Assembly (NCBI GenBank): GCA_003222395.1
Contig: QHWB01000042.1
Coordinates: 1 to 64,000 of the forward strand
Length of the DNA stretch: 64,000 nucleotides
From: Acidobacteriota bacterium
GTDB taxonomy: Bacteria; Acidobacteriota; Vicinamibacteria; Vicinamibacterales; CAVVIG01
Direction of reading: 5' to 3'
Position 1 is the stretch's first letter. Each line of letters begins with the position of its first letter. Below, one piece after another: positions 1 through 64,000 of the stretch. The notes beneath the pieces were generated by a model. That model did no database searches. It was given only the letters and a program-made list of their open reading frames with translations, and was not told the origin of the DNA. The translations under genes and the position numbers were made by a program.

Positions 1-1350
1 ATCGGATTCGCCCGCATGCCGAGCCTGCCGGCGAAGCTGCTCGGCGTTCAGTCAGCGTTGGCGATTCCACGCGCCGTCGAATCGAGCCATCTGCTCATCA
101 TGGGCGACTCTGGAACGGGTAAGTCCGCGCTGATCCGACAGCTCCTCGGTCAGCTCGAGGATCGCGGCGACACCGCGATCGTGTACGACCCGGCGCTCGA
201 CTACACACCCCAGTTCTACACGCCGGAACGCGGTGACGTGATCCTCAATCCGATCGATGCGCGTTCACCGTACTGGAGCCCAGGCGACGAGCTGCGCCAT
301 GAGGCCGAAGCACTCACGCTGGCGACGTCGTTGTTCCCGGATCGCGTGAACGAGAATCCGTTCTTCACGGAAGGCCCACGACGAATCTTTGCGCATCTGC
401 TCACGTTCCGACCGACCGCGGAGGAACTAGCCTCATGGCTCCGTGACGATAAGGAGCTCGATCGCCGTGTCCACGGTACGCCGTACGCGTCGATCATCGA
501 CAGGCAGGCGCCCGCGCAGCGCAGCGGTGTCCTCGCCGCACTCAACATGGTCGCCGATACGCTGACGCTGCTGCCGCGCGAATCAGAGACGAAGAGGCGC
601 TGGAGTGCGGCGGCGTGGGCGCGTGACCGACGCGGATGGCTGTTCCTCACGAGCACGCCCGAAACGCGGACGCGTGTGGTGCCGCTCACGAGTCTCTGGC
701 TCGACATGCTCCTCCGGCTGATGAATCGTGGCCAACCCAGTCATCGCGCGGTGTGGTTCGTCCTCGACGAGCTCGCCAGCTTGCAGCGCTTGCCGCAACT
801 CCACACCGCCGTGACCGAAAATCGGAAGTCGAATAATCCGGTCGTCCTCGCATTCCAGGGCCGGAGCCAACTCGAAACGCGGTACGGCCACGACGCTGAG
901 GCGATGCTGTCGCAGCCGGCGACCAAGATTTTTCTACGGACCAGCGAGCCGCACGCGGCGACGTGGATCTCAGACACCATCGGCGAGGTCGAGATCGAGC
1001 GAATGCGCGAAAGCCGTTCGAAGGGCCAGTACGGGCAACAGAGCTTCGGCGTCGAACGCCAAGTCGAGCCGTTGGTGATGCCAAGCGAAATCAGCGGCTT
1101 GCCCTCACTGCGCGGCTACTTGAAACTGGAGAATCTTGTCGTCCGGCTGCACTTCCCGTTTATCGAGTTGCCAGCGCGCCATCCCGCGTTCGTCGAACGG
1201 CCATTCCTCGAGACGCCGCGATCACCGATGGCGCTCGGACCAGCCGCGCGGCCGGCGGCGCCCGTGATCCAGTCGCCCGTGCCGGAGACGGCCATCGCAC
1301 ATGAGCGGCCGGCCTCCGCGCCGGGCGCGCAGCAACCGTTCTTTCAGTAA
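1..1350 (+). CDS. Type IV coupling protein (TraD/VirD4/TrwB-like), 5' end outside the window
   Basis: An ATPase that links a relaxase-DNA complex to the conjugative channel at the inner membrane. The frame is open to the left edge, so the true start and the usual N-terminal membrane segments lie outside; the first internal ATG is at base 16. Counting from that ATG, a Walker A motif GDSGTGKS sits at residues 30-37 and a Walker B-like stretch WFVLDELASL near residue 250. It is followed by the typical coupling-protein region with FQGRSQLE and SQPATKIFLRT. The MobF relaxase starts 9 bases after the stop, the usual pairing of coupling protein and relaxase. No mating-pair-formation genes are visible in the window. 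Family assignment is firm; whether the element still transfers cannot be judged. Confidence 0.85.
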   Translation: MGFARMPSLPAKLLGVQSALAIPRAVESSHLLIMGDSGTGKSALIRQLLGQLEDRGDTAIVYDPALDYTPQFYTPERGDVILNPIDARSPYWSPGDELRHEAEALTLATSLFPDRVNENPFFTEGPRRIFAHLLTFRPTAEELASWLRDDKELDRRVHGTPYASIIDRQAPAQRSGVLAALNMVADTLTLLPRESETKRRWSAAAWARDRRGWLFLTSTPETRTRVVPLTSLWLDMLLRLMNRGQPSHRAVWFVLDELASLQRLPQLHTAVTENRKSNNPVVLAFQGRSQLETRYGHDAEAMLSQPATKIFLRTSEPHAATWISDTIGEVEIERMRESRSKGQYGQQSFGVERQVEPLVMPSEISGLPSLRGYLKLENLVVRLHFPFIELPARHPAFVERPFLETPRSPMALGPAARPAAPVIQSPVPETAIAHERPASAPGAQQPFFQ

Positions 1351-1359
1351 TCGCCGCTC

Positions 1360-4140
1360 ATGCTCACGATGTCCAAGCCCTTGAGCGCGGGCCATGCGCG
1401 GCGGTACCACGAGGAAGAATTTCAGAACGCGCGCGAGAACTACTACACCGAAGGCGCGATGATTCGCGGCGTCTGGTACGGACAGCTTGCGGAGCGGTGG
1501 GGCCTCGTCGGCGAGGTGCGCGAAGACCAGTTCGAGCGGCTCGCTGAAGGCCAGCATCCGATGACCGGCGAACAACTCGTCCGCCATCAAACCGCTCGTG
1601 AGACCAAAAACGCGCACGGCGAGAACGTGACGACGATGGAGCATCGCGCGGGGTGGGACGCGACATTCTCCGCACCAAAGAGCGTGTCGATTACGGCCCT
1701 CGTTGGCGGCGATGACCGATTGCGTGAGGCCCACCGCGAGAGCGTCCGAGTGGCGCTCAAGGAGCTGGAGCCGTACGTGCAGGCGCGGCTCGGCGGCAAT
1801 CGGCGCCCGGAGACCACCGGAAATGCGATTGCGGCCCTGTTCGAACACGACAGCGCGCGGCCCGTCAACGGCTACGCAGCGCCGCAACTCCACACGCATG
1901 CGGTGATTTTCAATCTAACGGAGACGGCCGACGGTACCGTTCGTCCGCTGCAATCACGAGAGCTATACCGCACGCAGCAGTACGCGACGACGGTGTACCG
2001 CTCGGAGCTAGCGGCACGACTGGCCTCGCTGGGTTACGAGATCGAGCGGGGTCGCAGCGGCCAGCCTGAGATCCGCGGTTACACGCGCGAATACCTCGAC
2101 GCATCCAGCCCTCGTCGTCAGCAAATTGAAGACTACCTCGCTGAAGCGGATCGACAGGGCGCCGCGGCTGCCCAGATCGCCGCGCATCAGACGCGGGAAG
2201 CCAAGCTGGATGTCTCGCATGAGGAGATGCAGCACCGGCACGAGCAGCTTGCGGAGCAGTTTGGGAATCAGCCGACGCGGGTCGTGGAGGCCGGCGAACA
2301 CCGGCGCGCGCATGACGTCGAGCACGAACGTGACCAGGCGAATGCGGCACGGCGGGCGGTCACCTTCGCGCGCGATCGCAATCTGGAACGCGAAGCCGTC
2401 GTCGAGGAGCGGGCGATTCTACGTGACGCGTTGCAGCGGTCGCTCGGGGAGGCGCGCATTAACGATATCCAACAAGAGGTCGATCGGCGCGCCGAACGAG
2501 GCGAGTTCATCGCCGTAGAAGAAGATGGGAGCACGCCAGGGCGGTCATTTACCACGCCCGCGATGATGGAGCTCGAGCAAGAGACGATCGATCGGATGCG
2601 TGCCGGTCAGGGGCAACACGCGGAGCTGGTGTCCGAGAACACGCGCGACGCGATCGGTGAGTACGAGCAGTTGAACGAGAGCCAACGCACAGCCGTTCAG
2701 GAGATCCTTTCGAGTCGCGATCAGGTAATGGCGCTCGACGGCACCGCCGGCGCTGGGAAGACGACGGCGCTGACCGCGGTTCGGGACGCGGTTGAGCGCG
2801 AGGGCTATCACGTCGAGGGCTTTGCGCCGACGTCACGCGCGGCCCACAAACTGGCCGAGTGCGGGATCGAGTCCAGCACGCTGCAGCGGCACCTGGCGCG
2901 CAGCAATGAGCAAGCAAACGCAACTGATCAGAAGCGACTCTACGTGCTCGACGAATCGAGCTTGGCGAGCACGAAGCAGATACACACGTTTCTGGGGCGC
3001 CTCGGTCCGGACGACCGCGTACTGCTCGTGGGCGACGTTCGCCAGCATGAAGCGGTTGACGCCGGCCGGCCGTATCACCAGCTCCAGGAAGCCGGAATTC
3101 ACACAGCCCATCTTGACGAGATCGTGCGACAGCGTGATCCGGAGTTGAAGGCGGTCGTTGAACAGCTCTCTCGCGGAGATGTGCACGGCGCCGTTGAACG
3201 CCTCGATCGACAAGGCCGCGTGCACGAAGTCGGACCGCGCGACCAACGATTGGCCTCGATGGCGAACGAGTACGTCAAAGACCCGCATGCGACGCTGGTC
3301 GTCTCACCTGACAACCAGTCGAGGCAGGACCTCAACGATGCGATACACCGGGCGATGCAGCGTGAGGGCCACGTCGATCGTGAGGAGCATCGGACGGCCG
3401 TGCTTGTGGCGCGCCAGGAGATTACCGGTGCCGATCGACAGTGGGCCGAACGCTACGAGGCTGGCGACGTCGTGCGGTACAGCCGCGGAAGCAAAGCCCT
3501 CGGTATCGAAGCCGGCGACTACGCGCGCGTCGAACATGTCGACGCGAAGACCAATCAGGTCACGGTCCGAACTGACGAGGACCGCATGGTGAGCTACGAC
3601 CCGCGACGCTTGCAGGGCGTGACGCTGTATCGCGAGACCGAGCGCGCGTTCGCCGCCGGCGACCGCGTGCAAGTGACCGCACCGGATCGCGAGCGTGGCG
3701 TACCGAATCGGGAGCTCGGCACGATCGAGCGTATCGACCGCAATGGACGCATGGAGATCCGGTGGGATTCCGGCAGAACGTCCGCATTCGAGGCGGACGA
3801 GCGACGGCATCTCGATTACGGCTACGCGGTGACGAGTCACAGCAGCCAGGGGCAGACAGCTGACCGCGTTCTCGTGCATGTCGAGGCCGACCGCGCGCGC
3901 GAGAAACTGGTCAACCAACGCTTGGCATACGTCGCGGTGTCACGCGGACGATACGACGCGCGGATCTACACCGATGACAAGGTGAAGCTGGCACGAGCCC
4001 TGGACCGGAACGTGTCCCACCGTTCGGCACTTGAGCACAACGGCGCCACGCCCTCTTCAGGCCGCAGCGTTAGTCACGAGCCAAGGAACAGCGAATCAAG
4101 GGACAGGAGCATCGGTCACACGATGGCGATCGGTCACTGA
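1360..4140 (+). CDS. MobF-family conjugative relaxase with C-terminal RecD/TraI-like helicase
   Basis: A 926-residue bifunctional protein that would nick the transfer origin, bind the 5' end covalently and unwind the strand. The TrwC-type relaxase domain covers about residues 1-300: tandem tyrosines Y28 and Y29 as candidate catalytic residues, FSAPKSVSI at 103-111, and the metal-binding histidines H163 and H178/H180 (PQLHTHAVIFN). A superfamily-1 helicase follows: Walker A GTAGAGKT at 461-468, Walker B VLDES near 530, motif V SHSSQGQT and motif VI YVAVSRGR near the C-terminus. The start could be ATG 1360 or ATG 1369; no good Shine-Dalgarno decides. It follows the coupling protein by 9 bases, probably as one transcript. 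At 926 residues it resembles other short MobF relaxases and looks intact. Confidence 0.92.
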   Translation: MLTMSKPLSAGHARRYHEEEFQNARENYYTEGAMIRGVWYGQLAERWGLVGEVREDQFERLAEGQHPMTGEQLVRHQTARETKNAHGENVTTMEHRAGWDATFSAPKSVSITALVGGDDRLREAHRESVRVALKELEPYVQARLGGNRRPETTGNAIAALFEHDSARPVNGYAAPQLHTHAVIFNLTETADGTVRPLQSRELYRTQQYATTVYRSELAARLASLGYEIERGRSGQPEIRGYTREYLDASSPRRQQIEDYLAEADRQGAAAAQIAAHQTREAKLDVSHEEMQHRHEQLAEQFGNQPTRVVEAGEHRRAHDVEHERDQANAARRAVTFARDRNLEREAVVEERAILRDALQRSLGEARINDIQQEVDRRAERGEFIAVEEDGSTPGRSFTTPAMMELEQETIDRMRAGQGQHAELVSENTRDAIGEYEQLNESQRTAVQEILSSRDQVMALDGTAGAGKTTALTAVRDAVEREGYHVEGFAPTSRAAHKLAECGIESSTLQRHLARSNEQANATDQKRLYVLDESSLASTKQIHTFLGRLGPDDRVLLVGDVRQHEAVDAGRPYHQLQEAGIHTAHLDEIVRQRDPELKAVVEQLSRGDVHGAVERLDRQGRVHEVGPRDQRLASMANEYVKDPHATLVVSPDNQSRQDLNDAIHRAMQREGHVDREEHRTAVLVARQEITGADRQWAERYEAGDVVRYSRGSKALGIEAGDYARVEHVDAKTNQVTVRTDEDRMVSYDPRRLQGVTLYRETERAFAAGDRVQVTAPDRERGVPNRELGTIERIDRNGRMEIRWDSGRTSAFEADERRHLDYGYAVTSHSSQGQTADRVLVHVEADRAREKLVNQRLAYVAVSRGRYDARIYTDDKVKLARALDRNVSHRSALEHNGATPSSGRSVSHEPRNSESRDRSIGHTMAIGH

Positions 4141-4324
4141 TGTATGAACGAGAAGTAATGGGAGTGCCAACAGTGGCCAGACACAGAGCCTGCGTCGCTC
4201 CGACCAGATATCGTACGGAAGCGCTTGGACGGCTCAAGGGTCCGCTCCGCCGCTCCATGATTCAGTGCATCGCGCCCTTGACCCGCCCGGCGCGCTTCCG
4301 GCGGTTTGGCTCTTATCGGAGCGA

Positions 4325-4426
4325 CGCCAACTTGAGTTCGCCTGAAGATCGCGACGGTGGTACCGAACCCGAACGTCAGCGTCAGGACGGCGGTCGCGAA
4401 ACGAGGGCCCTCAGTTCTTGAATCGT
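4325..4426 (-). pseudogene. Trace of a MacB/ADOP-type ABC permease
   Basis: Reading the minus strand gives a short stretch around FATAVLTLTFGFGTTVAIF. This resembles the first transmembrane segment of ADOP-type permeases, which are very common in Acidobacteriota (FTAVAVLTLALGIGANTAIF-like). The similarity ends after about 20 residues and no full gene surrounds it. It lies between the mobilisation genes and the first DUF1259 gene. The rest of 4141-4438 shows nothing recognisable. The match is short, so this is a weak call. Confidence 0.3.
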
Positions 4427-4438
4427 CCCGAGATCAGA

Positions 4439-5380
4439 CTATGCAGGCCGCACACGGGTGGCGTGGACGGCTTGAGCGAGGGTCTGCGCCAGGGAGACGC
4501 CATCGGCGACGGCCCAGAAGTGCATGTAGAAAAGACGCGGTCGGTCGTCGAGGCTGTGGTTGTGGAGCTCGACGATCTGGATACCGCCTGCGCGCAGGGC
4601 GACGATCACATCTTGAACTTCGTCGGTGGTCATGGCGAAATCACCGTTGATAGCGGCTTTCTGGTCGCCGATCGGCTGAAAGTTGAGCGCAGTGATCACG
4701 CCCATAGATGGTGGCGCCACGCGCCCGTGTACCACGATGGTTTCGATGAGGGCGAAGGTGAATTTGTATATCCCGCCATCGTTCTTGCCGACTGTGCCAA
4801 GAGCCGCGTCAATTCCGGCGGTGTCAAGGTCGATTGGCCGTGGGGGTGTGGGCGGTGCCGGTGGTGGGGTCGTCGTGTAGTCAAGAGCAACGCGCACGCC
4901 TTGAGCGATGTTGACGGCTTTGCCTACGGCGTGGAAGTGCGTCCACCACAGATCGGGGTCGTGTGCCAGCAGGTGTTTGTGGATGGCGGTCTGGTCGATC
5001 TCGTGGGCGTGAAGCGCGTCGGTCACTGCGGTTAGCTCGGTTTCCGTGACAACGAGGTCGCCCATGGCCATCGCCTTGCCGTCGCGGTAGGACGCGAACG
5101 CGGCGTATGAACCGAGTGACAGACCGGCCGCGACATGGATCCCGTACGAAGTGACAGCGAGGTCTCGACGAGGGAAGCCGACGCGATAGACAGTGCCGCT
5201 GTTGAGTGTGCCGGTGCGGCCCAGCGCGTGGGCGACCGACTGCCAATCTGCCTCGGTCGTTAGTATCGGCGACAGGGCAGGTCCGCGGCCGTGGCCGTCC
5301 GGGTCATGTGTGGCGACTTGTCCGGTAATCGCGGCCGCGGGGGCGACGGCTAGAGTTTTCAAGAGGGTGCGTCGTTGCAT
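4439..5380 (-). CDS. DUF1259 (LppY/LpqO-like) exported protein, copy 1
   Basis: Function unknown. From the chosen start (MQRRTLLKTLAV, ATG 5380, preceded by GGAG) the protein has about 313 residues and a Tat-like N-terminus with RRTLLK before a hydrophobic stretch, so export is likely. Two related halves of about 130 residues follow, joined by a proline-rich linker (TTPPPAPPTPPRP). Each half has a His cluster near its end: IHKHLLAHDPDLWWTHFHAVG in the first and LHNHSLDDRPRLFYMHFWA in the second. These fit a metal- or ligand-binding site repeated twice. A longer ORF start at 5428 exists but adds a segment unlike a signal peptide. A second, diverged copy lies at 33029-33949 beside chromate genes. 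A palindromic box upstream (5487-5504) may control it. Confidence 0.75.
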   Translation of the reverse strand: MQRRTLLKTLAVAPAAAITGQVATHDPDGHGRGPALSPILTTEADWQSVAHALGRTGTLNSGTVYRVGFPRRDLAVTSYGIHVAAGLSLGSYAAFASYRDGKAMAMGDLVVTETELTAVTDALHAHEIDQTAIHKHLLAHDPDLWWTHFHAVGKAVNIAQGVRVALDYTTTPPPAPPTPPRPIDLDTAGIDAALGTVGKNDGGIYKFTFALIETIVVHGRVAPPSMGVITALNFQPIGDQKAAINGDFAMTTDEVQDVIVALRAGGIQIVELHNHSLDDRPRLFYMHFWAVADGVSLAQTLAQAVHATRVRPA

Positions 5381-5776
5381 CGGGTGTCTCCGTGTTGTCG
5401 CGAGCCTGTGAGCGGTCAAAGGCGACAACGGATAGGTGATAAGAAGTCACAGACCTTGGACTGTACCACCCGGTTTCGGAGGCGAGCCTGACATCTCTGT
5501 CAGGATCGCCGTTTTGAGAAGACACGAATTCGCGATTTACGGATGAGGAAGGCAACACGTACGAGATTGCGATCAAGAACAATCGGTATTTGTCGTTCGT
5601 TAGAACACGATCCAAGACCGACATGGCAGTCGTCCAAGTCGTCTATCGTTCGCGGAACGCATTCATCGCAGCGCACCGAAGGACTCTTGTCATAAAGAAT
5701 GAATCAACGAGGCTGCTGCGGCGCGATGGGGATAGTGGCCTCGCAAACGAGTTGAACAGTGTGGGTCACGTGCTGT
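5381..5776. other. Intergenic region upstream of DUF1259 copy 1
   Basis: No convincing gene is seen in these roughly 400 bases. The part next to 5380 holds the likely promoter of DUF1259 copy 1 and a perfect inverted repeat (entered separately). The remainder, up to the end of the broken receptor gene at 5777, is less GC-rich than its surroundings and has no recognisable coding content. Confidence 0.4.
5487..5504. promoter_or_regulatory. Candidate CusR/CopR-type operator, perfect inverted repeat
   Basis: The site reads CCTGACA-TCTC-TGTCAGG, a perfect 7-bp inverted repeat with a 4-bp spacer, about 107 bases upstream of the DUF1259 start at 5380. Its core TGACA-N4-TGTCA has the same half-site and spacing as the known E. 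coli CusR box. A near-identical site lies upstream of the second two-component locus (35676-35693). That a response regulator binds here is inference. Confidence 0.5.
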
Positions 5777-7304
5777 TCAAAACTGCATCTTGACCCCGAA
5801 CTGCATCTGCCGGGCGGGCTGCGCGCTGAAGATGCGCCCGAAATTCGATGTGCCAAATATGCGATTCGGGACGTCAAAGTTCACACGGTTGAAGAGATTG
5901 AAAATCTCCCAGCGCAGTTCCAGACGAGCGCCTCCAGCGAGAACGACGTCCTTCTGCAAGCTCGCGTCGACGTTGGCATAGCCCGGCGCTCGCACGGTAT
6001 CGCGACCGGAATTGCCAAATGTGAATGACGGAGGCAACGAAAACACAGTCGTGTTGAACCATTGTTCGGCGGTCCTGCGCCGCCGATATTCGGATCGCCG
6101 GCGACGTCGGGCCGCTGCGCTGGACCTGAGCCGATGTTGGCGTGGTCGGTGCCAAGATTGACCGTGAACGGTGCGCCAGACTGAAGATTGACGATCGCAT
6201 TGACCCGCCAGTTTGAACCGAAGGCGCCGCCGATCGGCGGCAACGCCCACGTGGCGTTGCCAACGAAACGGTGCCGGTGATCGAAGCTGGCGAGCGCCCG
6301 CTCCGCCGCCATGTTCCGCACGTCCTGCGGCAGGTTGGTTTCGAACGACGTCGCTCCCGGATCGGACGCGTCGTCGGTGGCTTTCGACAGCGTGTAGCTC
6401 CCCAAGAACGCCAGGCCGTGCGACAACCGCTGCTCGGCGCGGAGCGTCAAACCGTTGAAGACGGAGTAGCCGTCCCAGCGGATGGCGGGAATGTTCGCGA
6501 GCTGCGGCACAGGCCATCGGGGACTGATGGCGTCCGGTCCTGGCATCGGCACATTCAGCACGGTGGAGCTGTCAGCTCCGACAATCGTCGACCGCAGGAC
6601 GCTCGCCTCGACCACGGTCGTTGATGTGAGCCCTCATAGCTGAGAAAAAAGAAACTCCGATTGCGGACGATTGGGCCACCGAGGTTCGCACCGAACTGAT
6701 GCTGCTTCAAGGGAGGTACGGGTTGTGCCGGGTCGTCGAAGTAGTTGCGAGCGTCGAATTTGTCGCTACGGACGAACTCGAGCGCGCTGCCGCGTAACGC
6801 GTTGCTCCCCGACTTCGTGACCACGTTGATCAGCGCTGACGCCTTTCCGCCGAATTCCGCCGGGTACATCGTCTTCTGGATCTTGAATTCCTGGATGGCA
6901 TCGATCGACGGACTCACCACGAGGTTATTGAAAAACTCGTCGGTCACCTTGACGCCGTCCAAGAGATAGATGTTGTGGCCGCTGCGCTGCCCGTACACTC
7001 TGGGCAGACTCCCCGTTTGGCCCAGCGCGGCGCCACGGGTGCCGCCGGGCGGAATCGCAATCCCGTCGGTGAGCTGCGCCAGCTGAACGAACTGGCGGCC
7101 GTTGAGCGGCAACTGCACGACCTGACGATTGTCGATGACGTTGCCACGTTCGGCATTGGCCGTGTTCAAGAGGCCGGCGGCTGCGCTGACCGTGATCGCA
7201 TCCGTCATACCACCGACCTGGAGGACCACTGACACGGTCAGTCGCTGGCCGACGTTCAAGCGAATGCCCGCCTCGGTCACCTTTGTAAAGCCGGTCAGTT
7301 CGAC
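5777..7304 (-). pseudogene. Oar-type TonB-dependent receptor, plug and C-terminal barrel part, frameshifted and internally deleted
   Basis: This is the larger, downstream part of an outer-membrane receptor gene whose N-terminal part is at 14119-14377. From 7304 the frame reads LTGFTKVTEAGI and then a plug domain (LPLNGRQFVQLAQLTDG, YLLDGVKVTDEFFNN, EFGGKASALINVVTKSGSN) up to FFFLSYEGSHQ near 6635. There it jumps, out of frame, to a barrel segment (YSVFNGLTLRAEQRLSHG, LASFDHRHRFVGNATW). A further frame change leads to the end (WEIFNLFNRVNFDVPNRI, RQMQFGVKMQF). Several hundred residues of the middle barrel are missing compared with an intact receptor of about 1000 residues. The 5' break at 7304 is the IS66 insertion point. 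Confidence 0.85.
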
Positions 7305-7375
7305 GTAAGCGTTCGACGAACACCGTCTTGAAACGTCACATGCGGTCGTGCAAACTGGCCCGGAGACGTCGGTTG
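7305..7375 (+). repeat. Left terminal inverted repeat and subterminal region of the IS66-type element
   Basis: It begins GTAAGCGTTCGACGAAC and aligns, with scattered mismatches, to the reverse complement of 14048-14118. GTAAGCG tips are characteristic of IS66-family ends. The distance from tip to the tnpA start region is the same as in the right copy. Confidence 0.8.
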
Positions 7376-8650
7376 GCGTCCAATCAACGGGACGCGGCGG
7401 CGCATGAGGGCATTAGTGCGGCAACGCTACATCCTCGAGCACGAAGACAACGAGATGCTGCGGTCGTACCTGGTGCAGCCGTAGCGACGTAGAGATTGCG
7501 ATTTCGTCGTCCGACGCGTCCTGCCACGCATAGCCGCTCACGCCGCGCGCGGTGCATTCCTCTGAACCTGCGAGGCGTGCACGCGCGCGCGCCGATGAGC
7601 AAACCGCCGTTGCGTTAAACGCCTTACTGCTTGTGCACCGCGGTCGACCTGCCGCACGCCGTTTACCGCTCCTTTGAACCGGGAATCCACCTCCGTTTGA
7701 ATAACGGTGACGATCCATTCGGGATGCGCCCCGCCGTTGTCGGCTCGTCGGACGGAATGTAGCCGTTAGTCCGGTCGCTGCTACTGTCGTAACGCAGCAG
7801 CCGCCAGCAATTCTCTTCGGGTCAGCGCCTCCACGGCAGACGCGATTCCGGGCACAAGTTCTCGCGGGCAAGAGACGCGGCTCCGCGCAGTCGTCGCCGC
7901 GAAGCCCGATCCGAAGCAGCTGGCGGTGGCGCGCTTGACGCGACGCCGACGCACGAACGCGACGACGCTGAGGCGTTCCTCGTGTCGTTTGCGTCCGATC
8001 TCCAGGCCGCCGCCTGCACGGGGTACGAGACTATGCGACTGGCCGGCTTCGGGAAATTGGCTGTTCGGCCCACGCGCACCGCGGCTTCGTCGAAGCGCTG
8101 ACCACGATGCGCGCGCGCTGATGGCCACGTTGATCCAGCAGCTCTATGACGTGGAGCGCGCAGGGGCGAAGCCTTGGCCGACGCCAACCGGGATCTGCGC
8201 CAAGCGCAGTCGATGCCACTGCTCTCCGAAATCGCGGCCGAACGCGACGCGCTCGCCCACACCCTGCTCCCGAAACCCGGCGGGGCGATGCGTTCGGCTA
8301 TCTGACCAATCAATTGACCGCCCTGCAGGTTTGTCGACGATGGGCGGCTCGAATTGATTGATAACCATCGCGCCGAGAACCAGCTGCGCGTCGTCGCCCT
8401 CGACCGGAAGAACTGGCTCTTTGCGTCCAGCTCTAAGGGCGCGGCGCGCGGCATTGCTATCTTCGCTCGTCCAGAGCCGCCAGCTGATCGAGATCCCGCC
8501 GCTTCGCTATCTCAAAGACGTCCTGATGCGCGTGGCCACCAACCCGCAGCGGTTGGTTGGCCAGCTCACGCGGAAAGGCGCGGCCGAACCTTCCGTTACC
8601 AAGACCCCGCGTAACTCCCTTGCGCCGGCCATGATGTCGCGAGTGCCACA
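7305..8650 (+). mobile_element. Degenerate left IS66-family copy
   Basis: The terminal repeat is followed by a stretch matching the start of tnpA in the right copy (around 7365-7425, for example cattagtgcggcaa against cattagtggggcag). The tnpA remainder and tnpB are not recognisable. From about 7930 fragments of tnpC appear in several plus-strand frames: LDATPTHERD, then ALMATLIQQLYDVER near 8120, then IDNHRAENQLRVVALDRKNW near 8355-8420, and LRYLKDVLMRVATNPQRL near 8505-8560. Each matches the right copy or the expected IS66 C-terminus, but frameshifts and deletions prevent a working transposase. The exact inner boundary is unclear. Confidence 0.75.
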
Positions 8651-9444
8651 CGGCCAGACGAAACGAACGCGGAAGGGGCCCGAGAATTCCGGCGCTCGGC
8701 ACGCACCGGCTCGACGAGTCGTTGAAGAAAACATCATTGACGCGTACGGAGAGTCGGATCAGCGTATCGGAGTGCTCACGATGGTCGAAACGCGGCTGGC
8801 CGTGCTCATTACAAGCGAGATGCTCGGGACGCCTGTCCGTGTCGAACCGCACGCGAGACTCAAGAGAATTCCGCCGAATGGCCTACTGCTTTGGTGCTAG
8901 AACTTGCCCGTCGTTGGTCCAGACAGTCTCCTCTGTCTCACGAATAAAAGCGATACACGGCGCGGCCGCGCGATAGCGGAATCCCAGCGGTTAAATTGTT
9001 GCTGGTAAAGGAACGGGCTTTTTGGACGTTTCTGTAAACACATGGCACGTTCAATGCTTAATCGCACAAGCACAAAAATTGAACAGCGCATAACCATGCG
9101 CTCCACGCCGTGTTGATCAACGCCTAGATTGGGGCGGTACCTCCACCCACTAGCGAGCGCCGAATCATGAAGGTGCAGTTGGTGACAATGAGTCGTCGGA
9201 TCGATCCGTCCCTGAATCCGCGTGGATTCGGAGCCGACGCAAACGCGTGAATCTACAGGCTTCACGCCGACGCTGAAGAAACATGGCCGGAACGTGCCTT
9301 TGAGTGAGTTGCGGTGTGATGAGGCATCGGACACTTTTCTGATCCGCCCACGTCACGAGCCACGTGCCGTCGACGGTGAGGGTAGTCGTCACTGAGCGAC
9401 CGCGGGCCTCTATGCCTCACCCCTGCTAGAGAGGAGGAGTTGCT
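8651..9444. other. Stretch without recognisable genes between IS66 remnant and oxidase
   Basis: No ORF here resembles a known protein; the translations are short and low in plausibility. The last bases hold the ribosome-binding site of the multicopper oxidase (GAGGAGG at about 9431-9438). The base composition is more AT-rich than the flanking receptor DNA, as in the two cargo genes. It may include the lost inner end of the left IS66 copy and the oxidase promoter. Confidence 0.4.
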
Positions 9445-11259
9445 GTGGCCTACATCTCTAAAATCAACAGAAGACAACTCAGGGATCAGGCGAACGCCGC
9501 AAAGAACAGGCGCGAGCTCATCGCGGCACAGTTCAGCAGAAGAGACTTGATGAAGATGGGGCTGCTGACGAGCGCGGGCCTTCTGATTCCCAAGCGAGGA
9601 TTAAGCGTCCGCGCCCAAGATGCGCTCTCATCGTTCGGTCAGACCGGTCAGTGTACAAGCCCGGCGACCACGCCATTCGTCGACCTCCTTCCCATCATGC
9701 CGGTGAAGCAGTCGGTACCCTCGCTCAACCCGGCGCCGACCGAATGCCCGAATACCGCCGCCGGCGAGAGCCGCACGCGTTGCCATCAAGCGTTTACGCA
9801 GCTCCCACCGCAGCGACTGTATCAGGTCGTTCAACAGACGGCCAACGTCACCGTGAGCCCGGACTTGCCCGTCCAAACCATGTGGGGCTTCGATGCGATT
9901 GTTCCGGGTCCCACCTATGTCAGCAACTACGGTGTGCCAATCCTCGTCCGCAATGTCAACAGCCTTCCGATCAATAACGGCGGCTTTGGATTGCCTTCGG
10001 TTTCGACTCACCTGCACAACGGCCATACTCCATCTGAAAGCGATGGCTTCCCCTGCGACTTCTTTGAGATAGGCCATTTCTATGATCAGCACTACCCGAA
10101 TGTGCTGGCAGGGTTCGCCTCGGACCATCAGCCCAACGGCGACATCAATGAAGCGCTGAGCACGCTTTGGTATCACGACCACCGCGTGGATTTCACGTCG
10201 CAGAATGTCTACAAGGGGCTGGCCGGATTCTTTCTCTTGTTCAACCAATTCGACACCGGCAATGAGAGCACCGGGTTCCATCTTCCTAGCTTCCCGGACT
10301 TCGACATCCCGATGATGTTCGCAGACAAGTGCTTCGATCAAGCCGGGTTACTGGCCTTCGATCTGTTCAATCTGGATGGCATTCTGGGAGACAAATTCCT
10401 GGTCAACGGCAAGATTCAACCGGTGCTGCATGTCAGCCCGCGCAGGTACCGATTCCGCTGGCTGAATAGCGGCCCTTCGCGCTTCTATCAGATCTTTCTC
10501 ACGAGGTTGGACTCCTCCACGACGAATCAGTTCTGGCAGATTTCCAACGACGGCAACCTGCTCCCGCACCCAATCCAGATCTCGTCCGTCAAACTCGGCG
10601 TCGCCGAACGTGCGGATGTGATCATCGACTTCGCACCGTTCGCGGGGCGAACTCTATATCTGGAGAATCGTCTGGTACAAAGAAATGGACGCGGCCCCGA
10701 CTGCGAACTGAGTCAGCGTGGTCAAGGTAACTTGCTGCTCCAGATCGTTGTGGATCTTCCGCCGGTGGCCGACAACAGTGTGGACCCGGCGACGAACCCC
10801 ACATTCTATACTCTTCCGGATAAGACCGCTCAGCCGAGGGTCACGCGCACTTTCAACTTTGAGCTGACGCAGAACGGTCAATGGACAATCAACAACCAAT
10901 TCATGGACTGCAACACCATTCGCTTCACCGTGCAGCAGAACACCGTGGAACGCTGGGTCTTAAGGAATACGCAAACTGATCGTCCTGCCTGGACACACCC
11001 GATCCATATTCACTTCGAGGAGTACCAAATCTTCTCTGGGAACAATCAGTTCTGCTTCAATGAACCGCCGACCTCGGTCAACGTATCCCGCAAGGACGTG
11101 ATACGACTGAATCCCAATACCCAGGTCACACTGTTCTTCCGCTTCCGCGACTTCCTCGGGCGCTATCCCATGCATTGCCACAACACGATTCACGAGGATC
11201 ACGCGATGATGTTGCGCTGGGAGATCGGCACGACGGGTGATCTGAACCAGAATCCGTAA
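9445..11259 (+). CDS. Multicopper oxidase (CotA/bilirubin-oxidase-like), Tat-exported
   Basis: A 604-residue laccase-type oxidase that would couple one-electron oxidation of a substrate (phenolics, Cu(I) or Mn(II) are possible) to reduction of O2 to water outside the cytoplasm. The GTG start is set by GAGGAGG just upstream. A Tat signal (SRRDLMKMGLL, residues 31-41) follows a charged extension. All four copper motifs are present: HLHNGH at 189-194, WYHDH at 242-246, HPIHIHF near 515, and HCHNTIHEDHAMM from 577 with H577, C578, H583 and axial M588. So type 1, 2 and 3 sites look complete. A SCO copper chaperone gene follows 74 bases downstream, which fits a copper-loading partner. Codon and base use look less GC-rich than in neighbouring genes, consistent with arrival on the transposon. 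Confidence 0.9.
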   Translation: MAYISKINRRQLRDQANAAKNRRELIAAQFSRRDLMKMGLLTSAGLLIPKRGLSVRAQDALSSFGQTGQCTSPATTPFVDLLPIMPVKQSVPSLNPAPTECPNTAAGESRTRCHQAFTQLPPQRLYQVVQQTANVTVSPDLPVQTMWGFDAIVPGPTYVSNYGVPILVRNVNSLPINNGGFGLPSVSTHLHNGHTPSESDGFPCDFFEIGHFYDQHYPNVLAGFASDHQPNGDINEALSTLWYHDHRVDFTSQNVYKGLAGFFLLFNQFDTGNESTGFHLPSFPDFDIPMMFADKCFDQAGLLAFDLFNLDGILGDKFLVNGKIQPVLHVSPRRYRFRWLNSGPSRFYQIFLTRLDSSTTNQFWQISNDGNLLPHPIQISSVKLGVAERADVIIDFAPFAGRTLYLENRLVQRNGRGPDCELSQRGQGNLLLQIVVDLPPVADNSVDPATNPTFYTLPDKTAQPRVTRTFNFELTQNGQWTINNQFMDCNTIRFTVQQNTVERWVLRNTQTDRPAWTHPIHIHFEEYQIFSGNNQFCFNEPPTSVNVSRKDVIRLNPNTQVTLFFRFRDFLGRYPMHCHNTIHEDHAMMLRWEIGTTGDLNQNP

Positions 11260-11333
11260 TGTGACTGCGCGTCGCCACGGCGCCCGAAGCGCCTGCAGAC
11301 CGCTATAGGAGATGAGAAAGGAGACGGCCAGCC

Positions 11334-11981
11334 ATGATAGATAGAAGAAACCTGATGGCAGTGGTTGGAATGGCTCCGTTCGCCGGTTGGACTTCGGCGC
11401 GGGCGTTCACGGAAGATTCCAAACCGAACGCAGCGCCGAAGACGTCACGTGAAGTGCTGAGGGATCGCTATTTCCCCAACGTCGTGCTGACGACTCACGA
11501 AGGCAAAAAGGTCAGGTTCTACGATGACCTGCTCAAGGACAAGATCGTGGTGCTCAATTTCATGTATGCGAGTTGCGAAGGGGTTTGTCCTGTAATCACG
11601 GCGAACCTGATGACGGTTCAGAAACTTCTCGGCGAACGGGTCGGTCGAGACATCTTCATCTATTCGATCACTGTCAGGCCGGAGGAGGACAGTCCGAAGG
11701 TGCTGAAAGAGTATGCGCGCATGCATGGAATCGGGCCTGGCTGGCTGATTCTGACCGGCGAGCCCAAGGACGTTGAGCTTCTTCGGGCCAAGCTGGGCTT
11801 CGTTGATCCCAATCCGGAGGTGGATAGAGACAAGGCGCGGCATAGTGGCGTGATTCGGTTCGGGAACGAACCGCTTCAGCGGTGGGGCGCGTGCCCCGGG
11901 CAGTCCGCTCCCGACTGGATCGTCGCGTCGATCAAATCCGTCGATTGGCCGAAAAGCGAACAAGCCAAGCGAGCAGGCTGA
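11334..11981 (+). CDS. SCO1/SenC/PrrC-family copper chaperone
   Basis: A thioredoxin-fold, copper-binding protein of 215 residues. The family delivers copper to the CuA site of cytochrome oxidase or to other cuproenzymes and can act as a thiol redox protein. The Cu ligands are visible: CEGVCP with C81 and C85, and a conserved histidine H170 in DKARHSGVIRF. The N-terminus (MIDRRNLMAVVGMAPFAGW) looks like a Tat or Sec signal with a twin arginine. A ribosome site (AAGGAGA) precedes the ATG. Its position behind a multicopper oxidase inside the same composite element suggests that it metallates that oxidase; this is inference. The stop lies only a few bases from the truncated end of the right tnpC, so the original downstream sequence was lost there. 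Confidence 0.9.
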   Translation: MIDRRNLMAVVGMAPFAGWTSARAFTEDSKPNAAPKTSREVLRDRYFPNVVLTTHEGKKVRFYDDLLKDKIVVLNFMYASCEGVCPVITANLMTVQKLLGERVGRDIFIYSITVRPEEDSPKVLKEYARMHGIGPGWLILTGEPKDVELLRAKLGFVDPNPEVDRDKARHSGVIRFGNEPLQRWGACPGQSAPDWIVASIKSVDWPKSEQAKRAG

Positions 11982-11984
11982 CTT

Positions 11985-13365
11985 TTGAGTCTCTGTTTCC
12001 CGCGAACAACCAGTTCTTCCGGCCGAGCGCGACGATGCGGAGCTGGTTCTCGGCCCGATTATTGTCGATCGCGAGCCGTCCGTCCTCCACGAAGCGCTGG
12101 AGCGCTGCCCACTGATTCGTCAGGTACCGGAGCGCATCGCCCAACGGCGATTTGGGGAGCACGGTCCGGGCGAGCTGGTCGCACTCGGTCGCGATCTTCG
12201 TGAGGAGCAGCCGCGAGTCCGTCTGGCGCAGCGCCCGCCGTCTCTCCGGATCGAGTTCGGCGGCTACGTGTTCGACCTGATAGAGTTGCTGCACGAGCGC
12301 GACCATGAGGGCCGCCCGCACATCGGTGGCCAGCGCTTCCACAAAGCCCCGGCGGGCGTGCGCCCAGCAGCCGATTTCTCGAATCCGTCCCGTGGTGTAG
12401 AGCGCGTCGTAGCCGGTGTAGGCGTCAGCCTGGAGATCGCCGGCAAATGAGGCGAGGAACGTTTCGGGTCCGTCGCGCTCGTGCGTCGGCGTCGCGTCGA
12501 ACACCACCTGGCGGCCGATCGGATCAAGTTACGTCCAGAGCCGGCCTTTTCGACTGCCGCCAAAGGCTTCGAGAATCGTCACCGGCGTATCGTCAGTTTG
12601 CAGATAGGTGGCGCCGGTCACCTGGCGTCAGAGCTCGTCGCCGATCGGCGTCAGCGCCGTCGCGACGTCCGCGACCCAGCCGCATAACGTGGTCCGCGAC
12701 AAATCAAGCCCTTGGCGGAGCAAGATCCGTTCGAGGCGGTACAGCGGCAGATGATCGACGTATTTGGAGACGACGACGTGCGCGAGGAGCCCTTCCGCAG
12801 CCAGCGATTTCTCGACCGCTTGCGGGGGCGCCGCCGCCTCGATGACGCCGTCGTGACAGCGCGGGCACGCGTACTTGAACCGCGCCGTTTCGAGCACGCG
12901 CACGCTCGCCGGAATATACTCGGGTTTTTCGGACACCGACTCGCTGATCCGCACCTTCGTCTGTCCGCAGGCGCAGATCTTGTCCGCCTCCGGCACGTCG
13001 ATCTCCACACGCTGCCGCGGCAACGCGGGCGGCAGCAGGCGGCGACCAGTCGGGGGCGCGGCCCGACGCCGGGAACGGCCCGGCCGCTCCCCGGAATCCA
13101 TTTCGATCGGCTCGGACGCGGCCTGCGGCTCATTCGCTAACTGGGCAAACGCGAGCCGCAATTGATCCGGGCTCACCCGTTCCGATTTCTTGCCGAACAA
13201 CCGCTGACAGAGGACGTTGAGTTGATGCTGGAGGGTCGCCTTCTCGCGCCGCAGTTTCGTGATCTCGTCCCGCAGCGTGGCAATGAGCGTACGCGCAGTC
13301 GCCAGATCATCGACGTCGCCCATGCGCGCATCGGACACGCCGCCATGATACGCGACATCGATCAC
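11985..13365 (-). pseudogene. tnpC: IS66 transposase TnpC with two in-frame stops and a truncated C-terminus
   Basis: One continuous frame runs from MIDVAYHGG at 13365. It has an N-terminal coiled coil (TLRDEITKLRREKATLQHQ), a zinc-finger-like region (CACGQTKV, CPRCHDG) and the DDE-type core (YLQTDDTPVTILEAFGGS, ADAYTGYDALY, CWAHARRGFVEAL, NNRAENQLRIVALGRKNW). TGA at 12630-12628 and TAA at 12531-12529 interrupt it without changing frame; the family usually has Arg and Tyr-like codons there. After NWLFAG the sequence departs from the family, so roughly the last 70 residues are gone. This transposase is unlikely to work unless stops are read through. Confidence 0.88.
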
Positions 13366-13386
13366 TCGTACAAGCCGATGTTCCTC

Positions 13387-13737
13387 TCAGGCGACGCGTT
13401 CATACCAGCGGCGATGCCGCGTGTGCGTCAGACCCACGCCGGCGAGCAACAGCAACAGGTCGGCGCTCCGCATCTCCACGCGGACCCCGTCCTCGACCGC
13501 GGGCCACGTAAAGATGCCGCGCTCGAGCCGCTTGTACAGCACCCAGAAGCCCGCTCGATCCCACGCCAGGATCTTCACGCGATCGCCGCGCCGGTTGCGA
13601 AACAGGAAGAGATGGCCCGAGAGCGGATCCAGATCGAACCGTTCTCGGACCAGCGCGGCGAGGCCGTCGATGGAGCGCCGCAGATCCGTGGCGCCGGTCG
13701 CCACATAGATCCGAACCGCCGCGGAGATCGTCAGCAC
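13387..13737 (-). CDS. tnpB: IS66 accessory protein TnpB
   Basis: A 116-residue protein with the family signature: VYVATGATDLRRSIDGLAAL, then HLFLFRNRRGDRVKILAWD and GFWVLYKRLERG. The family is needed for transposition of most IS66 elements together with TnpA and TnpC; its biochemical role is unclear. It overlaps the end of tnpA by a few bases, as is typical. Length and motifs look intact. Confidence 0.92.
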   Translation of the reverse strand: MLTISAAVRIYVATGATDLRRSIDGLAALVRERFDLDPLSGHLFLFRNRRGDRVKILAWDRAGFWVLYKRLERGIFTWPAVEDGVRVEMRSADLLLLLAGVGLTHTRHRRWYERVA

Positions 13738-14048
13738 GTTTCCCGAAGGGCCGAGAGAATCGCGCGGAGCAGGCCAGCGGACACACCATCGCGGATCGTC
13801 AATCGCTCGCCGTTCGCGAGCGCGACTTCGACGACCCCGCGATCCGCCGGCTCCGTCGCCTTAATCAACTGCACCGGCGCAAATCCGGTCGGCTCGGTGG
13901 CCACGTCCTGACGAATGCGTCTCTTCCAGTAATCAAATTGCCAAACAGTCAGCCCATGCCGATGCGCGAATGCCCCCCGCGATTCACCACTCCGCTCCCA
14001 CTGCCCCACTAATGCCGTCATGTCCTGCCGAGTCCCGTTCGTCGCCAC
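13731..14048 (-). CDS. tnpA: IS66 accessory protein TnpA
   Basis: A 105-residue small protein with an N-terminal helix-turn-helix-like segment (ALVGQWERSGESRGAFAHRH, then GLTVWQFDYWKRR) and a C-terminal part ending GLLRAILSALRETC. It is the first gene of the IS66 operon and starts about 70 bases inside the terminal repeat. A matching but decayed start is seen in the left copy near 7375. Confidence 0.88.
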   Translation of the reverse strand: MATNGTRQDMTALVGQWERSGESRGAFAHRHGLTVWQFDYWKRRIRQDVATEPTGFAPVQLIKATEPADRGVVEVALANGERLTIRDGVSAGLLRAILSALRETC

Positions 14049-14118
14049 CCGACACCTCCGGGCTCGGGTCTGAAGGACCGCTTGTGGCGGTTCAAGACGG
14101 CGTTCATCGAACGCTTAC
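14048..14118 (-). repeat. Right terminal inverted repeat and subterminal region of the IS66-type element
   Basis: Read on the minus strand from 14118 it begins GTAAGCGTTCGATGAAC, matching the left end at 7305. The region up to the tnpA start is the inverted counterpart of 7305-7375. The bases just outside, 14119-14125, are the right copy of the imperfect target duplication. Confidence 0.8.
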
Positions 14119-14377
14119 GTTCGATCGACAACACGTATTCGCCGATCGGAACCTCAGAGAACAGAAACCGTCCCGCCAGGTCGGACGTCCGTTCTCGCGT
14201 CAGCCCGCTTGCGGCATGTTTGATAGTGACCGCCGCGCCAGGAACGGCACCGCCGAGCGCATCGTGCACCGTACCGTCAATCTCTCCCGTGTTCATTTGG
14301 GTGGTGACGTTCTGGACGATGAACATGATCCCTGCAAGCCACATCACAGAGCCGGGCAACCAGGCGCGGACAGGCAT
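14119..14377 (-). pseudogene. N-terminal piece of the broken Oar-type TonB-dependent receptor
   Basis: From ATG 14377 the protein has a hydrophobic signal segment (WLPGSVMWLAGIMFIVQNV) followed by a carboxypeptidase-regulatory-like domain: GEIDGTVHDALGGAVPGAAV, then AGRFLFSEVPIGEYVLSIE. The domain is cut in mid-strand at the IS66 end (14118); the ORF then reads on into the element as nonsense. The continuation is at 7304-5777 on the same strand. Such receptors transport large or metal-chelating substrates across the outer membrane; the substrate here is unknown. Confidence 0.85.
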
Positions 14378-14524
14378 TTCAGAAAGAGAAATTATGCGGC
14401 CAGCGCGTTCTTGGTCGCCATTATAGCGGGAGGTTCGATGTCCATGAAGCCGCGGAGTAGGAGGAAGCGATGACGTTGGCGCGTACTCATCGCCGGTCGC
14501 TGCAGAAGAGGCTTCTCGAGCTCC

Positions 14525-16711
14525 TCAAAATCTGAAGGTGTACTGAAGCTTGGAGGATGTGCGATCGAACGCGGAATCGAATCGGTCATCGAACGTTTTC
14601 ACCCATCCACGGTTGACGACGAAGAACAGATCGTTGCCGGGTCTCAAGATCCACCGGAAGCGACTCTGGAAACTGAGGAGCCGGGATTCGTTGTCGTACT
14701 GCTGTAGGTTCTGCCACGACACGTTCGGCGTGAAGTTGTAGTCCGCCCGTGCGGTCACCACCTGCGTGTAGAACCGCCCTTCCCGCAGCACAACGTCGTT
14801 TCGGTCTGCACGCACCGCGATCGACAGGTGGGCGTTTGGCTTCAGCGTCAGGCCGAGTCCGGTCTGCTTGCGGGTGCCGTCGTAGAAACCACCCCACCAG
14901 TACGCGAAGTCGATTACCCACCGGCGCTTCGTCGCGGTGTTCGCTTCAGCCCGGTACTTGTGCCATTGGTAGGAGGCTGGCGGAAGGATCACACCGGGAT
15001 AGATCTCGAATGGCACATCGAGATGCTCGAACTCCGGGATGACATTCCATTCCAGATGTTCTCCGGATTCGGTGCGCACGTTGAACGGCGCCATGAACAA
15101 CCGCCAGTTCTCGAGGCGATTGCCGAGGTTGGTGATGTACTCGGGCTCGAGCTCGAAGAAGAACTGTCGGATGCCCCATCGCTTCGGCCGCGGCTGAAAC
15201 GCGACTCGTGCGATCGTCTTCCGAATCCCCACGCGTGGCACAAAACCGAGCGCCGGTTGAAAATTCTCACCGATCTGCTTCCAATTGAGAAACACGTCCC
15301 AACGATCGTTCGGATAGGAAAGACCGAATCCCGCCGCGTAATCGCGGCCGACCGTCCGGTCGTCGGTGCGCTGTGCGAAAAGATCGAGCACGACATTCTT
15401 GTCGCCATGGAATTTCGACGTGGCGAATCGAGCGTCTGCGCCAAGGAGGTTGTTGTGGCCGGCCCCATCAGGATTTCCGTTGGTGACGACCGCACCGATC
15501 CAGGATTGCTCGAACAGATTCCGGCTCACGCGAGCGGCGAGCATGTTCTGCCGGCGAAGTGAGGCGTCCGGCAGATCACGTGTCTCGACGTCCAACAGAC
15601 CGATGTTGTAATCCGATTGCCGTCCGACAATCTTCGCGCCGACGCCAATCGGCACCTCGCCGCCGGTGATCTCGTCGCCGTGAAGACCGATTCGCCGGGT
15701 GAAGAAAGGAATGAGATCCGTTTCCCCCGCCAGGCCCGCGATGTCAAATACCCCGGCGCCCTCCAGAAAGAACGTCCGTTTCTCAGGAAAGAACAGCGGA
15801 AAGCGCGTCAGATTGACCTGACGGATGTCGGCCTCGGTTTCGGCGAAGTCTGTGTTGACGGTGAGCGAGGCGTTCAGGTTCGGCGTCAGGTTCTTGAAGA
15901 CATCGAGACCACCGGTAAATTCGTCATCGCCGGTATCTCGTCCACCGGACACGTACGGCCGCACGTCCAAACCATGCCCTTGTCGCGCTCCTTCCAGTCC
16001 CGTCAGCTGACCAGCATCGGCCAGATTGCCAATCCAACTCGTGACGCGCGCCGCCGCCCATCGATCGGTCTCGAACAGATGCTTGATCTGGCGCTCGACG
16101 TTGAAGCCCCACACGGTTTGGTCCGGACGGAATCGAAGCGTCTTGAACGGGATCGACAGTTCCACCGTCCATCCGTCGGACGTTCGCGTCACGGCGGCGT
16201 CCCAGATACCGTCCCAGTCCCGGCTGAGGCTTTGCGCGTTGTTCGAGATCTGTCCGTCCGACCGCGCCCCGGCGGGATTCACCTGAAAGAAGAATCCGTT
16301 GCGATGATCGAAGAATGGATCGAGCACGATCGTCACGCGATCGTCCACGTCGAGATTGGCGTCACGCGTGAGCTGCGTTGATACGAGCCCGCCTGGATGG
16401 GACTCGTGGCACTCGATGCCAATGTAGAGTGCCTGCTCGTCGAACAGGATCCGGACGTCCGTGCGCTCGGTCGCCTCGCGACCCTCGAGCGGCTCGCGCT
16501 GAGTCAGCGGCCCAATGACCGGCGCTCTTTCCCAATCGGGTTCATCAAGGCGCCCGTCGACGTGAATCGTTCCTGTGGTCCGCTGGGCCGTCGCAACCGG
16601 CGCGTCACCGCGCGCACGGTCTGGCTGCTGTGCGGCGAAGAGTGAGGCGCTCAGGCACGCGACCGTGGCGGCTGCCGACGTCAGGTGCACTCGACGGATC
16701 TCGAAGGACAC
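14525..16711 (-). CDS. DUF5916 outer-membrane protein with N-terminal CBM9-like domain
   Basis: A 728-residue exported protein. After a signal sequence (LTSAAATVACLSASLFAAQ) comes a CBM9-like beta-sandwich (IHVDGRLDEPDWERAPVIG, VRILFDEQALYIGIECHES) at about residues 45-200. A large DUF5916 region follows (RFPLFFPEKRTFFLEGAGVF) with alternating beta strands, ending in SKLQYTFRF, a terminal aromatic typical of outer-membrane barrels. The family is widespread in Acidobacteriota and Bacteroidota but has no defined substrate. The annotated start is a GTG; a slightly later GTG is possible. The gap to the TonB receptor N-terminus downstream is about 150 bases. The neighbouring beta-propeller gene is 8 bases upstream, so co-transcription is likely. 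Confidence 0.85.
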   Translation of the reverse strand: MSFEIRRVHLTSAAATVACLSASLFAAQQPDRARGDAPVATAQRTTGTIHVDGRLDEPDWERAPVIGPLTQREPLEGREATERTDVRILFDEQALYIGIECHESHPGGLVSTQLTRDANLDVDDRVTIVLDPFFDHRNGFFFQVNPAGARSDGQISNNAQSLSRDWDGIWDAAVTRTSDGWTVELSIPFKTLRFRPDQTVWGFNVERQIKHLFETDRWAAARVTSWIGNLADAGQLTGLEGARQGHGLDVRPYVSGGRDTGDDEFTGGLDVFKNLTPNLNASLTVNTDFAETEADIRQVNLTRFPLFFPEKRTFFLEGAGVFDIAGLAGETDLIPFFTRRIGLHGDEITGGEVPIGVGAKIVGRQSDYNIGLLDVETRDLPDASLRRQNMLAARVSRNLFEQSWIGAVVTNGNPDGAGHNNLLGADARFATSKFHGDKNVVLDLFAQRTDDRTVGRDYAAGFGLSYPNDRWDVFLNWKQIGENFQPALGFVPRVGIRKTIARVAFQPRPKRWGIRQFFFELEPEYITNLGNRLENWRLFMAPFNVRTESGEHLEWNVIPEFEHLDVPFEIYPGVILPPASYQWHKYRAEANTATKRRWVIDFAYWWGGFYDGTRKQTGLGLTLKPNAHLSIAVRADRNDVVLREGRFYTQVVTARADYNFTPNVSWQNLQQYDNESRLLSFQSRFRWILRPGNDLFFVVNRGWVKTFDDRFDSAFDRTSSKLQYTFRF

Positions 16712-16719
16712 CTGCGAGG

Positions 16720-17703
16720 TCAGCGTGCTTCGTAGATGCGAACTTCGGCTTTCTGGTTGCCCCGGTGTGGAACCGCCAGATAGAGGCGCGAGAGTTCAGG
16801 GACGAAGAGCGATGTGCGCGCACCTGGCGCCGTCGCGGTGTGGGCGACGCGAGCGAAACGGCCCGCATCCTGTTCCTGAAAGACATCGACGTAGCCTTCG
16901 CCGCCGCTCACATATAACCGCTTGCGTACAGCATCGTAGAAGAGATCGTCGGTGTCGCCGACGATGTCGAACGAGCTGGATTCTTTGCCTGTCGCCGTGT
17001 CGTACACCAACACTTTCGCCGGCCGGCGACATCCGACGAACACCCGGTGGTTCGCCTCATCGAGCGCCATCGGGAAGTTCGCTTTCGCGCCAACGACCGG
17101 CCACGTCGCGATAACCTTCATCGCCGCTCGATCGACGACCACGATCTGATCCGCGTCGGGTACATTCACGAACACGCGAGGCCCGGAGCGTTCGAGCTGA
17201 AACGATTCAGGGTGACCGGAGAGCTTCGCTTCTCCGAGAACTTTGCCATCGGAAGGACTAATGCCTGCCAGGGCACCACCGCCAAATCCGACGAACAGGC
17301 GCTTGGCGGTCAGGTCGTACCGGACGTTGTCCGAGTCGTCTCCGAGGCGAACCGACCCGGTCGAATGGAAGTCGCTCGCGTCGATCAACTGGACGCCATT
17401 GCCCTGTCCGTTGGCGATGGCGACGAGTCTCGCGTCAGGAAGGACCGCGATGCCCTGCGGCTCGCGAAAGCCAGGAAGGCTTTTCACATGACTGCCGCTC
17501 TTCAGGTCGAGCACTTCGACGGTGTTGTTGCCGAGCGCCGCAACGTACAGTCTCTGGCCGGCTGCGTCGAACGCCATGTGATCGATTCGCCCCTCGACGC
17601 GGGGTAGGTCGATCGACCGTACAAGAGTGAGCGGTTCCTGCGCGGACGATGAAAGAGTGGCAACAAGCGCAACAAACGCGGCCGACACGGACGTTCGTTT
17701 CAT
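16720..17703 (-). CDS. Exported YncE/YVTN-type beta-propeller protein
   Basis: A 327-residue protein from ATG 17703 (GAGG upstream), with a signal peptide (MKRTSVSAAFVALVATLSSSAQ). Repeated blades follow with the recurring pattern of a hydrophobic strand, then AAGQRLYVAAL, AKRLFVGFGG, NHRVFVGCRR, RKRLYVSGGEGYVDVF. This is the YncE-like propeller fold used for binding proteins or ligands in the periplasm; no catalytic residues are evident. It sits between the LamG-like protein gene (12 bases upstream) and the DUF5916 gene (8 bases downstream) in an apparent three-gene operon. The function is unknown. Confidence 0.82.
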   Translation of the reverse strand: MKRTSVSAAFVALVATLSSSAQEPLTLVRSIDLPRVEGRIDHMAFDAAGQRLYVAALGNNTVEVLDLKSGSHVKSLPGFREPQGIAVLPDARLVAIANGQGNGVQLIDASDFHSTGSVRLGDDSDNVRYDLTAKRLFVGFGGGALAGISPSDGKVLGEAKLSGHPESFQLERSGPRVFVNVPDADQIVVVDRAAMKVIATWPVVGAKANFPMALDEANHRVFVGCRRPAKVLVYDTATGKESSSFDIVGDTDDLFYDAVRKRLYVSGGEGYVDVFQEQDAGRFARVAHTATAPGARTSLFVPELSRLYLAVPHRGNQKAEVRIYEAR

Positions 17704-17715
17704 TGAATGCCTCAA

Positions 17716-18333
17716 TCACTTTGCGCCGTAACTGAAATCGTCGAATAACGTGACGCTGTCGGCTTTGGTCCAGACACCGACCTTGCCCGCGTCTTTGAAC
17801 GTATCGTCGTCCCACTCGATCGCCTTCTTGCCGTCACATGTGACGGTGAAGTGATTGCCAGCAAAGTCCACGCGGATCGTGTGCCACACGTTGGACGCGA
17901 CTTTCATGTTCGTGCGCTTCTTCTCAGTGCGGCGTCCGTTGATCGTATGGTAGATAGTGACATTGTCCTCGAGCGCGTTGGCGCGGGCGATGTAGTAATT
18001 GTTCGCGTCCTTCAACCGCCAGACAACTCCTCCAGCCTGGTCTTCTTTGCCAGAGATCGGCTTGAACTTCACTTCCACAAAGCCGTCTCTGAGGTTGGTG
18101 TCGTCCCTGTAGCAGACGGGATAGGTGGCGACGCCAGACTGCTTCAGGACATTCGGTTTGCTCGGTGCCGAGTCGTCTTTTTCGACCGTCCATTTGGCTG
18201 TGCCACTGCCGGTCTTGGTCGCGGTCCAACCGGCAGGCGTCTGGCCTGTCGGCGCGTTGTCGAAAGTAACGGTTTCGTCTGGCGCTACGGCGACTGAGAC
18301 GACGGAGGTGAACACGAGGACTGCCAGTTTCAT
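17716..18333 (-). CDS. Exported concanavalin-like (DUF1080/LamG-type) beta-sandwich protein
   Basis: A 205-residue protein from ATG 18333, chosen for the GGAGG five bases upstream. It has a short signal peptide (MKLAVLVFTSVVSVAVA). The body resembles the laminin-G/3-keto-disaccharide-hydrolase-like sandwich: VTFDNAPTGQTPAGW, GGVVWRLKDANNYYIARAN, NVWHTIRVDFAGNHFTVTCD, VGVWTKADSVTLFDDFSY. These proteins usually bind carbohydrate; some related ones are hydrolases. No catalytic site can be named here. It is the first gene of the group with the propeller and the DUF5916 protein, which suggests a shared surface or glycan-related role (inference). Confidence 0.78.
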   Translation of the reverse strand: MKLAVLVFTSVVSVAVAPDETVTFDNAPTGQTPAGWTATKTGSGTAKWTVEKDDSAPSKPNVLKQSGVATYPVCYRDDTNLRDGFVEVKFKPISGKEDQAGGVVWRLKDANNYYIARANALEDNVTIYHTINGRRTEKKRTNMKVASNVWHTIRVDFAGNHFTVTCDGKKAIEWDDDTFKDAGKVGVWTKADSVTLFDDFSYGAK

Positions 18334-18408
18334 AACGGCCTCCAATACTGCGCCTTCCGTGAACTCGACGAATTCGTCGCTACTCCAAACGCGAGATCAT
18401 CAACACGC

Positions 18409-19827
18409 TCATGTCATCGCTCCATCCCCGAGCAGCGATGCGGTCGCGGCGGGGATTCGCACGATGAATGTGGTCCCATTGCCCTGGATGCTCTCGGCCT
18501 CAATCGACCCGCGATGCGCGTCGATGATCCAGCGTGCGATCGACAGTCCGAGACCTGCACCGCCATCTTGACGCGATCGTACTTTGTCCACCCGATAAAA
18601 CCGGTCGAACACAAACGGGAGCGCGTCCTTTGGAATGCCGACGCCGGTGTCTTCTATCGTGACCGCAGCCTGATCAGCTTGCGTCTCGAGCGCCACGCGG
18701 ATGCGCCCGCCACTCGGCGTGTACTTGATGGCGTTGTCGATCAGAATCAGGAACAGACGTTCGAGCGCATGCGCGTCACCATGCACCACCATCCGTCCGT
18801 CGGGGAGCACCCGGTCCAATCGAAGCTGCTTCGAGTGGACGAGCGGCTCGCTACGACCGCACACGTCGCGAATCACAGCCGCGAGATCAACGTCCGCGAG
18901 ACTCAGCGCCTCTGCACCGGAGTCGACTCTCGCGAGCGTGAGCAGGCTGTCGAGGAGACCGCTCATCCGTTCGGCCTCGTCGAGGATTTCGCCGATGGCC
19001 TCGCGATACTCAGGCTCGCTGCGGTCCTGTCGCAGCGCCAGCTCCGCGGTCGTGCGCACGAGCGCGACAGGCGTCCGCAACTCGTGCGATGCATCCGCCG
19101 TGAATTGCGTGATACGTCTGAACGCTACCTCGAGCCGATCAAGCATCTGGTTGAACGTTTCGGCGAGACGCTGCAGTTCGTCGCCTGACGGCGAGATGCG
19201 CAGTCGTTTCGAAAGATTGTGTTCCCCGATTGACCGCGCGGTGCTGGTGATGTCATCGACGGGAGCCAAGGCGCGGCGGCTCAGCCAGTAGCCGGCCGCG
19301 GAAGCGAGCGCGAGGACGACCGGAATCGACGACGCGATGAGCCACTGAAACCGCTGCACGAGAGCATACGCGTCAGCGACTGGGGCGGCCAACTGCGCGA
19401 CGTACCTGCGACCAGCAACGGTCACATTCGCCGTCAGGACTCGCATCCGCGTACCACCGGCGTTCACGATTTCATAACGAGGCGCGGACGACACGACGAC
19501 CGGTGGATCCACGTGATAGTCCCGAATCGATCGCGACTGGAACAACAATCCACCGTGTGAATCGCTCACTTGCACGAGATCGCCCCCCGGCCTCAGCCCG
19601 GAATGCTCCCGGAACTCGTCGCGGAAGTCCTCCATCGAGACCGACGGATCGTGTCGCTCCATGAACGTCCGCAGACCGGCGAGACGCGTGCCGAGCTCTT
19701 CGTCGATCGCCGCGTGCAAGCTGGCGCGCATCGCCATAACGATCCCCGTGGCGTACGCCATGAAGATCGCGGCGAAAATGCCGAGGTACCAAAGCGTCAG
19801 CCGGAGACGCACGGAGGCGGGTTTCAT
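18409..19827 (-). CDS. Membrane sensor histidine kinase, CusS-like, with HAMP
   Basis: A 472-residue inner-membrane kinase. Transmembrane segments lie at about residues 12-34 and 160-182, enclosing a periplasmic sensor domain of roughly 125 residues. A HAMP linker (SRRALAPVDDITSTARSI) follows, then the phospho-acceptor H-box ([17 protein letters not shown]). The catalytic domain shows N box (LILIDNAIKYTPSG), G1 (EDTGVGIP), F (FDRFYR) and G2 (GGAGLGLSIARW). Its ATG overlaps the stop of the response regulator by four bases, so the two form one operon. The layout resembles heavy-metal sensors of the CusS/CzcS type, but the sensed signal cannot be read from sequence. Confidence 0.92.
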   Translation of the reverse strand: MKPASVRLRLTLWYLGIFAAIFMAYATGIVMAMRASLHAAIDEELGTRLAGLRTFMERHDPSVSMEDFRDEFREHSGLRPGGDLVQVSDSHGGLLFQSRSIRDYHVDPPVVVSSAPRYEIVNAGGTRMRVLTANVTVAGRRYVAQLAAPVADAYALVQRFQWLIASSIPVVLALASAAGYWLSRRALAPVDDITSTARSIGEHNLSKRLRISPSGDELQRLAETFNQMLDRLEVAFRRITQFTADASHELRTPVALVRTTAELALRQDRSEPEYREAIGEILDEAERMSGLLDSLLTLARVDSGAEALSLADVDLAAVIRDVCGRSEPLVHSKQLRLDRVLPDGRMVVHGDAHALERLFLILIDNAIKYTPSGGRIRVALETQADQAAVTIEDTGVGIPKDALPFVFDRFYRVDKVRSRQDGGAGLGLSIARWIIDAHRGSIEAESIQGNGTTFIVRIPAATASLLGDGAMT

Positions 19828-20504
19828 GCCGGCGGCTCTTCCTGAAGCACGTACCCGACGCTTCGAATCGTGTGAATCAGCTTGCGCTCATGACCACTGT
19901 CGACTTTGACGCGCAGCAGGCGGATGAACGCATCGAGCGTGTTGGTTTCAATCGTGTTGTCGAATCCCCATACCGCCTCGATGATTTCGCTCCTGGAGAG
20001 CACCTGACCCGCCCGGCGCATGAGCATTTCCAAGAGAGCATATTCCGTCTTCGTCAGGTGAATCGCGGTCTCCGCGCGCGACACCCGATGCGTGACGGGG
20101 TCCATGACGAGATTGTCGATCGTGAGTTTCGGGAGTTGCTCGACCGGACCGCGCCTCGCCACCGCTCGGAGCCTCGCCAACAGTTCTTCGAAGGCGAACG
20201 GTTTGGTCAGATAATCATCCGCCCCAACGTTCAACCCCTTGACGACGTCTCCAACAGCGTCCCGCGCCGTCAGCATCAGGATCGGCGTACGCGTGTTGGT
20301 CTTGCGGAGCCGACGCGCGACCTCAAATCCGTTCAGGCCTGGCAGCATGACGTCGAGAATGATCACGTCGAAGGCGTATGTCCGGCTCAAACGTAGCCCT
20401 TCCGCGCCGTCGTCAGCGACGTGGACGGCATGCCGTTCTTCCTCCAGACCCCTGCGGAGCAGCCTGGCCATTTTTTCGTCGTCCTCGACGAGCAGAATTC
20501 GCAT
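19824..20504 (-). CDS. OmpR/PhoB-family response regulator
   Basis: A 226-residue regulator. The start is set at ATG 20504 (MRILLVEDDEKMARLL) because the longer ORF adds 29 residues unlike the family. The receiver domain has the acidic pair ED at residues 7-9, the phospho-acceptor aspartate in VIILDVMLPG, T in LMLTARD, and K in LTKPFAF. A winged-helix output domain follows (LTKTEYALLEMLMRRAG, VWGFDNTIETNTLDAFIRLL, IHTIRSVGYVL). It is the partner of the kinase that overlaps it. Divergent to it starts an Oar-type TonB receptor; phased repeats in the shared upstream region (20560-20609) are likely binding sites. Confidence 0.93.
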   Translation of the reverse strand: MRILLVEDDEKMARLLRRGLEEERHAVHVADDGAEGLRLSRTYAFDVIILDVMLPGLNGFEVARRLRKTNTRTPILMLTARDAVGDVVKGLNVGADDYLTKPFAFEELLARLRAVARRGPVEQLPKLTIDNLVMDPVTHRVSRAETAIHLTKTEYALLEMLMRRAGQVLSRSEIIEAVWGFDNTIETNTLDAFIRLLRVKVDSGHERKLIHTIRSVGYVLQEEPPA

Positions 20505-20559
20505 CCTTCGGCGACACCGGCGGCTCGTAGGTGCCTTCTGAGAAGCGTATCGAGCCACC

Positions 20560-20609
20560 CTGAAGATCGTCTGAAAAGGACGAAAAATCACCTTTCATCG
20601 TACTTTCAG
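20560..20609. promoter_or_regulatory. Paired direct repeats in the divergent promoter region
   Basis: CTGAAG-N5-CTGAAA at 20560-20576 and TTTCAT-N5-TTTCAG at 20593-20609. Each is a direct repeat with 11-bp phasing, and the second is the mirror of the first. OmpR/PhoB-type regulators typically bind such tandem sites. The region lies between the divergent response regulator (start 20504) and TonB receptor (start 20649), so it could control both. Confidence 0.5.
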
Positions 20610-20648
20610 AATGGGGCTCTAGGATCCGATCCAGCCGAGTCGACACCT

Positions 20649-23240
20649 ATGACCCCTGACACACGGAGATCGCGCGTGAGATCGAGGACGTGGAGCGCCT
20701 TCGTTCTCTGGGTGTTGTTGGAAGCGGCGATGCCCGCTCAGCGCGTTTCCGTCGTCGCCGTAACGGGGACCGTACAAGACTCGACGGGCGCCGTGCTCCC
20801 GAATGCACAGGTCGAATTGAAGAGCGCCGCAGGCGTCACGGTGCAGTCGACCACGACCGACCGCGCCGGGACGTTCCGGCTCGAGTCGGTTCCGCCGGGT
20901 CGGTACGATCTTCAGGTCACATTTGAAGGATTCGAGACGACGACGGTACACATCACCGTTGCCAACCGCACGCCGGCACCTACGCGTGTGACGATGCCGC
21001 TGGGCCGAATCACGCAGGAAGTCACAGTCGGCAACGCGCCGGCTGAGGTCAAGACAGACACCGCATCGAATCTCGATGCCGCGAGCGTAAACGCGACGTC
21101 GATCGAGAATCTGCCGGTCTTCAACCAGGACATCCTTGCGACGATGTCGCGCTTCCTCGACGCGAGCGCCATCGGCACCAACGGCGTCACGCTCGTCGTC
21201 AATGGCGTGGAAGTCAACAACCTGAACGTCTCGGCATCGGCGATCCAACAGATCAAGATCAATCAGGACCCGTATTCTGCCGAATATCCCCGACCTGGGC
21301 GCGGGCGCATCGAGGTGGTGTTGAAACCGGGATCGCGGGAGTACCACGGCACCGGCAACTTCACCTTCCGCGTTTCGACGTTCGACGAACGAAATGTTTT
21401 CGCTGCCGTCAAGCCGCCGGAGCAGCGGCGAATCTTCGAGGGTTTTCTCGGTGGGCCCGTACGACACTCTGAGAAGACCTCGTTCACATTGTCGGTGAGG
21501 GACAATGCCGACGACGCCGAATCGATTGTCTTTGCGCAGGGGCCGTCTGGAGCGATTCAGCAAAATGTTGCCTCGCCCTATCGCAACGTGCTCGCGGCAG
21601 GGACGCTCAATCATCAGCGTGGCGAGAACACGACCCAATCGGTCACATTGTCGTACCAAGATCAGACGATGCACAACCAGGGCATCGGTGGCGTCACGCT
21701 TCCGTCGGCGGCGACGAACTGGAACTTCATCGAGCAAAGCGCGGTCTACACGCAGCAGACAATCCTCGCGCCCAAGCTGCTCAACCAATTTCGCTTGTTC
21801 GTGGGTCAGGAGTTCGAGCGTACGACGAGCGCGAGTCCAGCGCCCAAGCTGGTCGTGCTCGACGCCTTTACGGGCGGCGGCGCGCAAGGTGACCAGCTTC
21901 GGACGGAACATCACTTCACATTGACGGAAATGCTGACGTGGTCCTCAGGACGTCACACCCTGAAGGGCGGTATCAATATTCCCGACTGGAGCCGCCGGCG
22001 CTTCGATGACAACACGAACACAAGCGGCACGTTCTACTTCTCGACCCTGGGGGACTACACGACGGGCCGACCGTACGCGTTCATTCAACAAGCGGGGAAC
22101 GGCCACGTCGCGTTTCTGGAAAAAGTGGTCGGGCTCTTCGTTCAGGACGAAATTCGGATCAGTCCCCGACTGTCCGCCTCACTCGGCCTCCGGTACGATT
22201 GGCAGAATTATTTTCACGACAACAACAACGTCGGGCCGCGCGGATCACTCGCATTCGCCCCACGCGCCGACGGGAAGACCGTGATTCGTGGCGGAGCGGG
22301 TGTGTTCTACGATCGCACGGGCCCCAGACCCATTCAGGACTTGCTCCGGTACAACGGCATTCGTCAGCTCCGGTACGTCATTACGAATCCGGGCTATCCC
22401 GATCCATTCGGACCTCGGCAAAGCCTCGCGACGGAACCGCCGAGTGTCGTTCGGCTCGCGCCAGACGTCGTTATTGCGTGGATGCTGCAATACAGCCTGA
22501 GCCTCGAGCACCAGCTCGCGAAGTCGACCAGTGTGAGTGTCACGTACACCGGGACCCGCGGGTTCGATCAGTTCTTGTCGCGCGACATCAACGCGCCGCT
22601 GCCGCCGCTATACACGGCGCGGCCCGATCCGACGCGCGGGGTCATTCGTGAGATCGAATCGACGGGGAAGCTGGTCGGCAACTCGGTGCAGTTCACACTC
22701 CGCGGGCAAGTCACACGCTTCGTCAACACATCAGCGCAGTACACGCTGAGCGAGACGAAGAACAATACCTCGGGCATCACATGGGTGCCGCCCAACTCGT
22801 ACGACCTGTCGCTCGAGTACGCGCGGGCAGATTTCGATCAGCGGCACCGGTTCGATGTGCTCGGCACGGTGAACCCAGGGTCTCTGTTCAAGGTTGGTGT
22901 CGCGCTCGCGCTGTATTCCGGCCGGCCGTACTCGCTCACGACTGGACACGACGACTTCAACACCGGCATCGCGAATGCGAGGCCGCCAGGTGTGCCGCGC
23001 AACAGCTTGCAAGGCCCCGCGTACGCCGATCTGGATCTGCGCTGGTCGTACGACCTGTTTCTCGACCGGGCCAAGAAGCGTTCGGGGCCGAACGTCACGC
23101 TCGGGATCGATGCGTTCAACGTGCTGAATCGCGTCAACGACTCGAATTACATCGGCACCGTCACATCGCCGTTCTTCGGGCGCGCCGTTGCGGCGCAACC
23201 GCCGCGCCGGCTGCAATTCTCGGCCCGCGCGCGCTTCTGA
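20649..23240 (+). CDS. Oar-type TonB-dependent outer-membrane receptor, intact
   Basis: From ATG 20649 (MTPDTRRSRVRSRTW) the protein has about 863 residues. The much earlier ATG in the same frame is rejected because the extension runs across the divergent response-regulator gene. Order: signal segment (AFVLWVLLEAAMPAQ), carboxypeptidase-regulatory-like domain (VTGTVQDSTGAVLPNAQVEL, GRYDLQVTFEGFE), plug (IENLPVFNQDILATM, VVNGVEVNNLNVS), then a 22-strand-type barrel ending in RRLQFSARARF with a terminal Phe. It is shorter than many Oar proteins and close in style to the broken receptor at 5777/14377. It likely imports a substrate that the adjacent two-component system senses or regulates (inference from divergent arrangement). 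Confidence 0.88.
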   Translation: MTPDTRRSRVRSRTWSAFVLWVLLEAAMPAQRVSVVAVTGTVQDSTGAVLPNAQVELKSAAGVTVQSTTTDRAGTFRLESVPPGRYDLQVTFEGFETTTVHITVANRTPAPTRVTMPLGRITQEVTVGNAPAEVKTDTASNLDAASVNATSIENLPVFNQDILATMSRFLDASAIGTNGVTLVVNGVEVNNLNVSASAIQQIKINQDPYSAEYPRPGRGRIEVVLKPGSREYHGTGNFTFRVSTFDERNVFAAVKPPEQRRIFEGFLGGPVRHSEKTSFTLSVRDNADDAESIVFAQGPSGAIQQNVASPYRNVLAAGTLNHQRGENTTQSVTLSYQDQTMHNQGIGGVTLPSAATNWNFIEQSAVYTQQTILAPKLLNQFRLFVGQEFERTTSASPAPKLVVLDAFTGGGAQGDQLRTEHHFTLTEMLTWSSGRHTLKGGINIPDWSRRRFDDNTNTSGTFYFSTLGDYTTGRPYAFIQQAGNGHVAFLEKVVGLFVQDEIRISPRLSASLGLRYDWQNYFHDNNNVGPRGSLAFAPRADGKTVIRGGAGVFYDRTGPRPIQDLLRYNGIRQLRYVITNPGYPDPFGPRQSLATEPPSVVRLAPDVVIAWMLQYSLSLEHQLAKSTSVSVTYTGTRGFDQFLSRDINAPLPPLYTARPDPTRGVIREIESTGKLVGNSVQFTLRGQVTRFVNTSAQYTLSETKNNTSGITWVPPNSYDLSLEYARADFDQRHRFDVLGTVNPGSLFKVGVALALYSGRPYSLTTGHDDFNTGIANARPPGVPRNSLQGPAYADLDLRWSYDLFLDRAKKRSGPNVTLGIDAFNVLNRVNDSNYIGTVTSPFFGRAVAAQPPRRLQFSARARF

Positions 23241-23253
23241 CGGACGTTGTCGC

Positions 23254-24528
23254 TCAAGCGGGCCTTATCTTCGTGCGAATCAGTAGCCAGCGAATTCCGC
23301 TAAGGAGACCAAGAATTCCTCCAGCGCCGATGACGCTCCAACGGGGCAATGAAAGAAAAAGTCCCAGGCACGCCGCAATGCCAAGCCACGAGACGACGGC
23401 CGGGGCGAAACGCTTGTCCCGTCGAAGTTCCAATGCCGCAAAATTTGTCGCCGCATACCAAACCAGCGTGCACGCACTTGCCACCGGCATGAGCAGCCGC
23501 AGCGGGAATAGATTCACGAGAGCAAGGCCGATGATCGTCAGCACCAAGAGTGCGTGGTGCGGGCTGTGAAACCGCCGATGCACGACACCCAGCCAACGCG
23601 GCAATTCCTTGGATTTGCCCATCGCGTGTCCGACCTTCGACGTACTCAGTAGATCGCCGAGCATTTCGCTGAATGCGGTCATCCACGCCGACGTCAGGAT
23701 CATCCATCCGGCCCATTGCGCAATGGCCGCTGCCGCGCCGCGGAAAATTGGCGCGTCGGTTTGTCCCATCGCTTCGGCGCCCAAAACGCCAAGCGTCGTC
23801 GCTGCCACAATGAGATAGATAGCAGCCGCGATCGCAATGCCGCCGACAACCGCGAACGGAATTGCCTTTCGGGGATCCTTGATTTCGTCCGCCATGATCG
23901 CGGTGCGCTGAAATCCATCCCAGGTCCAGAAGAAGACCGCGGCGCCGCGGAGCACGCCGCCGAGTCCAGGCCCTAGCACCGGTCGTAGGTGTTCTCCATG
24001 TACGCGAGGCACCGCAAAGCTGACATAGAGACCTAGCAGGACAACATCGATGAAAAAGACGCCGATCAGGATTTTGGAGGTCGGGGAGATCCCGAGGAAA
24101 TTCACGGCCGCAACAGCGATGAGCGCAAGGCTTGCGGCAAACGGTACGGGCAAGCCGGGAAATAGCTGCGCAGAATATGTGGCGAACCCAAGAGCGAGAA
24201 GGCCGAGTCCCACGATCCCATCGAACAAGTAGGCCAGACCCGCCGCGAAGCTGACGGTGTGAAAGCCAAAACGGCGTGTCCAAATGAACGCGCCGCCCTC
24301 CTGCGGATAGTTAACACCTACTTCCGCTGCACTAATACCGGTGAGTAATGCGATCACTCCGCCAATGAGCATCGCGACCAGGATGCCGCTACCTGCTTCG
24401 GCTGTGGCTGCGCCCAAGGACGCAAATAGCCCTGTGCCGACAATCATCGCCGCCGTCAGCAGCACCGCCGTTGTTTTTCCAAGGCTCCGTGCGCCGGAGT
24501 GCGTTGACCGCAACGGCGGTGTGGTCAT
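23254..24528 (-). CDS. APC-superfamily amino-acid/polyamine permease
   Basis: A 424-residue integral membrane protein with about 12 predicted transmembrane segments. The first has the typical APC signature (AAMIVGTGLFASLGAATAEA), followed by a conserved VNYPQEGGAFIWTRRFG loop. The central FFWTWDGFQRTAIMADEIKD region matches the consensus helix before the cytoplasmic loop (EIKDPRKAIP). It would import amino acids or related amines by cation coupling; specificity cannot be told. It is convergent with the upstream TonB receptor (13 bases between stops) and is separated from the efflux adaptor by a strong hairpin at 24552-24590. Confidence 0.88.
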   Translation of the reverse strand: MTTPPLRSTHSGARSLGKTTAVLLTAAMIVGTGLFASLGAATAEAGSGILVAMLIGGVIALLTGISAAEVGVNYPQEGGAFIWTRRFGFHTVSFAAGLAYLFDGIVGLGLLALGFATYSAQLFPGLPVPFAASLALIAVAAVNFLGISPTSKILIGVFFIDVVLLGLYVSFAVPRVHGEHLRPVLGPGLGGVLRGAAVFFWTWDGFQRTAIMADEIKDPRKAIPFAVVGGIAIAAAIYLIVAATTLGVLGAEAMGQTDAPIFRGAAAAIAQWAGWMILTSAWMTAFSEMLGDLLSTSKVGHAMGKSKELPRWLGVVHRRFHSPHHALLVLTIIGLALVNLFPLRLLMPVASACTLVWYAATNFAALELRRDKRFAPAVVSWLGIAACLGLFLSLPRWSVIGAGGILGLLSGIRWLLIRTKIRPA

Positions 24529-24551
24529 ATGACTGATTGCGACGAGACTGA

Positions 24552-24590
24552 TCGGTGCTCGCCGACACGGACTTCGTCGGCGAGCACCGA
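24552..24590 (-). terminator. Perfect 15-bp hairpin downstream of the efflux operon
   Basis: Arms 24552-24566 and 24576-24590 are perfect complements with a 9-base loop. It lies 15 bases after the stop of the RND adaptor and just upstream of the APC permease start. There is no U-run after the stem, so it may be a terminator that needs other factors, an mRNA 3'-end stabiliser, or an operator of the permease. Confidence 0.6.
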
Positions 24591-24605
24591 CAGTTCACCG
24601 GTCAA

Positions 24606-25739
24606 CTAGCTTGGTTTTGCCGGCTGAATGTTGACCCTCGCGCCTTCGCGAATCTCGTCTGTGCCGCGCCGAACGATCGTGTCGCCGTCCTTGAGCGCAC
24701 CGAATACCTCGATGAGGTCGCCGACGCGCGCGCCGCGGCTCACATTCACCCATTGCGCCACGCCGTTGTTCACGCGAACCACGAACGTGCGCTCCGTCGT
24801 CGTGACGATGGTGGTGGGAGGCACCAGCAGAGATGGCTGCGGCCGCCTCACTGTCCACTGCACTTCGGGGTACATGCCCGCGCTGAGTCGGAGGTCCGGG
24901 TTCTTGACATCGAGTTCAACGGCCATCGTGCGGGTCTTCTCGTCGAGATCGTGCGCGACAAGGTTCGCGATCCCGTAGAACGTCTCGCCCGGATATGCCG
25001 GCACGGTAAACGGCACTCGAGCGCCTTTCACCATCGCGCCGACCAGCGCTTCGGGCACCGCGACAACCAGGCGCAGACGCGAGACCTGATGCAATCTGAG
25101 GAGCGGCGGCGATGTGGTTCCGGTTCCGACCAGCGCGCCGGGATGAATGTTGCGTTCGGTGATAATGCCGTCGAACGGCGCCTTCAGCGTCAAGTACTGT
25201 TCGAGATCTTTGACGGATTGAACCTGCGCCTGTGCGGCCTTGATCGAATCTTCGTACGACCGCACGAGCGCCTGCGCCGCCTCGGCGGTTTTCTGCGCAA
25301 CGACCACGTCGTTTTCGGCCACGACACCCGGAGTGGCGGACGCCGCCTTCAGGCGGTCGTAGGTACTCTGCGCTCCCGCGAGTTTGGCTTCGGCCTCCCC
25401 CCGCTGCAGGCCGAGCGCCTGCGCCTTGGACTGGGCTTCGGCGATTTGCGCCTGCATTTCCGGCGCTTCGAGGGTCACGAGCACCTGGCCTTGTTTAACC
25501 GTGCTTCCTCGATCGACGGCCACGCGCTTCACAAATCCAGGCAGCTTGGCGTAAATCGGAACGGCGAGGTACGGCTGGAACTCGCCGGGCAGTTTGACTT
25601 GCCGATCGACCGCTTTGGATGTGACGCGGACAACCTCCACGGATGCTTGCGCGGGCGCCGGCGCCTGCGCCGCAGCCGTTGCCGCGAACAGCATCAGGAT
25701 CGACGCGATGGAGAACCTATGCCGATGTGCGTTTGTCAT
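24606..25739 (-). CDS. RND efflux periplasmic adaptor (HlyD/MFP family)
   Basis: A 377-residue adaptor that would bridge the inner-membrane pump and the outer-membrane channel. ATG 25739 ([17 protein letters not shown]) gives a proper signal peptide and overlaps the pump gene by 23 bases; the longer ORF start lies deep inside the pump gene. It shows a lipoyl/barrel-sandwich half ([20 protein letters not shown]), an alpha-helical hairpin ([20 protein letters not shown]), the second sandwich half ([17 protein letters not shown]), a beta-barrel domain and a membrane-proximal domain ([17 protein letters not shown]). It is encoded directly after the pump at 25717-28875 and belongs to the same operon as the TolC-like gene at 29437. 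Confidence 0.9.
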
Positions 25740-28700
25740 AGTGTGCGCTCGTCGGATCATCGGGGTCCAAAGTGGGAGAAACCGTGCGGACTCGCGCCTG
25801 CACGAGTGTGTAGACCGCGGGAAGGACAATCACCGTGGCCATGGTTGCCAGGAACAGGCCGCCGATGACCGCGCGGCCCAACGGAGCGCCTTGCGCGCGC
25901 TCGCCGGTCCCCAAGGCCATCGGGATCATGCCGGCAATCATCGCCGTCGCGGTCATCAGGATAGCGCGCAGCCGGCCCTGACCGCCCTCCACGGCCGCGT
26001 CGTGCACGGACGCGCCGTCGCGTCGTGACTGTTCGGCAAATGTGACGAGCAGAATCGCGTTCGCGACCGAGATGCCGATCGCCATGATCGCGCCCATGAA
26101 GGACTGCACGTTCAACGTCGTGCCCGTGACGAGCAACATCAGCAGCACGCCGCAGATGACCGCGGGGACCGCCGACACGACGGCAATGGCGAGCCGGAAT
26201 GATTGGAAGTTCGCAGCGAGCAGCAGGAAGATCACCGCAATCGCGAGCAGCACTCCACTCCGCAGCCCGGTGAGCGTTTCTTCGAACGCCGGCACCTGGC
26301 CGCGATTGAAGACGTTGACGCCGCGCGGCGGCGCGCCGGCTCGTGCGATCGCCTGTCGCACGTCAGCGAGCGTCTGCCCCAATGGCTTCCCCTCGAGGTT
26401 GGCGGTAAAGCTGACGACCCGCTGCATGTTGTACCGGTCGACCTCGCCCGGCGTGATTCCATAGTCGACCGTCGCCACGTCCGAGACCAACGGGCGCCCG
26501 AGGCTTCCGGTGTTGCGCGCCATCACCGGGAGATCCTCCACGTCTTCGATCGACGCCACTCTCGATTGCGGAATCTCGACTTGAATCTGAAACCCGTTGC
26601 CGCTTCCAGGGTCGCGCCAGAAATTCAAGTCTGTGTACCGACTCGACGACGTGGCCGCTACGAGCGAACGGGCAACCTCCCCTGACGTGACGCCGAACTG
26701 TCCGGCACGATCGCGGTCGATCTGGATTTGGAGACTGGGATAATCGAGCGGCTGCGCGTACTGCAAGTCGCGCAGCGACGAAACCTTCGCCAGTTCGGCG
26801 TGAAGCTTCTCGGCGAATCCGCGAGTGACCGCGAGTGAGGGGCCCTGTACCGCCACTTCGATCGGCGTTGGCGAGCCGAAACTCATCACCTGACTGATGA
26901 TGTCGGCGGCCTCGAAGGAAACGGTGACATTCGGCAACGCCTCCGTCAGCTTTCCGCGCAACTGCTCCTTCAGCGCGTCGGTGACCGGCGGCGCGTCCGG
27001 TTTCAGCGCGACACCGAGGACGGCCTCGTGTTGGCCGCTCGCAAACAGGTAAATCGTGTTGATCGGATAGTTTGGCGTCTGCACGCCGATGAAGCCGGTT
27101 GTGATGTCGACATTCTTCGGCCCCACCTGTTCCCTGATCACATCCATCGCCTTCAAGGCGATCACCTCGGTGCGTTCGAGGCGCGTGCCGGTGGGTGCGC
27201 GCAGGCGTAGCTGAATTTGGTGCGTTTCCACCTCGGGAAAGATTTCGGTTCCGAGCCTTGGGAACAGGATGGCAATGAGCAATCCCGTTGCCACAAGGTA
27301 GCAGGCGACCAACACCCACCGAAGCCGTAGCATCGATTCAAGCCGATCGCGGTACGACGACTGCAGCTTTTCGAAGAAGCCCGCCTCCTCATGGTGTCCC
27401 GCTCGGAGCATCCAGATGGAGAGCACCGGCACGAGCGTGCTCGACAGCAGGTACGACGCCAGCATCGCAAACCCGACGGCAAGCGCGAGCGGGACGAACA
27501 ACTGACCACCGACGCCGGTCATGAAGAACGACGGGATGAACACCGACAGGACGCAGAGCATCGCGAGTAGGCGCGGGACAGCCGTCTTGCGCGAGGCTTC
27601 AATCACACCGCGGGCGCGAGACAGGCCGGATGCCAGGTGCGTGTGGATGCTCTCGATGGACACCGTCGCTTCGTCGACGAGCACGCCGACGGCCAGCGCG
27701 AGACCGCCCAGCGTCATGATGTTGATCGTCTGACCCGACATCCAGAGGCACACGACGGAGGCCAGCAAGGCGAATGGAATCGTAGCGACCACAATCAGGG
27801 CACTGCGGAGATCCCGCAGAAACACGAGGACCATCAGTCCGGTCAGCACCGCTCCCAGGAGACCTTCCGTGATCAGGCCCTTCAAGGCATTGACGACATA
27901 CCCGGACTGGTCGAACACCAGGTCGATCTTGACGTCCTCGGGCGCCACGTTGCGCATCGCCGGCAGCGCCTGCCGGACGTTCCGAATCACATCCAGCGTC
28001 GACGCGTCCGCACGCTTGGTGACGGGAATGTAGACGGTGCGTTTCCCGTCCACGTGCGCGTAGCCGACGACGATGTCGGTGGTGTCGGTGATCGTGCCGA
28101 CATCTCTCAAATAGATCGTGGGACCGGTGCCGACACGCAATGGCGCATTGAGGAGCTCTTGGATGTTCCCGCCGAGCGTCGCGTTGGTCGACGCGATCCG
28201 AATCAGGTCTCCGGTTCGCACGTTTCCAGAGGGCAGCACGGTACTGGCCCGGTTGACCGCGAAGACGACCTCGTCCGGAGAGATCCGATACGCCCTGAGC
28301 TTTTCAGGGTCGACGCGCACCACGATCGTCCGCTGGCTGCCGCCAAACGGCGGCGGCGCCGAGACGCCGGGCAACGTGGCAAAAATCGGACGCACGCGGT
28401 TGAGGGCGATGTCCTGCATTTCGCCCGGCGTGCGTGTCGCGCTCGAGAAGACCAGTTGCGCGACGGGCACGCTGCCCGCGTCGAACCGCATGACGAAGGG
28501 CGGCACGGCACCGGGCGGCATGAACGCACGCGCACGGTTCACATAGCTGACAACTTCCGCCATCGCCTGGCTCATATCCGTGTCAGGATGGAAGTTCAAC
28601 TTCATCAGGGCGATGCCCTGGATGTTCTTGGATTCGACGTGTTCAATGCCGGTGATGTACAGAAAGTGGTACTCGTAGTAGTACGTCAGGTACCCTTCCA

Positions 28701-28875
28701 TCTGGGAGGGATCCATGCCTCCGTACGGTTGTGCGACATAGATCGCGGGCGCGCCCAGCTTCGGAAAGATATCGACCTTCATTTGCCGGATCGCCATGAT
28801 CGACGTCAGCGCGACGGCAATGACGGCCACAATGATCGTGATCGGACGTCGGATAGCGGTCAGGACTAACCACAT
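25717..28875 (-). CDS. RND-family efflux pump permease
   Basis: A 1052-residue proton-driven inner-membrane pump with the classical double layout: an N-terminal helix ([15 protein letters not shown]), two large periplasmic loops and two groups of membrane helices. The TM4 motif reads [20 protein letters not shown] with the conserved acidic residues used in proton relay. The second half has [16 protein letters not shown]. The signature is nearer to HAE/multidrug-like or mixed-specificity pumps than to the CusA-type pump at 39136. A strong ribosome site (GGGGAGG) precedes the ATG. Substrate is unknown. It is followed by its adaptor and preceded, on the same strand, by a damaged cytochrome gene and a TolC channel gene. 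Confidence 0.92.
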
Positions 28876-28959
28876 TGAACTGCCTCCCCAAAAACTCGTG
28901 CTTCGCGTCTCACCGAGCCAGTCCGAGAGACGCGTTCACATTTCCCTACACCAGTGGCG

Positions 28960-29373
28960 TTATTGCGGCTTCAACGACTGGAACCGAATCTGATTCAACA
29001 CCTCGGTCTCGCGCGCGAGCTCGGAGATGCCGGCCGGGAACGTGTTAGCACTCAGTATGTAGGCCAAGATGTCAGTGTTCTGTTGCCGGCTGAGACCGCC
29101 AGGATTGTCTTGCGGCATCGACGTGCGCATGCGTTCGAACAAATCGCCCAGCGTCAGACCGTGAGAATAGAGCGGCGCGCCACGTTTGGCCTGTTCGTCG
29201 GTGTACACGCCATCCCACACCGACCGCGAACCGTCAGCCTTCTTCTGCGTATCCTGCAGATCCGGCCGGCCGACAGCCGCTCGAACGATCGAGTACTGCG
29301 ATTCGATCAGCGCGGCGCCGAACAGTGCGGCGGCCACTATCAATAAATGCGTCGAACGAAGTGTGATCCTCAT
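28960..29373 (-). CDS. Cytochrome c-like exported protein lacking the heme-binding motif
   Basis: A 137-residue protein from ATG 29373 with a signal peptide (LIVAAALFGAALIESQ). The body resembles small class-I cytochromes of the type VWDGVYTDEQAKRGAPLY... GDLFERMRTSMPQDNPGGLS... DILAYILSANTFPAG. In this family a CxxCH heme motif and roughly 30 further residues normally stand between RGAPLY and the GLTLGDLF segment. Here they are absent and the frame is kept (junction near residue 71, base about 29160). Without CxxCH no covalent c-type heme can attach. The gene sits between the TolC and pump genes of the efflux operon. It is either a remnant or a heme-free scaffold; I favour remnant. Confidence 0.72.
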   Translation of the reverse strand: MRITLRSTHLLIVAAALFGAALIESQYSIVRAAVGRPDLQDTQKKADGSRSVWDGVYTDEQAKRGAPLYSHGLTLGDLFERMRTSMPQDNPGGLSRQQNTDILAYILSANTFPAGISELARETEVLNQIRFQSLKPQ

Positions 29374-29436
29374 GCTCCCCCCTATTGAGATTGGCGCGGC
29401 CGATGACCGTTGACGATCACATGTCGCGTGCACTGA

Positions 29437-30855
29437 TCAGGGTTGCCGTACCTGGTCGAGAAACGGCGTGAGATCGCCGCGTACCTGCGCCGCCGCCAGC
29501 AAAGCACGCCAGACGCCCAGCCGCGCCACCGCATCGTCCGCCTCCGCCTGCGCGAGCAGCCGTTGCGCCTCGGCGACCTCCGTAACGCTCGTCAAGCCGC
29601 TTCCGTACCGCGCGCGCGCTTGACTCTCCGCCGCCGTGGCGGCCTGACGCTCGATTGGAGTGTTCTGCGCGATGTCGACGGCCGCCTTCATCAAGGCGCG
29701 CGCCCTCGCGTCCTGCGTCGTCAGCGTCTGAATGGTCAGGTCGTAGCGCGCGCGTTCGGCAAGCTCGTTCTGCACTTCTACCCGTTTGTGCGCGTTCACC
29801 GTGAACAGATCAAACGCGGGAAACGTGACCTGCAGCGCGGCCCCCCAGTTGCGCACCTGCGGCCAGAGGCCGCTGCCGGGCGGCGGCAGACCTGGCGCCT
29901 GCGCGCCACTGTCTCGGGCGGCGAATCCCGACTGGAAATAGATGTGCGGAAAGTAGGAACGATCGAGCACCCGTTCGCGCGCACGCACGGTATCAACCAC
30001 CGCCAACTCCGCCCGCGCCGCCGGATGCGACGTGAAATCTCCCGCACTCAGAGACGGCATTTGCGGTAAGTTCGCGAGGCTACCCATCGCGGGTTCGACG
30101 GTCGTCCCGGCCGCGCCAACCGCGTCAGCCAGCGCGGCTCTCGCGATATCAGCGACCTGAACCGCTTGACTGACTTGGTTTCTGGCAATCGCCAGCTCGG
30201 CGTTCGCCCGCGATTCGTCCGCGCCGGGACGCAACTGATTGGCGACCAACGTGCGGACGTTGTTCGCGAACACTTGCAGTCGGTCGACGTTCGCTCGCGC
30301 GGCACGGACGGCCTCGTCTGCAGCAAGCACCGTGACAAACGCATCAGCTGCCGCAGCGGCAACGTCGAGTGCCGTGAGGTCGGTTTGGGCTTTAGCGAAC
30401 GAGCTTTGCGCGCGAGCGACCTCGACGTTGGCCTTGCGTTGACCAAAGTCGAGCGCTTCCCATGAAAGTTGCACACCGGCCGCGCTGCCCCAGACGCTGT
30501 CATAAGAGCGCGTGCCGAGCACGGGACCTGAAATCGGCGGCACGATCGATTGCGGCAGCACCAGACCGAAGACGTTGTTCGTGGTCGCTCGATTCTCTTG
30601 CCACAGCATGTCGAGACGCGGCAAGTACGCGGTGCGCGCCACGCCGATTCCTTCGTCGGCGGCCTGCGCCCGGGCACGACTCTCCTTGATCGCGGGATAG
30701 TTCTTGAGCGCGAACTGGACGGCGTCATTCAGCGAGAGCGGTCCGGAAGCCGCAGGCTGGGCTCCGGCGCGCCAAGGAGTGAGCAGGCAGCCGACGACCG
30801 CGAACCCAATCCACCGCCATTGCCCAACCGGGCGATCCTCACAACACTCACGCAT
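29437..30855 (-). CDS. TolC-family outer-membrane efflux channel
   Basis: From ATG 30855 (AGGAGG six bases upstream; a 20-residue longer ORF is less likely) the protein has about 472 residues and a signal sequence (FAVVGCLLTPWRAGAQ). It carries the two repeated outer-membrane efflux domains: LSLNDAVQFALKNYPAIKES with AYLPRLDMLWQENR, and later long helices (AERARYDLTIQTLTTQDARA, ARYGSGLTSVTEVAEAQRLL). It would form the trimeric exit duct for the RND pump at 25717. Gene order channel, cytochrome-like, pump, adaptor on one strand with short gaps suggests one operon. Confidence 0.9.
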   Translation of the reverse strand: MRECCEDRPVGQWRWIGFAVVGCLLTPWRAGAQPAASGPLSLNDAVQFALKNYPAIKESRARAQAADEGIGVARTAYLPRLDMLWQENRATTNNVFGLVLPQSIVPPISGPVLGTRSYDSVWGSAAGVQLSWEALDFGQRKANVEVARAQSSFAKAQTDLTALDVAAAAADAFVTVLAADEAVRAARANVDRLQVFANNVRTLVANQLRPGADESRANAELAIARNQVSQAVQVADIARAALADAVGAAGTTVEPAMGSLANLPQMPSLSAGDFTSHPAARAELAVVDTVRARERVLDRSYFPHIYFQSGFAARDSGAQAPGLPPPGSGLWPQVRNWGAALQVTFPAFDLFTVNAHKRVEVQNELAERARYDLTIQTLTTQDARARALMKAAVDIAQNTPIERQAATAAESQARARYGSGLTSVTEVAEAQRLLAQAEADDAVARLGVWRALLAAAQVRGDLTPFLDQVRQP

Positions 30856-30925
30856 CAAGATCCTCCTGGCAGCGACGCCGTCGACACTGATCTGCTCGCC
30901 CGTCATCCACTTCATGGCTGTCTGG

Positions 30926-31450
30926 CTAGTCCAACGGTTCCATGACGGTCTTGAACGTCTGACCCTGCAGCAGCGTGATTGTCGCTATGGGCCGACCGGC
31001 GCTCAGCGCTGGCATCACGCTGACAGCCCGAGACCCTCCATTGGCTTTGACGGCCCGTGCCGTTGCTTCCCGAAGGGAACGCTTCGCCTTCGCCATCGCA
31101 GCACTCTGTGACTTCGCGGCGCCGAGATCGTCGCCACTCGTGATCGCTTCAGTCTTGGCGACCTTACCAGTTGCATGATCCACGATCACTTCGGCGAATT
31201 TGTCGCCTTTCATGGTGTAAACCGACAGTTGGAGCTTGCCCTCTTCGACCTCGAACTTGCCGGAGATCGGCGTACCGCCACCCGCACTCGCCGCCAAGCC
31301 TTGTTCGAGCGTTGTCTTGACACCCTGGAGCGCCTTCGCCAGTTCCGCCTGATCCTTGTCTTGGGCACGAGCCGTCGGATTGAACAGATAGGCCGTCACC
31401 AGACACGTCACGCTTGCAGCAAAGAATGTCTTGTATTGCTTCTTCTTCAC
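30926..31450 (-). CDS. PepSY-domain exported protein
   Basis: A protein of about 174 residues starting at GTG 31450, chosen because GGAGGG stands five bases upstream; the longer ORF runs across the end of chrA. A signal segment (FFAASVTCLVTAYLFNPTARA) is followed by a PepSY-like fold: FEVEEGKLQLSVYTMKGDKF and EVIVDHATGKVAKTEAI, then a second helix-strand part. PepSY proteins are thought to inhibit or bind peptidases or metals in the envelope. It lies between the TolC gene (70 bases downstream) and chrA (60 bases upstream) on the same strand. The role in the metal island is unknown. Confidence 0.72.
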   Translation of the reverse strand: MKKKQYKTFFAASVTCLVTAYLFNPTARAQDKDQAELAKALQGVKTTLEQGLAASAGGGTPISGKFEVEEGKLQLSVYTMKGDKFAEVIVDHATGKVAKTEAITSGDDLGAAKSQSAAMAKAKRSLREATARAVKANGGSRAVSVMPALSAGRPIATITLLQGQTFKTVMEPLD

Positions 31451-31509
31451 GACTCCCTCCTTCTCGTGTATTTGATTAGCAACGGCTTGAGTGGACTCTT
31501 GGGCCACTG

Positions 31510-32571
31510 CTACCGGATGAGCACCCACGTCGGCCGAAGTGAATAAAACGCGACCAGGCCGGCGGCGTCGGCGATTCCGACGAGCAGCGGCGCTGGTACT
31601 CGCCACCGGAACAGCACGAAGCCACTCAGCGACGTGATGCCGACGGTGAACCAGTCGCCAATCGCCAATCGCGCCAGCACCACGCTCGCCCCGAGAATCG
31701 CCCCGACGACGTATCCGACGAAGGTTGCGGTAATCACGACGGGCCCCGGCGTGATCATGCCGATCGCGACGGCGACCATGAAGTCGCGCTCACTCAGCCA
31801 GTGCTGCTGTGAAACGACACCCTGCCGCAAAAACGGCACGATCACGAGGCCGCTGCCAAACGTGAAGGAGCCAGCTTTGATGAAGAACAGCAGCAAACTC
31901 CGAAGGAGGTGACCACCAGCCGCGGCGCCTGCCGCGATCGCGGGCATGAACGTTGATGCTGCGGTCTTCGCCTGCGCGCGTCCGCCGTACAGCAACATCC
32001 CGACCATACCTGCCCCAATGAACAACAGGGCAATCTCGGCCTGCGCCAAGGCCGTGATCAGCGCCACGATTCCGCCGATGCCCCACAGCCACCGATCCTT
32101 GAGCGCAATCTTCGCGAGCCTGTAACACGAATGCACGATCAGCGCGATCACGACCGGACTGATCCCGTAGAACAACGCCTGGACGAATGTGACCGCGCTG
32201 AATCGTTGGTAGAGATATGCAGACGCCAGAACGATCGCGAACGGCGGCAGAATGAAGGCGCCGCCGGCGACCCAGGCGCCGAGGATGCCGCGACAGATGT
32301 ACCCGACGTAGATTCCGACCTGAATCGCCAGCGGACCCGGCAAGGTCTGGCAGATTGCGAGGCCTTCGAGATACCGGTCTCGCGTGAGCCACTTCCGCCG
32401 CTCGACCAGGTCGTCCTCCATGATCGCGACGAGAGCCGCGGGGCCTCCAAACCCGAGGGAGCCCAGCCGGAGAAAGTACGCCACGAGCTGGGGCATCGAC
32501 ACGTCTGCACGTGCCGGCGATCGCGGATCGCCAGTCTCGTCTCTCCTTTGCGCGCGGCCCGCGGCCATCAT
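31510..32571 (-). CDS. chrA: Chromate transporter ChrA
   Basis: A 353-residue, two-domain CHR-family membrane protein that expels chromate from the cytoplasm. The first domain begins LVAYFLRLGSLGFGGPAALV with the signature FGGPAAL, then RDRYLEGLAICQTLPGPLAI. The second has FFIKAGSFTFGSGLVIVPFL and ERDFMVAVAIGMITPGPVVI. The repeated Q-x-L/M-x-PGP motifs are the family hallmark. The ATG overlaps the chrB stop (ATGA), so the genes are translationally coupled. The longer upstream ORF extension reads across chrB and is rejected. The length is slightly below that of classic long-chain ChrA (about 400). Confidence 0.92.
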   Translation of the reverse strand: MMAAGRAQRRDETGDPRSPARADVSMPQLVAYFLRLGSLGFGGPAALVAIMEDDLVERRKWLTRDRYLEGLAICQTLPGPLAIQVGIYVGYICRGILGAWVAGGAFILPPFAIVLASAYLYQRFSAVTFVQALFYGISPVVIALIVHSCYRLAKIALKDRWLWGIGGIVALITALAQAEIALLFIGAGMVGMLLYGGRAQAKTAASTFMPAIAAGAAAGGHLLRSLLLFFIKAGSFTFGSGLVIVPFLRQGVVSQQHWLSERDFMVAVAIGMITPGPVVITATFVGYVVGAILGASVVLARLAIGDWFTVGITSLSGFVLFRWRVPAPLLVGIADAAGLVAFYSLRPTWVLIR

Positions 32572-33005
32572 CCCGCCTGCCGACTCGCGTGCGCGTACAA
32601 CGCGTCGTACACGGGAAATTGACGGTTCAGCCGTTCCTGGTCTGGAATGCCAAGCGAAGCGAAGCCTTCCGCGATCGCACGGAGACCGAGCCCTTCCGGG
32701 GCGACGGACTCCTGTCCCTTGACGTCGGCTGCGCGGACGATGTGTCCCATCCGTTGCAGTGCGGGATCGGACAAATGGAAATCCTCCAGAATCGCTTCGA
32801 AGGTGCACCGGTCACCGCGATGATTCAACGTCACTTCCGTGAATCGGGTCGCATCGAATGGCGTAGCGTTCTCACGCTTCGCCGCCGCCAGCAGCTCACC
32901 CTCCGGCACGAACATGAACTCTGCTTCGTGGTCCACGAACCGCTTGATCAACCAGGGACACGCGACGCGATCGACCTTGACGTTCTCTCGAGTAATCCAC
33001 CGCAT
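32568..33005 (-). CDS. chrB: Chromate resistance protein ChrB, C-terminal-domain form
   Basis: A 145-residue protein matching the chromate-resistance domain (VDRVACPWLIKRFVDHEAEF, then TFEAILEDFHLSD and PVYDALYAHA). In long ChrB proteins this follows an N-terminal regulatory region; here only the C-terminal domain is encoded, a form that occurs on its own in many genomes. ChrB can act as chromate-responsive regulator or as accessory enzyme of chromate resistance. It overlaps chrA by four bases. Upstream by 23 bases is the second DUF1259 gene, so DUF1259-chrB-chrA is probably one operon. Confidence 0.88.
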   Translation of the reverse strand: MRWITRENVKVDRVACPWLIKRFVDHEAEFMFVPEGELLAAAKRENATPFDATRFTEVTLNHRGDRCTFEAILEDFHLSDPALQRMGHIVRAADVKGQESVAPEGLGLRAIAEGFASLGIPDQERLNRQFPVYDALYAHASRQAG

Positions 33006-33028
33006 CGGCGTGCCCCTTGTCTCAACGG

Positions 33029-33949
33029 CTACTGTTTGGTCGCTGCAGGCGCCTTCGCCTTGCCCGTTTCGCTCACCGCGGCCTTGAAGGCGGTCGCCAG
33101 CTTCTCCGCAGGGCCGGTGCCCCAGTAATGCAGGAAGTAGATCGTCGGCTGCGTCCCCGTCATGTGATGGTGGATCGCCACGACGTCGATGCCGCTCTTG
33201 CGAAGCGCCTTGAGCACCGGCTCGACTTCATTCGCCAACATCGCCACATCCCCCGCCACCGCGGCGTTGTCGTTCGTGCCCACGAACGCCGCCCACGTAT
33301 TGAGGCCCATGCGCGCGTTGATTGGCGCACCCATTTCCGTGAGCTTCAAGTCATCTCGACCGATCGTGATCTTGTAGACGGCGCCGGTTTGTTCGCCTTG
33401 CGTGCCAACGATCTGCGCAAGCTTCGCAGTGTCGATCGTCGGCGCAGGAGCCGCGGCTGGTGCAGCCGGGGCGGCGGCTGTCGTCCGGCTGGTGCCTTTT
33501 CCGATCAAATCGAGCGCAGGCTTCACTTTGCGTGCGAGGTCGGCTGGCTTGCCGTGTGCGTGCACGTGCATGTAGAACATGCGCGGCTCTTCCCAGAAGA
33601 AGTGATTGTGGAGCGCGGTCACGTCGATGCCGTTGTCGAGCAGCGCGGACATCACCGGGTTGACCTCGTCCTGCGTGAGCACGAGATCGCCCATCATGAC
33701 GTCCATTCCGCCGGTGCCCTTGGTCATCGCCACCCAGCCGCCGAACCCGAACGGTGTCGGGGTCTTCACGTTGGCGACGGTGACGGTGACGTCGTTGCGC
33801 GGGATGTTGACCTTGAGGACGTTGGCCTTGTAATCGCCCTGTTTGCCGAGCGCCGTCAGCACCTGCTGATACTCGGCCGGTATATCCTGCGCCCACGCCG
33901 CAGACGCACAGCACACTGAAGTCAGGCCGATCGCGAAAATGCGTTTCAT
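33029..33949 (-). CDS. DUF1259 exported protein, copy 2
   Basis: A 306-residue protein from ATG 33949 (GGGGAG upstream) with a Sec signal (MKRIFAIGLTSVCCASAAWA). Like copy 1 at 4439 it contains two related halves: the first ends in ALHNHFFWEEPRMFYMHVHA and the second in AIHHHMTGTQPTIYFLHYWG, each following a MGDLVLTQDE or AGDVAMLANE-type segment. The linker is alanine/proline-rich. The paired His clusters suggest metal or oxyanion binding, but the family has no proven function. Its place at the head of a chrB-chrA operon hints at a role in chromate or metal tolerance (inference). Confidence 0.8.
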   Translation of the reverse strand: MKRIFAIGLTSVCCASAAWAQDIPAEYQQVLTALGKQGDYKANVLKVNIPRNDVTVTVANVKTPTPFGFGGWVAMTKGTGGMDVMMGDLVLTQDEVNPVMSALLDNGIDVTALHNHFFWEEPRMFYMHVHAHGKPADLARKVKPALDLIGKGTSRTTAAAPAAPAAAPAPTIDTAKLAQIVGTQGEQTGAVYKITIGRDDLKLTEMGAPINARMGLNTWAAFVGTNDNAAVAGDVAMLANEVEPVLKALRKSGIDVVAIHHHMTGTQPTIYFLHYWGTGPAEKLATAFKAAVSETGKAKAPAATKQ

Positions 33950-33962
33950 GCGTGTCTCCCCT

Positions 33963-34030
33963 TTCCTGAGTTGCGTATTTGTGCTCACTTTTCAGTTTCC
34001 TGAGTTGCGCATTCGTGACTACTTCTCAGT
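33963..34030. repeat. 34-bp tandem duplication at the end of the second kinase gene
   Basis: Units 33963-33996 and 33997-34030 both read ttcctgagttgcg...ttc/tcagt with few differences. The right unit encodes the last kinase residues. The left unit lies between the kinase stop region and the DUF1259 ribosome site. It appears to be a local slippage or unequal-crossover event. Confidence 0.65.
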
Positions 34031-35421
34031 GATGGCGGCGTGATCGGGATCACGATCCGGAACACCGATCCAACCTTCGCGCCATCTTCGACCGAGATAC
34101 GACCGTCATTCACTTCGACCGCCCATTTGGCTATGGCCAAGCCCAGCCCGGCGCCGCCATGGTCCCGCGAACGGGCTTCATCGATGCGAAAGAACCGATC
34201 GAAAATCCGCTGGCGGTCCGAAGGGGCGATCCCGGGGCCTTCATCGGCGACACTGAGATGCGCCTGATTGCGGTCCGCATACACTCGAATGCTGATTGAC
34301 GATGCCTGCGCGCTGTATTTGATCGCGTTATCCAACACGTTCGTGATCGCCTCGCGGAGCACCAGGCGATCCGCGGTGACCGAAATGCCATCGGCCGCGT
34401 CGACGGTGACACGTTGGTTCCGCTCTTCCGCGAGAATCCCGAGTGAGGACACCACCTCGCGCGTGAGCTGCCCCAGATCGATCGCGCTGCGCGAGAGCCG
34501 GACGGTGCCCGCGTCTCCGTGTGACAAGCGCAAGAGCGTGTCCACGAGGTTCGTGAGTCGGTCAACCTCTTCGAGCATGCTGCCCATGGCCTCTTTGTAT
34601 TCGGCCGGCGTGCGCGTTTCGCCGAGTCCGGCCTCGCCAATACCCCGGATGACAGACAAGGGCGTGCGGAGCTCGTGCGACGCGTCGGCTGTAAAACGAC
34701 GAAGCTTGTCGAACGACGACTCGAGGCGGGCGAACGCATCGTTGATGACAGCCGCAAGCCGGCCGATTTCGTCGTGCTGATTCGGTACGGAGAGGCGTTC
34801 GTGCAACCGCTCGGCGGTAATGCGCCGGGCCTCGGACGCCAGATGATCGATGGGCGTGAGCGCCCGCCGCGCCAGCAGGTACCCGCCGACTCCAGCCAGC
34901 ACCACGACAACCGGAAGGCCGAACACGAGAACGACGAGCACTTCCCACAATTGGGTTCGCAGCCGCGTTTCGGCCCGAGACACTCTCAGCACGACCGCGC
35001 GTCCGCCAACCAGGGAGGTACCCGTAAGCGTCCGCCATGGGCGACCATTCGCAACGAGTGATTCGTACCGCGGCTGTGCCGTCGTCGCGGCGAGCGCCAC
35101 CGGAGGCAACGAGGCGGAGGCGCCGGATCGGTACACTTGCTCACCGCTAGCCAACCAGACGTCACTGCCACGATCCTCGTCGTTGTCCGGATCATGATGG
35201 CGGTCGCCGAACCACGCGATTCGACCATCGCCCGCGGGTGTGAGAAACCCTTCGGCTGCTTCGAAATCGCCGTGCAACTGATCGTCGAACTGCTCCAAGA
35301 ATTCATGGCGAACCGCGACGAATGTCGCGGTGGCGTACACCACCAGCATCAGCGACAGAACGACGGCATACCAAGCGGTGAGCTGGACCCGAATGGACGC
35401 GGTGGACCACCACGGTGTCAT
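33985..35421 (-). CDS. Membrane sensor histidine kinase with HAMP, metal-type
   Basis: A 478-residue kinase of the same class as the one at 18409. It has transmembrane segments near residues 14-36 and 165-187, and a periplasmic domain containing a histidine/aspartate-rich stretch ([15 protein letters not shown]) that could bind metal. HAMP ([18 protein letters not shown]) follows, then H-box ([17 protein letters not shown]), N box ([14 protein letters not shown]), G1 (ADEGPGIAP), F (FDRFFRIDE) and G2 ([12 protein letters not shown]). It looks complete. Its upstream partner gene, however, is reduced to a 73-residue fragment (35418-35639), so the kinase may lack its own regulator unless it talks to the regulator at 19824. 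Confidence 0.92.
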
Positions 35422-35639
35422 GGTTCGCCTTCTCGCAAGACAAACCCCACGCCGCGAACGGTGTGAATGAGCCGTGCGTTTCCTTCCGTGTCGACCTTCT
35501 TCCGCAGGCGGGTGATCCGCACATCGATGACGTTGTCGAGTGGAGTCGCGCGCGGCGGTTTGTTCCAGTGCTCCGCCGCCAGCGCCGACGCGAGAATCTG
35601 CGCCAGCTTGCGCTCATCTTCGACGACCAGAACTCTCAC
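35418..35639 (-). pseudogene. Response regulator reduced by an in-frame internal deletion
   Basis: The 73 residues are an exact start and an exact end of an OmpR-type regulator: [20 protein letters not shown] at the N-terminus and, from residue 25, the last part of the winged-helix domain ([20 protein letters not shown], then [12 protein letters not shown]). About 150 residues, including the phospho-acceptor aspartate and most of the recognition domain, are missing. The frame remains open and the stop overlaps the kinase start as in a normal pair. It cannot be phosphorylated in the usual way. Whether the short peptide is made is unknown. Confidence 0.85.
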
Positions 35640-35840
35640 TGGGTAGAAATGCTATCGGCGTACGCCTGACCCGATCCTGACATTTGCGTCAGGGAGCCCA
35701 ACTTCCTGCTGAAACGCAGCGGCAGGAGCGCTCCAAACGACCAGATGTGTGTCGAATCGACCTCGTCCGGATCGAATCGGTGAAATAGCGTCCCGTGGAG
35801 CGCGTTTGACGAGCCTCGGCCTCGCCGCCATAATGGCAGC
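35640..35840. other. Divergent intergenic region of the metal locus
   Basis: It separates the leftward two-component locus from the rightward His-rich protein and RND genes. A predicted operator cluster lies at 35665-35693. A short minus-strand ORF reaching from 35636 to 35881 is not supported by codon pattern or motif. No other gene is visible. Confidence 0.5.
35665..35693. promoter_or_regulatory. Operator-like cluster of CCTGAC half-sites
   Basis: CCTGAC occurs at 35665-35670 and again 11 bp later at 35676-35681, followed by inverted GTCAGG at 35688-35693. The last pair forms CCTGACA-TTTG-CGTCAGG, one base off the perfect box at 5487-5504 and the same TGACA-N4-TGTCA layout as known copper-regulator boxes. 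It lies 37-54 bases upstream of the truncated regulator start and about 150 bases upstream of the divergent His-rich gene. Confidence 0.5.
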
Positions 35841-36236
35841 GTGTTTCGTCCGACCGCTCGCGTGGCGTCGTGGCTCGTCATCGCGCCGTTCCTGCTCTTC
35901 GGGTCAGCGTTGGCGCCTCTCCATGTACACGAGCCGGGCGCAGGCCATTCGCACGCTCTCGTCCACAGCCACTTCGCGCTGCATCATTTTGAATCGCAGC
36001 AGCCCGAAGGGGCAGAGTTCGAGCAAGGCCCTGAGCGCGTCATCTGGTTGGAGAGCGCGATCCTCCACCAAACCGCGTATCACGCCGACTCTGGGCCACC
36101 GCCGATCGCCGCCAGCTTCGACACGATCCCCGCGGTTCCGTCTTGGTCGTCGACGCCCTTCGACGATGTGGCACCCGCTCACGGACCTCCTCGCCGCCAT
36201 CTCTCGTTCCGCGGCCCTCCACTCTTCCTCGCCTGA
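35841..36236 (+). CDS. Small His-rich exported protein at the head of the RND metal operon
   Basis: A 131-residue protein with a GTG start. A signal segment (VASWLVIAPFLLFGSALA) precedes a histidine-rich stretch (LHVHEPGAGHSHALVHSHFA, LHHFE). This suggests periplasmic binding of a soft or transition metal ion. The rest is rich in Pro and Ser and has no recognised fold. It is 57 bases upstream of the CusC-like gene and on the same strand, as seen for small metal-binding proteins preceding heavy-metal RND operons. No named family can be assigned with confidence. Confidence 0.6.
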   Translation: MFRPTARVASWLVIAPFLLFGSALAPLHVHEPGAGHSHALVHSHFALHHFESQQPEGAEFEQGPERVIWLESAILHQTAYHADSGPPPIAASFDTIPAVPSWSSTPFDDVAPAHGPPRRHLSFRGPPLFLA

Positions 36237-36293
36237 CCTGATCTGACGGGCTCGCCCGTCGTCTGTCTCGTTTCCGTTTCCATCGAGGTCGTT

Positions 36294-37517
36294 ATGCGCA
36301 CTGTGGTGTTGTGCGCCACGCTCGCGGCGCTGCTGCTCCCGTCGAGCGGGGGCGCACAATCGTTGCCGCTCACCGAGCAGGAGGTGCTGGCGCGTCTGTC
36401 GCCGGAGAGTCCTCGCGTACGTGCGATTCGCGCCACGATCGACGTCGCGCGCGCCGACGTCCTGGCGGCCGGTCGCTGGCCGAATCCGCGCGTGACCGTC
36501 GATCGCGAGTCGGTGGCCGGCGTCACCGAATATCTGACGATGGTGGCGCAACCGGTGCCGATCACCGGTCGGCGTGGTCTCGAGGTGCAAGCGGCATCTG
36601 CCCTCGTCGACGCGAGCTCGAATCGATCGGACGATGTGCTGCGTCGGGCGCGCGTCGATCTCCGCGTCGCGTTCGCGCAACTCCTGGCCGCACAAGTCCG
36701 AGAACGCGAGTTGACGACCGCCCGGGATCGATTGCGCGGATTGGCCGAGGTGCTCGCCAAACGGGAAGCCGCAGGCGATGCAGCGGGCTTCGATCGGCTG
36801 CGGGCCGAGCGCGAAGTGTTGGACCTCGATGCGGACCGCGCTTCCGCAGCAACTGAACGCGCGCGTGCGCAAGCGGCGATTGCCAGCCTTTTCGCGGACG
36901 CCGTCGATGCGCCGCGCATCGTCGCAGTGGATCGAACGACACCGCCCGTAGCGGTACCAGCACTCGATGCGCTCATCGAGCGCGCAGAGTCGGTCCGGGG
37001 CGAACTGCTAGCACTGCGCAAGGAAATAGATGCGGCCCATTTCTCGGCGCGGGCCGCGGACCGGCGCACCGTTCCAGAACCGGAAATCGTGGCGGGTACG
37101 AAGTCCTCCACTTTTGGCGGCGGCGACATCGGAAGTGTTCTCACGCTGCAAGCGGTCGTTCCTCTCTTCGATCGAGGACGGCCGGAGCGGGCGCTGGCGC
37201 AGGCGCGCGCGAGTCAAGCCGAAGCGCGGGCCGATGCGTTTCGCCTCGCGCTGCGGTCAGAGGTGGCAGCGCTGCGCGCAGCCGTTCTGGAACGTCGCGA
37301 CACGGCTGAACGGTACCGCTCCGCGGCGGTGGACAGCGCCGGTCAGATCGAGCGCATCGCGCAGGTCAGTTACGACGCGGGAGAGCGTGGCATTTTGGAG
37401 TTGTTGGACGCGTACCGCACCGGGTCGTCTGCACGGATCCGACAAGTTGCGCTCGATCTCGCGACGCGACAGGCGGAGCTGGAACTCGAATTCGTGGGCG
37501 GTTGGGAGATCCCGTAA
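36294..37517 (+). CDS. TolC/CusC-family outer-membrane channel of a heavy-metal RND system
   Basis: A 407-residue protein with a signal sequence (VVLCATLAALLLPSSGGAQ). It contains two outer-membrane-efflux domains: LTEQEVLARLSPESPRVRAI with AGRWPNPRVTVDRESV, and LTLQAVVPLFDRGRPERAL with YDAGERGILELLDAYRTG. It lacks the N-terminal lipid-attachment cysteine of E. coli CusC. It is the first structural gene of the channel, adaptor, pump series; its stop overlaps the adaptor start (TAATG). It provides the outer-membrane exit for the pump at 39136. Confidence 0.88.
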   Translation: MRTVVLCATLAALLLPSSGGAQSLPLTEQEVLARLSPESPRVRAIRATIDVARADVLAAGRWPNPRVTVDRESVAGVTEYLTMVAQPVPITGRRGLEVQAASALVDASSNRSDDVLRRARVDLRVAFAQLLAAQVRERELTTARDRLRGLAEVLAKREAAGDAAGFDRLRAEREVLDLDADRASAATERARAQAAIASLFADAVDAPRIVAVDRTTPPVAVPALDALIERAESVRGELLALRKEIDAAHFSARAADRRTVPEPEIVAGTKSSTFGGGDIGSVLTLQAVVPLFDRGRPERALAQARASQAEARADAFRLALRSEVAALRAAVLERRDTAERYRSAAVDSAGQIERIAQVSYDAGERGILELLDAYRTGSSARIRQVALDLATRQAELELEFVGGWEIP

Positions 37518-39064
37518 TGACGAGGACCATGCGAGCACACGCGGCGATATGGCTCACGATGCTCGGCACATTGGCGTGCACGCGGCGGAGCGACGCCCCG
37601 AAAGCCGACCCGGCGACCCTGAACGTGACGGATTGGACTGCGCACACCGAGCTGTACATGGAGTATCCGCCCCTCGTCGCAGCGCAGCCGGCGCGCTTCG
37701 CGGTACATCTCACGAAGCTCGACGACTTCAAGGCGCTCAACGCCGGAACGCCGTCGATCGAGTTCACACCGGAACGCGGCGGCGCCGCGACCGTGCTTCG
37801 TGGTTCGCCGCCATCACGGCCAGGAGCATTCCGCGTGGACGGCGCACCTCCGGCAGCGGGCCAGTACCGGTGGGCGCTCGTCATCGACGCCCCGGGTCTG
37901 ACCGATCGCCATGAATTGGGCACGGTGACGGTCTTTCCGGACGAAGCGAGCGCGAAGGCCGAGGCCGAAAAGCGGCCTGCCGATGATCCTGCGGCGATCG
38001 CGTATTTGAAAGAACAGCAATGGACGAACGAGTTCGCAACCGCGCCTGTGCGCGAGGCTGAATTGCGCACGTCGATTCGAGTGCCTGCGTCGATTGAGCC
38101 CCTGTCAGGCGGTGAAGCAGTCGTCGCTGCGCCGGCCTCCGGGCGATTCACGGCCGACTCGCTCGTTGCCATCGGGACGACCGTCCGGTCGGGTCAGCCG
38201 CTTGGACGACTCGAACCACGACTGAGCGGTACTGATGACCGCGCCACGCTCGCGTCTGACGCTGCGCAGGCGCAAGTGACGCTCGACAGCGCGCGCGCCG
38301 AACAGACGCGTGCGGAACGCTTGCTCGCGGACCGGGCGGTTCCCGCTCGTCGCGTCGAAGACGCGCGGCGTGCGGTAGCGACCGCCGAAGCGCGGCTCCG
38401 CGCGGCGGAAGCCCGACTCGCCCAGCGAGACGAAACGCTCCGCAGCGGGGGTGGGGCTGCGTCGGGCAATGCGTTCACGGTCCGGGCGCCGATCGCGGGT
38501 CGCGTTGCGGACGTGTTCGCGACGCTCGGCGCCTCGTACGACGAGGGCGCGCCGCTCTTCAAGATCGTTCGGACCGATCGCGTCGAGCTCCGCGCGCAGA
38601 TACCGGCGCCGGACGCAACGGTCACACGTGATCTCACGGATGTTGCGTTTGAGGTGCCCGGCCGGACCGACGTCCTTCCGCTTCGAGCCGACCACAGGCA
38701 CGACGCGGGCGTGATCGATTCGAAGACTGGCGCCCTGCCGGTGCAGTTCGAGGTTCAGAACCCTGGCGGTCAACTGCTCGTTGGCCAAAGCGGTACGGCG
38801 GTGCTGTACAAACGCGACCGCCTACGCGTGCCAGCGGTCCCCAAAGCAGCGATCTTGCTCGAAGCAGGTCGACCGTACGTCTTCGCGCAGATCGGCGGCG
38901 AGCGGTTCGCCAGGCGATACGTAGAAATCGCCACGCGCGATGGCGATCAGATCGGTCTTAAAAGCGGCGTGAGTCTCGGCGACCGCGTCGTCATCCGCGG
39001 CGCATACGAAGTGCAGCTCGCGTCTGCCGCCAAGGGTCTACCGGCCGAAGGCCATGTTCACTAA
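37517..39064 (+). CDS. Heavy-metal RND periplasmic adaptor (CusB/CzcB-like) with extra N-terminal domain
   Basis: A 515-residue lipoprotein adaptor. ATG 37517 (MTRTMRAHAAIWLTMLG) is chosen for its one-base overlap with the previous stop; a lipobox LGTLAC follows. Residues about 35-150 form a beta-rich domain (HTELYMEYPPLVAAQPARFA, VDGAPPAAGQYRWALVID) that is also found in the truncated protein at 42248. Then come the barrel-sandwich (AAPASGRFTADSLVAIGTTV), a long helical hairpin (DAAQAQVTLDSARAEQTRAE), the second sandwich half (VRAPIAGRVADVFATLG), a beta-barrel and a membrane-proximal domain (IGLKSGVSLGDRVVIRGAYE). It connects the CusC- and CusA-like proteins. Confidence 0.88.
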   Translation: MTRTMRAHAAIWLTMLGTLACTRRSDAPKADPATLNVTDWTAHTELYMEYPPLVAAQPARFAVHLTKLDDFKALNAGTPSIEFTPERGGAATVLRGSPPSRPGAFRVDGAPPAAGQYRWALVIDAPGLTDRHELGTVTVFPDEASAKAEAEKRPADDPAAIAYLKEQQWTNEFATAPVREAELRTSIRVPASIEPLSGGEAVVAAPASGRFTADSLVAIGTTVRSGQPLGRLEPRLSGTDDRATLASDAAQAQVTLDSARAEQTRAERLLADRAVPARRVEDARRAVATAEARLRAAEARLAQRDETLRSGGGAASGNAFTVRAPIAGRVADVFATLGASYDEGAPLFKIVRTDRVELRAQIPAPDATVTRDLTDVAFEVPGRTDVLPLRADHRHDAGVIDSKTGALPVQFEVQNPGGQLLVGQSGTAVLYKRDRLRVPAVPKAAILLEAGRPYVFAQIGGERFARRYVEIATRDGDQIGLKSGVSLGDRVVIRGAYEVQLASAAKGLPAEGHVH

Positions 39065-39135
39065 GGTCGCAACGCGGAGCGGGGCGATGGGGCCCCGGAG
39101 AGGCACGACCGGGGGCAGGGGCCCCGGAGTAAGCA

Positions 39136-42100
39136 ATGAAACGATTGATTCAATGGTCGATCGATCACCACTGGATGGTGATGATCTTCTCGGCGCTGCT
39201 CCTGGTTGGGGGCATCTGGACGGCACGCGACATGCCGGTGGACGTCTTCCCGGATTTGACGGCGCCGACGGTCACCATCCTGACCGAAGGTCACGGAATG
39301 GCGCCGGAGGAGATGGAGTCGCTCGTCACGTTTCCTCTCGAGAGCGCCATCAACGGTGCGTCCAACGTTCGTCGTGTGCGTTCCGCGACAGCGCTCGGGA
39401 TCGCGGTGGTCTGGGTGGAATTCGACTGGGGAACGGACATCTTCCTGGCCCGGCAGGTCGTCGCGGAAAAGTTGGCGCTGGTTGGCGGCACGCTGCCGCC
39501 CCAGGTTGAGCGGCCGGTGCTCGCCCCGGTCTCGTCCGTCATGGGTGAGATTCTCTTCTTCGCAATCTCGTCCGACGCACAGGACCCACTCGCGCTTCGC
39601 ACCGTGGCCGACACCGTCGTGCGACGTCGTCTGCTCGCGGTGGCGGGTGTTTCGCAGGTTACGCCAATCGGCGGTGCCGAACGTCAATATCAGGTCATCG
39701 CTCACCCCGAGCAACTGCGCGCGAACAACATCTCGCTCACGGCTCTTCTCGACGCGGTCCGCGGCGCCAGTCAAAACACGTCGGCCGGTGTGTACACAGA
39801 AGGCCCGCAAGAGTACGTGCTGCAGTCGGTCGGTCGCGTCAGAAACCCGGAGGAGATCGGCGAGAGCGTCGTCGCGCTGCGCGGCGGCCGATCGGTGCTC
39901 ATCCGCGATGTGGCGAACGTCCGCGAGGGCGGCGCATTCAAGCGCGGTGAAGGGTCCCGCAGCGCACAGCCGGCAGTCATTGTCGGCGTGCAGAAGCAGC
40001 CGGGCGCCAACACCATCGAGCTGACCGCTCGCCTCGATCGGGAGCTCGACCGGCTCCAGCAGGAGCTGCCGAAAGGCATGACGATCGATCGCAAAATCTT
40101 CCGGCAGGCGGACTTCATCGAAGTCGCCGTGGACAACGTCGTCAAGGCGCTGCGCGACGGCGGCATCCTCGTGATCGTCATCGTGCTGCTATTCCTGGCG
40201 AATCTTCGAGCCGCGGCTATCACATTGACCGCGATGCCGCTGTCGCTTGCCGCCGCCATTCTCGTGCTGCGCGCCTTCGGCGCGACGATCAACACGATGA
40301 CGCTCGGCGGTATGGCGATTGCCATCGGCGCCCTTGTCGACGATGCGATCATCGATGTTGAAAACGTGGTGCGGAGGTTGCGGGAGAATCGCGCGAAACC
40401 GCCGGATCAGCAGCGACCGACGGGGGAGGTCGTCCGCGAGGCGACGCTGGAGATTCGCACGTCGATCGTGTTCGCCACCATCATCATCGTGCTGGTGTTC
40501 CTGCCGATCTTCGGCCTGGCCGGGGTGGAGGGTCGTCTCCTGACCCCGCTCGCATTCGCGTATATCGTGTCGCTGCTCGCGTCCCTCGTCGTCGCGATCA
40601 TCGTGACGCCCGCGCTGTGCTATGCCTTTCTGCCGCACGCGCGGTCGATTGAACGGGGTCACGATGGGTGGTTGGCGCGGACGCTCAAGGTCAGATTCGA
40701 CACCGTCCTTCCGCACGCGCTCGATCATCCCGGTATGGTCACGTTCACGTCCGTCGCGCTGCTGGCGGTCGCTGTCGTTGCGCTGGCGCGGGCCGGCACG
40801 GCCTTTCTGCCCGAGTTCCACGAAGGGAGTCTGACCGTCCAGGCGAACACACTCCCCGGCACGTCGCTCGCGAAGTCAGACGAAATCGGCCGCCGCGTCG
40901 AGCAGATCATGTTGGCTGAGCCCGAAGTAGTGGCGACCGCCCGACGCACAGGGCGCGCGGAGCTCGACGAGCACGTACAAGGCGTCGAAGCGGCGGAGAT
41001 CGACGTGGGACTCCGCGATACTGGCCGGCCGCGTGCAGAGTTGCTGGCGGCGCTGCGGCGCGGCTTCTCGACGCTTCCTGGCACCAACGTCACGATCGGA
41101 CAGCCGATCTCGCACCGCATCGATCACATGTTGTCGGGTACGCGAGCCAACATCGCTGTGAAGGTCTTCGGCGACGACCTCAGCACGCTTCGGCGGCTCG
41201 GCGAGCGTGTGCGCGACGCCGTCAGTCGCGTGCCGGGAGTCGTCGATCTCTCGCTCGAACAGCAGATGGACATACCCGTCGTGCGGTTCGTCCTCAATCG
41301 AACGGCGATCGCGCGCTACGGCCTTCATGCGAGCGACGTCGGCGAGGCGATTGAGACCAGCTTCGCGGGCGCGACGGTTGGCCGCATCTTCGATCGCGGC
41401 ACGGCATTCGATCTGGTCGTGAAGTTCGATCCGTCGAGCAGCGGCGACTTCGAGCGTATTGCCGATCTCCCGATCGACACACTCACGTCGGGCCAGGTGC
41501 CGATCCGCCTGCTGGCCGACGTAAGACGTGAGGAAGGACCGAACATGATCCTGCGCGAGAACGTGCAACGCCGGATCGTGATTTCCTGCAACGTCGCCGG
41601 CAGAGATCTCGGCAGCGTGATCGACGACATCAGGTCGAACATCGCGCAATCGGCGCCGATGCCTGCGGGATACCGCGTCGAGTACGGGGGACAGTTCGAG
41701 AGTCAGCAAAGCGCCTCCCGGCGCCTCGGGGTCCTGTTCGTCGGAGTGATCGCCGGACTCTTCATGTTGCTGGTGCTGGCGTTCGGCCGCGCTCGTGATG
41801 CGGTCATCGTCATGGTCAATCTGCCGCTCGCGCTGATTGGCGGCGTTGCGGGCGTATTTCTCGCCGGTGGCGTGCTGAGCGTCGCGTCCATGATCGGGTT
41901 CATCACGCTCTTCGGCATCGCGACACGCAACGGCATCATGCTGGTGTCGCACATTCAGCATCTGATGACCGAAGAGGGCGTCACCGACTTCCGCGAGGCG
42001 GTCGAGCGTGGCGCGCACGAACGGCTGATACCGATTCTGATGACTGCGATGGCGGCCGGTCTCGCGCTCATCCCGCTTGCCATTGGCGGTGGCAAGACCG

Positions 42101-42237
42101 GAAGCGAGATTCAGACGCCGATGGCCATCGTGATCTTGTGTGGCTTGACCACCTCGACTCTGTTGAACATGCTCGTGGTTCCCACGCTGTACCTGCGGTA
42201 TGCAAAGCCGGAGCAGCCAGCACGTGCGCGGCAGTGA
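39136..42237 (+). CDS. Heavy-metal efflux RND pump (CusA/CzcA-like)
   Basis: A 1033-residue inner-membrane antiporter of the HME class. It begins LIQWSIDHHWMVMIFSALLL, then the conserved DVFPDLTAPTVTILTEGHGM. The TM4 motif is GGMAIAIGALVDDAIIDVEN, with the acidic cluster expected for proton relay. C-terminal helices contain GVFLAGGVLSVASMIGFITL and GIATRNGIMLVSHIQHL, typical of CzcA/CusA. It lies 71 bases after the adaptor, and a second adaptor-like gene follows after 10 bases. The size and motifs look complete. The metal (Cu, Ag, Zn, Co, Ni or Cd) cannot be deduced from sequence by eye. Confidence 0.92.
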   Translation: MKRLIQWSIDHHWMVMIFSALLLVGGIWTARDMPVDVFPDLTAPTVTILTEGHGMAPEEMESLVTFPLESAINGASNVRRVRSATALGIAVVWVEFDWGTDIFLARQVVAEKLALVGGTLPPQVERPVLAPVSSVMGEILFFAISSDAQDPLALRTVADTVVRRRLLAVAGVSQVTPIGGAERQYQVIAHPEQLRANNISLTALLDAVRGASQNTSAGVYTEGPQEYVLQSVGRVRNPEEIGESVVALRGGRSVLIRDVANVREGGAFKRGEGSRSAQPAVIVGVQKQPGANTIELTARLDRELDRLQQELPKGMTIDRKIFRQADFIEVAVDNVVKALRDGGILVIVIVLLFLANLRAAAITLTAMPLSLAAAILVLRAFGATINTMTLGGMAIAIGALVDDAIIDVENVVRRLRENRAKPPDQQRPTGEVVREATLEIRTSIVFATIIIVLVFLPIFGLAGVEGRLLTPLAFAYIVSLLASLVVAIIVTPALCYAFLPHARSIERGHDGWLARTLKVRFDTVLPHALDHPGMVTFTSVALLAVAVVALARAGTAFLPEFHEGSLTVQANTLPGTSLAKSDEIGRRVEQIMLAEPEVVATARRTGRAELDEHVQGVEAAEIDVGLRDTGRPRAELLAALRRGFSTLPGTNVTIGQPISHRIDHMLSGTRANIAVKVFGDDLSTLRRLGERVRDAVSRVPGVVDLSLEQQMDIPVVRFVLNRTAIARYGLHASDVGEAIETSFAGATVGRIFDRGTAFDLVVKFDPSSSGDFERIADLPIDTLTSGQVPIRLLADVRREEGPNMILRENVQRRIVISCNVAGRDLGSVIDDIRSNIAQSAPMPAGYRVEYGGQFESQQSASRRLGVLFVGVIAGLFMLLVLAFGRARDAVIVMVNLPLALIGGVAGVFLAGGVLSVASMIGFITLFGIATRNGIMLVSHIQHLMTEEGVTDFREAVERGAHERLIPILMTAMAAGLALIPLAIGGGKTGSEIQTPMAIVILCGLTTSTLLNMLVVPTLYLRYAKPEQPARARQ

Positions 42238-42247
42238 GGAGACGTCC

Positions 42248-42988
42248 ATGAACCAGCGATCTGCGCTCGTAGCCCTGTTCACACTCATGATCGCCGGTGG
42301 GGCGGCTGCGCAAACGCCAGGTGGTATTCCACAGCCAAGTGCGGTCACGCGAACTGCCTACTCCAAAAACACCGAGCTCTTTTCCGAATGGCGGCCACTG
42401 ATCGTCGGACAAGCGACCCGCCTCACGGCGCATCTCACACGGATCGGTGATCGATTCACGCCGTACGTTGAGGGCAAGGTGACTCTGACGCTGACCATCG
42501 AGACGGTCACGGTGAAGGCGTCGGCCGACGGCCCTGAGCGGGCGGGCGTCTTCAGGCTGAACGTCACTCCGACAAAGCCGGGTGCCGGGCGAATGGTGAT
42601 CGATGTGGCCGCGACAACCGGCCCCGAGCATTTCGTCATCGACGACGTTCCGGTGTATGCCGATGTCCGAGCCGCGCTTGCGAAGCAGGCACCAGCAGAG
42701 ACAGGCCTCGTGAGCTATGCGAAGGAGCAGTCGTGGGATGCCGACTTCGCGACGGCGCCGGTGAAGGTGTACTTCCCTGGACCCGCGCACGTCATCACGG
42801 TGCCGTCGACGGCGCTGGTGCGCGACGGCACGACTCTCCATGTGTACGTGCAACGCACGCCGGAGCGCTTCGAATTCCGGGAGGTCACGACGCGCCGCAC
42901 GATCGGGGACGCCGTCGAAATCACGAGAGGCTTGGGTGAGGGTGACCGCATCGTCGTCCGAGGCGTGGAGAAGATGCCCCGACCGTGA
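42248..42988 (+). CDS. Miniature adaptor-like exported protein (N-terminal and membrane-proximal domains only)
   Basis: A 246-residue protein from ATG 42248 with a signal peptide (SALVALFTLMIAGGAAAQ). Its first half parallels the extra N-terminal domain of the full adaptor at 37517 (NTELFSEWRPLIVGQATRL against HTELYMEYPPLVAAQPARF) and shares the hinge YAKEQSWDADFATAPV. The barrel-sandwich and helical hairpin are missing. It continues directly with the membrane-proximal type end (ITVPSTALVRDGTTLHVYVQ, RGLGEGDRIVVRGVEKM). So it is either a deletion derivative of an adaptor or a purposely short accessory protein. It lies between pump and DMT genes; its stop overlaps the next start (GTGA). Confidence 0.75.
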   Translation: MNQRSALVALFTLMIAGGAAAQTPGGIPQPSAVTRTAYSKNTELFSEWRPLIVGQATRLTAHLTRIGDRFTPYVEGKVTLTLTIETVTVKASADGPERAGVFRLNVTPTKPGAGRMVIDVAATTGPEHFVIDDVPVYADVRAALAKQAPAETGLVSYAKEQSWDADFATAPVKVYFPGPAHVITVPSTALVRDGTTLHVYVQRTPERFEFREVTTRRTIGDAVEITRGLGEGDRIVVRGVEKMPRP

Positions 42989-43872
42989 AAACGCGAGCCG
43001 GCCGGCGCTACGCGATCGGTGCGGTCAGCGGCGTCGGGTCAGCGATTCTCTTTGGCCTCAGCGCTCCGTTCGCGAAAATCTTGTTACGGAAGGCGTCACC
43101 GTGGCTCCTGGCGGGTCTTCTCTACCTCGGCGCGGGCCTCGGTCTGTCAATCGTGCGGCTGCTCGCAGATGCCGGCCGAAGCGCCGACGGCCCCGACCAT
43201 TTGCAGCGCCAGGATCTCCCGCGCGTTCTCGCGATTGTCGTCGCCGGCGGCGCGATGGGACCGGTGCTTCTGCTTGTGGGTCTCACCCGCGTGTCGGGCG
43301 TCGTTGGGTCGCTATTGCTGAATCTCGAAGCCGTCTTCACCGTGAGTCTCGCGGTACTCGTGTATCGCGAGCGCTTGAGTCGACTCGAATCGCTGGGTGC
43401 TCTTCTGGTCATCGCCGGTGCAGTCGTGGTGACGTATCGGCCGGACACGTGGCGCGCGGATGTGGTCGGCGCGATCGCGATTGGCGGAGCCTGTTTCAGC
43501 TGGGCACTCGACAACAACCTCACGCGCCAGATTTCGGCCCGTAGTCCTGTTCAGATCGTGCAAGTGAAGACATTGTCAGCAGGAATCGGCAACGTCGTCC
43601 TGGCCGCAATTGCCGGGCATCGTACCCCGGTGTCGATTCTGCCCGCAGCCCTGCTCCTGGGTTTCGTCTCGTACGGGTTGAGTATCGTGCTCGACGTGTA
43701 CGCGCTGCGCTACGTCGGAGCCGCCCGCGAGGCAGCGTTCTTCGCGATCGCGCCGTTCGTCGGTGCGGTAGCAGCTATCCCGCTGCTGCATGAGCGGTTC
43801 ACGGCGAACGACTTTGGGGCCGGTGCTTTGATGGCCATCGGCATTGCCTTGGTCGTCCGTGGCTGGCACTGA
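42985..43872 (+). CDS. EamA/DMT-superfamily transporter
   Basis: A 295-residue membrane protein with about ten transmembrane segments in two EamA repeats. The first starts GSAILFGLSAPFAKILLRKA, with LLNLEAVFTVSLAVLVYRER as the typical end of repeat one. The second ends FFAIAPFVGAVAAIPLLHER. The family exports metabolites such as amino acids or drugs; the substrate is unknown. The GTG start overlaps the previous stop (GTGA), so it is translated with the metal operon. A link to metal efflux is not established. Confidence 0.85.
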   Translation: MKTRAGRRYAIGAVSGVGSAILFGLSAPFAKILLRKASPWLLAGLLYLGAGLGLSIVRLLADAGRSADGPDHLQRQDLPRVLAIVVAGGAMGPVLLLVGLTRVSGVVGSLLLNLEAVFTVSLAVLVYRERLSRLESLGALLVIAGAVVVTYRPDTWRADVVGAIAIGGACFSWALDNNLTRQISARSPVQIVQVKTLSAGIGNVVLAAIAGHRTPVSILPAALLLGFVSYGLSIVLDVYALRYVGAAREAAFFAIAPFVGAVAAIPLLHERFTANDFGAGALMAIGIALVVRGWH

Positions 43873-43891
43873 ATCGACCGCCGGAGGAGAC

Positions 43892-43993
43892 TCAGTGGCG
43901 ACATTGTAGGCGCCGTCGCCGATCGATGTGACCGTGCATACGAAGGTATGGCGTCAGATCCTCGGGTACGTCGTGGTCGAGCAGGAATTTCAC
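43892..43993 (-). pseudogene. Truncated DUF5615 (Mut7-C/PIN-like) toxin
   Basis: A 33-residue reading frame (GTG 43993, overlapping the antitoxin stop by GTGA) starts KFLLDHDVPEDLTPYLRMHG, which matches the start of DUF5615 toxins of about 110 residues. It ends early at TGA 43892. Catalytic acidic residues of the PIN-like fold beyond the first Asp are missing. It is the remnant of the toxin half of a DUF433-DUF5615 pair. Confidence 0.65.
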
Positions 43994-44256
43994 CGCTGAT
44001 CGGCGTGCGCCATCTGGCGCGCCACCAGCAGGTCAACCTCGCCCCTATGATCCTCGTAGTACGCAAGACACTCGTACACCTGCGCCTTTGTGAGCATCGT
44101 CAGGCAGGTCCCGGTGATGCTCTCGACGGTCTCGCCGTTTTGCAAGAGGCCGATCACGTCGTGGACCGCGATCCGAGTCCCCTCGACGCGGGGGTTGCCA
44201 CCGCGCACGTCAGGCGTCCGTACGATGTAGCGATACGACTCGGACATCTCGCGCAT
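43990..44256 (-). CDS. DUF433 antitoxin-like protein
   Basis: About 88 residues from ATG 44256 (a GTG at 44274 and an ATG at 44247 are also possible). It shows the DUF433 pattern: YIVRTPDVRGGNPRVEGTRI, then AVHDVIGLLQNGETVESI and LTKAQVYECLAYYEDHRGEV. DUF433 proteins have a helix-turn-helix-like fold and usually neutralise a downstream DUF5615 toxin. That gene follows with a 4-base overlap but is truncated. The pair lies at the edge of the accessory region, next to the tRNA remnant. Confidence 0.8.
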   Translation of the reverse strand: MREMSESYRYIVRTPDVRGGNPRVEGTRIAVHDVIGLLQNGETVESITGTCLTMLTKAQVYECLAYYEDHRGEVDLLVARQMAHADQR

Positions 44257-44497
44257 AGGGACCCCATGGCTCACGGCTGAGAATCAATTCACCGCGAGCC
44301 GATCACGCTCACGCCGCGCAAGCAGGTCATAGGCAGTTGCGCAACCCGCCGAGGACAATTCCTGTCGCAGAACTGTCGCAAAACCCTATCGATTTGACCT
44401 GTTTCGCGTTCGCTTCTGAGCGAAAGCAGATTCCCCGAATTGATGAAACGTTAGGAAATCATCGAACGCGAAAGAGCGGTTGGAGGAAGCTCGAGTT

Positions 44498-44538
44498 CCC
44501 CCCAGTCAGGTGCGCTAACCAGGCTGCGCTACATCCCG
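44498..44538 (-). tRNA. tRNA-Pro(GGG), 5' half only
   Basis: On the minus strand from 44538 the sequence shows acceptor 5' strand CGGGATG, TA, a D arm GCGC-AGCCTGGTTA-GCGC, A26, anticodon stem CCTGA and loop CTGGGGG with anticodon GGG. The 3' half (TCAGG stem, T arm, CATCCCG acceptor) does not follow; unrelated sequence begins right after the anticodon loop. The preserved part fits tRNA-Pro exactly, so this is not a chance match. The cut point is a common crossover site of tyrosine recombinases. The roughly 240 bases between it and the DUF433 gene show no gene. Confidence 0.8.
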
Positions 44539-44614
44539 AATTCAGTTGTGAGGTCCGGCTGACGCCGGACGCTCCCTACCATCGACAAACGATCGCGACT
44601 GATCGAGTCTCCGA

Positions 44615-45148
44615 CTACGCGGATCGCTTGCGCCGCGCGTGCGCGACGCGCGATCCGTTTCGCGACGAGGACGACGTCTTCCCGCGCGCAGTTTTCGAGC
44701 GCGGGACGGCGATCGCTCTGACCCTCGCGGTCGCGGGCGGCGACGACAATCGGAAATCCGATGTCGCGGGCGCGGCGGCGAGCAGATCGAGAATCGATCG
44801 CAGCCCTCGCTTCACTTCCGTCAGCCGCTCGCGGGTATTGCGGCCGATCAGCTCGTCGATCGCCGGCGTGTCGGCCCCGACGGGCGCCATCTCCTCGACT
44901 AATCTCTTGCGCGCGCCGGCGAGCGTCAGCCCTTCGACGAGCAACAGATTCTTGATCCGCACGACCTGTTCGACGTCCGCGCGCCGGTACACGCGTGAAC
45001 CGCCGGCGCTCTTCGCGACCCCCAGGTCGGGAAATTCCGTCTCCCACGAGCGCAGCACGTACGGCTGCACCTTCACGATGTCGCACACCTCGGCCGCCTT
45101 GAACAGCGCCCGATTCGGAATCTCGACCTGAGCGGCAGGCTCCGGCAT
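44615..45148 (-). CDS. MerR-family transcriptional regulator
   Basis: A 177-residue regulator. The N-terminal winged-helix domain has FKAAEVCDIVKVQPYVLRSW, then ETEFPDLGVAKSAGGSRVYR and VEQVVRIKNLLLVEGLTLAG, as in MerR regulators that lack a metal-binding loop. A helical stretch follows (RLTEVKRGLRSILDLLA), then a basic, serine-rich tail. There are no cysteines typical of metal-sensing MerR. Together with the tRNA gene it marks the core side of the junction. Its targets are unknown. Confidence 0.85.
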   Translation of the reverse strand: MPEPAAQVEIPNRALFKAAEVCDIVKVQPYVLRSWETEFPDLGVAKSAGGSRVYRRADVEQVVRIKNLLLVEGLTLAGARKRLVEEMAPVGADTPAIDELIGRNTRERLTEVKRGLRSILDLLAAAPATSDFRLSSPPATARVRAIAVPRSKTARGKTSSSSRNGSRVAHARRKRSA

Positions 45149-45262
45149 GCGGTAAACGCCTCAAAGTATATCAGGTCGCTCGGCTTGGACGCTCGCGTTG
45201 AGCGTCGTTCGATCGTCATCGCCGGTAGCTCCCGCCGCGACTGGCTTCCCTGCGTTGCTCTC

Positions 45263-45426
45263 ACACAGCGGAATGGCCGAAGCCGCCGCGCGCCCGATCG
45301 GTGATCGGCACGAGAACGATCGTTCCCGGCTCGATAGCGTGATCGTCGGGCACCGCCGCATGCAGATCCTTGCCGGCAGCGCCGGCCGTCATGTACGTCG
45401 GGAGCGGAAGGCCATCTGACGAGGGA
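45263..45426 (-). pseudogene. Remnant of dUTPase (dut)
   Basis: Immediately after the der stop the minus strand reads DGLPLPTYMTAGAAGKDLHA, then IEPGTIVLVPI. This is the conserved first motif region of trimeric dUTPase (SAG-DL, then the P-G-x-LVP segment). It departs from the family after about 40 residues and stops at 45263. No start codon or downstream motifs II-V are found. The functional dut, if any, must lie elsewhere. Confidence 0.65.
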
Positions 45427-45428
45427 AG

Positions 45429-46847
45429 TTACTTCTTCCGCCGCCGAACCTGCACACGGATCGGCGATCCCACGAACCCGAACTCTTCTCGCAGCTTGTT
45501 GACGAGAAAACGCTGATACGAGAAGTGAAACGTCGTGGCGACATTCGTGAAGAAGACGAACGACGGCGGCGCGACGCCGATCTGCGCAGCGTAAAGAATC
45601 CTCACGTGCCGCCGTCCGGGGCTGACTGGAGGATTTGCCGCCGTTACCGCCTCCACGAACCTGTTGAGGGCCGGCGTCGGGACACGCACGCGCCGCGCCA
45701 CCGCAATGCGCTCGATCGTCTCGATCAACTTCGACGCGCGCTCTCCCGTCAGCGCGGAAATGTGAAGAATCGGCGCGTACTCGAGGAACTTCATCCTGCG
45801 GCGGATCTCCTCGTCGAACTTCTTGACGAAGGTCGCGTCCGCGACTTTGACGAGATCCCACTTGTTCGCGACGATGACGATGCCGCGGCCGGCGCGGTCG
45901 GCTTCGCCGCCGATGGCCGCGTCCTGATCGGTGACACCGGCCTTCGCGTCCACAAGCAGCGCGACGACGTCCGCGTCGGCAATCGATTCCTTGGCGAGCG
46001 CAACACTGACGAGCTCGACTTTTCCCCCACGCTCGACGCGCCCTGGCCGCCGCATCCCCGCGGTGTCGACGATGCGGAATCGGCGCTTGTGCCACATCAG
46101 GATCGAATCGATTGCATCGCGCGTCGTGCCCGGCATGTCGCTGACGAGCACGCGCTCCTCCTTCAGCAGGCGGTTGACCAGAGACGATTTGCCGACGTTC
46201 GGCCGGCCGACGATGGCGACACGCGTTTCCTGCCGGGATTCGGGATTCGGGATTTGGGATTCGTCCGATTCCGGCGGCTCGATGGAGTGAGAACCCCGGC
46301 GAATGGAGTGAGAAGGCCGGCCAATCCCGAATCCCGAATCCCGAATCCCGACACGTTTCACGATCTCATCGAGCAGCTCCGCAACGCCGTCGCCATGTTC
46401 GGCTGAGATCTCGAGGACCGGATCGAATCCAAGAACGAAGAAATCGGTCGCCGCGGCGCGGGCGCGCTTGTCATCGGTCTTGTTGATCGCGAGCAGCACC
46501 GGCTTTCCGGCTCGCCTCAATTCCTGCGCGATCTGTTCGTCGCCCGACACGAGTCCTTCGCGTCCGTCGACCAGCATCACGAGCAGATCGGCGTTGGCGA
46601 TCGCATGTCGCCCGTGCCGGACGACGAGCTCGTGGAGCGGATCCTCGCTCGCGCCGTAAAGGCCGCCCGTGTCGAACAGCTCGAACGTCGCGCCCTGCCA
46701 CGCGACCGGCCGCTCCAGCGCATCGCGCGTCGTCCCGGCCACAGGCGCAACAATCGCGCGGCGGCTGCCGGTCATGCGGTTGAAAAGGGTCGATTTGCCG
46801 ACGTTCGGACGGCCGACGAGCGCGACAGTGGGCAATCTACGGGGCAT
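45429..46847 (-). CDS. der: Ribosome-assembly GTPase Der (EngA)
   Basis: A 472-residue tandem GTPase that helps mature the 50S subunit. G domain 1 has GRPNVGKST, DTGG and NKTD; G domain 2 has GRPNVGKSS, DTAG and NKWD. A C-terminal KH-like domain ends in RVQVRRRKK. The linker between the two G domains (about residues 165-208) is unusual: it carries repeated segments (RDSGFGIGRPSHSIRRGSHS and ESQIPNPESRQ) encoded by an inverted-repeat sequence at 46234-46352. The catalytic cores are complete, so the gene should be functional. It is divergent from the HU gene. Confidence 0.95.
   Translation of the reverse strand: MPRRLPTVALVGRPNVGKSTLFNRMTGSRRAIVAPVAGTTRDALERPVAWQGATFELFDTGGLYGASEDPLHELVVRHGRHAIANADLLVMLVDGREGLVSGDEQIAQELRRAGKPVLLAINKTDDKRARAAATDFFVLGFDPVLEISAEHGDGVAELLDEIVKRVGIRDSGFGIGRPSHSIRRGSHSIEPPESDESQIPNPESRQETRVAIVGRPNVGKSSLVNRLLKEERVLVSDMPGTTRDAIDSILMWHKRRFRIVDTAGMRRPGRVERGGKVELVSVALAKESIADADVVALLVDAKAGVTDQDAAIGGEADRAGRGIVIVANKWDLVKVADATFVKKFDEEIRRRMKFLEYAPILHISALTGERASKLIETIERIAVARRVRVPTPALNRFVEAVTAANPPVSPGRRHVRILYAAQIGVAPPSFVFFTNVATTFHFSYQRFLVNKLREEFGFVGSPIRVQVRRRKK
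46234..46352. repeat. Inverted repeat inserted in frame in the der linker
   Basis: The left arm (46234-46262) consists of cgggatt tandem units; the right arm (46321-46352) is their complement, atcccga units. Between them atggagtgagaa occurs twice. The whole unit can fold as a hairpin and stays in frame, extending the inter-domain linker by about 40 residues. Confidence 0.8.
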
Positions 46848-46871
46848 GCTTCAAGTAACTTAGCCTCAGCC

Positions 46872-46900
46872 TTGACAGTGTAAGTCTCACAATTTATAGT
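46872..46900 (+). promoter_or_regulatory. Sigma-70 promoter of the HU gene
   Basis: TTGACA at 46872-46877, a 17-bp spacer, and TATAGT at 46895-46900, one base from the consensus -10. An AGGAGA ribosome site at 46915-46920 precedes the ATG at 46929. This is the clearest promoter in the window. Confidence 0.8.
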
Positions 46901-46928
46901 ATTTACACGCCCTCAGGAGACCCTAAGC

Positions 46929-47198
46929 ATGATCAAGGTCGACATCGTCAACGAAGTGTCGAAAATCGCCGACATCACCAAGGTTAAAGCCGAGGTGGCC
47001 GTGGACGCGGTATTCGACGCGATGCGGATCTCCATGCAGCGCGGCGAGCGCATCGAGCTGCGCGGGTTCGGGGTCTTCCAGGTGAAGCCGCGGAAGCGCG
47101 GCATCGGCCGCAATCCCCGCACGGGGAAGGAAGTGCGCATTCCGCCCGGCCGCACTATTCGATTCAAGCCCGGTAAAGACCTTCAGAACATCGGATAA
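46929..47198 (+). CDS. HU/IHF-family nucleoid DNA-binding protein
   Basis: An 89-residue histone-like protein that bends DNA as a dimer. The body has the usual order: N-terminal helices (MIKVDIVNEVSKIADITKVK), RIELRGFGVFQVKPRKRG, then the DNA-binding arm GRNPRTGKEVRIPPGRTIRF with the intercalating proline, and KPGKDLQNIG at the end. It is preceded by a near-consensus promoter and strong ribosome site, as expected for an abundant protein. HU and IHF cannot be told apart with certainty here. Confidence 0.93.
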   Translation: MIKVDIVNEVSKIADITKVKAEVAVDAVFDAMRISMQRGERIELRGFGVFQVKPRKRGIGRNPRTGKEVRIPPGRTIRFKPGKDLQNIG

Positions 47199-47207
47199 TC
47201 GATCTCG

Positions 47208-48164
47208 TTGGAACCTCTTCGCAACGATTCCGGGCTGCTGACGCCGCCGCAGGTCGTGTGGCAGCCGCGACAGAAATTCCGGGATCGCGTCTGGCTTCAC
47301 GTCGTTCTGTTTCTGCTGACGGTCGCCATGACGACGTGGGTGGGCGCCGATCAGTACGTCGCGTTCCTGTCGGACTTCACGCCGCCGGCTCGGCTGCCGC
47401 TGCCAATCGGCGCGCTGCTCGTGCGCGGATTCTGGTACAGCGGAACCATTCTCGCCATACTCGGTTGTCACGAGCTCGGACACTACCTCGCCTGCCGGTA
47501 TTATGACGTCGACGCGTCTCTGCCGTTCTTTCTGCCATTTCCGATCTCGATTACAGGTACGCTCGGCGCCTTCATTCGGATTCGCGAGCCGATTCCTACC
47601 AAACGGATGCTGTTCGACATCGGCATCGCCGGACCGATTGCCGGGTTCCTCGTCGCCCTTCCTGCCCTGTTCGTCGGCGTGGCGATGTCGCACGTCGTGC
47701 GCGTGCCGGCCGATTTCACCGGCTTCGAGCTGGGCGAGCCGCTGCTCTTCAAGATCGCCGAGAAGATGCTCTGGGGAACGATCGCCGATCCGTACTCGTT
47801 GAACCTGCACCCGATGGCGTTCGCGGCGTGGTTCGGTCTGCTCGCGACGGCGCTCAATCTGTTTCCGATCGGTCAGCTCGACGGCGGCCACATTTCGTAT
47901 GCCGTGCTCGGCCGGTACTCCACGTACCTCACGTTCGTGATGATTGGCGTCGCGATCGTCCTCGCCGGTTACTTTTCGGCGAGCTGGATCGTCTGGACCG
48001 GGCTGATGGTCGCGATGCTGTTCATGTTCGGACCGAGACACCCGCAGGTGTTCGACGAACACGTGCCGCTCGATCGCACGCGCCTCGTGCTCGCCGGACT
48101 CGCGCTCCTGATGTTCATCCTCTGTTTCACGCCGGCGCCGATCTCGGAACTGATTAGACGCTGA
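47208..48164 (+). CDS. Site-2-protease-type (M50) membrane metalloprotease
   Basis: A 318-residue multi-pass protease with a TTG start 9 bases after the HU stop. The zinc-binding helix reads LGCHELGHYLACRYY (HExxH) and the second motif GQLDGGHISYAVLGR supplies the third metal ligand (LDGG). Hydrophobic segments surround both. The SLPFFLPFPISITGTLGAFI loop is typical of the plant-EGY/ Acidobacterial type of S2P. It would cleave membrane-spanning substrates, often anti-sigma factors. The stop faces the end of priA, with a repeat-rich hairpin between them (48168-48287). Confidence 0.88.
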   Translation: MEPLRNDSGLLTPPQVVWQPRQKFRDRVWLHVVLFLLTVAMTTWVGADQYVAFLSDFTPPARLPLPIGALLVRGFWYSGTILAILGCHELGHYLACRYYDVDASLPFFLPFPISITGTLGAFIRIREPIPTKRMLFDIGIAGPIAGFLVALPALFVGVAMSHVVRVPADFTGFELGEPLLFKIAEKMLWGTIADPYSLNLHPMAFAAWFGLLATALNLFPIGQLDGGHISYAVLGRYSTYLTFVMIGVAIVLAGYFSASWIVWTGLMVAMLFMFGPRHPQVFDEHVPLDRTRLVLAGLALLMFILCFTPAPISELIRR

Positions 48165-48167
48165 GAT

Positions 48168-48287
48168 TGCTGATTTCAGATTGCTGATTGTTGATTGATT
48201 GCTGATTGGTGATTCGATTGCGCTGATGCGATTGATCGCCAATCAGCAATCAATCAGCAATCTGAAATCAGAAATCAGAAATTTCAG
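48168..48287. repeat. Long inverted repeat of GATTGCTGATT units between convergent genes
   Basis: The left side contains repeated gattgctgatt/gattgattgctg units; the right side (from about 48236) contains the complementary caatcagcaatc and gaaatcagaaatc units. The arms can pair over more than 30 bases around a short centre. It lies between the stops of the protease and priA, so it may act as a two-way terminator. Confidence 0.75.
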
Positions 48288-50602
48288 AGAACTGAAATCG
48301 GATCCACGTCGACGATGACGCGCTTCTGAAGATCCGGACGCGTCTTCAGCGCCGTCTGAAGCGCTTCGCGAATCCGTTTGCGGTTGACCCCTTTGATGAG
48401 CAGCTGCGCGCGGTACTCGCCGCGCAGTCTGGCAATCGGTGGCGGCGCCGGCCCCAGCACGCGCAGATCTCCTCCCCTGGCCGCATCCCGCAGCTTCTGC
48501 ACGATGTCCGCCGCATCGTCGATGGCGGCCGAAAACGTTCGGCCGCGAACGATGCTGTTCACCAGCGACACGAGCGGCGGATACCGCATCGCGCGGCGGA
48601 ACTGCAGCTCGCGCTCGTAGAACGCGGGGTAATCCTGGCGGCACGCAAGGCGGATGCTGTAGTGGTCGGGATACAGCGTCTGGACGATTGCTTCGCCCTT
48701 CTGCTCTCCCCGGCCCGCGCGGCCGGCCACTTGTGTGAGCAGCTGAAATGTCCGCTCGGACGCGCGGAAATCGGCGAGGCCGAGCCCGACGTCCGCCGAC
48801 ACGACGCCGACAAGCGTGACGCGCGGGAAATCGTGACCCTTCGCAATCATCTGGGTCCCGACGAGGACGTCGATGTCGCCGTCGCGAAATTTCGCCAGCA
48901 GCGTCGCGAGCGCGCCTTTGCGCCGGATCGCATCACGATCGAGTCGACCGACGCGTGCGCCCGGGCTCGCCTTCTTCACCTCGGCCTCGACGCGCTCGGT
49001 GCCGAAACCCGTCTGCTCGAGGTACGGGCCGGCGCACAGCGGACATGCAGCCGGCACGCGCGCGCTGTAGTTGCAGTAGTGGCATCGCGCGCGGCGGGCG
49101 TGCCCTTCGCCGTGGATGACGAGCGACACGCTGCAGTTCGGGCAGTCGAGCGTGCCGGCGCATTGACGGCAGAACACCGCCGTCGCAAATCCTCGGCGGT
49201 TCAACAGGATGAGCGCCTGCTCTCGGCGATCGATCCGCGCCTGCACCGCTTCACGCAGCGCGCGGCCGAGCACGACGTCCGGTCCGTCCGCCGCGTACTC
49301 GTCGCGCATGTCGACGATGGTGACGGCGGCAAGCGGCCGATCGAGCACGCGGCGCTCCATCACGACGCGCTCGTACTTGCCGGTGATCGCGTTGTGATAG
49401 CTCTCCATCGACGGCGTCGCCGATCCGAGGACCACGAGCGCGCCGGCGTGCTGCGCCCGCACGATCGCGACGTCGCGTCCGTTGTAGCGCGGCGCCTCTT
49501 CCTGTTTGTACGAACCGTCGTGTTCTTCGTCGACGACGATGAGGCCGACCGGCGCGAGCGGCGCGAAGACAGCCGACCGCGTGCCGACGACGACGTCGAT
49601 GTCGCCGCGGCGGATGCGCTGCCACTGATCGTGGCGCTCGCCGTCGGACAGGCCGCTGTGCTGAATGGCGACGCGCTCGCCGAACGTGTCGCGAAACAGC
49701 GCGGCGACCGCCGGCGTCAGAGCGATCTCGGGGACGAGCATCAGCGTCCGGCGTCCGGCGTCGCGGACCGCGGCGGCCAGGCGGAGATAGATCTCGGTTT
49801 TTCCGCTGCCCGTGACGCCGTGCAGCAGCGCGACCCTGAAATCCGCGACCCGGGCGAGGGCGGAGAGTCGTCGAAACGCAGCCTCCTGCTCCGGCATCAA
49901 AGGGGGACCGACACGGGACGGACACGGGTCCGACCCCGGTCCGACCCGTGTCGGACCCCATGGATCCCTGTCGATCCGCTCCTGTCGGAAGCTGACGTAA
50001 CCGTGGCGCGCGAGGCGCGACATGGCGTCGGCGGCAATACCGCGCGTTGCCAGGACCGGCGTCGGAATGCCGTCCGGAGATCCGGCGAGCAACACGAGCG
50101 CTTCGCGTTGTTTTGTGGTCAACTCGCGGCCCTGAAAGGGCCGCGCCACAGACGCAGCATCTGGTCCCGCCACAGACGCACCATCTGGTGCCGCCACCGA
50201 CACCGCATCTGATCCCGCCGCGACAGCCACGGCCTCGAGGCCGGCCGTGGTGATAGCGGCCACGCGCATCGTCTTGTGCGCGTCGGCGCGGCCGCCACGC
50301 GCCATCGGCGGCAGCAGCGCCGGGATGGTGTCGCCGACGCCGCACGCGTAGTACTCCGCCGTCCAGCGCGCGAGCGCGACGACGTCCGGAGGCACGAACG
50401 AGTCGGCGTCGACTATCTGATGGATCGGCTTGACGTCGCGCAACTCGTCGGTCGCCGAACGCTCGACGACGATGCCGGTGACGAGGCGCGATCCGAGCGG
50501 AACGATGACGCGCGCGCCGACCGGCGGCGCGTCGATGCCATCGGGCACCGCGTAGGACAGAAGATCGAGCGCTGGAACAGGAACGGCAACGAGGACACGC
50601 AT
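48284..50602 (-). CDS. priA: Primosomal protein N' (replication restart helicase PriA)
   Basis: A 772-residue helicase from ATG 50602 (MRVLVAVPVPALDLLSYAVP), chosen because the extra 20 residues of the longer ORF precede the family start. It has an N-terminal DNA-binding domain, Walker A GVTGSGKTEIYL, DEEH box, ATPSMESY, and the zinc-binding insert with eight cysteines (CRQCAG, CPNCSV, CHYCNYS, CPLCAGP). Helicase motifs V-VI include GTQMIAKGHDF and QVAGRAGRG. Between the N-terminal region and the helicase core there are low-complexity stretches (VAAPDGASVAGPDAASVA, and one encoded by repeats at 49903-49961). It is last in the ugd-to-priA gene series. Confidence 0.95.
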   Translation of the reverse strand: MRVLVAVPVPALDLLSYAVPDGIDAPPVGARVIVPLGSRLVTGIVVERSATDELRDVKPIHQIVDADSFVPPDVVALARWTAEYYACGVGDTIPALLPPMARGGRADAHKTMRVAAITTAGLEAVAVAAGSDAVSVAAPDGASVAGPDAASVARPFQGRELTTKQREALVLLAGSPDGIPTPVLATRGIAADAMSRLARHGYVSFRQERIDRDPWGPTRVGPGSDPCPSRVGPPLMPEQEAAFRRLSALARVADFRVALLHGVTGSGKTEIYLRLAAAVRDAGRRTLMLVPEIALTPAVAALFRDTFGERVAIQHSGLSDGERHDQWQRIRRGDIDVVVGTRSAVFAPLAPVGLIVVDEEHDGSYKQEEAPRYNGRDVAIVRAQHAGALVVLGSATPSMESYHNAITGKYERVVMERRVLDRPLAAVTIVDMRDEYAADGPDVVLGRALREAVQARIDRREQALILLNRRGFATAVFCRQCAGTLDCPNCSVSLVIHGEGHARRARCHYCNYSARVPAACPLCAGPYLEQTGFGTERVEAEVKKASPGARVGRLDRDAIRRKGALATLLAKFRDGDIDVLVGTQMIAKGHDFPRVTLVGVVSADVGLGLADFRASERTFQLLTQVAGRAGRGEQKGEAIVQTLYPDHYSIRLACRQDYPAFYERELQFRRAMRYPPLVSLVNSIVRGRTFSAAIDDAADIVQKLRDAARGGDLRVLGPAPPPIARLRGEYRAQLLIKGVNRKRIREALQTALKTRPDLQKRVIVDVDPISVL
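49903..49961. repeat. Palindromic GTCCGACCC-type repeats inside priA
   Basis: Overlapping copies of gaccgacacggg, ggacacgggtccgacc and ggtccgacccgtgtcgg lie here; the outer arms ccgacacggg and cccgtgtcgg are complementary. In the PriA frame they encode a Gly/Pro/Arg-rich linker (GPTRVGPGSDPCPSRVGPP) that is not part of the family core. Confidence 0.7.
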
Positions 50603-50630
50603 GGACGATCGAGACGACCGATTCGGAGCT

Positions 50631-51356
50631 TCAGACCTCGGACTGGAGGAGGCGGCGGACAACTTTCATATCTTCCCACACCTCACGCTTCGACGAGGGA
50701 TTGCGCAGCAGATACGCGGGGTGGAACGTCGGAATCAGCTTCGCGCCGCGATAGTCGTACACGCGGCCGCGCAGCCGCGAGATCGGATCGAGCGTGCGCA
50801 GCAGCGTTCGCGCAGCGAACGTGCCCAGCGCCACGATGACCTTCGGTTTGATGATGTCGATCTGCTGGAACAGGAACGGCTCGCACGTTTCGACTTCGTC
50901 CTGCTCGGGGTTGCGATTTCCCGGAGGGCGGCACTTGATCACGTTGGCGATGTAGACGCCTTCGCGCTTCAGGCCGATCGCCTCGATGATTTTCGTGAGG
51001 AGCTGCCCGGCGCGCCCGACGAACGGAATCCCCTGGATGTCTTCGTCACCGCCGGGGGCCTCGCCGACGAACATCAGATCGGCGTCAGGATTGCCGACGC
51101 CGAACACGATCTGCCTGCGACCCATCGCGTGCAGTTTGCAGCGCGTGCAGTCGCCGATCTCCGTGCGGACGGCGGCGAGAGCTTCGGCGGAACTACGCGA
51201 AAACGTCGCCGGGTGGCCGTCGTCGCGGCGGTCGTCCCGAGGCTGTCGCGGCGCGACTTTGCCCGCGCGAGTCCGCCAGGCGCCGTCCCGGCTCACGCCC
51301 GCCACGCCGAGCTCAGCCGCGAACTTGAGATGTTCCTTGATCTGTTCGCGATCCAT
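50631..51356 (-). CDS. Family 4 (iron-sulfur) uracil-DNA glycosylase
   Basis: A 241-residue enzyme from ATG 51356, which overlaps the coaBC end by 44 bases. It removes uracil from DNA. The family-4 motifs are present: [20 protein letters not shown] at about 98-117 with catalytic-loop residues, [13 protein letters not shown], and [10 protein letters not shown] near the C-terminus. Four cysteines for the [4Fe-4S] cluster are in place: C70 and C73 (CTRC), C142 and C158. A charged N-terminal extension of about 45 residues precedes the core. It lies between coaBC and priA on one strand. Confidence 0.92.
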
Positions 51357-52548
51357 GGGCGGCGAGCACCCTTTCCACCCGGTCGAGAATGTCCGACGCG
51401 ATGCGCGCCTTCGACTGCAGCGGCAGCGGTTCCGATCCGTCTGGACCGATGACGATGACCGCGTTGGTGTCGACGTCGAAGCCGGCGTCGGAGCGGGCCA
51501 CGTCGTTGGCGATGATGAGGTCGACGTGTTTTTTCGCGCGCTTTTCGGCCGCACGCGCGAGCAGGTTCTCGGTTTCGGCCGCGAACCCGACGAGCACCGG
51601 TCCTTTGGCCGACGAGAGGCGCCGGTGACCGAGATCGCCGAGGATGTCGGGCGTCTTGTGCAGCACGAGCGTCAGCGTGTCGGCGCCCTTCTGGACTTTC
51701 TGCGGCGCCCGCTGCGGCGCGTAATCGGCGACGGCGGCCGCCATGATCACGACGTCCATCTGGCCCGCGCGCGACATCACCGCGCGATGCATTTCGGCGG
51801 CGGTCCGCACCTGCACTACCTCGCGCGCCGCCGGCGGCTCGAGGCTCGTCGGCCCGCTGATGAGCGTCACGTTGGCGCCGCGGCGCACGGCTTCGGCGGC
51901 GACGGCGTAGCCCATCTTGCCGCTCGAGCGGTTGCCGATGAAGCGCACCGGATCGAAGTCCTCGTAGGTCGGGCCGGCGGTGACGAGGACTTTCTGCCCG
52001 CGGAGCGGACTGGCCGGCCGCAGGATGACATCGGCCGCCGCGACGATTTCGTCGGGCTCGGCGAGCCGCCCTTTGCCGATCCAGCCGCACGCGAGGTAGC
52101 CCTCGCCCGGTTCGACGAAGCGCACGCCGCGCGCCGCGAGCGTGTCGAGGTTCTTGCGCACCGCTTCGTGCGCGAACATGTTGGTGTTCATCGCGGGCGC
52201 GAGGAGCACGGGCGCGCGCGTGGCGGTGTAGAGCGTCGACAGAAAATCGTCGGCGATGCCGTTGGCGAGCTTGCCGATCACGTTGGCCGTCGCCGGCGCG
52301 ACGATCAGCAGATCGATCGTCGAGGCGAGCGCGATGTGCTCGATGTCGGAGTTGGCGCCCGTCTCGAACTGATCGGTGATGACGCGGCGGCGCGTGATCG
52401 CCTCGAACGTGACGGCCCCGACGAACTTCGTCGCCGAGTGCGTCATCACGGCGACCACGTCGTGCCCGCGCTTCTGCAGCCCGCGCGCGACCTCGACCGC
52501 CTTGTACGCCCCAATCCCGCCGGTCACGCCGAGCGCGATCAATGCCAC
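51313..52548 (-). CDS. coaBC: Phosphopantothenoylcysteine decarboxylase / phosphopantothenate-cysteine ligase (CoaBC)
   Basis: A 411-residue bifunctional enzyme of coenzyme A synthesis. CoaC half: [18 protein letters not shown] at the FMN site, [10 protein letters not shown], and the catalytic-cysteine region [16 protein letters not shown]. CoaB half: [20 protein letters not shown] and [10 protein letters not shown] for nucleotide binding, [10 protein letters not shown], and [10 protein letters not shown]. Both halves are complete. Its start lies directly beside the repeat array 52555-52626 that separates it from rpoZ; the rpoZ-coaBC order is a common bacterial arrangement. Confidence 0.95.
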
Positions 52549-52554
52549 TGCGTT

Positions 52555-52626
52555 ACTCGATTGGCCAATTACCCGATTACCCGATTATCCAATTACTCGA
52601 TTACTCGATTACTCGATTACTCGATT
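52555..52626. repeat. Tandem ACTCGATT-type repeat between rpoZ and coaBC
   Basis: An 8-base unit (actcgatt, with variants acccgatt and tatccaatt) is repeated about eight times. The array covers the rpoZ stop codon and ends just upstream of the coaBC start. It may vary in copy number and change the spacing or translation of coaBC. Confidence 0.8.
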
Positions 52627-52817
52627 GTTCCGGTTTTCGTCTGACCAGGCTCGATCTTCTCGACCTGCTTCGTGATGACCTCGCGCTGGGCGACGGTCGT
52701 CTTCTTGTGCTCGCCGACATCGACGCGCGGCACGGATCCGGCGAGGAGCTGACGCGCACGGGCGCCGGCCGTGACGACGAACTCGAAGGAATTGGGAAGT
52801 TTTGTCCGGTCAATCAT
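52617..52817 (-). CDS. rpoZ: RNA polymerase omega subunit
   Basis: A 66-residue protein from ATG 52817 (AGGAAGG nine bases upstream; a TTG at 52826 is too close to that site). It begins [20 protein letters not shown], then [13 protein letters not shown], and [20 protein letters not shown], the usual omega pattern (here without the N-terminal MAR). Omega stabilises the beta' subunit during RNA polymerase assembly. The position between gmk and coaBC is the conserved gmk-rpoZ-coaBC order and supports the call. Confidence 0.88.
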
Positions 52818-52833
52818 TTCAAGCAACCTTCCT

Positions 52834-53475
52834 CTAGGCGAACGTTCTGACTATCCCCGCCGCCTCACCGCGCATGCGGTTCAGGCGTGCGCGTTCGGCA
52901 ATGACGATTCCCCTGAGTCGATCGACGGCCGCCGTGAGCTCGTCGTTCACGACCACGTAGTCGTATTCGACGAACGACGCCACCTCGTCGCGCGCCATGC
53001 GCAGGCGGCGCTGGATGTCGGCCTCGCTGTCCTTGCTGCGTCCGCGGAGCCGCTGCTCGAGCACGTCGAACGACGGCGGCATGACGAAGATGGCGGTGGT
53101 TTCGATGCCGCGCTGCCGCACCTTCCGCGCGCCCTGCACGTCGATGACGAGAACGACATCCTGCCCCGCGTCGAGCAGCGTCTCGGTGTCGGTCGCGCAC
53201 GTCCCGTAGAGGTTGCCGAAGACGTCCGCCCACTCGAGGAATTGACTGGCCGCGATCATCGCCTCGAAGTGCGGGCGGCTCACGAAATTATAGTCCACCC
53301 CGTCGGTTTCGCCCTCGCGCGCCGCACGCGACGTATAGGAGCGTGACATTTTGAGACGCGGCGACTGTTCGACGAGCCGCTCGACGAGCGTGGTCTTTCC
53401 CGCGCCCGACGGCGCCGAGACGATGAAGAGCAGGCCGCGTCGCTGCCCTGAACCTGCCGAAGGGCTACTCGACAT
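52834..53475 (-). CDS. gmk: Guanylate kinase
   Basis: A 213-residue enzyme that phosphorylates GMP to GDP. Walker A is SAPSGAGKTTLVERL, followed by SRSYTSRAAREGETDGVDYN (GMP-binding loop with S, R and Y), LEWADVFGNLYGT, and VVLVIDVQGARKVRQ. The N-terminus has an additional SSPSAGSGQRR stretch encoded by a dispersed repeat (53444-53465). The ORF overlaps the end of yicC by 11 bases. Gene order yicC-gmk-rpoZ is conserved in many bacteria. Confidence 0.95.
   Translation of the reverse strand: MSSSPSAGSGQRRGLLFIVSAPSGAGKTTLVERLVEQSPRLKMSRSYTSRAAREGETDGVDYNFVSRPHFEAMIAASQFLEWADVFGNLYGTCATDTETLLDAGQDVVLVIDVQGARKVRQRGIETTAIFVMPPSFDVLEQRLRGRSKDSEADIQRRLRMARDEVASFVEYDYVVVNDELTAAVDRLRGIVIAERARLNRMRGEAAGIVRTFA
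53444..53465. repeat. Palindromic CCCTGAACCTGCCGAAGGG-type repeat in the gmk start
   Basis: The plus strand reads gccctgaacctgccgaaggg. Similar imperfect palindromes (gccctgagcctgtcgaaggg types) are known as dispersed repeats in several bacterial phyla. Here the sequence spans the gmk N-terminal codons and ends at the yicC stop. Confidence 0.6.
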
Positions 53476-54358
53476 TCTGGACCTGCTCCCGCATCTTCTC
53501 GAGCTCCGCTTTGCCCGCGATGATCAGCTCCGATACGCGCAGGCCGTCGGCTTTGGAGCCCATCGTGTTCACCTCGCGGTTCATCTCCTGCAGCAGGAAA
53601 TCGAGCTTGCGGCCGCACGGCTCCGCGCTGTCGGCGAGCGTCACCCAATGCGAGACGTGCGCGCGGAACCGAGCGACCTCTTCGCTGATGTCGGACCGCG
53701 CGGCCATCCGGACGATTTCCTGCGCGACGGCCGCTTCGTCGGCCTGCAGCTCGGCCCGCAGCTCGCGCACGCGCTCGCGCAACCGCTCCTCCATCGCGGC
53801 GCGCCCCTGGTCGGCGGCCACCGCGATGCGCTCGACGAGATCCGCCACGAGCATCCGCCGCTGGTCGAGATCGGCGCGGAGATGATCGCCTTCTCGGGCT
53901 CGCATGGTGTCGAGGTCGCGCAGCGCCCCGTCGATGGCTTCGCGCGCCTGCGACGCGACCGCCTGCTGCGTCACCTCGTCCTCGCTCGTCTGCCGATCGC
54001 GAATCGTGATCGCCTGCGGTATCCGCAGCAGATCGCCGGGCGTCAGCGCGCCGTTCACCAGCCCGCGCGCGCGCGCCTGCTCGAGCGCCGCTTCGAGCGC
54101 CCGACCGAAGTCGTCGTTGAACTCGACCTCGACGCCGGGCGTCTGCCGCAGCTGCAGCGAGATGCTCAGCTCCACGCGCCCGCGCGCCACGTGTCGGCTG
54201 ACCAGCGCGCGGATGTCCGATTCGAGCGCCGCGAGCGACTGCGGGACTCGCAGTTGCAGATCCAGGTACCGGTGGTTGAGCGCCCGGATCGTCACGGTGA
54301 CGGTGGCGCGCTCGTCCTCGCGCGCGATCGACGCAAAGCCGGTCATCGACTTGATCAT
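53465..54358 (-). CDS. yicC: YicC/YloC-family endoribonuclease
   Basis: A 297-residue protein with the family start MIKSMTGFASIAREDERATV, RALNHRYLDLQLRVPQSLAA and HVARGRVELSISLQL, and the C-terminal half EPCGRKLDFLLQEMNREVNT and MGSKADGLRVSELIIAGKAE. Members are hexameric or toroidal ribonucleases implicated in RNA turnover and stationary-phase fitness. The ATG overlaps the ABC exporter stop (ATGA). It directly precedes gmk as usual. Confidence 0.92.
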   Translation of the reverse strand: MIKSMTGFASIAREDERATVTVTIRALNHRYLDLQLRVPQSLAALESDIRALVSRHVARGRVELSISLQLRQTPGVEVEFNDDFGRALEAALEQARARGLVNGALTPGDLLRIPQAITIRDRQTSEDEVTQQAVASQAREAIDGALRDLDTMRAREGDHLRADLDQRRMLVADLVERIAVAADQGRAAMEERLRERVRELRAELQADEAAVAQEIVRMAARSDISEEVARFRAHVSHWVTLADSAEPCGRKLDFLLQEMNREVNTMGSKADGLRVSELIIAGKAELEKMREQVQNVE

Positions 54359-56136
54359 GAGTCAACGGCCACGACGCGGCGGTCGGCCTTTCGTCCCTCG
54401 AGCAGCTGCAGCTGATACAGCGTCGCGTACGTGCCGTCGGCTTGCGCGAGGAGCTCGTCGTGCCGGCCGATTTCGACGACGCGGCCGCGCTCGAGCACGA
54501 CGATCGCGTCGGCGCGGCGGATCGTCGACAGCCGGTGGGCGATGACGAACGACGTGCGGTTCAGCATCAGGTTCGCCAGCGCCTCCTGGACCAGCAGCTC
54601 CGATTCGGTGTCGAGCGCGGAGGTCGCCTCGTCGAGCACCAGAATCGGCGCGTTCTTGAGCAGCGCGCGCGCAATCGCGAGCCGCTGGCGCTGGCCGCCC
54701 GACAGCCGCTGCCCGCGCTCGCCGATCATCGTCTGATAGCCCTGCGGAAGCGCCGCGATGAAATCGTGCGCGTTCGCCGCGCGCGCCGCCGCTTCGATCT
54801 CGTCGAGCGTGGCCCGCGACGTGCCGTACGCGATGTTGCTCGCCACCGACTCGTCGAACAGCACCGTGTCCTGCGTGACGATGCCGACCTGCCCGCGCAG
54901 CGATCGCAGCGTCACCTGACGAATGTCGAGCCCGTCGATGTAAATCGCCCCCGACGTGACGTCGTAGAACCGCGGCAGCAGGTTGACGAGCGTCGTCTTG
55001 CCGGCGCCGCTGCGGCCGACGATGGCGATCATCTGGCCGGCGTGGACGGTGAACGACACGTTGCGCAGAATCCGCGCGGCGTTGTCGTCGTACCTGAAGC
55101 CGACGTCGCGGAATTCGATGGCGTCGCCGAACGGCGCGAGCGTGACCGCGTTCGGCTGCTCGATGACTTCCGTGTGCGCGTCGAGCAGCTCGAAGATGCG
55201 TTCGGCCGCCGCAACCGCCTGCTGGATGTTCGCGTTCACGCGACTCAGCTTCTTCGCCGGACCGTACATCAGCAGCAGCGTGCCGATGAAGAGCCCGAAC
55301 GCGCCGGGCGTCAGACGGCCGAGCGCAATCTGCCGGCTGCCGTACCAGATGGCGACAGCCATGCCGATGCCGCCGATCAGCTCCATGAGCGGCGGCAGCG
55401 TCGAGAGCGCCGCCGTCACTTTCATGTTCGTCCGGAACAGGTGGTAGCCGGCGCGACTGAACTTCGACGCCTCGACGTCCTCCGTGCCGAATGCCTTCAC
55501 GATGCGATGACCGGTGAACGCTTCGGCGCCCAGATGCGACAACGTCTCGAGCGCTTCCTGACTCCGCCTCGTCGTCCGCCGCACGCGCTGACCGAGACGG
55601 ATCAACGGATACACGATGAGCGGGGCGCTGGTCAGGCAGACGATGGTCAGCCGCGCGTCGTAATACAGCAGCAGCGCGGCGTATCCGGCCAACGCGAGCG
55701 TCTCCCTCGCGAGGTCGCCCGCGGTTTCCGAAACGACCTGCTGGACCTGGCCGACGTCGTTGTTGATCCGCGACAGCAGCCTGCCGGTGGCGCCATGCGA
55801 GAAGAATCCGGCCGACTGGCCGAGGATGTGACGAAACAACGCGCTGCGCAGATCGGTGACGACCCGCTGGCCGACGTCGGCCATCAGGTAAGACGACACG
55901 TACGAACCGATGCCCTTCAGCAGGAACAAGCCGATGATCATCCACGCCGTGAACATCACGTACTGCTGCTCGGGCAGCACCTTGTCGATGATCAGCTTGA
56001 TGAGAGCGGGCAGGCCGGCCGATCCGACGGCGTAGACGAGCATCCCGCCGAAGGCCCAGACGAGGCGGCCGCGATAGGGCCGCGAGTACGCGAAGAGCCG
56101 ATGGAGCGGCCGGGTGTTACTTATCGCCATATCCAT
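54355..56136 (-). CDS. MsbA-like lipid/drug ABC exporter (fused membrane and ATPase domains)
   Basis: A 593-residue half transporter from ATG 56136 (MDMAISNTRPLHRLFAYSRP; ATG 56130 is also possible). Six membrane helices (for example LVWAFGGMLVYAVGSAGLPA, MFTAWMIIGLFLLKGIGSYV) are followed by an ATPase domain: Walker A GRSGAGKTTLV, Q-loop IVTQDTVLFDESV, signature LSGGQRQRL, Walker B ILVLDEATSALD, and H-loop IAHRL. It most resembles MsbA, the lipid A/phospholipid flippase, and would work as a dimer. Its start overlaps the galE end by 20 bases. The context among sugar-nucleotide genes fits envelope-lipid export, but a drug exporter cannot be excluded. Confidence 0.88.
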   Translation of the reverse strand: MDMAISNTRPLHRLFAYSRPYRGRLVWAFGGMLVYAVGSAGLPALIKLIIDKVLPEQQYVMFTAWMIIGLFLLKGIGSYVSSYLMADVGQRVVTDLRSALFRHILGQSAGFFSHGATGRLLSRINNDVGQVQQVVSETAGDLARETLALAGYAALLLYYDARLTIVCLTSAPLIVYPLIRLGQRVRRTTRRSQEALETLSHLGAEAFTGHRIVKAFGTEDVEASKFSRAGYHLFRTNMKVTAALSTLPPLMELIGGIGMAVAIWYGSRQIALGRLTPGAFGLFIGTLLLMYGPAKKLSRVNANIQQAVAAAERIFELLDAHTEVIEQPNAVTLAPFGDAIEFRDVGFRYDDNAARILRNVSFTVHAGQMIAIVGRSGAGKTTLVNLLPRFYDVTSGAIYIDGLDIRQVTLRSLRGQVGIVTQDTVLFDESVASNIAYGTSRATLDEIEAAARAANAHDFIAALPQGYQTMIGERGQRLSGGQRQRLAIARALLKNAPILVLDEATSALDTESELLVQEALANLMLNRTSFVIAHRLSTIRRADAIVVLERGRVVEIGRHDELLAQADGTYATLYQLQLLEGRKADRRVVAVDS

Positions 56137-57160
56137 GCGGATGCGTACGGTGCCACTCCCATGCGGTGCGGACGATCGTCTCGAGATCGGCATAGCGCGG
56201 CGTCCAGTGAAGCTCGCTCTGCGCCTTGTGCGGCGCCGCGTATAACACCGCCGCGTCGCCCGGACGCCGCGGCGCCAGCGTCCACGGTACGCGACGGCCG
56301 GTCACCCGTTCCACGCTTGCGATGACCTCGCGCACCGAATGGGGATGTCCGGTGCCGAGATTGTAGGCGCCCGATTTGCCGGTCTCGATGATCGCTTCGA
56401 GCGCCGCGAGGTGCGCGGCGGCGAGATCGGACACGTGGATGTAATCGCGGAGGCACGTGCCGTCGGGCGTCGGGTAGTCGTCGCCGAAGACCTGCAGTCC
56501 GGCCCCGCCGGTCGCGGCATCGATCGTCCGTGGAATGACGTGGATCTCCGGCGAGTGATCTTCGCCGACTTCACCATCCGGATCGGCGCCGGCGGCGTTG
56601 AAATAGCGCAACGCCACGAAGCGGATGCCGTAGGCGCGCTCGTAATGCGGCAGCGCGCGCTCGACCGCGAGCTTGGTCTCGCCGTAGCTGTTGATCGGCT
56701 TCTGCGGGTGGGTTTCGGCAATCGGTGTCTCGATCGGCTCGCCGTAGGTCGCACAGGTCGACGAGAAGACGAAGTGTTTCACCGATTCGGCCGCCATCGC
56801 CTCGAGTACGCTCAGCGCTCCGACGACGTTGTTGCGATAGTAGCGCGCCGGCTCGCGTACCGATTCGCCGACGTCGAGAAAGGCCGCGAAATGCATGACC
56901 GCGACGATCTCGTGGCTGCGCAGCGCGTGGCGCACCCGGTCGACATCCGCGATGTCGCCTTCGACCAGCTCGCCGTACTTCACCGCCGCGCGATGGCCGG
57001 CCGCGAGGTTGTCGTACACGACGACGCGGTACTCGGACCGGTGCAGCGCCTTGGCCGCATGACTGCCGATGTACCCCGCGCCGCCGGTGACGAGAACGGC
57101 GCGTCGGGCGGGGTCCCCACCGCGCGGACTCTGCGCGGCGGGGTGCGATCTAGCGCCCAA
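56117..57160 (-). CDS. galE: UDP-glucose 4-epimerase
   Basis: A 347-residue SDR-type epimerase interconverting UDP-glucose and UDP-galactose. The NAD site is VLVTGGAGYIGSHAAKAL and the catalytic pair is S/T plus YxxxK (SSTCATYGEP, INSYGETKLAVE). It also shows RYFNAAGADPDGEVGE and the substrate region GDDYPTPDGTCLRDYIHVSD. The predicted TTG start overlaps the ugd stop by 11 bases and adds about 20 residues before the Rossmann fold, so the start is uncertain. It supplies galactosyl donors for the glycosyltransferases to the right. Confidence 0.93.
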   Translation of the reverse strand: MGARSHPAAQSPRGGDPARRAVLVTGGAGYIGSHAAKALHRSEYRVVVYDNLAAGHRAAVKYGELVEGDIADVDRVRHALRSHEIVAVMHFAAFLDVGESVREPARYYRNNVVGALSVLEAMAAESVKHFVFSSTCATYGEPIETPIAETHPQKPINSYGETKLAVERALPHYERAYGIRFVALRYFNAAGADPDGEVGEDHSPEIHVIPRTIDAATGGAGLQVFGDDYPTPDGTCLRDYIHVSDLAAAHLAALEAIIETGKSGAYNLGTGHPHSVREVIASVERVTGRRVPWTLAPRRPGDAAVLYAAPHKAQSELHWTPRYADLETIVRTAWEWHRTHPHGYGDK

Positions 57161-58451
57161 TGGAGAAATAGGTGAAGCCGAGCGCGCGCATGTGCTCGGG
57201 CGAGTAGATGTTCCGGCCGTCGAATACGACCGGCGACTTCAGGAGCGACCGCATCTTCTCGAAGTCGGGTTCCCGGAACTCGTTCCACTCGGTCACGATC
57301 GCGAGCGCATCGGCGCCCGCGAGCGCGTCGTAGCTTCGCTCGCAGAGCGCGATGCGGCCGTCGAAGAGCCGCCGCGCGACGGCCACGGCCGCCGGATCGT
57401 ACGCGCGCACCGCGGCGCCGCCCGCGAGCAGCCGCTCGATGATCGGAATCGCCGGCGCTTCGCGCATGTCGTCGGTCCGCGGCTTGAACGCGAGCCCCCA
57501 CAACGCAATGGTCTTCCCTTTCAGCTGCTTGAAATGCACCTCCATCTTGGCGACCAGGCGTTCCTTTTGTGCCTCATTCACCGCCTCGACCGACTTCAGG
57601 ATCTTGAAGTCGTACCCGTGATCCTGCGCCGACTTGGCGAGCGCCTTCACGTCCTTGGGAAAGCAGCTGCCGCCGTAGCCGACGCCAGGAAACAGAAACG
57701 ACGCTCCGATGCGCCGGTCCGCACCCATTGCCTTGCGAACCTGATCGACGTCGGCGCCGACGAGCTCGCACACGTTGGCGACTTCGTTCATGAACGAGAT
57801 ACGAGTCGCGAGGATCGCGTTCGCGGCGTACTTGCAGAGCTCCGCGCTCGCCGTGTCCATCATCATGATCGGCGCGCCGGTGCGCGTGAACGGCGCCCAC
57901 AGCTCGCGCATGACCGCGGCCGCGCGCTCGTCGCCGGGCTCGATGCCGACGACGACGCGATCCGGCTTCATCGAGTCCTCGACCGCCGCGCCCTGTTTCA
58001 GGAACTCCGGATTGCTGACGACGCTGAACGCCTGCTTCGTCTCGCGGGCGACTGCCTGGCGCACCTTCGTCGCCGTACCGACCGGCACCGTGCTCTTGTC
58101 GACGATCACGGTGTATTTGTTGATCGCCCGTCCGATGTCGCGTGCGACGTCGATCACGTGACGCAGATCGGCCGAACCATCTTCTCCCTGCGGCGTCCCG
58201 ACCGCGATGAACACGATCTGCGACGCGCGCACCGCGCTCGCGAGATCGGTCGTGAACGTCAGCCGCTCTTCGCGATCGTTCCGGCGCACGAGCTCCTCGA
58301 GCCCCGGCTCGTAGATCGGCATGCGGCCGTCCTCGAGCATCCGGACCTTGGCCTCATCCTTGTCCACGCAGGCCACGTTGTTGCCGTTCTCGGCGAGACA
58401 CGCCCCCAGCACGAGTCCCACATACCCTGTCCCCACGACGGCGATCTTCAT
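57150..58451 (-). CDS. ugd: UDP-glucose 6-dehydrogenase
   Basis: A 433-residue dehydrogenase that makes UDP-glucuronate from UDP-glucose. It starts with the NAD motif MKIAVVGTGYVGLVLGACLA. The catalytic cysteine lies in FPGVGYGGSCFPKDVKALAK. The remaining family signatures are VDKSTVPVGTATKVRQAV and EFLKQGAAVEDSMKPDRVVV. It is first in the ugd-galE-ABC-yicC-gmk-rpoZ-coaBC-udg-priA series. About 200 bases without genes lie upstream, between it and the divergent glycosyltransferase at 58650. Confidence 0.95.
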   Translation of the reverse strand: MKIAVVGTGYVGLVLGACLAENGNNVACVDKDEAKVRMLEDGRMPIYEPGLEELVRRNDREERLTFTTDLASAVRASQIVFIAVGTPQGEDGSADLRHVIDVARDIGRAINKYTVIVDKSTVPVGTATKVRQAVARETKQAFSVVSNPEFLKQGAAVEDSMKPDRVVVGIEPGDERAAAVMRELWAPFTRTGAPIMMMDTASAELCKYAANAILATRISFMNEVANVCELVGADVDQVRKAMGADRRIGASFLFPGVGYGGSCFPKDVKALAKSAQDHGYDFKILKSVEAVNEAQKERLVAKMEVHFKQLKGKTIALWGLAFKPRTDDMREAPAIPIIERLLAGGAAVRAYDPAAVAVARRLFDGRIALCERSYDALAGADALAIVTEWNEFREPDFEKMRSLLKSPVVFDGRNIYSPEHMRALGFTYFSIGR

Positions 58452-58649
58452 CGTTTCCTTTGTGTACCGGTCCCGCGCCCGCGCCGCGTGTCTCGCGCGG
58501 CTGCGCTCGCAGGCGTCTAGAGCCGGACATCACGGATCTCGAAAGAGTACCACAACAACATGCTGATACCGAACGACTTAGACAATCGCCGGACCGCGTG
58601 TACCCGACGCGCGCCAGGTCGGCGCCGCTGCGTATGGTAACGTCCGGCC

Positions 58650-59822
58650 GTGCGCGTGCTGATGGACTATCGCGCCGCGCTGCGCGAGCGGAGCGGCGTC
58701 GGCGAGTACACGCATCAGCTCGCGCGAGCGCTGATCGCGGCCTGTCCGCGAAATGGATCGGATCGACCGCTCGACCTGACTGTCTTTTCCAGCTCGTGGA
58801 AGGACCGGTTCTTTCCGAGCGCGGAACTGGCCGGCGCGACGGCAATCGATCGGCGCGTGCCGGTCAGCCTGCTCAACTTCGCATGGCATCGTTTGAACTG
58901 GCCGCCCGCGGAAGCGCTGACCGGACGCACGTTCGACGTGACGCATTCGCTTCATCCGCTGCTGCTGCCGTCGAAAATGGCGGCGCGGGTCGTGACGATT
59001 CACGATTTGAATTTCCTCGCACACCCCGAAGGGACGCGGGCAGAAGTGCGGCGCGATTACCCGTCGCTCGCGCGCGATCACGCGCGACGCGCCGACGCGA
59101 TCGTGACGGTTTCGGAGTTCACGGCGCGCGAGATCGTCGAGAAGCTCGGCGTTCCGCGCTCGCGAATCTCTGTCTGCCTCCCCGGCGCGCCGGACTGGGC
59201 GCCGCGATCGAAAGCGCCGAGCACCGGATACGTTCTGTTTCTCGGCACCCTGGAGCCGCGCAAGAACGTTGGCGGACTGTTGGATGCGTGGGAGCGTCTC
59301 GTCGCGCGAGGGTTCGAGCCGACCGACGGTCCCGTAGCGCGGGTTTTTCAGGCGAGCGTGCCCGATCTCGTCCTTGCCGGGAAAGCCACCGAAGAATCGC
59401 GATCGTGGCTCGCGCGGCTCGAACGGCCGCCGCTGCAGGGCCGGGTCCGCCATGTCGGATACGTGCACCCGGAGAACCGCCGCGAGCTGTACGAAGGCGC
59501 GCGCCTTCTGGTGCAGCCATCGCTCGAAGAAGGTTTCGGCATGCCGGTGCTCGAAGCGATGACCGCGGGCGTGCCTGTCGTCGCGGCCGATCGCGGAGCG
59601 CTGCCGGAAGTGCTCGGAGATGCGGGGCTGCTCGTCGATCCGAACCGGCCCGATCGGATCGCCGACGCGATCGTACAGATGCTGAACGACGATGCCTTTG
59701 CCGCCGCCTGCATCAGCCGGGGCCTCGCGAGATCGCGAGAGTTCCGGTGGGATCGGACGGCCCGCGGAGTGTACACCGCGTACATGAAGGCCATCGAGAA
59801 TCGCCGATGCGCATCGGCGTAG
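58650..59822 (+). CDS. GT4-type glycosyltransferase
   Basis: A 390-residue GT-B enzyme with a GTG start. The N-terminal domain begins RVLMDYRAALRERSGVGEYT, then VVTIHDLNFLAHPEGTRAEV. The C-terminal donor domain has GYVLFLGTLEPRKNVGGLL, GYVHPENRRELYEGARLLVQ, and the EX7E-like motif PSLEEGFGMPVLEAMTAGVP. It transfers a sugar from a nucleotide donor to a lipid-linked or surface glycan; donor and acceptor are not known. It overlaps the next glycosyltransferase by 16 bases, so the two are co-translated. A divergent minus-strand ORF over it is a shadow. Confidence 0.9.
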   Translation: MRVLMDYRAALRERSGVGEYTHQLARALIAACPRNGSDRPLDLTVFSSSWKDRFFPSAELAGATAIDRRVPVSLLNFAWHRLNWPPAEALTGRTFDVTHSLHPLLLPSKMAARVVTIHDLNFLAHPEGTRAEVRRDYPSLARDHARRADAIVTVSEFTAREIVEKLGVPRSRISVCLPGAPDWAPRSKAPSTGYVLFLGTLEPRKNVGGLLDAWERLVARGFEPTDGPVARVFQASVPDLVLAGKATEESRSWLARLERPPLQGRVRHVGYVHPENRRELYEGARLLVQPSLEEGFGMPVLEAMTAGVPVVAADRGALPEVLGDAGLLVDPNRPDRIADAIVQMLNDDAFAAACISRGLARSREFRWDRTARGVYTAYMKAIENRRCASA

Positions 59823-60901
59823 ACGCACGCGAGCTGTGCGGCCACTCGACGGGCGTCGGACGGTATCTCGCCGGCCTGCTGAGACAATGGTCAATCGACG
59901 ATCGCGCACGCCGCCACGAGTTCGTACTTTACGCACCCGAAGCCGTCCCGCTGAACCTCGACGCGCGCCGCTTCGCGACCCGCGTCGTCGCCGGCTCGCC
60001 GGGAACGTGGTGGGAACAGGTCCGGATGCCGGCCGTCGCAGCGGACGATCACCTCGATGTGTGGTTCGCGCCCGGGTACACGGCCCCGCTTCGCCTGCGT
60101 GTGCCGACGGTCGTCGCCATCCACGATCTCTCGTTCGCTGCGCACCCCGAATGGTTCGGCGTCCGCGAGGGGATGAGGCGACGCTGGCTGACCCGCCAAT
60201 CGGCTTCGCGTGCGAGCGCCATCATCACGATTTCTGAATTCTCGAAGCGAGAACTGATGGAGCGCCTCGACGTCGCGGAGGAACGAATCTTCGTCATTCC
60301 GCCTGGAATCGGGTCCAGGGCCTGTGCCACATCTAGAGTCCCCGGACCTCGAGTGTTGTTCGTCGGATCGGTCTTCAATCGGCGCCACGTTCCGGATCTG
60401 ATTCGGGCCTTCGCCCCCGTCGCGCGGGCCCATTCAGATGCGTCGCTCGACATCGTCGGAGACAACCGCACGTATCCACGGCAGGATCTGCGCGTGACGA
60501 TCGCGGCCGAGGGTCTGCTGGCTCAGGTTCGGTGGCACGAGTACGTCAGCGATGATCAGCTCCGGGAACTGTACGCACACGCACGAGCGTTCGCGTTCCT
60601 GTCGGAGTACGAAGGACTCGGGCTGACGCCGCTCGAAGCGCTGGCCGCCGGCGTGCCGCCGCTTCTGCTCGACACCGCCGTCGCCCGCGAAGGCTGCGGC
60701 GACGCCGCGCTCTACGTGCCACTCGGCGACCTGCCGCGCACGACGCGCGCGCTGGAACTGCTGCTGTTCGATGAGGTCACGCGCGCACGAATCCTCGACG
60801 CTGGATCCGGCGTGCTGGAAAGATACAACTGGTCCAGAGCTGCCACGAAAACTCTGTCGGTCATCGAACGGAATGCTCTCCATCATCATCGTGTCGTATA
60901 A
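59807..60901 (+). CDS. GT4-type glycosyltransferase, second in cluster
   Basis: A 364-residue GT-B enzyme from ATG 59807, starting MRIGVDARELCGHSTGVGRY. It has the same family layout as its neighbour: TVVAIHDLSFAAHPEWFGVR, RVLFVGSVFNRRHVPDLIRA, YVSDDQLRELYAHARAFAFL and SEYEGLGLTPLEALAAGVPP. It overlaps the previous gene by 16 bases and the following GT2 gene by 29. The three therefore form one unit building a short glycan, probably at the cell surface. A much longer ORF in the same frame begins upstream, but it reads antisense over other genes and is rejected. Confidence 0.9.
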   Translation: MRIGVDARELCGHSTGVGRYLAGLLRQWSIDDRARRHEFVLYAPEAVPLNLDARRFATRVVAGSPGTWWEQVRMPAVAADDHLDVWFAPGYTAPLRLRVPTVVAIHDLSFAAHPEWFGVREGMRRRWLTRQSASRASAIITISEFSKRELMERLDVAEERIFVIPPGIGSRACATSRVPGPRVLFVGSVFNRRHVPDLIRAFAPVARAHSDASLDIVGDNRTYPRQDLRVTIAAEGLLAQVRWHEYVSDDQLRELYAHARAFAFLSEYEGLGLTPLEALAAGVPPLLLDTAVAREGCGDAALYVPLGDLPRTTRALELLLFDEVTRARILDAGSGVLERYNWSRAATKTLSVIERNALHHHRVV

Positions 60902-61646
60902 CGCGCGCACCGATCTCGAGCGCTGCCTCGAGTCGCTTCACGCGGCGTCGCCGGCGCTCGCGCACGAAACGATCGTCGTAGACAACCACTCGACCGACGG
61001 CAGCGCTGACGCGGCGCGGCGCTGGACAGGCGTCCGTGTGATCGAAAACGCGACGAACATCGGGTTCGCGGCCGCGAACAACGTCGGCATCCGCGCGAGC
61101 CGCGGAGAACTTCTTCTCCTGCTGAACAGCGACACTGCGGTGCCGGCGGGCGCGATCGATCGATTGACGGCGGCGCTCGACGCGCACGCGGACGTGGCCG
61201 TCATCGGCCCGCGGCTCGTCGATGCGAACGGCCGACCCGAGCTGTCGTTTGGAAAGATGATCACTCCGCTCAACGAGTTGCGGCAGAAACGGCTGGCGCG
61301 AAGCGATGCCGTCCAGCAATTGACGCGACGGCGCCATTATCCCGATTGGGTCAGCGGCGCCTGCCTCCTCGTCCGGCGCGAAGATGCCGAGGCCGTCGGG
61401 CTGCTCGATGAACGTTTTTTCATGTACACGGAGGACGTCGACTTCTGCGCCGCCATCCGCGCGCGCGGACGCCGGATCCTGTTCGAGCCGGCGATCGAAG
61501 TTGTTCATTTCCGAGGCCGGTCGGCCAGCAGCGCTCAGGCGCAGACCGATCACGCGTACCGCCGCAGCCGCATCGCCTTCTACGAAAAGCACCACCCGTC
61601 CTGGGTCCCGCTGCTCAAGCTGTATTTGCGTTTACAGCGTGGGTAA
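60873..61646 (+). CDS. GT2-family glycosyltransferase
   Basis: A 257-residue inverting transferase from ATG 60873 (MLSIIIVSYNARTDLERCLE). It shows the GT-A signature: ETIVVDNHSTDGS, LLLLNSDTAV as DxD-like site, GACLLVRREDAEAVGLLDE, and FFMYTEDVDFCAAIRARGRR (ED motif of the catalytic base). It resembles rhamnosyltransferase-type enzymes, but the sugar cannot be specified. It is the last of the three overlapping transferase genes. A repeat-rich spacer of about 170 bases follows. Confidence 0.9.
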   Translation: MLSIIIVSYNARTDLERCLESLHAASPALAHETIVVDNHSTDGSADAARRWTGVRVIENATNIGFAAANNVGIRASRGELLLLLNSDTAVPAGAIDRLTAALDAHADVAVIGPRLVDANGRPELSFGKMITPLNELRQKRLARSDAVQQLTRRRHYPDWVSGACLLVRREDAEAVGLLDERFFMYTEDVDFCAAIRARGRRILFEPAIEVVHFRGRSASSAQAQTDHAYRRSRIAFYEKHHPSWVPLLKLYLRLQRG

Positions 61647-61817
61647 CGGGCCGCTCGCCTGAAAGGCTCGACGCTATTCGCTCGCCTGAAAGGCTCGCGC
61701 TACTGCCTGGCGATCGCGAATTCACGCACGTATGGCGTCCGGTCGGCTCACAGTAGCGCGAAGGCTTTAGCCGAGCGTCCCATATAGCCATCCTCCTCAT
61801 CGACCGAAGTACAAACG
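61647..61817. repeat. Spacer with direct and inverted repeats
   Basis: cgctcgcctgaaaggctcg occurs at 61652-61670 and 61679-61697. cgcgctactg near 61695 is mirrored by cagtagcgcg about 50 bases further on. These may form a stem-loop that ends the glycosyltransferase transcript. No gene is seen here. Confidence 0.6.
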
Positions 61818-63245
61818 ATGACCGATTTCAGCTGGGTGTGCCCGGGGTGTGGCCGCCGCATCCCGCGAAAGGTGACCACCTGCCGCTGCGGCGCCGAATA
61901 CGACGGCGCTGCCGACGCTTCTCAGGCGCCACCGGCTGCCGCGGCGTCCGCCGCCGCATCTTCGAGGGCCAGCGGCGCCCTGACGACGGGCGTCGCGGCG
62001 GTCGTCACGATTGGCGCGGTTGCCGGCGTGTTCCACTGGCTGAACCGCGAGCAGCCTGCATCACCGGCGCGTGCAAACCTGTCCGCCGCACGCCCGGCGG
62101 CGTCACCAGCCCCCGCGGCCTTGATCGATGAAGCGCCGCCGACGTCAATCGACCCGGTACCGGCAGACGAGGGATCACGGACGGACGAGGGATCACGGAC
62201 GGACCAGGGACCAGGGACGGACCGGGGACCAAGGACGGACCAGGCACCAACGACCAAGGACCAGGGACCCATCCAGCTCGAAGACCTGGTGAGCCGGCTC
62301 ATGCCGGCGGTGGTGACGGTGCAGACCACGAGCGGGCGCGGCAGCGGATTTTTCGTGGCGGCCGACACGATCCTCACGAACGTTCACGTCGTCGGATCCA
62401 ACGCCGGCGTCACGATTCGACGCGCGGACGGGTCGACGACGAACGCTCGCGTGGAGTCGACGTCGGCGGCGTACGACATCGCGGTACTGAAAGTCGACGC
62501 GCCGCGTGGAGATCAGACGACCATCCCCATGGGATCGGCGGCCGGCGCGCGCGTCGGACAGGAAGTGATCGCCATCGGGACGCCGCTCGGTTTCCTGCAG
62601 AACACGGTCAGCCGCGGGATCGTCAGCGGCCTTCGCGACGTCGACGGCTCGACGCTCGTGCAGACCGACGCCGCGATCAATCCCGGCAACAGCGGTGGCC
62701 CGCTCCTCGATCGCAACGGTGCCGCAATCGGCATCATCAAGTCCGGGTACCAGGGTCGCGACGGGTTGTCGTTCGCCATTGCGATCGACCATGCGCGCGC
62801 CGTGCTCGAGGGACGACCGGCGCCGGCAGCGGCGGCAAGCAGCACGCCGTCGCAGTACAAGCCGCTCGCGCCCGCCGTCGCGTCGGCGACCGACGAGCGC
62901 CGCGCCATGGCGGAGAAAGCCTTCGATCAGCGGATGGCGCAGATCGGACAGACGGCGCAGAATCTCGACGACTACTGGCGACGCTTCCGGGCGGCCTGTT
63001 ACGAGGGCAAGGTGAGCGCCGGATTCGATCACGAGTGGTTTGCGTTGTTCGATCCGCGCACCATGCAAGGTGCCGTGGCGCCGACGTGCGGTCCGTGGTA
63101 CAGCGAGGTGCGCCGTATGGCGTTCGACATCCGCGATCAGCTGCTCGCGCTCGACGAGCGGGCGCGGCAAGAAGGCGTCTATCCGGGCACCCGCCGCGAC
63201 GCGCGGCGCCGCTATCGACTCGACTACGCCGGGTGGGATCGCTAA
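61818..63245 (+). CDS. Membrane-anchored HtrA-like serine protease with N-terminal zinc ribbon
   Basis: A 475-residue protein. An N-terminal zinc ribbon (C8, C11, C22, C24: CPGCG and CRCG) lies before a transmembrane segment at about 53-73, so the ribbon is probably cytoplasmic and the protease outside. A repetitive, charged linker follows (about 115-150), then a trypsin-like domain with H190 (TNVHVVG), D220 (AAYDIAVLKV) and S292 (NPGNSGGPL): a complete triad. The C-terminal 130 residues are not a recognisable PDZ domain but a helical part with HEWFALFDPRTM. This differs from DegP, which has two PDZ domains. It is likely a stress protease with a sensor-like ribbon. Confidence 0.85.
   Translation: MTDFSWVCPGCGRRIPRKVTTCRCGAEYDGAADASQAPPAAAASAAASSRASGALTTGVAAVVTIGAVAGVFHWLNREQPASPARANLSAARPAASPAPAALIDEAPPTSIDPVPADEGSRTDEGSRTDQGPGTDRGPRTDQAPTTKDQGPIQLEDLVSRLMPAVVTVQTTSGRGSGFFVAADTILTNVHVVGSNAGVTIRRADGSTTNARVESTSAAYDIAVLKVDAPRGDQTTIPMGSAAGARVGQEVIAIGTPLGFLQNTVSRGIVSGLRDVDGSTLVQTDAAINPGNSGGPLLDRNGAAIGIIKSGYQGRDGLSFAIAIDHARAVLEGRPAPAAAASSTPSQYKPLAPAVASATDERRAMAEKAFDQRMAQIGQTAQNLDDYWRRFRAACYEGKVSAGFDHEWFALFDPRTMQGAVAPTCGPWYSEVRRMAFDIRDQLLALDERARQEGVYPGTRRDARRRYRLDYAGWDR
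62168..62268. repeat. Degenerate tandem repeats in the protease linker
   Basis: Short units such as gagggatcacggacggac, ccagggacggac and gaccaaggaccaggg recur. In frame they encode Gly/Arg/Thr/Asp-rich residues (GSRTDEGSRTDQGPGTDRG) between the membrane anchor and the protease domain. Confidence 0.75.
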
Positions 63246-63264
63246 CCCTTCCTGCCTTGATATC

Positions 63265-64000
63265 ATGCCGAGCGTGCGGATCGGCATCGACGCCCGCAAG
63301 CTGCACGACTTCTCCATCGGCACCTACATCCGCAACCTGCTGCGGCAGCTGGCGCGCCTCGACCGGCAGACGGAGTTCGTGGTCCTCTGCCGCCCCGAAG
63401 ATCGTGAGACGCTCTCGTCGCTCGGCGAGAACTTTCGCGTCGTCACCGAGACGTCGGGCAATTATTCGGTCGCCGAGCAGTTGAAGATTCCGATCGCGCT
63501 CCGGCGCGAAGGGGTCACGCTGTTTCATGCGCCGCATTACGTGCTGCCGCCGCTCGTGCACTGCCGCTCGGTCGTCACGATCCACGACTGCATCCACCTG
63601 ATGTTTCCGCAGTACCTGCCGAATCGCGTGGCGCTGGCGTACGCGCGGACGTCGATCCGGCTCGCGGCAAGGCGCGCAACGCGCGTGCTCACCGTTTCGG
63701 AAAGCTCGAAGCGCGACATCCTGCGCTTCGTCGACACCGAGCCCGACAAGATCGACGTCATTTACAACGCGTTCGACGATCGCTTCGGCGTCGAGCCGCG
63801 CGAAGAGGACGTTGTGCGGGTCCGCGAGCGCTACCAGCTCGGCGACGAGTTCGTGCTCTACGCCGGCAACGTGAAGCCGCACAAGAACCTCGAACGGCTG
63901 ATCCAGGCGTTCAACGCCGTCCGCAAGCGCGGTCTCGATCATCTCAAGCTCGTGCTCATCGGCGACGAGATCTCGAAGTACGCGGCGCTGCGTCGAGCGG
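63265..64000 (+). CDS. GT4-type glycosyltransferase, 3' end outside the window
   Basis: The N-terminal 245 residues of a GT-B enzyme. ATG 63265 gives PSVRIGIDARKLHDFSIGTY. The family marks are VVTIHDCIHLMFPQYLPN, VLTVSESSKRDILRF and FVLYAGNVKPHKNLERLIQA, which starts the donor domain. The catalytic donor motif lies beyond the window. It is about 20 bases after the HtrA-like gene. Together with 58650 and 59807 it shows that the glycan cluster continues to the right. Confidence 0.88.
   Translation, partial: MPSVRIGIDARKLHDFSIGTYIRNLLRQLARLDRQTEFVVLCRPEDRETLSSLGENFRVVTETSGNYSVAEQLKIPIALRREGVTLFHAPHYVLPPLVHCRSVVTIHDCIHLMFPQYLPNRVALAYARTSIRLAARRATRVLTVSESSKRDILRFVDTEPDKIDVIYNAFDDRFGVEPREEDVVRVRERYQLGDEFVLYAGNVKPHKNLERLIQAFNAVRKRGLDHLKLVLIGDEISKYAALRRA

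Follow-up and report, generated by a model that had tools for sequence, protein, structure and literature searches.

A probable IS66 composite transposon carrying a multicopper oxidase-SCO operon in a TonB-receptor gene of an Acidobacteriota genome

A TonB-receptor gene running from 14377 to 5777 on the minus strand is a single gene divided by a 6,814-bp IS66-type unit (7305-14118). The best explanation, to which we assign a probability of about 0.82, is that a composite IS66 transposon with an oxidase-SCO operon inserted into the receptor gene. All coordinates refer to the window, i.e. the whole 64,000-nucleotide stretch that was analyzed, which is part of a 167-kb contig (C18) of a 7.74-Mb genome assembled in 118 contigs.

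The interrupted receptor gene

The N-terminal piece of the receptor (14119-14377, minus strand), which ends with the residues GEYVLSIE, consists of a signal region and a carboxypeptidase-regulatory-like domain (CarboxypepD_reg, PF13620, E 1.2e-11) and aligns with 13 orthologues. The remainder (5777-7304, minus strand) comprises the plug, the start of the barrel, a deletion at ∼6630, the end of the barrel, a frameshift, and a stop at 5777, as assessed by matches to OMP_b-brl_4 (PF25183) in three pieces and by tblastn with the orthologues L074-L077. When 14377-14119 is joined to the minus-strand sequence that begins at 7297, the result is SIELTGFTKVTEAG. In other words, when the unit is removed together with one target copy, the sequence GEYVLSIE-LTGFTKVTEAG is restored. 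We made trial joins in which 0 to 11 bases were dropped from the left flank, and SIE-LTGF is gap-free only when exactly seven bases, corresponding to one 7-nt left target copy, are dropped. The other in-frame joins either add extra residues (one or four bases dropped) or lose residues (ten bases dropped).

A search of 80 related genomes with the joined 309-residue protein identified 13 orthologues at 53-67% identity (53-70% when aligned across the joint), clearly set off from the next matches, which reach 46% at most. Each orthologue, once fetched and aligned, is one open frame of 1,093-1,548 codons, in which the N-terminal domain and the plug are contiguous. None of the 13 rows has a gap at the position of the joint, and one of them reads GEYVLSIELQGF. 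The succession of CarboxypepD_reg domain, plug, and outer-membrane barrel, the last found in pieces in the window and all contiguous in the orthologues, identifies the protein as an Oar-like TonB-dependent receptor. The initial annotation had proposed that the receptor is split at GTAAGCG ends and that its flanks rejoin in one frame, and had named an uninterrupted homologue in a relative as a check. Its proposal is borne out with exact junctions: the receptor is whole, with a gap-free joint, in 13 of 13 related genomes, and in none of them are the N terminus and the plug separate. Within the own genome, the best full-length paralogue of the joined receptor, the two halves themselves excluded, is 45% identical at most.

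Alignment with the orthologues also reveals lesions in the receptor beyond the insertion, i.e. the loss of ∼488 barrel residues at ∼6630 and the frameshift near 6080. This decay may have come after the insertion, which is the order given in the initial annotation, or before it.

Several features of the surroundings were recorded in passing. The genome has a very large repertoire of CarboxypepD_reg/plug/barrel receptors, with ∼145 further places matching the joined receptor. This richness in receptors and the kinship of its genes fit a probable soil acidobacterium. In a related genome (G010, L075:3651-7097), the receptor orthologue lies upstream of a regulator-kinase-DUF1259-efflux cluster, whose genes are 72-84% identical to those of the window. 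The window has ∼100 bp (35697-35796) where G010 has the receptor orthologue, and its only orthologue is ∼21 kb away, so that the receptor behaves like a one-gene cassette. The response regulator of the window (35421-35696, minus strand), beside the histidine kinase at 33985-35421, has no more than ∼26 residues left from its start and ∼54 from its end, and its orthologue in L075 is whole. There are two DUF1259 proteins in the window; compared with the single DUF1259 protein of the L075 cluster, that at 33029-33988 is ∼82-84% identical and that at 4439-5428 is ∼30% identical. At the start of the contig (16-4140), a TraD-like coupling protein and a MobF relaxase suggest an integrated conjugative element that extends beyond the contig boundary.

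IS66 genes, outer ends, and target site

The right part of the unit is an IS66 copy read on the minus strand. Its tnpA (13731-14048, 105 aa; NF047593 IS66 TnpA, E 9e-17, above cut-off) and tnpB (13387-13737, 116 aa; TnpB_IS66 PF05717, E 5e-36; NF033819 above cut-off) are intact. Its tnpC (11999-13365) is a pseudogene. As assessed by read-through translation and comparison with a complete IS66 copy on contig C47 of the same genome, it has two nonsense codons (12630-12628 and 12531-12529) and has lost its 3' part together with the inner inverted repeat. Homology to tnpC ends at 11999, 17 bp from the stop codon of the SCO gene. Matches to Pfam models (PF05717, PF03050, PF13005, and PF13007) and to the NCBIfam models, covering TnpA, TnpB, and a TnpC with the IS66 DDE domain, support the family assignment made originally, with an interrupted and truncated tnpC.

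Both outer ends of the unit display terminal inverted repeats starting with GTAA, as in IS66. Inverted GTAAGCG ends are found at 7305 and 14118, and the 53-nt arms (7303-7355 and 14068-14120) are 85% complementary. The right outer end is an IRL (14089-14118, minus strand; GTAAGCGTTCGATGAACGCCGTCTTGAAC), as determined by direct reading and end comparison. The left outer end (7305-7423, plus strand) consists of an IRL, a leader, and the first codons of tnpA; it matches the right IS end at 78% over ∼120 bp and the other IS66 ends examined at 59% at most. Both ends are thus tnpA-side (IRL) ends. Aligned with each other over 120 bp, they are 76% identical, whereas other IS66 ends of this and related genomes reach 35-59%, and among the IS66 ends examined each is the best match of the other.

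The unit is flanked by GTTCGATC (8 bp, 14119-14126) on the right and by GTTCGAC, which is one base (T) short, on the left (7298-7304). IS66 copies elsewhere in the genome, on contigs C47 and C87, are bordered by perfect 8-bp duplications (TCCGTCGG and CAGGGAAA), and 8 bp is the target duplication reported for IS66 (PMC6778807), including for listed members of 2,731-2,829 bp (PMC3281130). Because the sister copies and the literature agree on 8 bp, the simplest reading is a duplication of the usual IS66 type, GTTCGATC, from which one base has been lost on the left. The imperfect duplication described at first is therefore present, but it is better read as 8 bp than as 7 bp. A duplication within one edit occurs in 0.24% of random position pairs of this window.

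The nature of the outer ends bears on whether two ISs were involved. In one alternative, the unit is a single IS66 with passenger genes (tIS66, such as ISPa75 with fosZ), in which the right IS is the sole IS, the passengers follow tnpC, and 7305 is the IRR. Such elements are documented (PMC12888890), the right IS is without any other IRR, and the SCO gene abuts its truncated tnpC. However, the left end is IRL-like for 120 bp including the start of tnpA, whereas IRL and IRR of the complete C47 copy have only ∼22 bp in common, and the passengers adjoin a truncated rather than a complete tnpC. We consequently regard this alternative as improbable. A composite transposon fits better because both outer ends are of the IRL type and most like each other.

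Cargo, left-side remnants, and a composite insertion

Between the IS ends lies cargo unrelated to transposition, as in a composite transposon, namely an operon of two intact genes on the plus strand. The first (9445-11259) encodes a Tat-type multicopper oxidase of 604 aa (Cu-oxidase_2, E 3.3e-19), with a twin-arginine-like start and all four copper-ligand motifs (HLHNGH, WYHDH, HPIHIH, and HCHNTIHEDHAMM). The second (11334-11981) encodes an SCO/SenC-family copper-handling protein of 215 aa (SCO1-SenC PF02630, E 1.2e-16) with a CEGVC motif. The SCO gene accompanies the oxidase gene in 84 of 86 fetched loci, indicating a widespread operon, and in one genome (G017, L087:189-5825) the pair occurs twice, in tandem. 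In a phylogenetic tree, the oxidase branches next to a clade formed by sequences from Acidobacteriota and Rokubacteria (support 91), apart from the other oxidases of the host. We also considered low GC over the oxidase gene as a sign of recent foreign origin, and rejected this because its GC3 (0.72) is as in neighboring genes. No IS66 was found beside the operon within the fetched flanks of the 86 loci, some of which are short contigs, and neither oxidase nor SCO genes were found next to other IS66 copies, be it in the own genome or in related ones. Only a single insertion of the composite was seen, with none at a second location in the own genome or in the 86 oxidase loci.

The left side of the unit is far more scrambled than the title of the initial annotation suggests. 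Homology to the right IS breaks after the 119-bp end and is followed on the plus strand by a scrap of another multicopper oxidase gene, from its 3' end (7418-7487, ending in RYILEHEDNEMLRSYLVQP stop). Over ∼50 bp, its DNA is 82-86% identical to oxidase genes of related genomes. Next comes what remains of a second SCO gene after loss of its middle part (7631-7827, minus strand), which has two colinear matches to the L089 SCO gene (107 bp at 73%, E 4.8e-10, and 55 bp at 73%). Pfam gave no match for the oxidase scrap (24 aa) or the SCO scrap (65 aa), whose identities rest on the DNA and protein matches. Then follow a frameshifted tnpC fragment of IS66 and a downstream ORF (7937-8848, plus strand), 80% identical to a copy on contig C19 of the same genome and 73-74% identical to the right IS. 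A search between 8400 and 9460 for an inner inverted repeat of this fragment gave 12 of 20 matches at best, with no convincing candidate. In the tree, the fragment groups with the C19 copy (support 88/87), and the AU test fails to reject its pairing with the right copy (p 0.062). From these sequence comparisons, it probably belongs to another IS66 lineage than the right IS. A left IS66 that is a plain decayed twin of the right copy is disfavored by the higher identity to C19 and, at that AU value, formally not rejected.

This patchwork, in which IS66 pieces that may stem from two lineages are mixed with scraps of two further genes, would fit a history in which separate IS66 insertions and recombinations built the block in place, the match of the target copies being due to chance. 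Against such serial accretion, the outermost borders fall on both ends of a single duplicated 8-bp target, where the protein also joins up without a gap, the duplication alone has a chance frequency of only 0.24%, and the outer ends are mutual best matches. It seems no likelier to us than a lone IS with passengers. An assembly artefact joining unrelated contigs via IS66 repeats, conceivable for a genome in 118 contigs, is highly implausible, since the closest other IS66 copy in the genome is only 81% identical, so identical repeats could not have misled the assembler, and the two flanks belong to one gene, each being a half of it.

We therefore favor a composite transposon that has two IS66 IRL ends, both facing outward, as its borders and the multicopper oxidase and SCO operon as its cargo. 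It would have inserted once into the gene for the CarboxypepD_reg/plug/barrel receptor, duplicating 8 bp, with an IS66 transposase acting on both outer ends together in one event. The left half would afterwards have been shortened by deletions. Its ancestral form probably comprised a complete IS66 along with another oxidase gene and another SCO gene, and the scraps suggest that these two genes were part of the original cargo. The composite named in the title of the initial annotation is thus favored by the IRL-type outer ends, but its left side is a 119-bp IRL end with scraps of other genes, and the two-IS structure is a reconstruction, with no complete left IS66 copy and a right copy lacking its inner end. 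As for an IS of matching lineage at each end, the outer ends are 76% alike, the left one is only a 119-bp fragment, and the tnpC fragments may represent two lineages. Also counting against a composite are the ∼24% divergence of the outer ends, which exceeds expectation for copies identical at a fairly recent insertion, and the left tnpC fragment, which is probably of another lineage. Moreover, no relative with this composite at another site was found among the oxidase loci and IS66 copies examined. In its present state, the unit could move only if its ends were acted on by another IS66 transposase of the genome.

No lesions are seen in the cargo genes, whereas several mark the IS copies and the receptor. 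That the cargo is intact amid decay suggests, without proving it, that selection acts on it and may have retained it as the rest decayed. The oxidase and SCO protein may act in the envelope, where they would handle or oxidize copper or else a substrate that is a metal or a phenolic compound. More tentatively, and less likely than not in our view, the block may be the remnant of an IS66-bounded transposon with at least two oxidase and at least two SCO genes. Such a transposon would have been a mobile copper-enzyme island in Acidobacteriota, and selection would have kept one working pair after transposon and target gene had died.

Comparison with known systems

The insertion is an ordinary kind of event and changes no general rule. 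Documented to the base and proven by orthologues that are uninterrupted, it is a case in which a mobile unit disables an outer-membrane receptor and at the same time brings in an operon for metal enzymes. Insertions of this sort are one way in which pairs of oxidase and SCO genes could be passed between soil phyla. Among the papers listed for IS66 composites with multicopper oxidases, no such element stood out.

With the IS66 family, the unit shares the TnpA, TnpB, and TnpC proteins, the GTAAGCG ends, and, in sister copies, the 8-bp target duplication; it differs in that its right copy is without an inner end and a working tnpC, and that its left side consists of an end fragment and scraps. 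The oxidase resembles those of the bilirubin oxidase and CotA type with an SCO neighbor, its best solved matches being bilirubin oxidase (E 1.5e-60) and CotA, but such pairs elsewhere are without IS66 in the fetched flanks, unlike this IS66-bounded pair. As in tIS66 elements such as ISPa75 with fosZ (PMC12888890), IS66 ends carry genes not involved in transposition, and the terminal bases are very similar (GTAAGCGTCCGGCGAA). However, ISPa75 is one IS with an IRL and an IRR and its passenger after tnpC, whereas both outer ends here are of the IRL type, which is not the tIS66 arrangement of IRL at one end, IRR at the other, and passenger after tnpC. Finally, in classical composites such as Tn6097, which is formed by two copies of ISPfe2 of the IS1634 family (PMC3281130), a cargo is enclosed by two IS ends and moves together with them, as it may have done in this element; unlike Tn6097, it belongs to IS66, and its copies are degraded and not identical.
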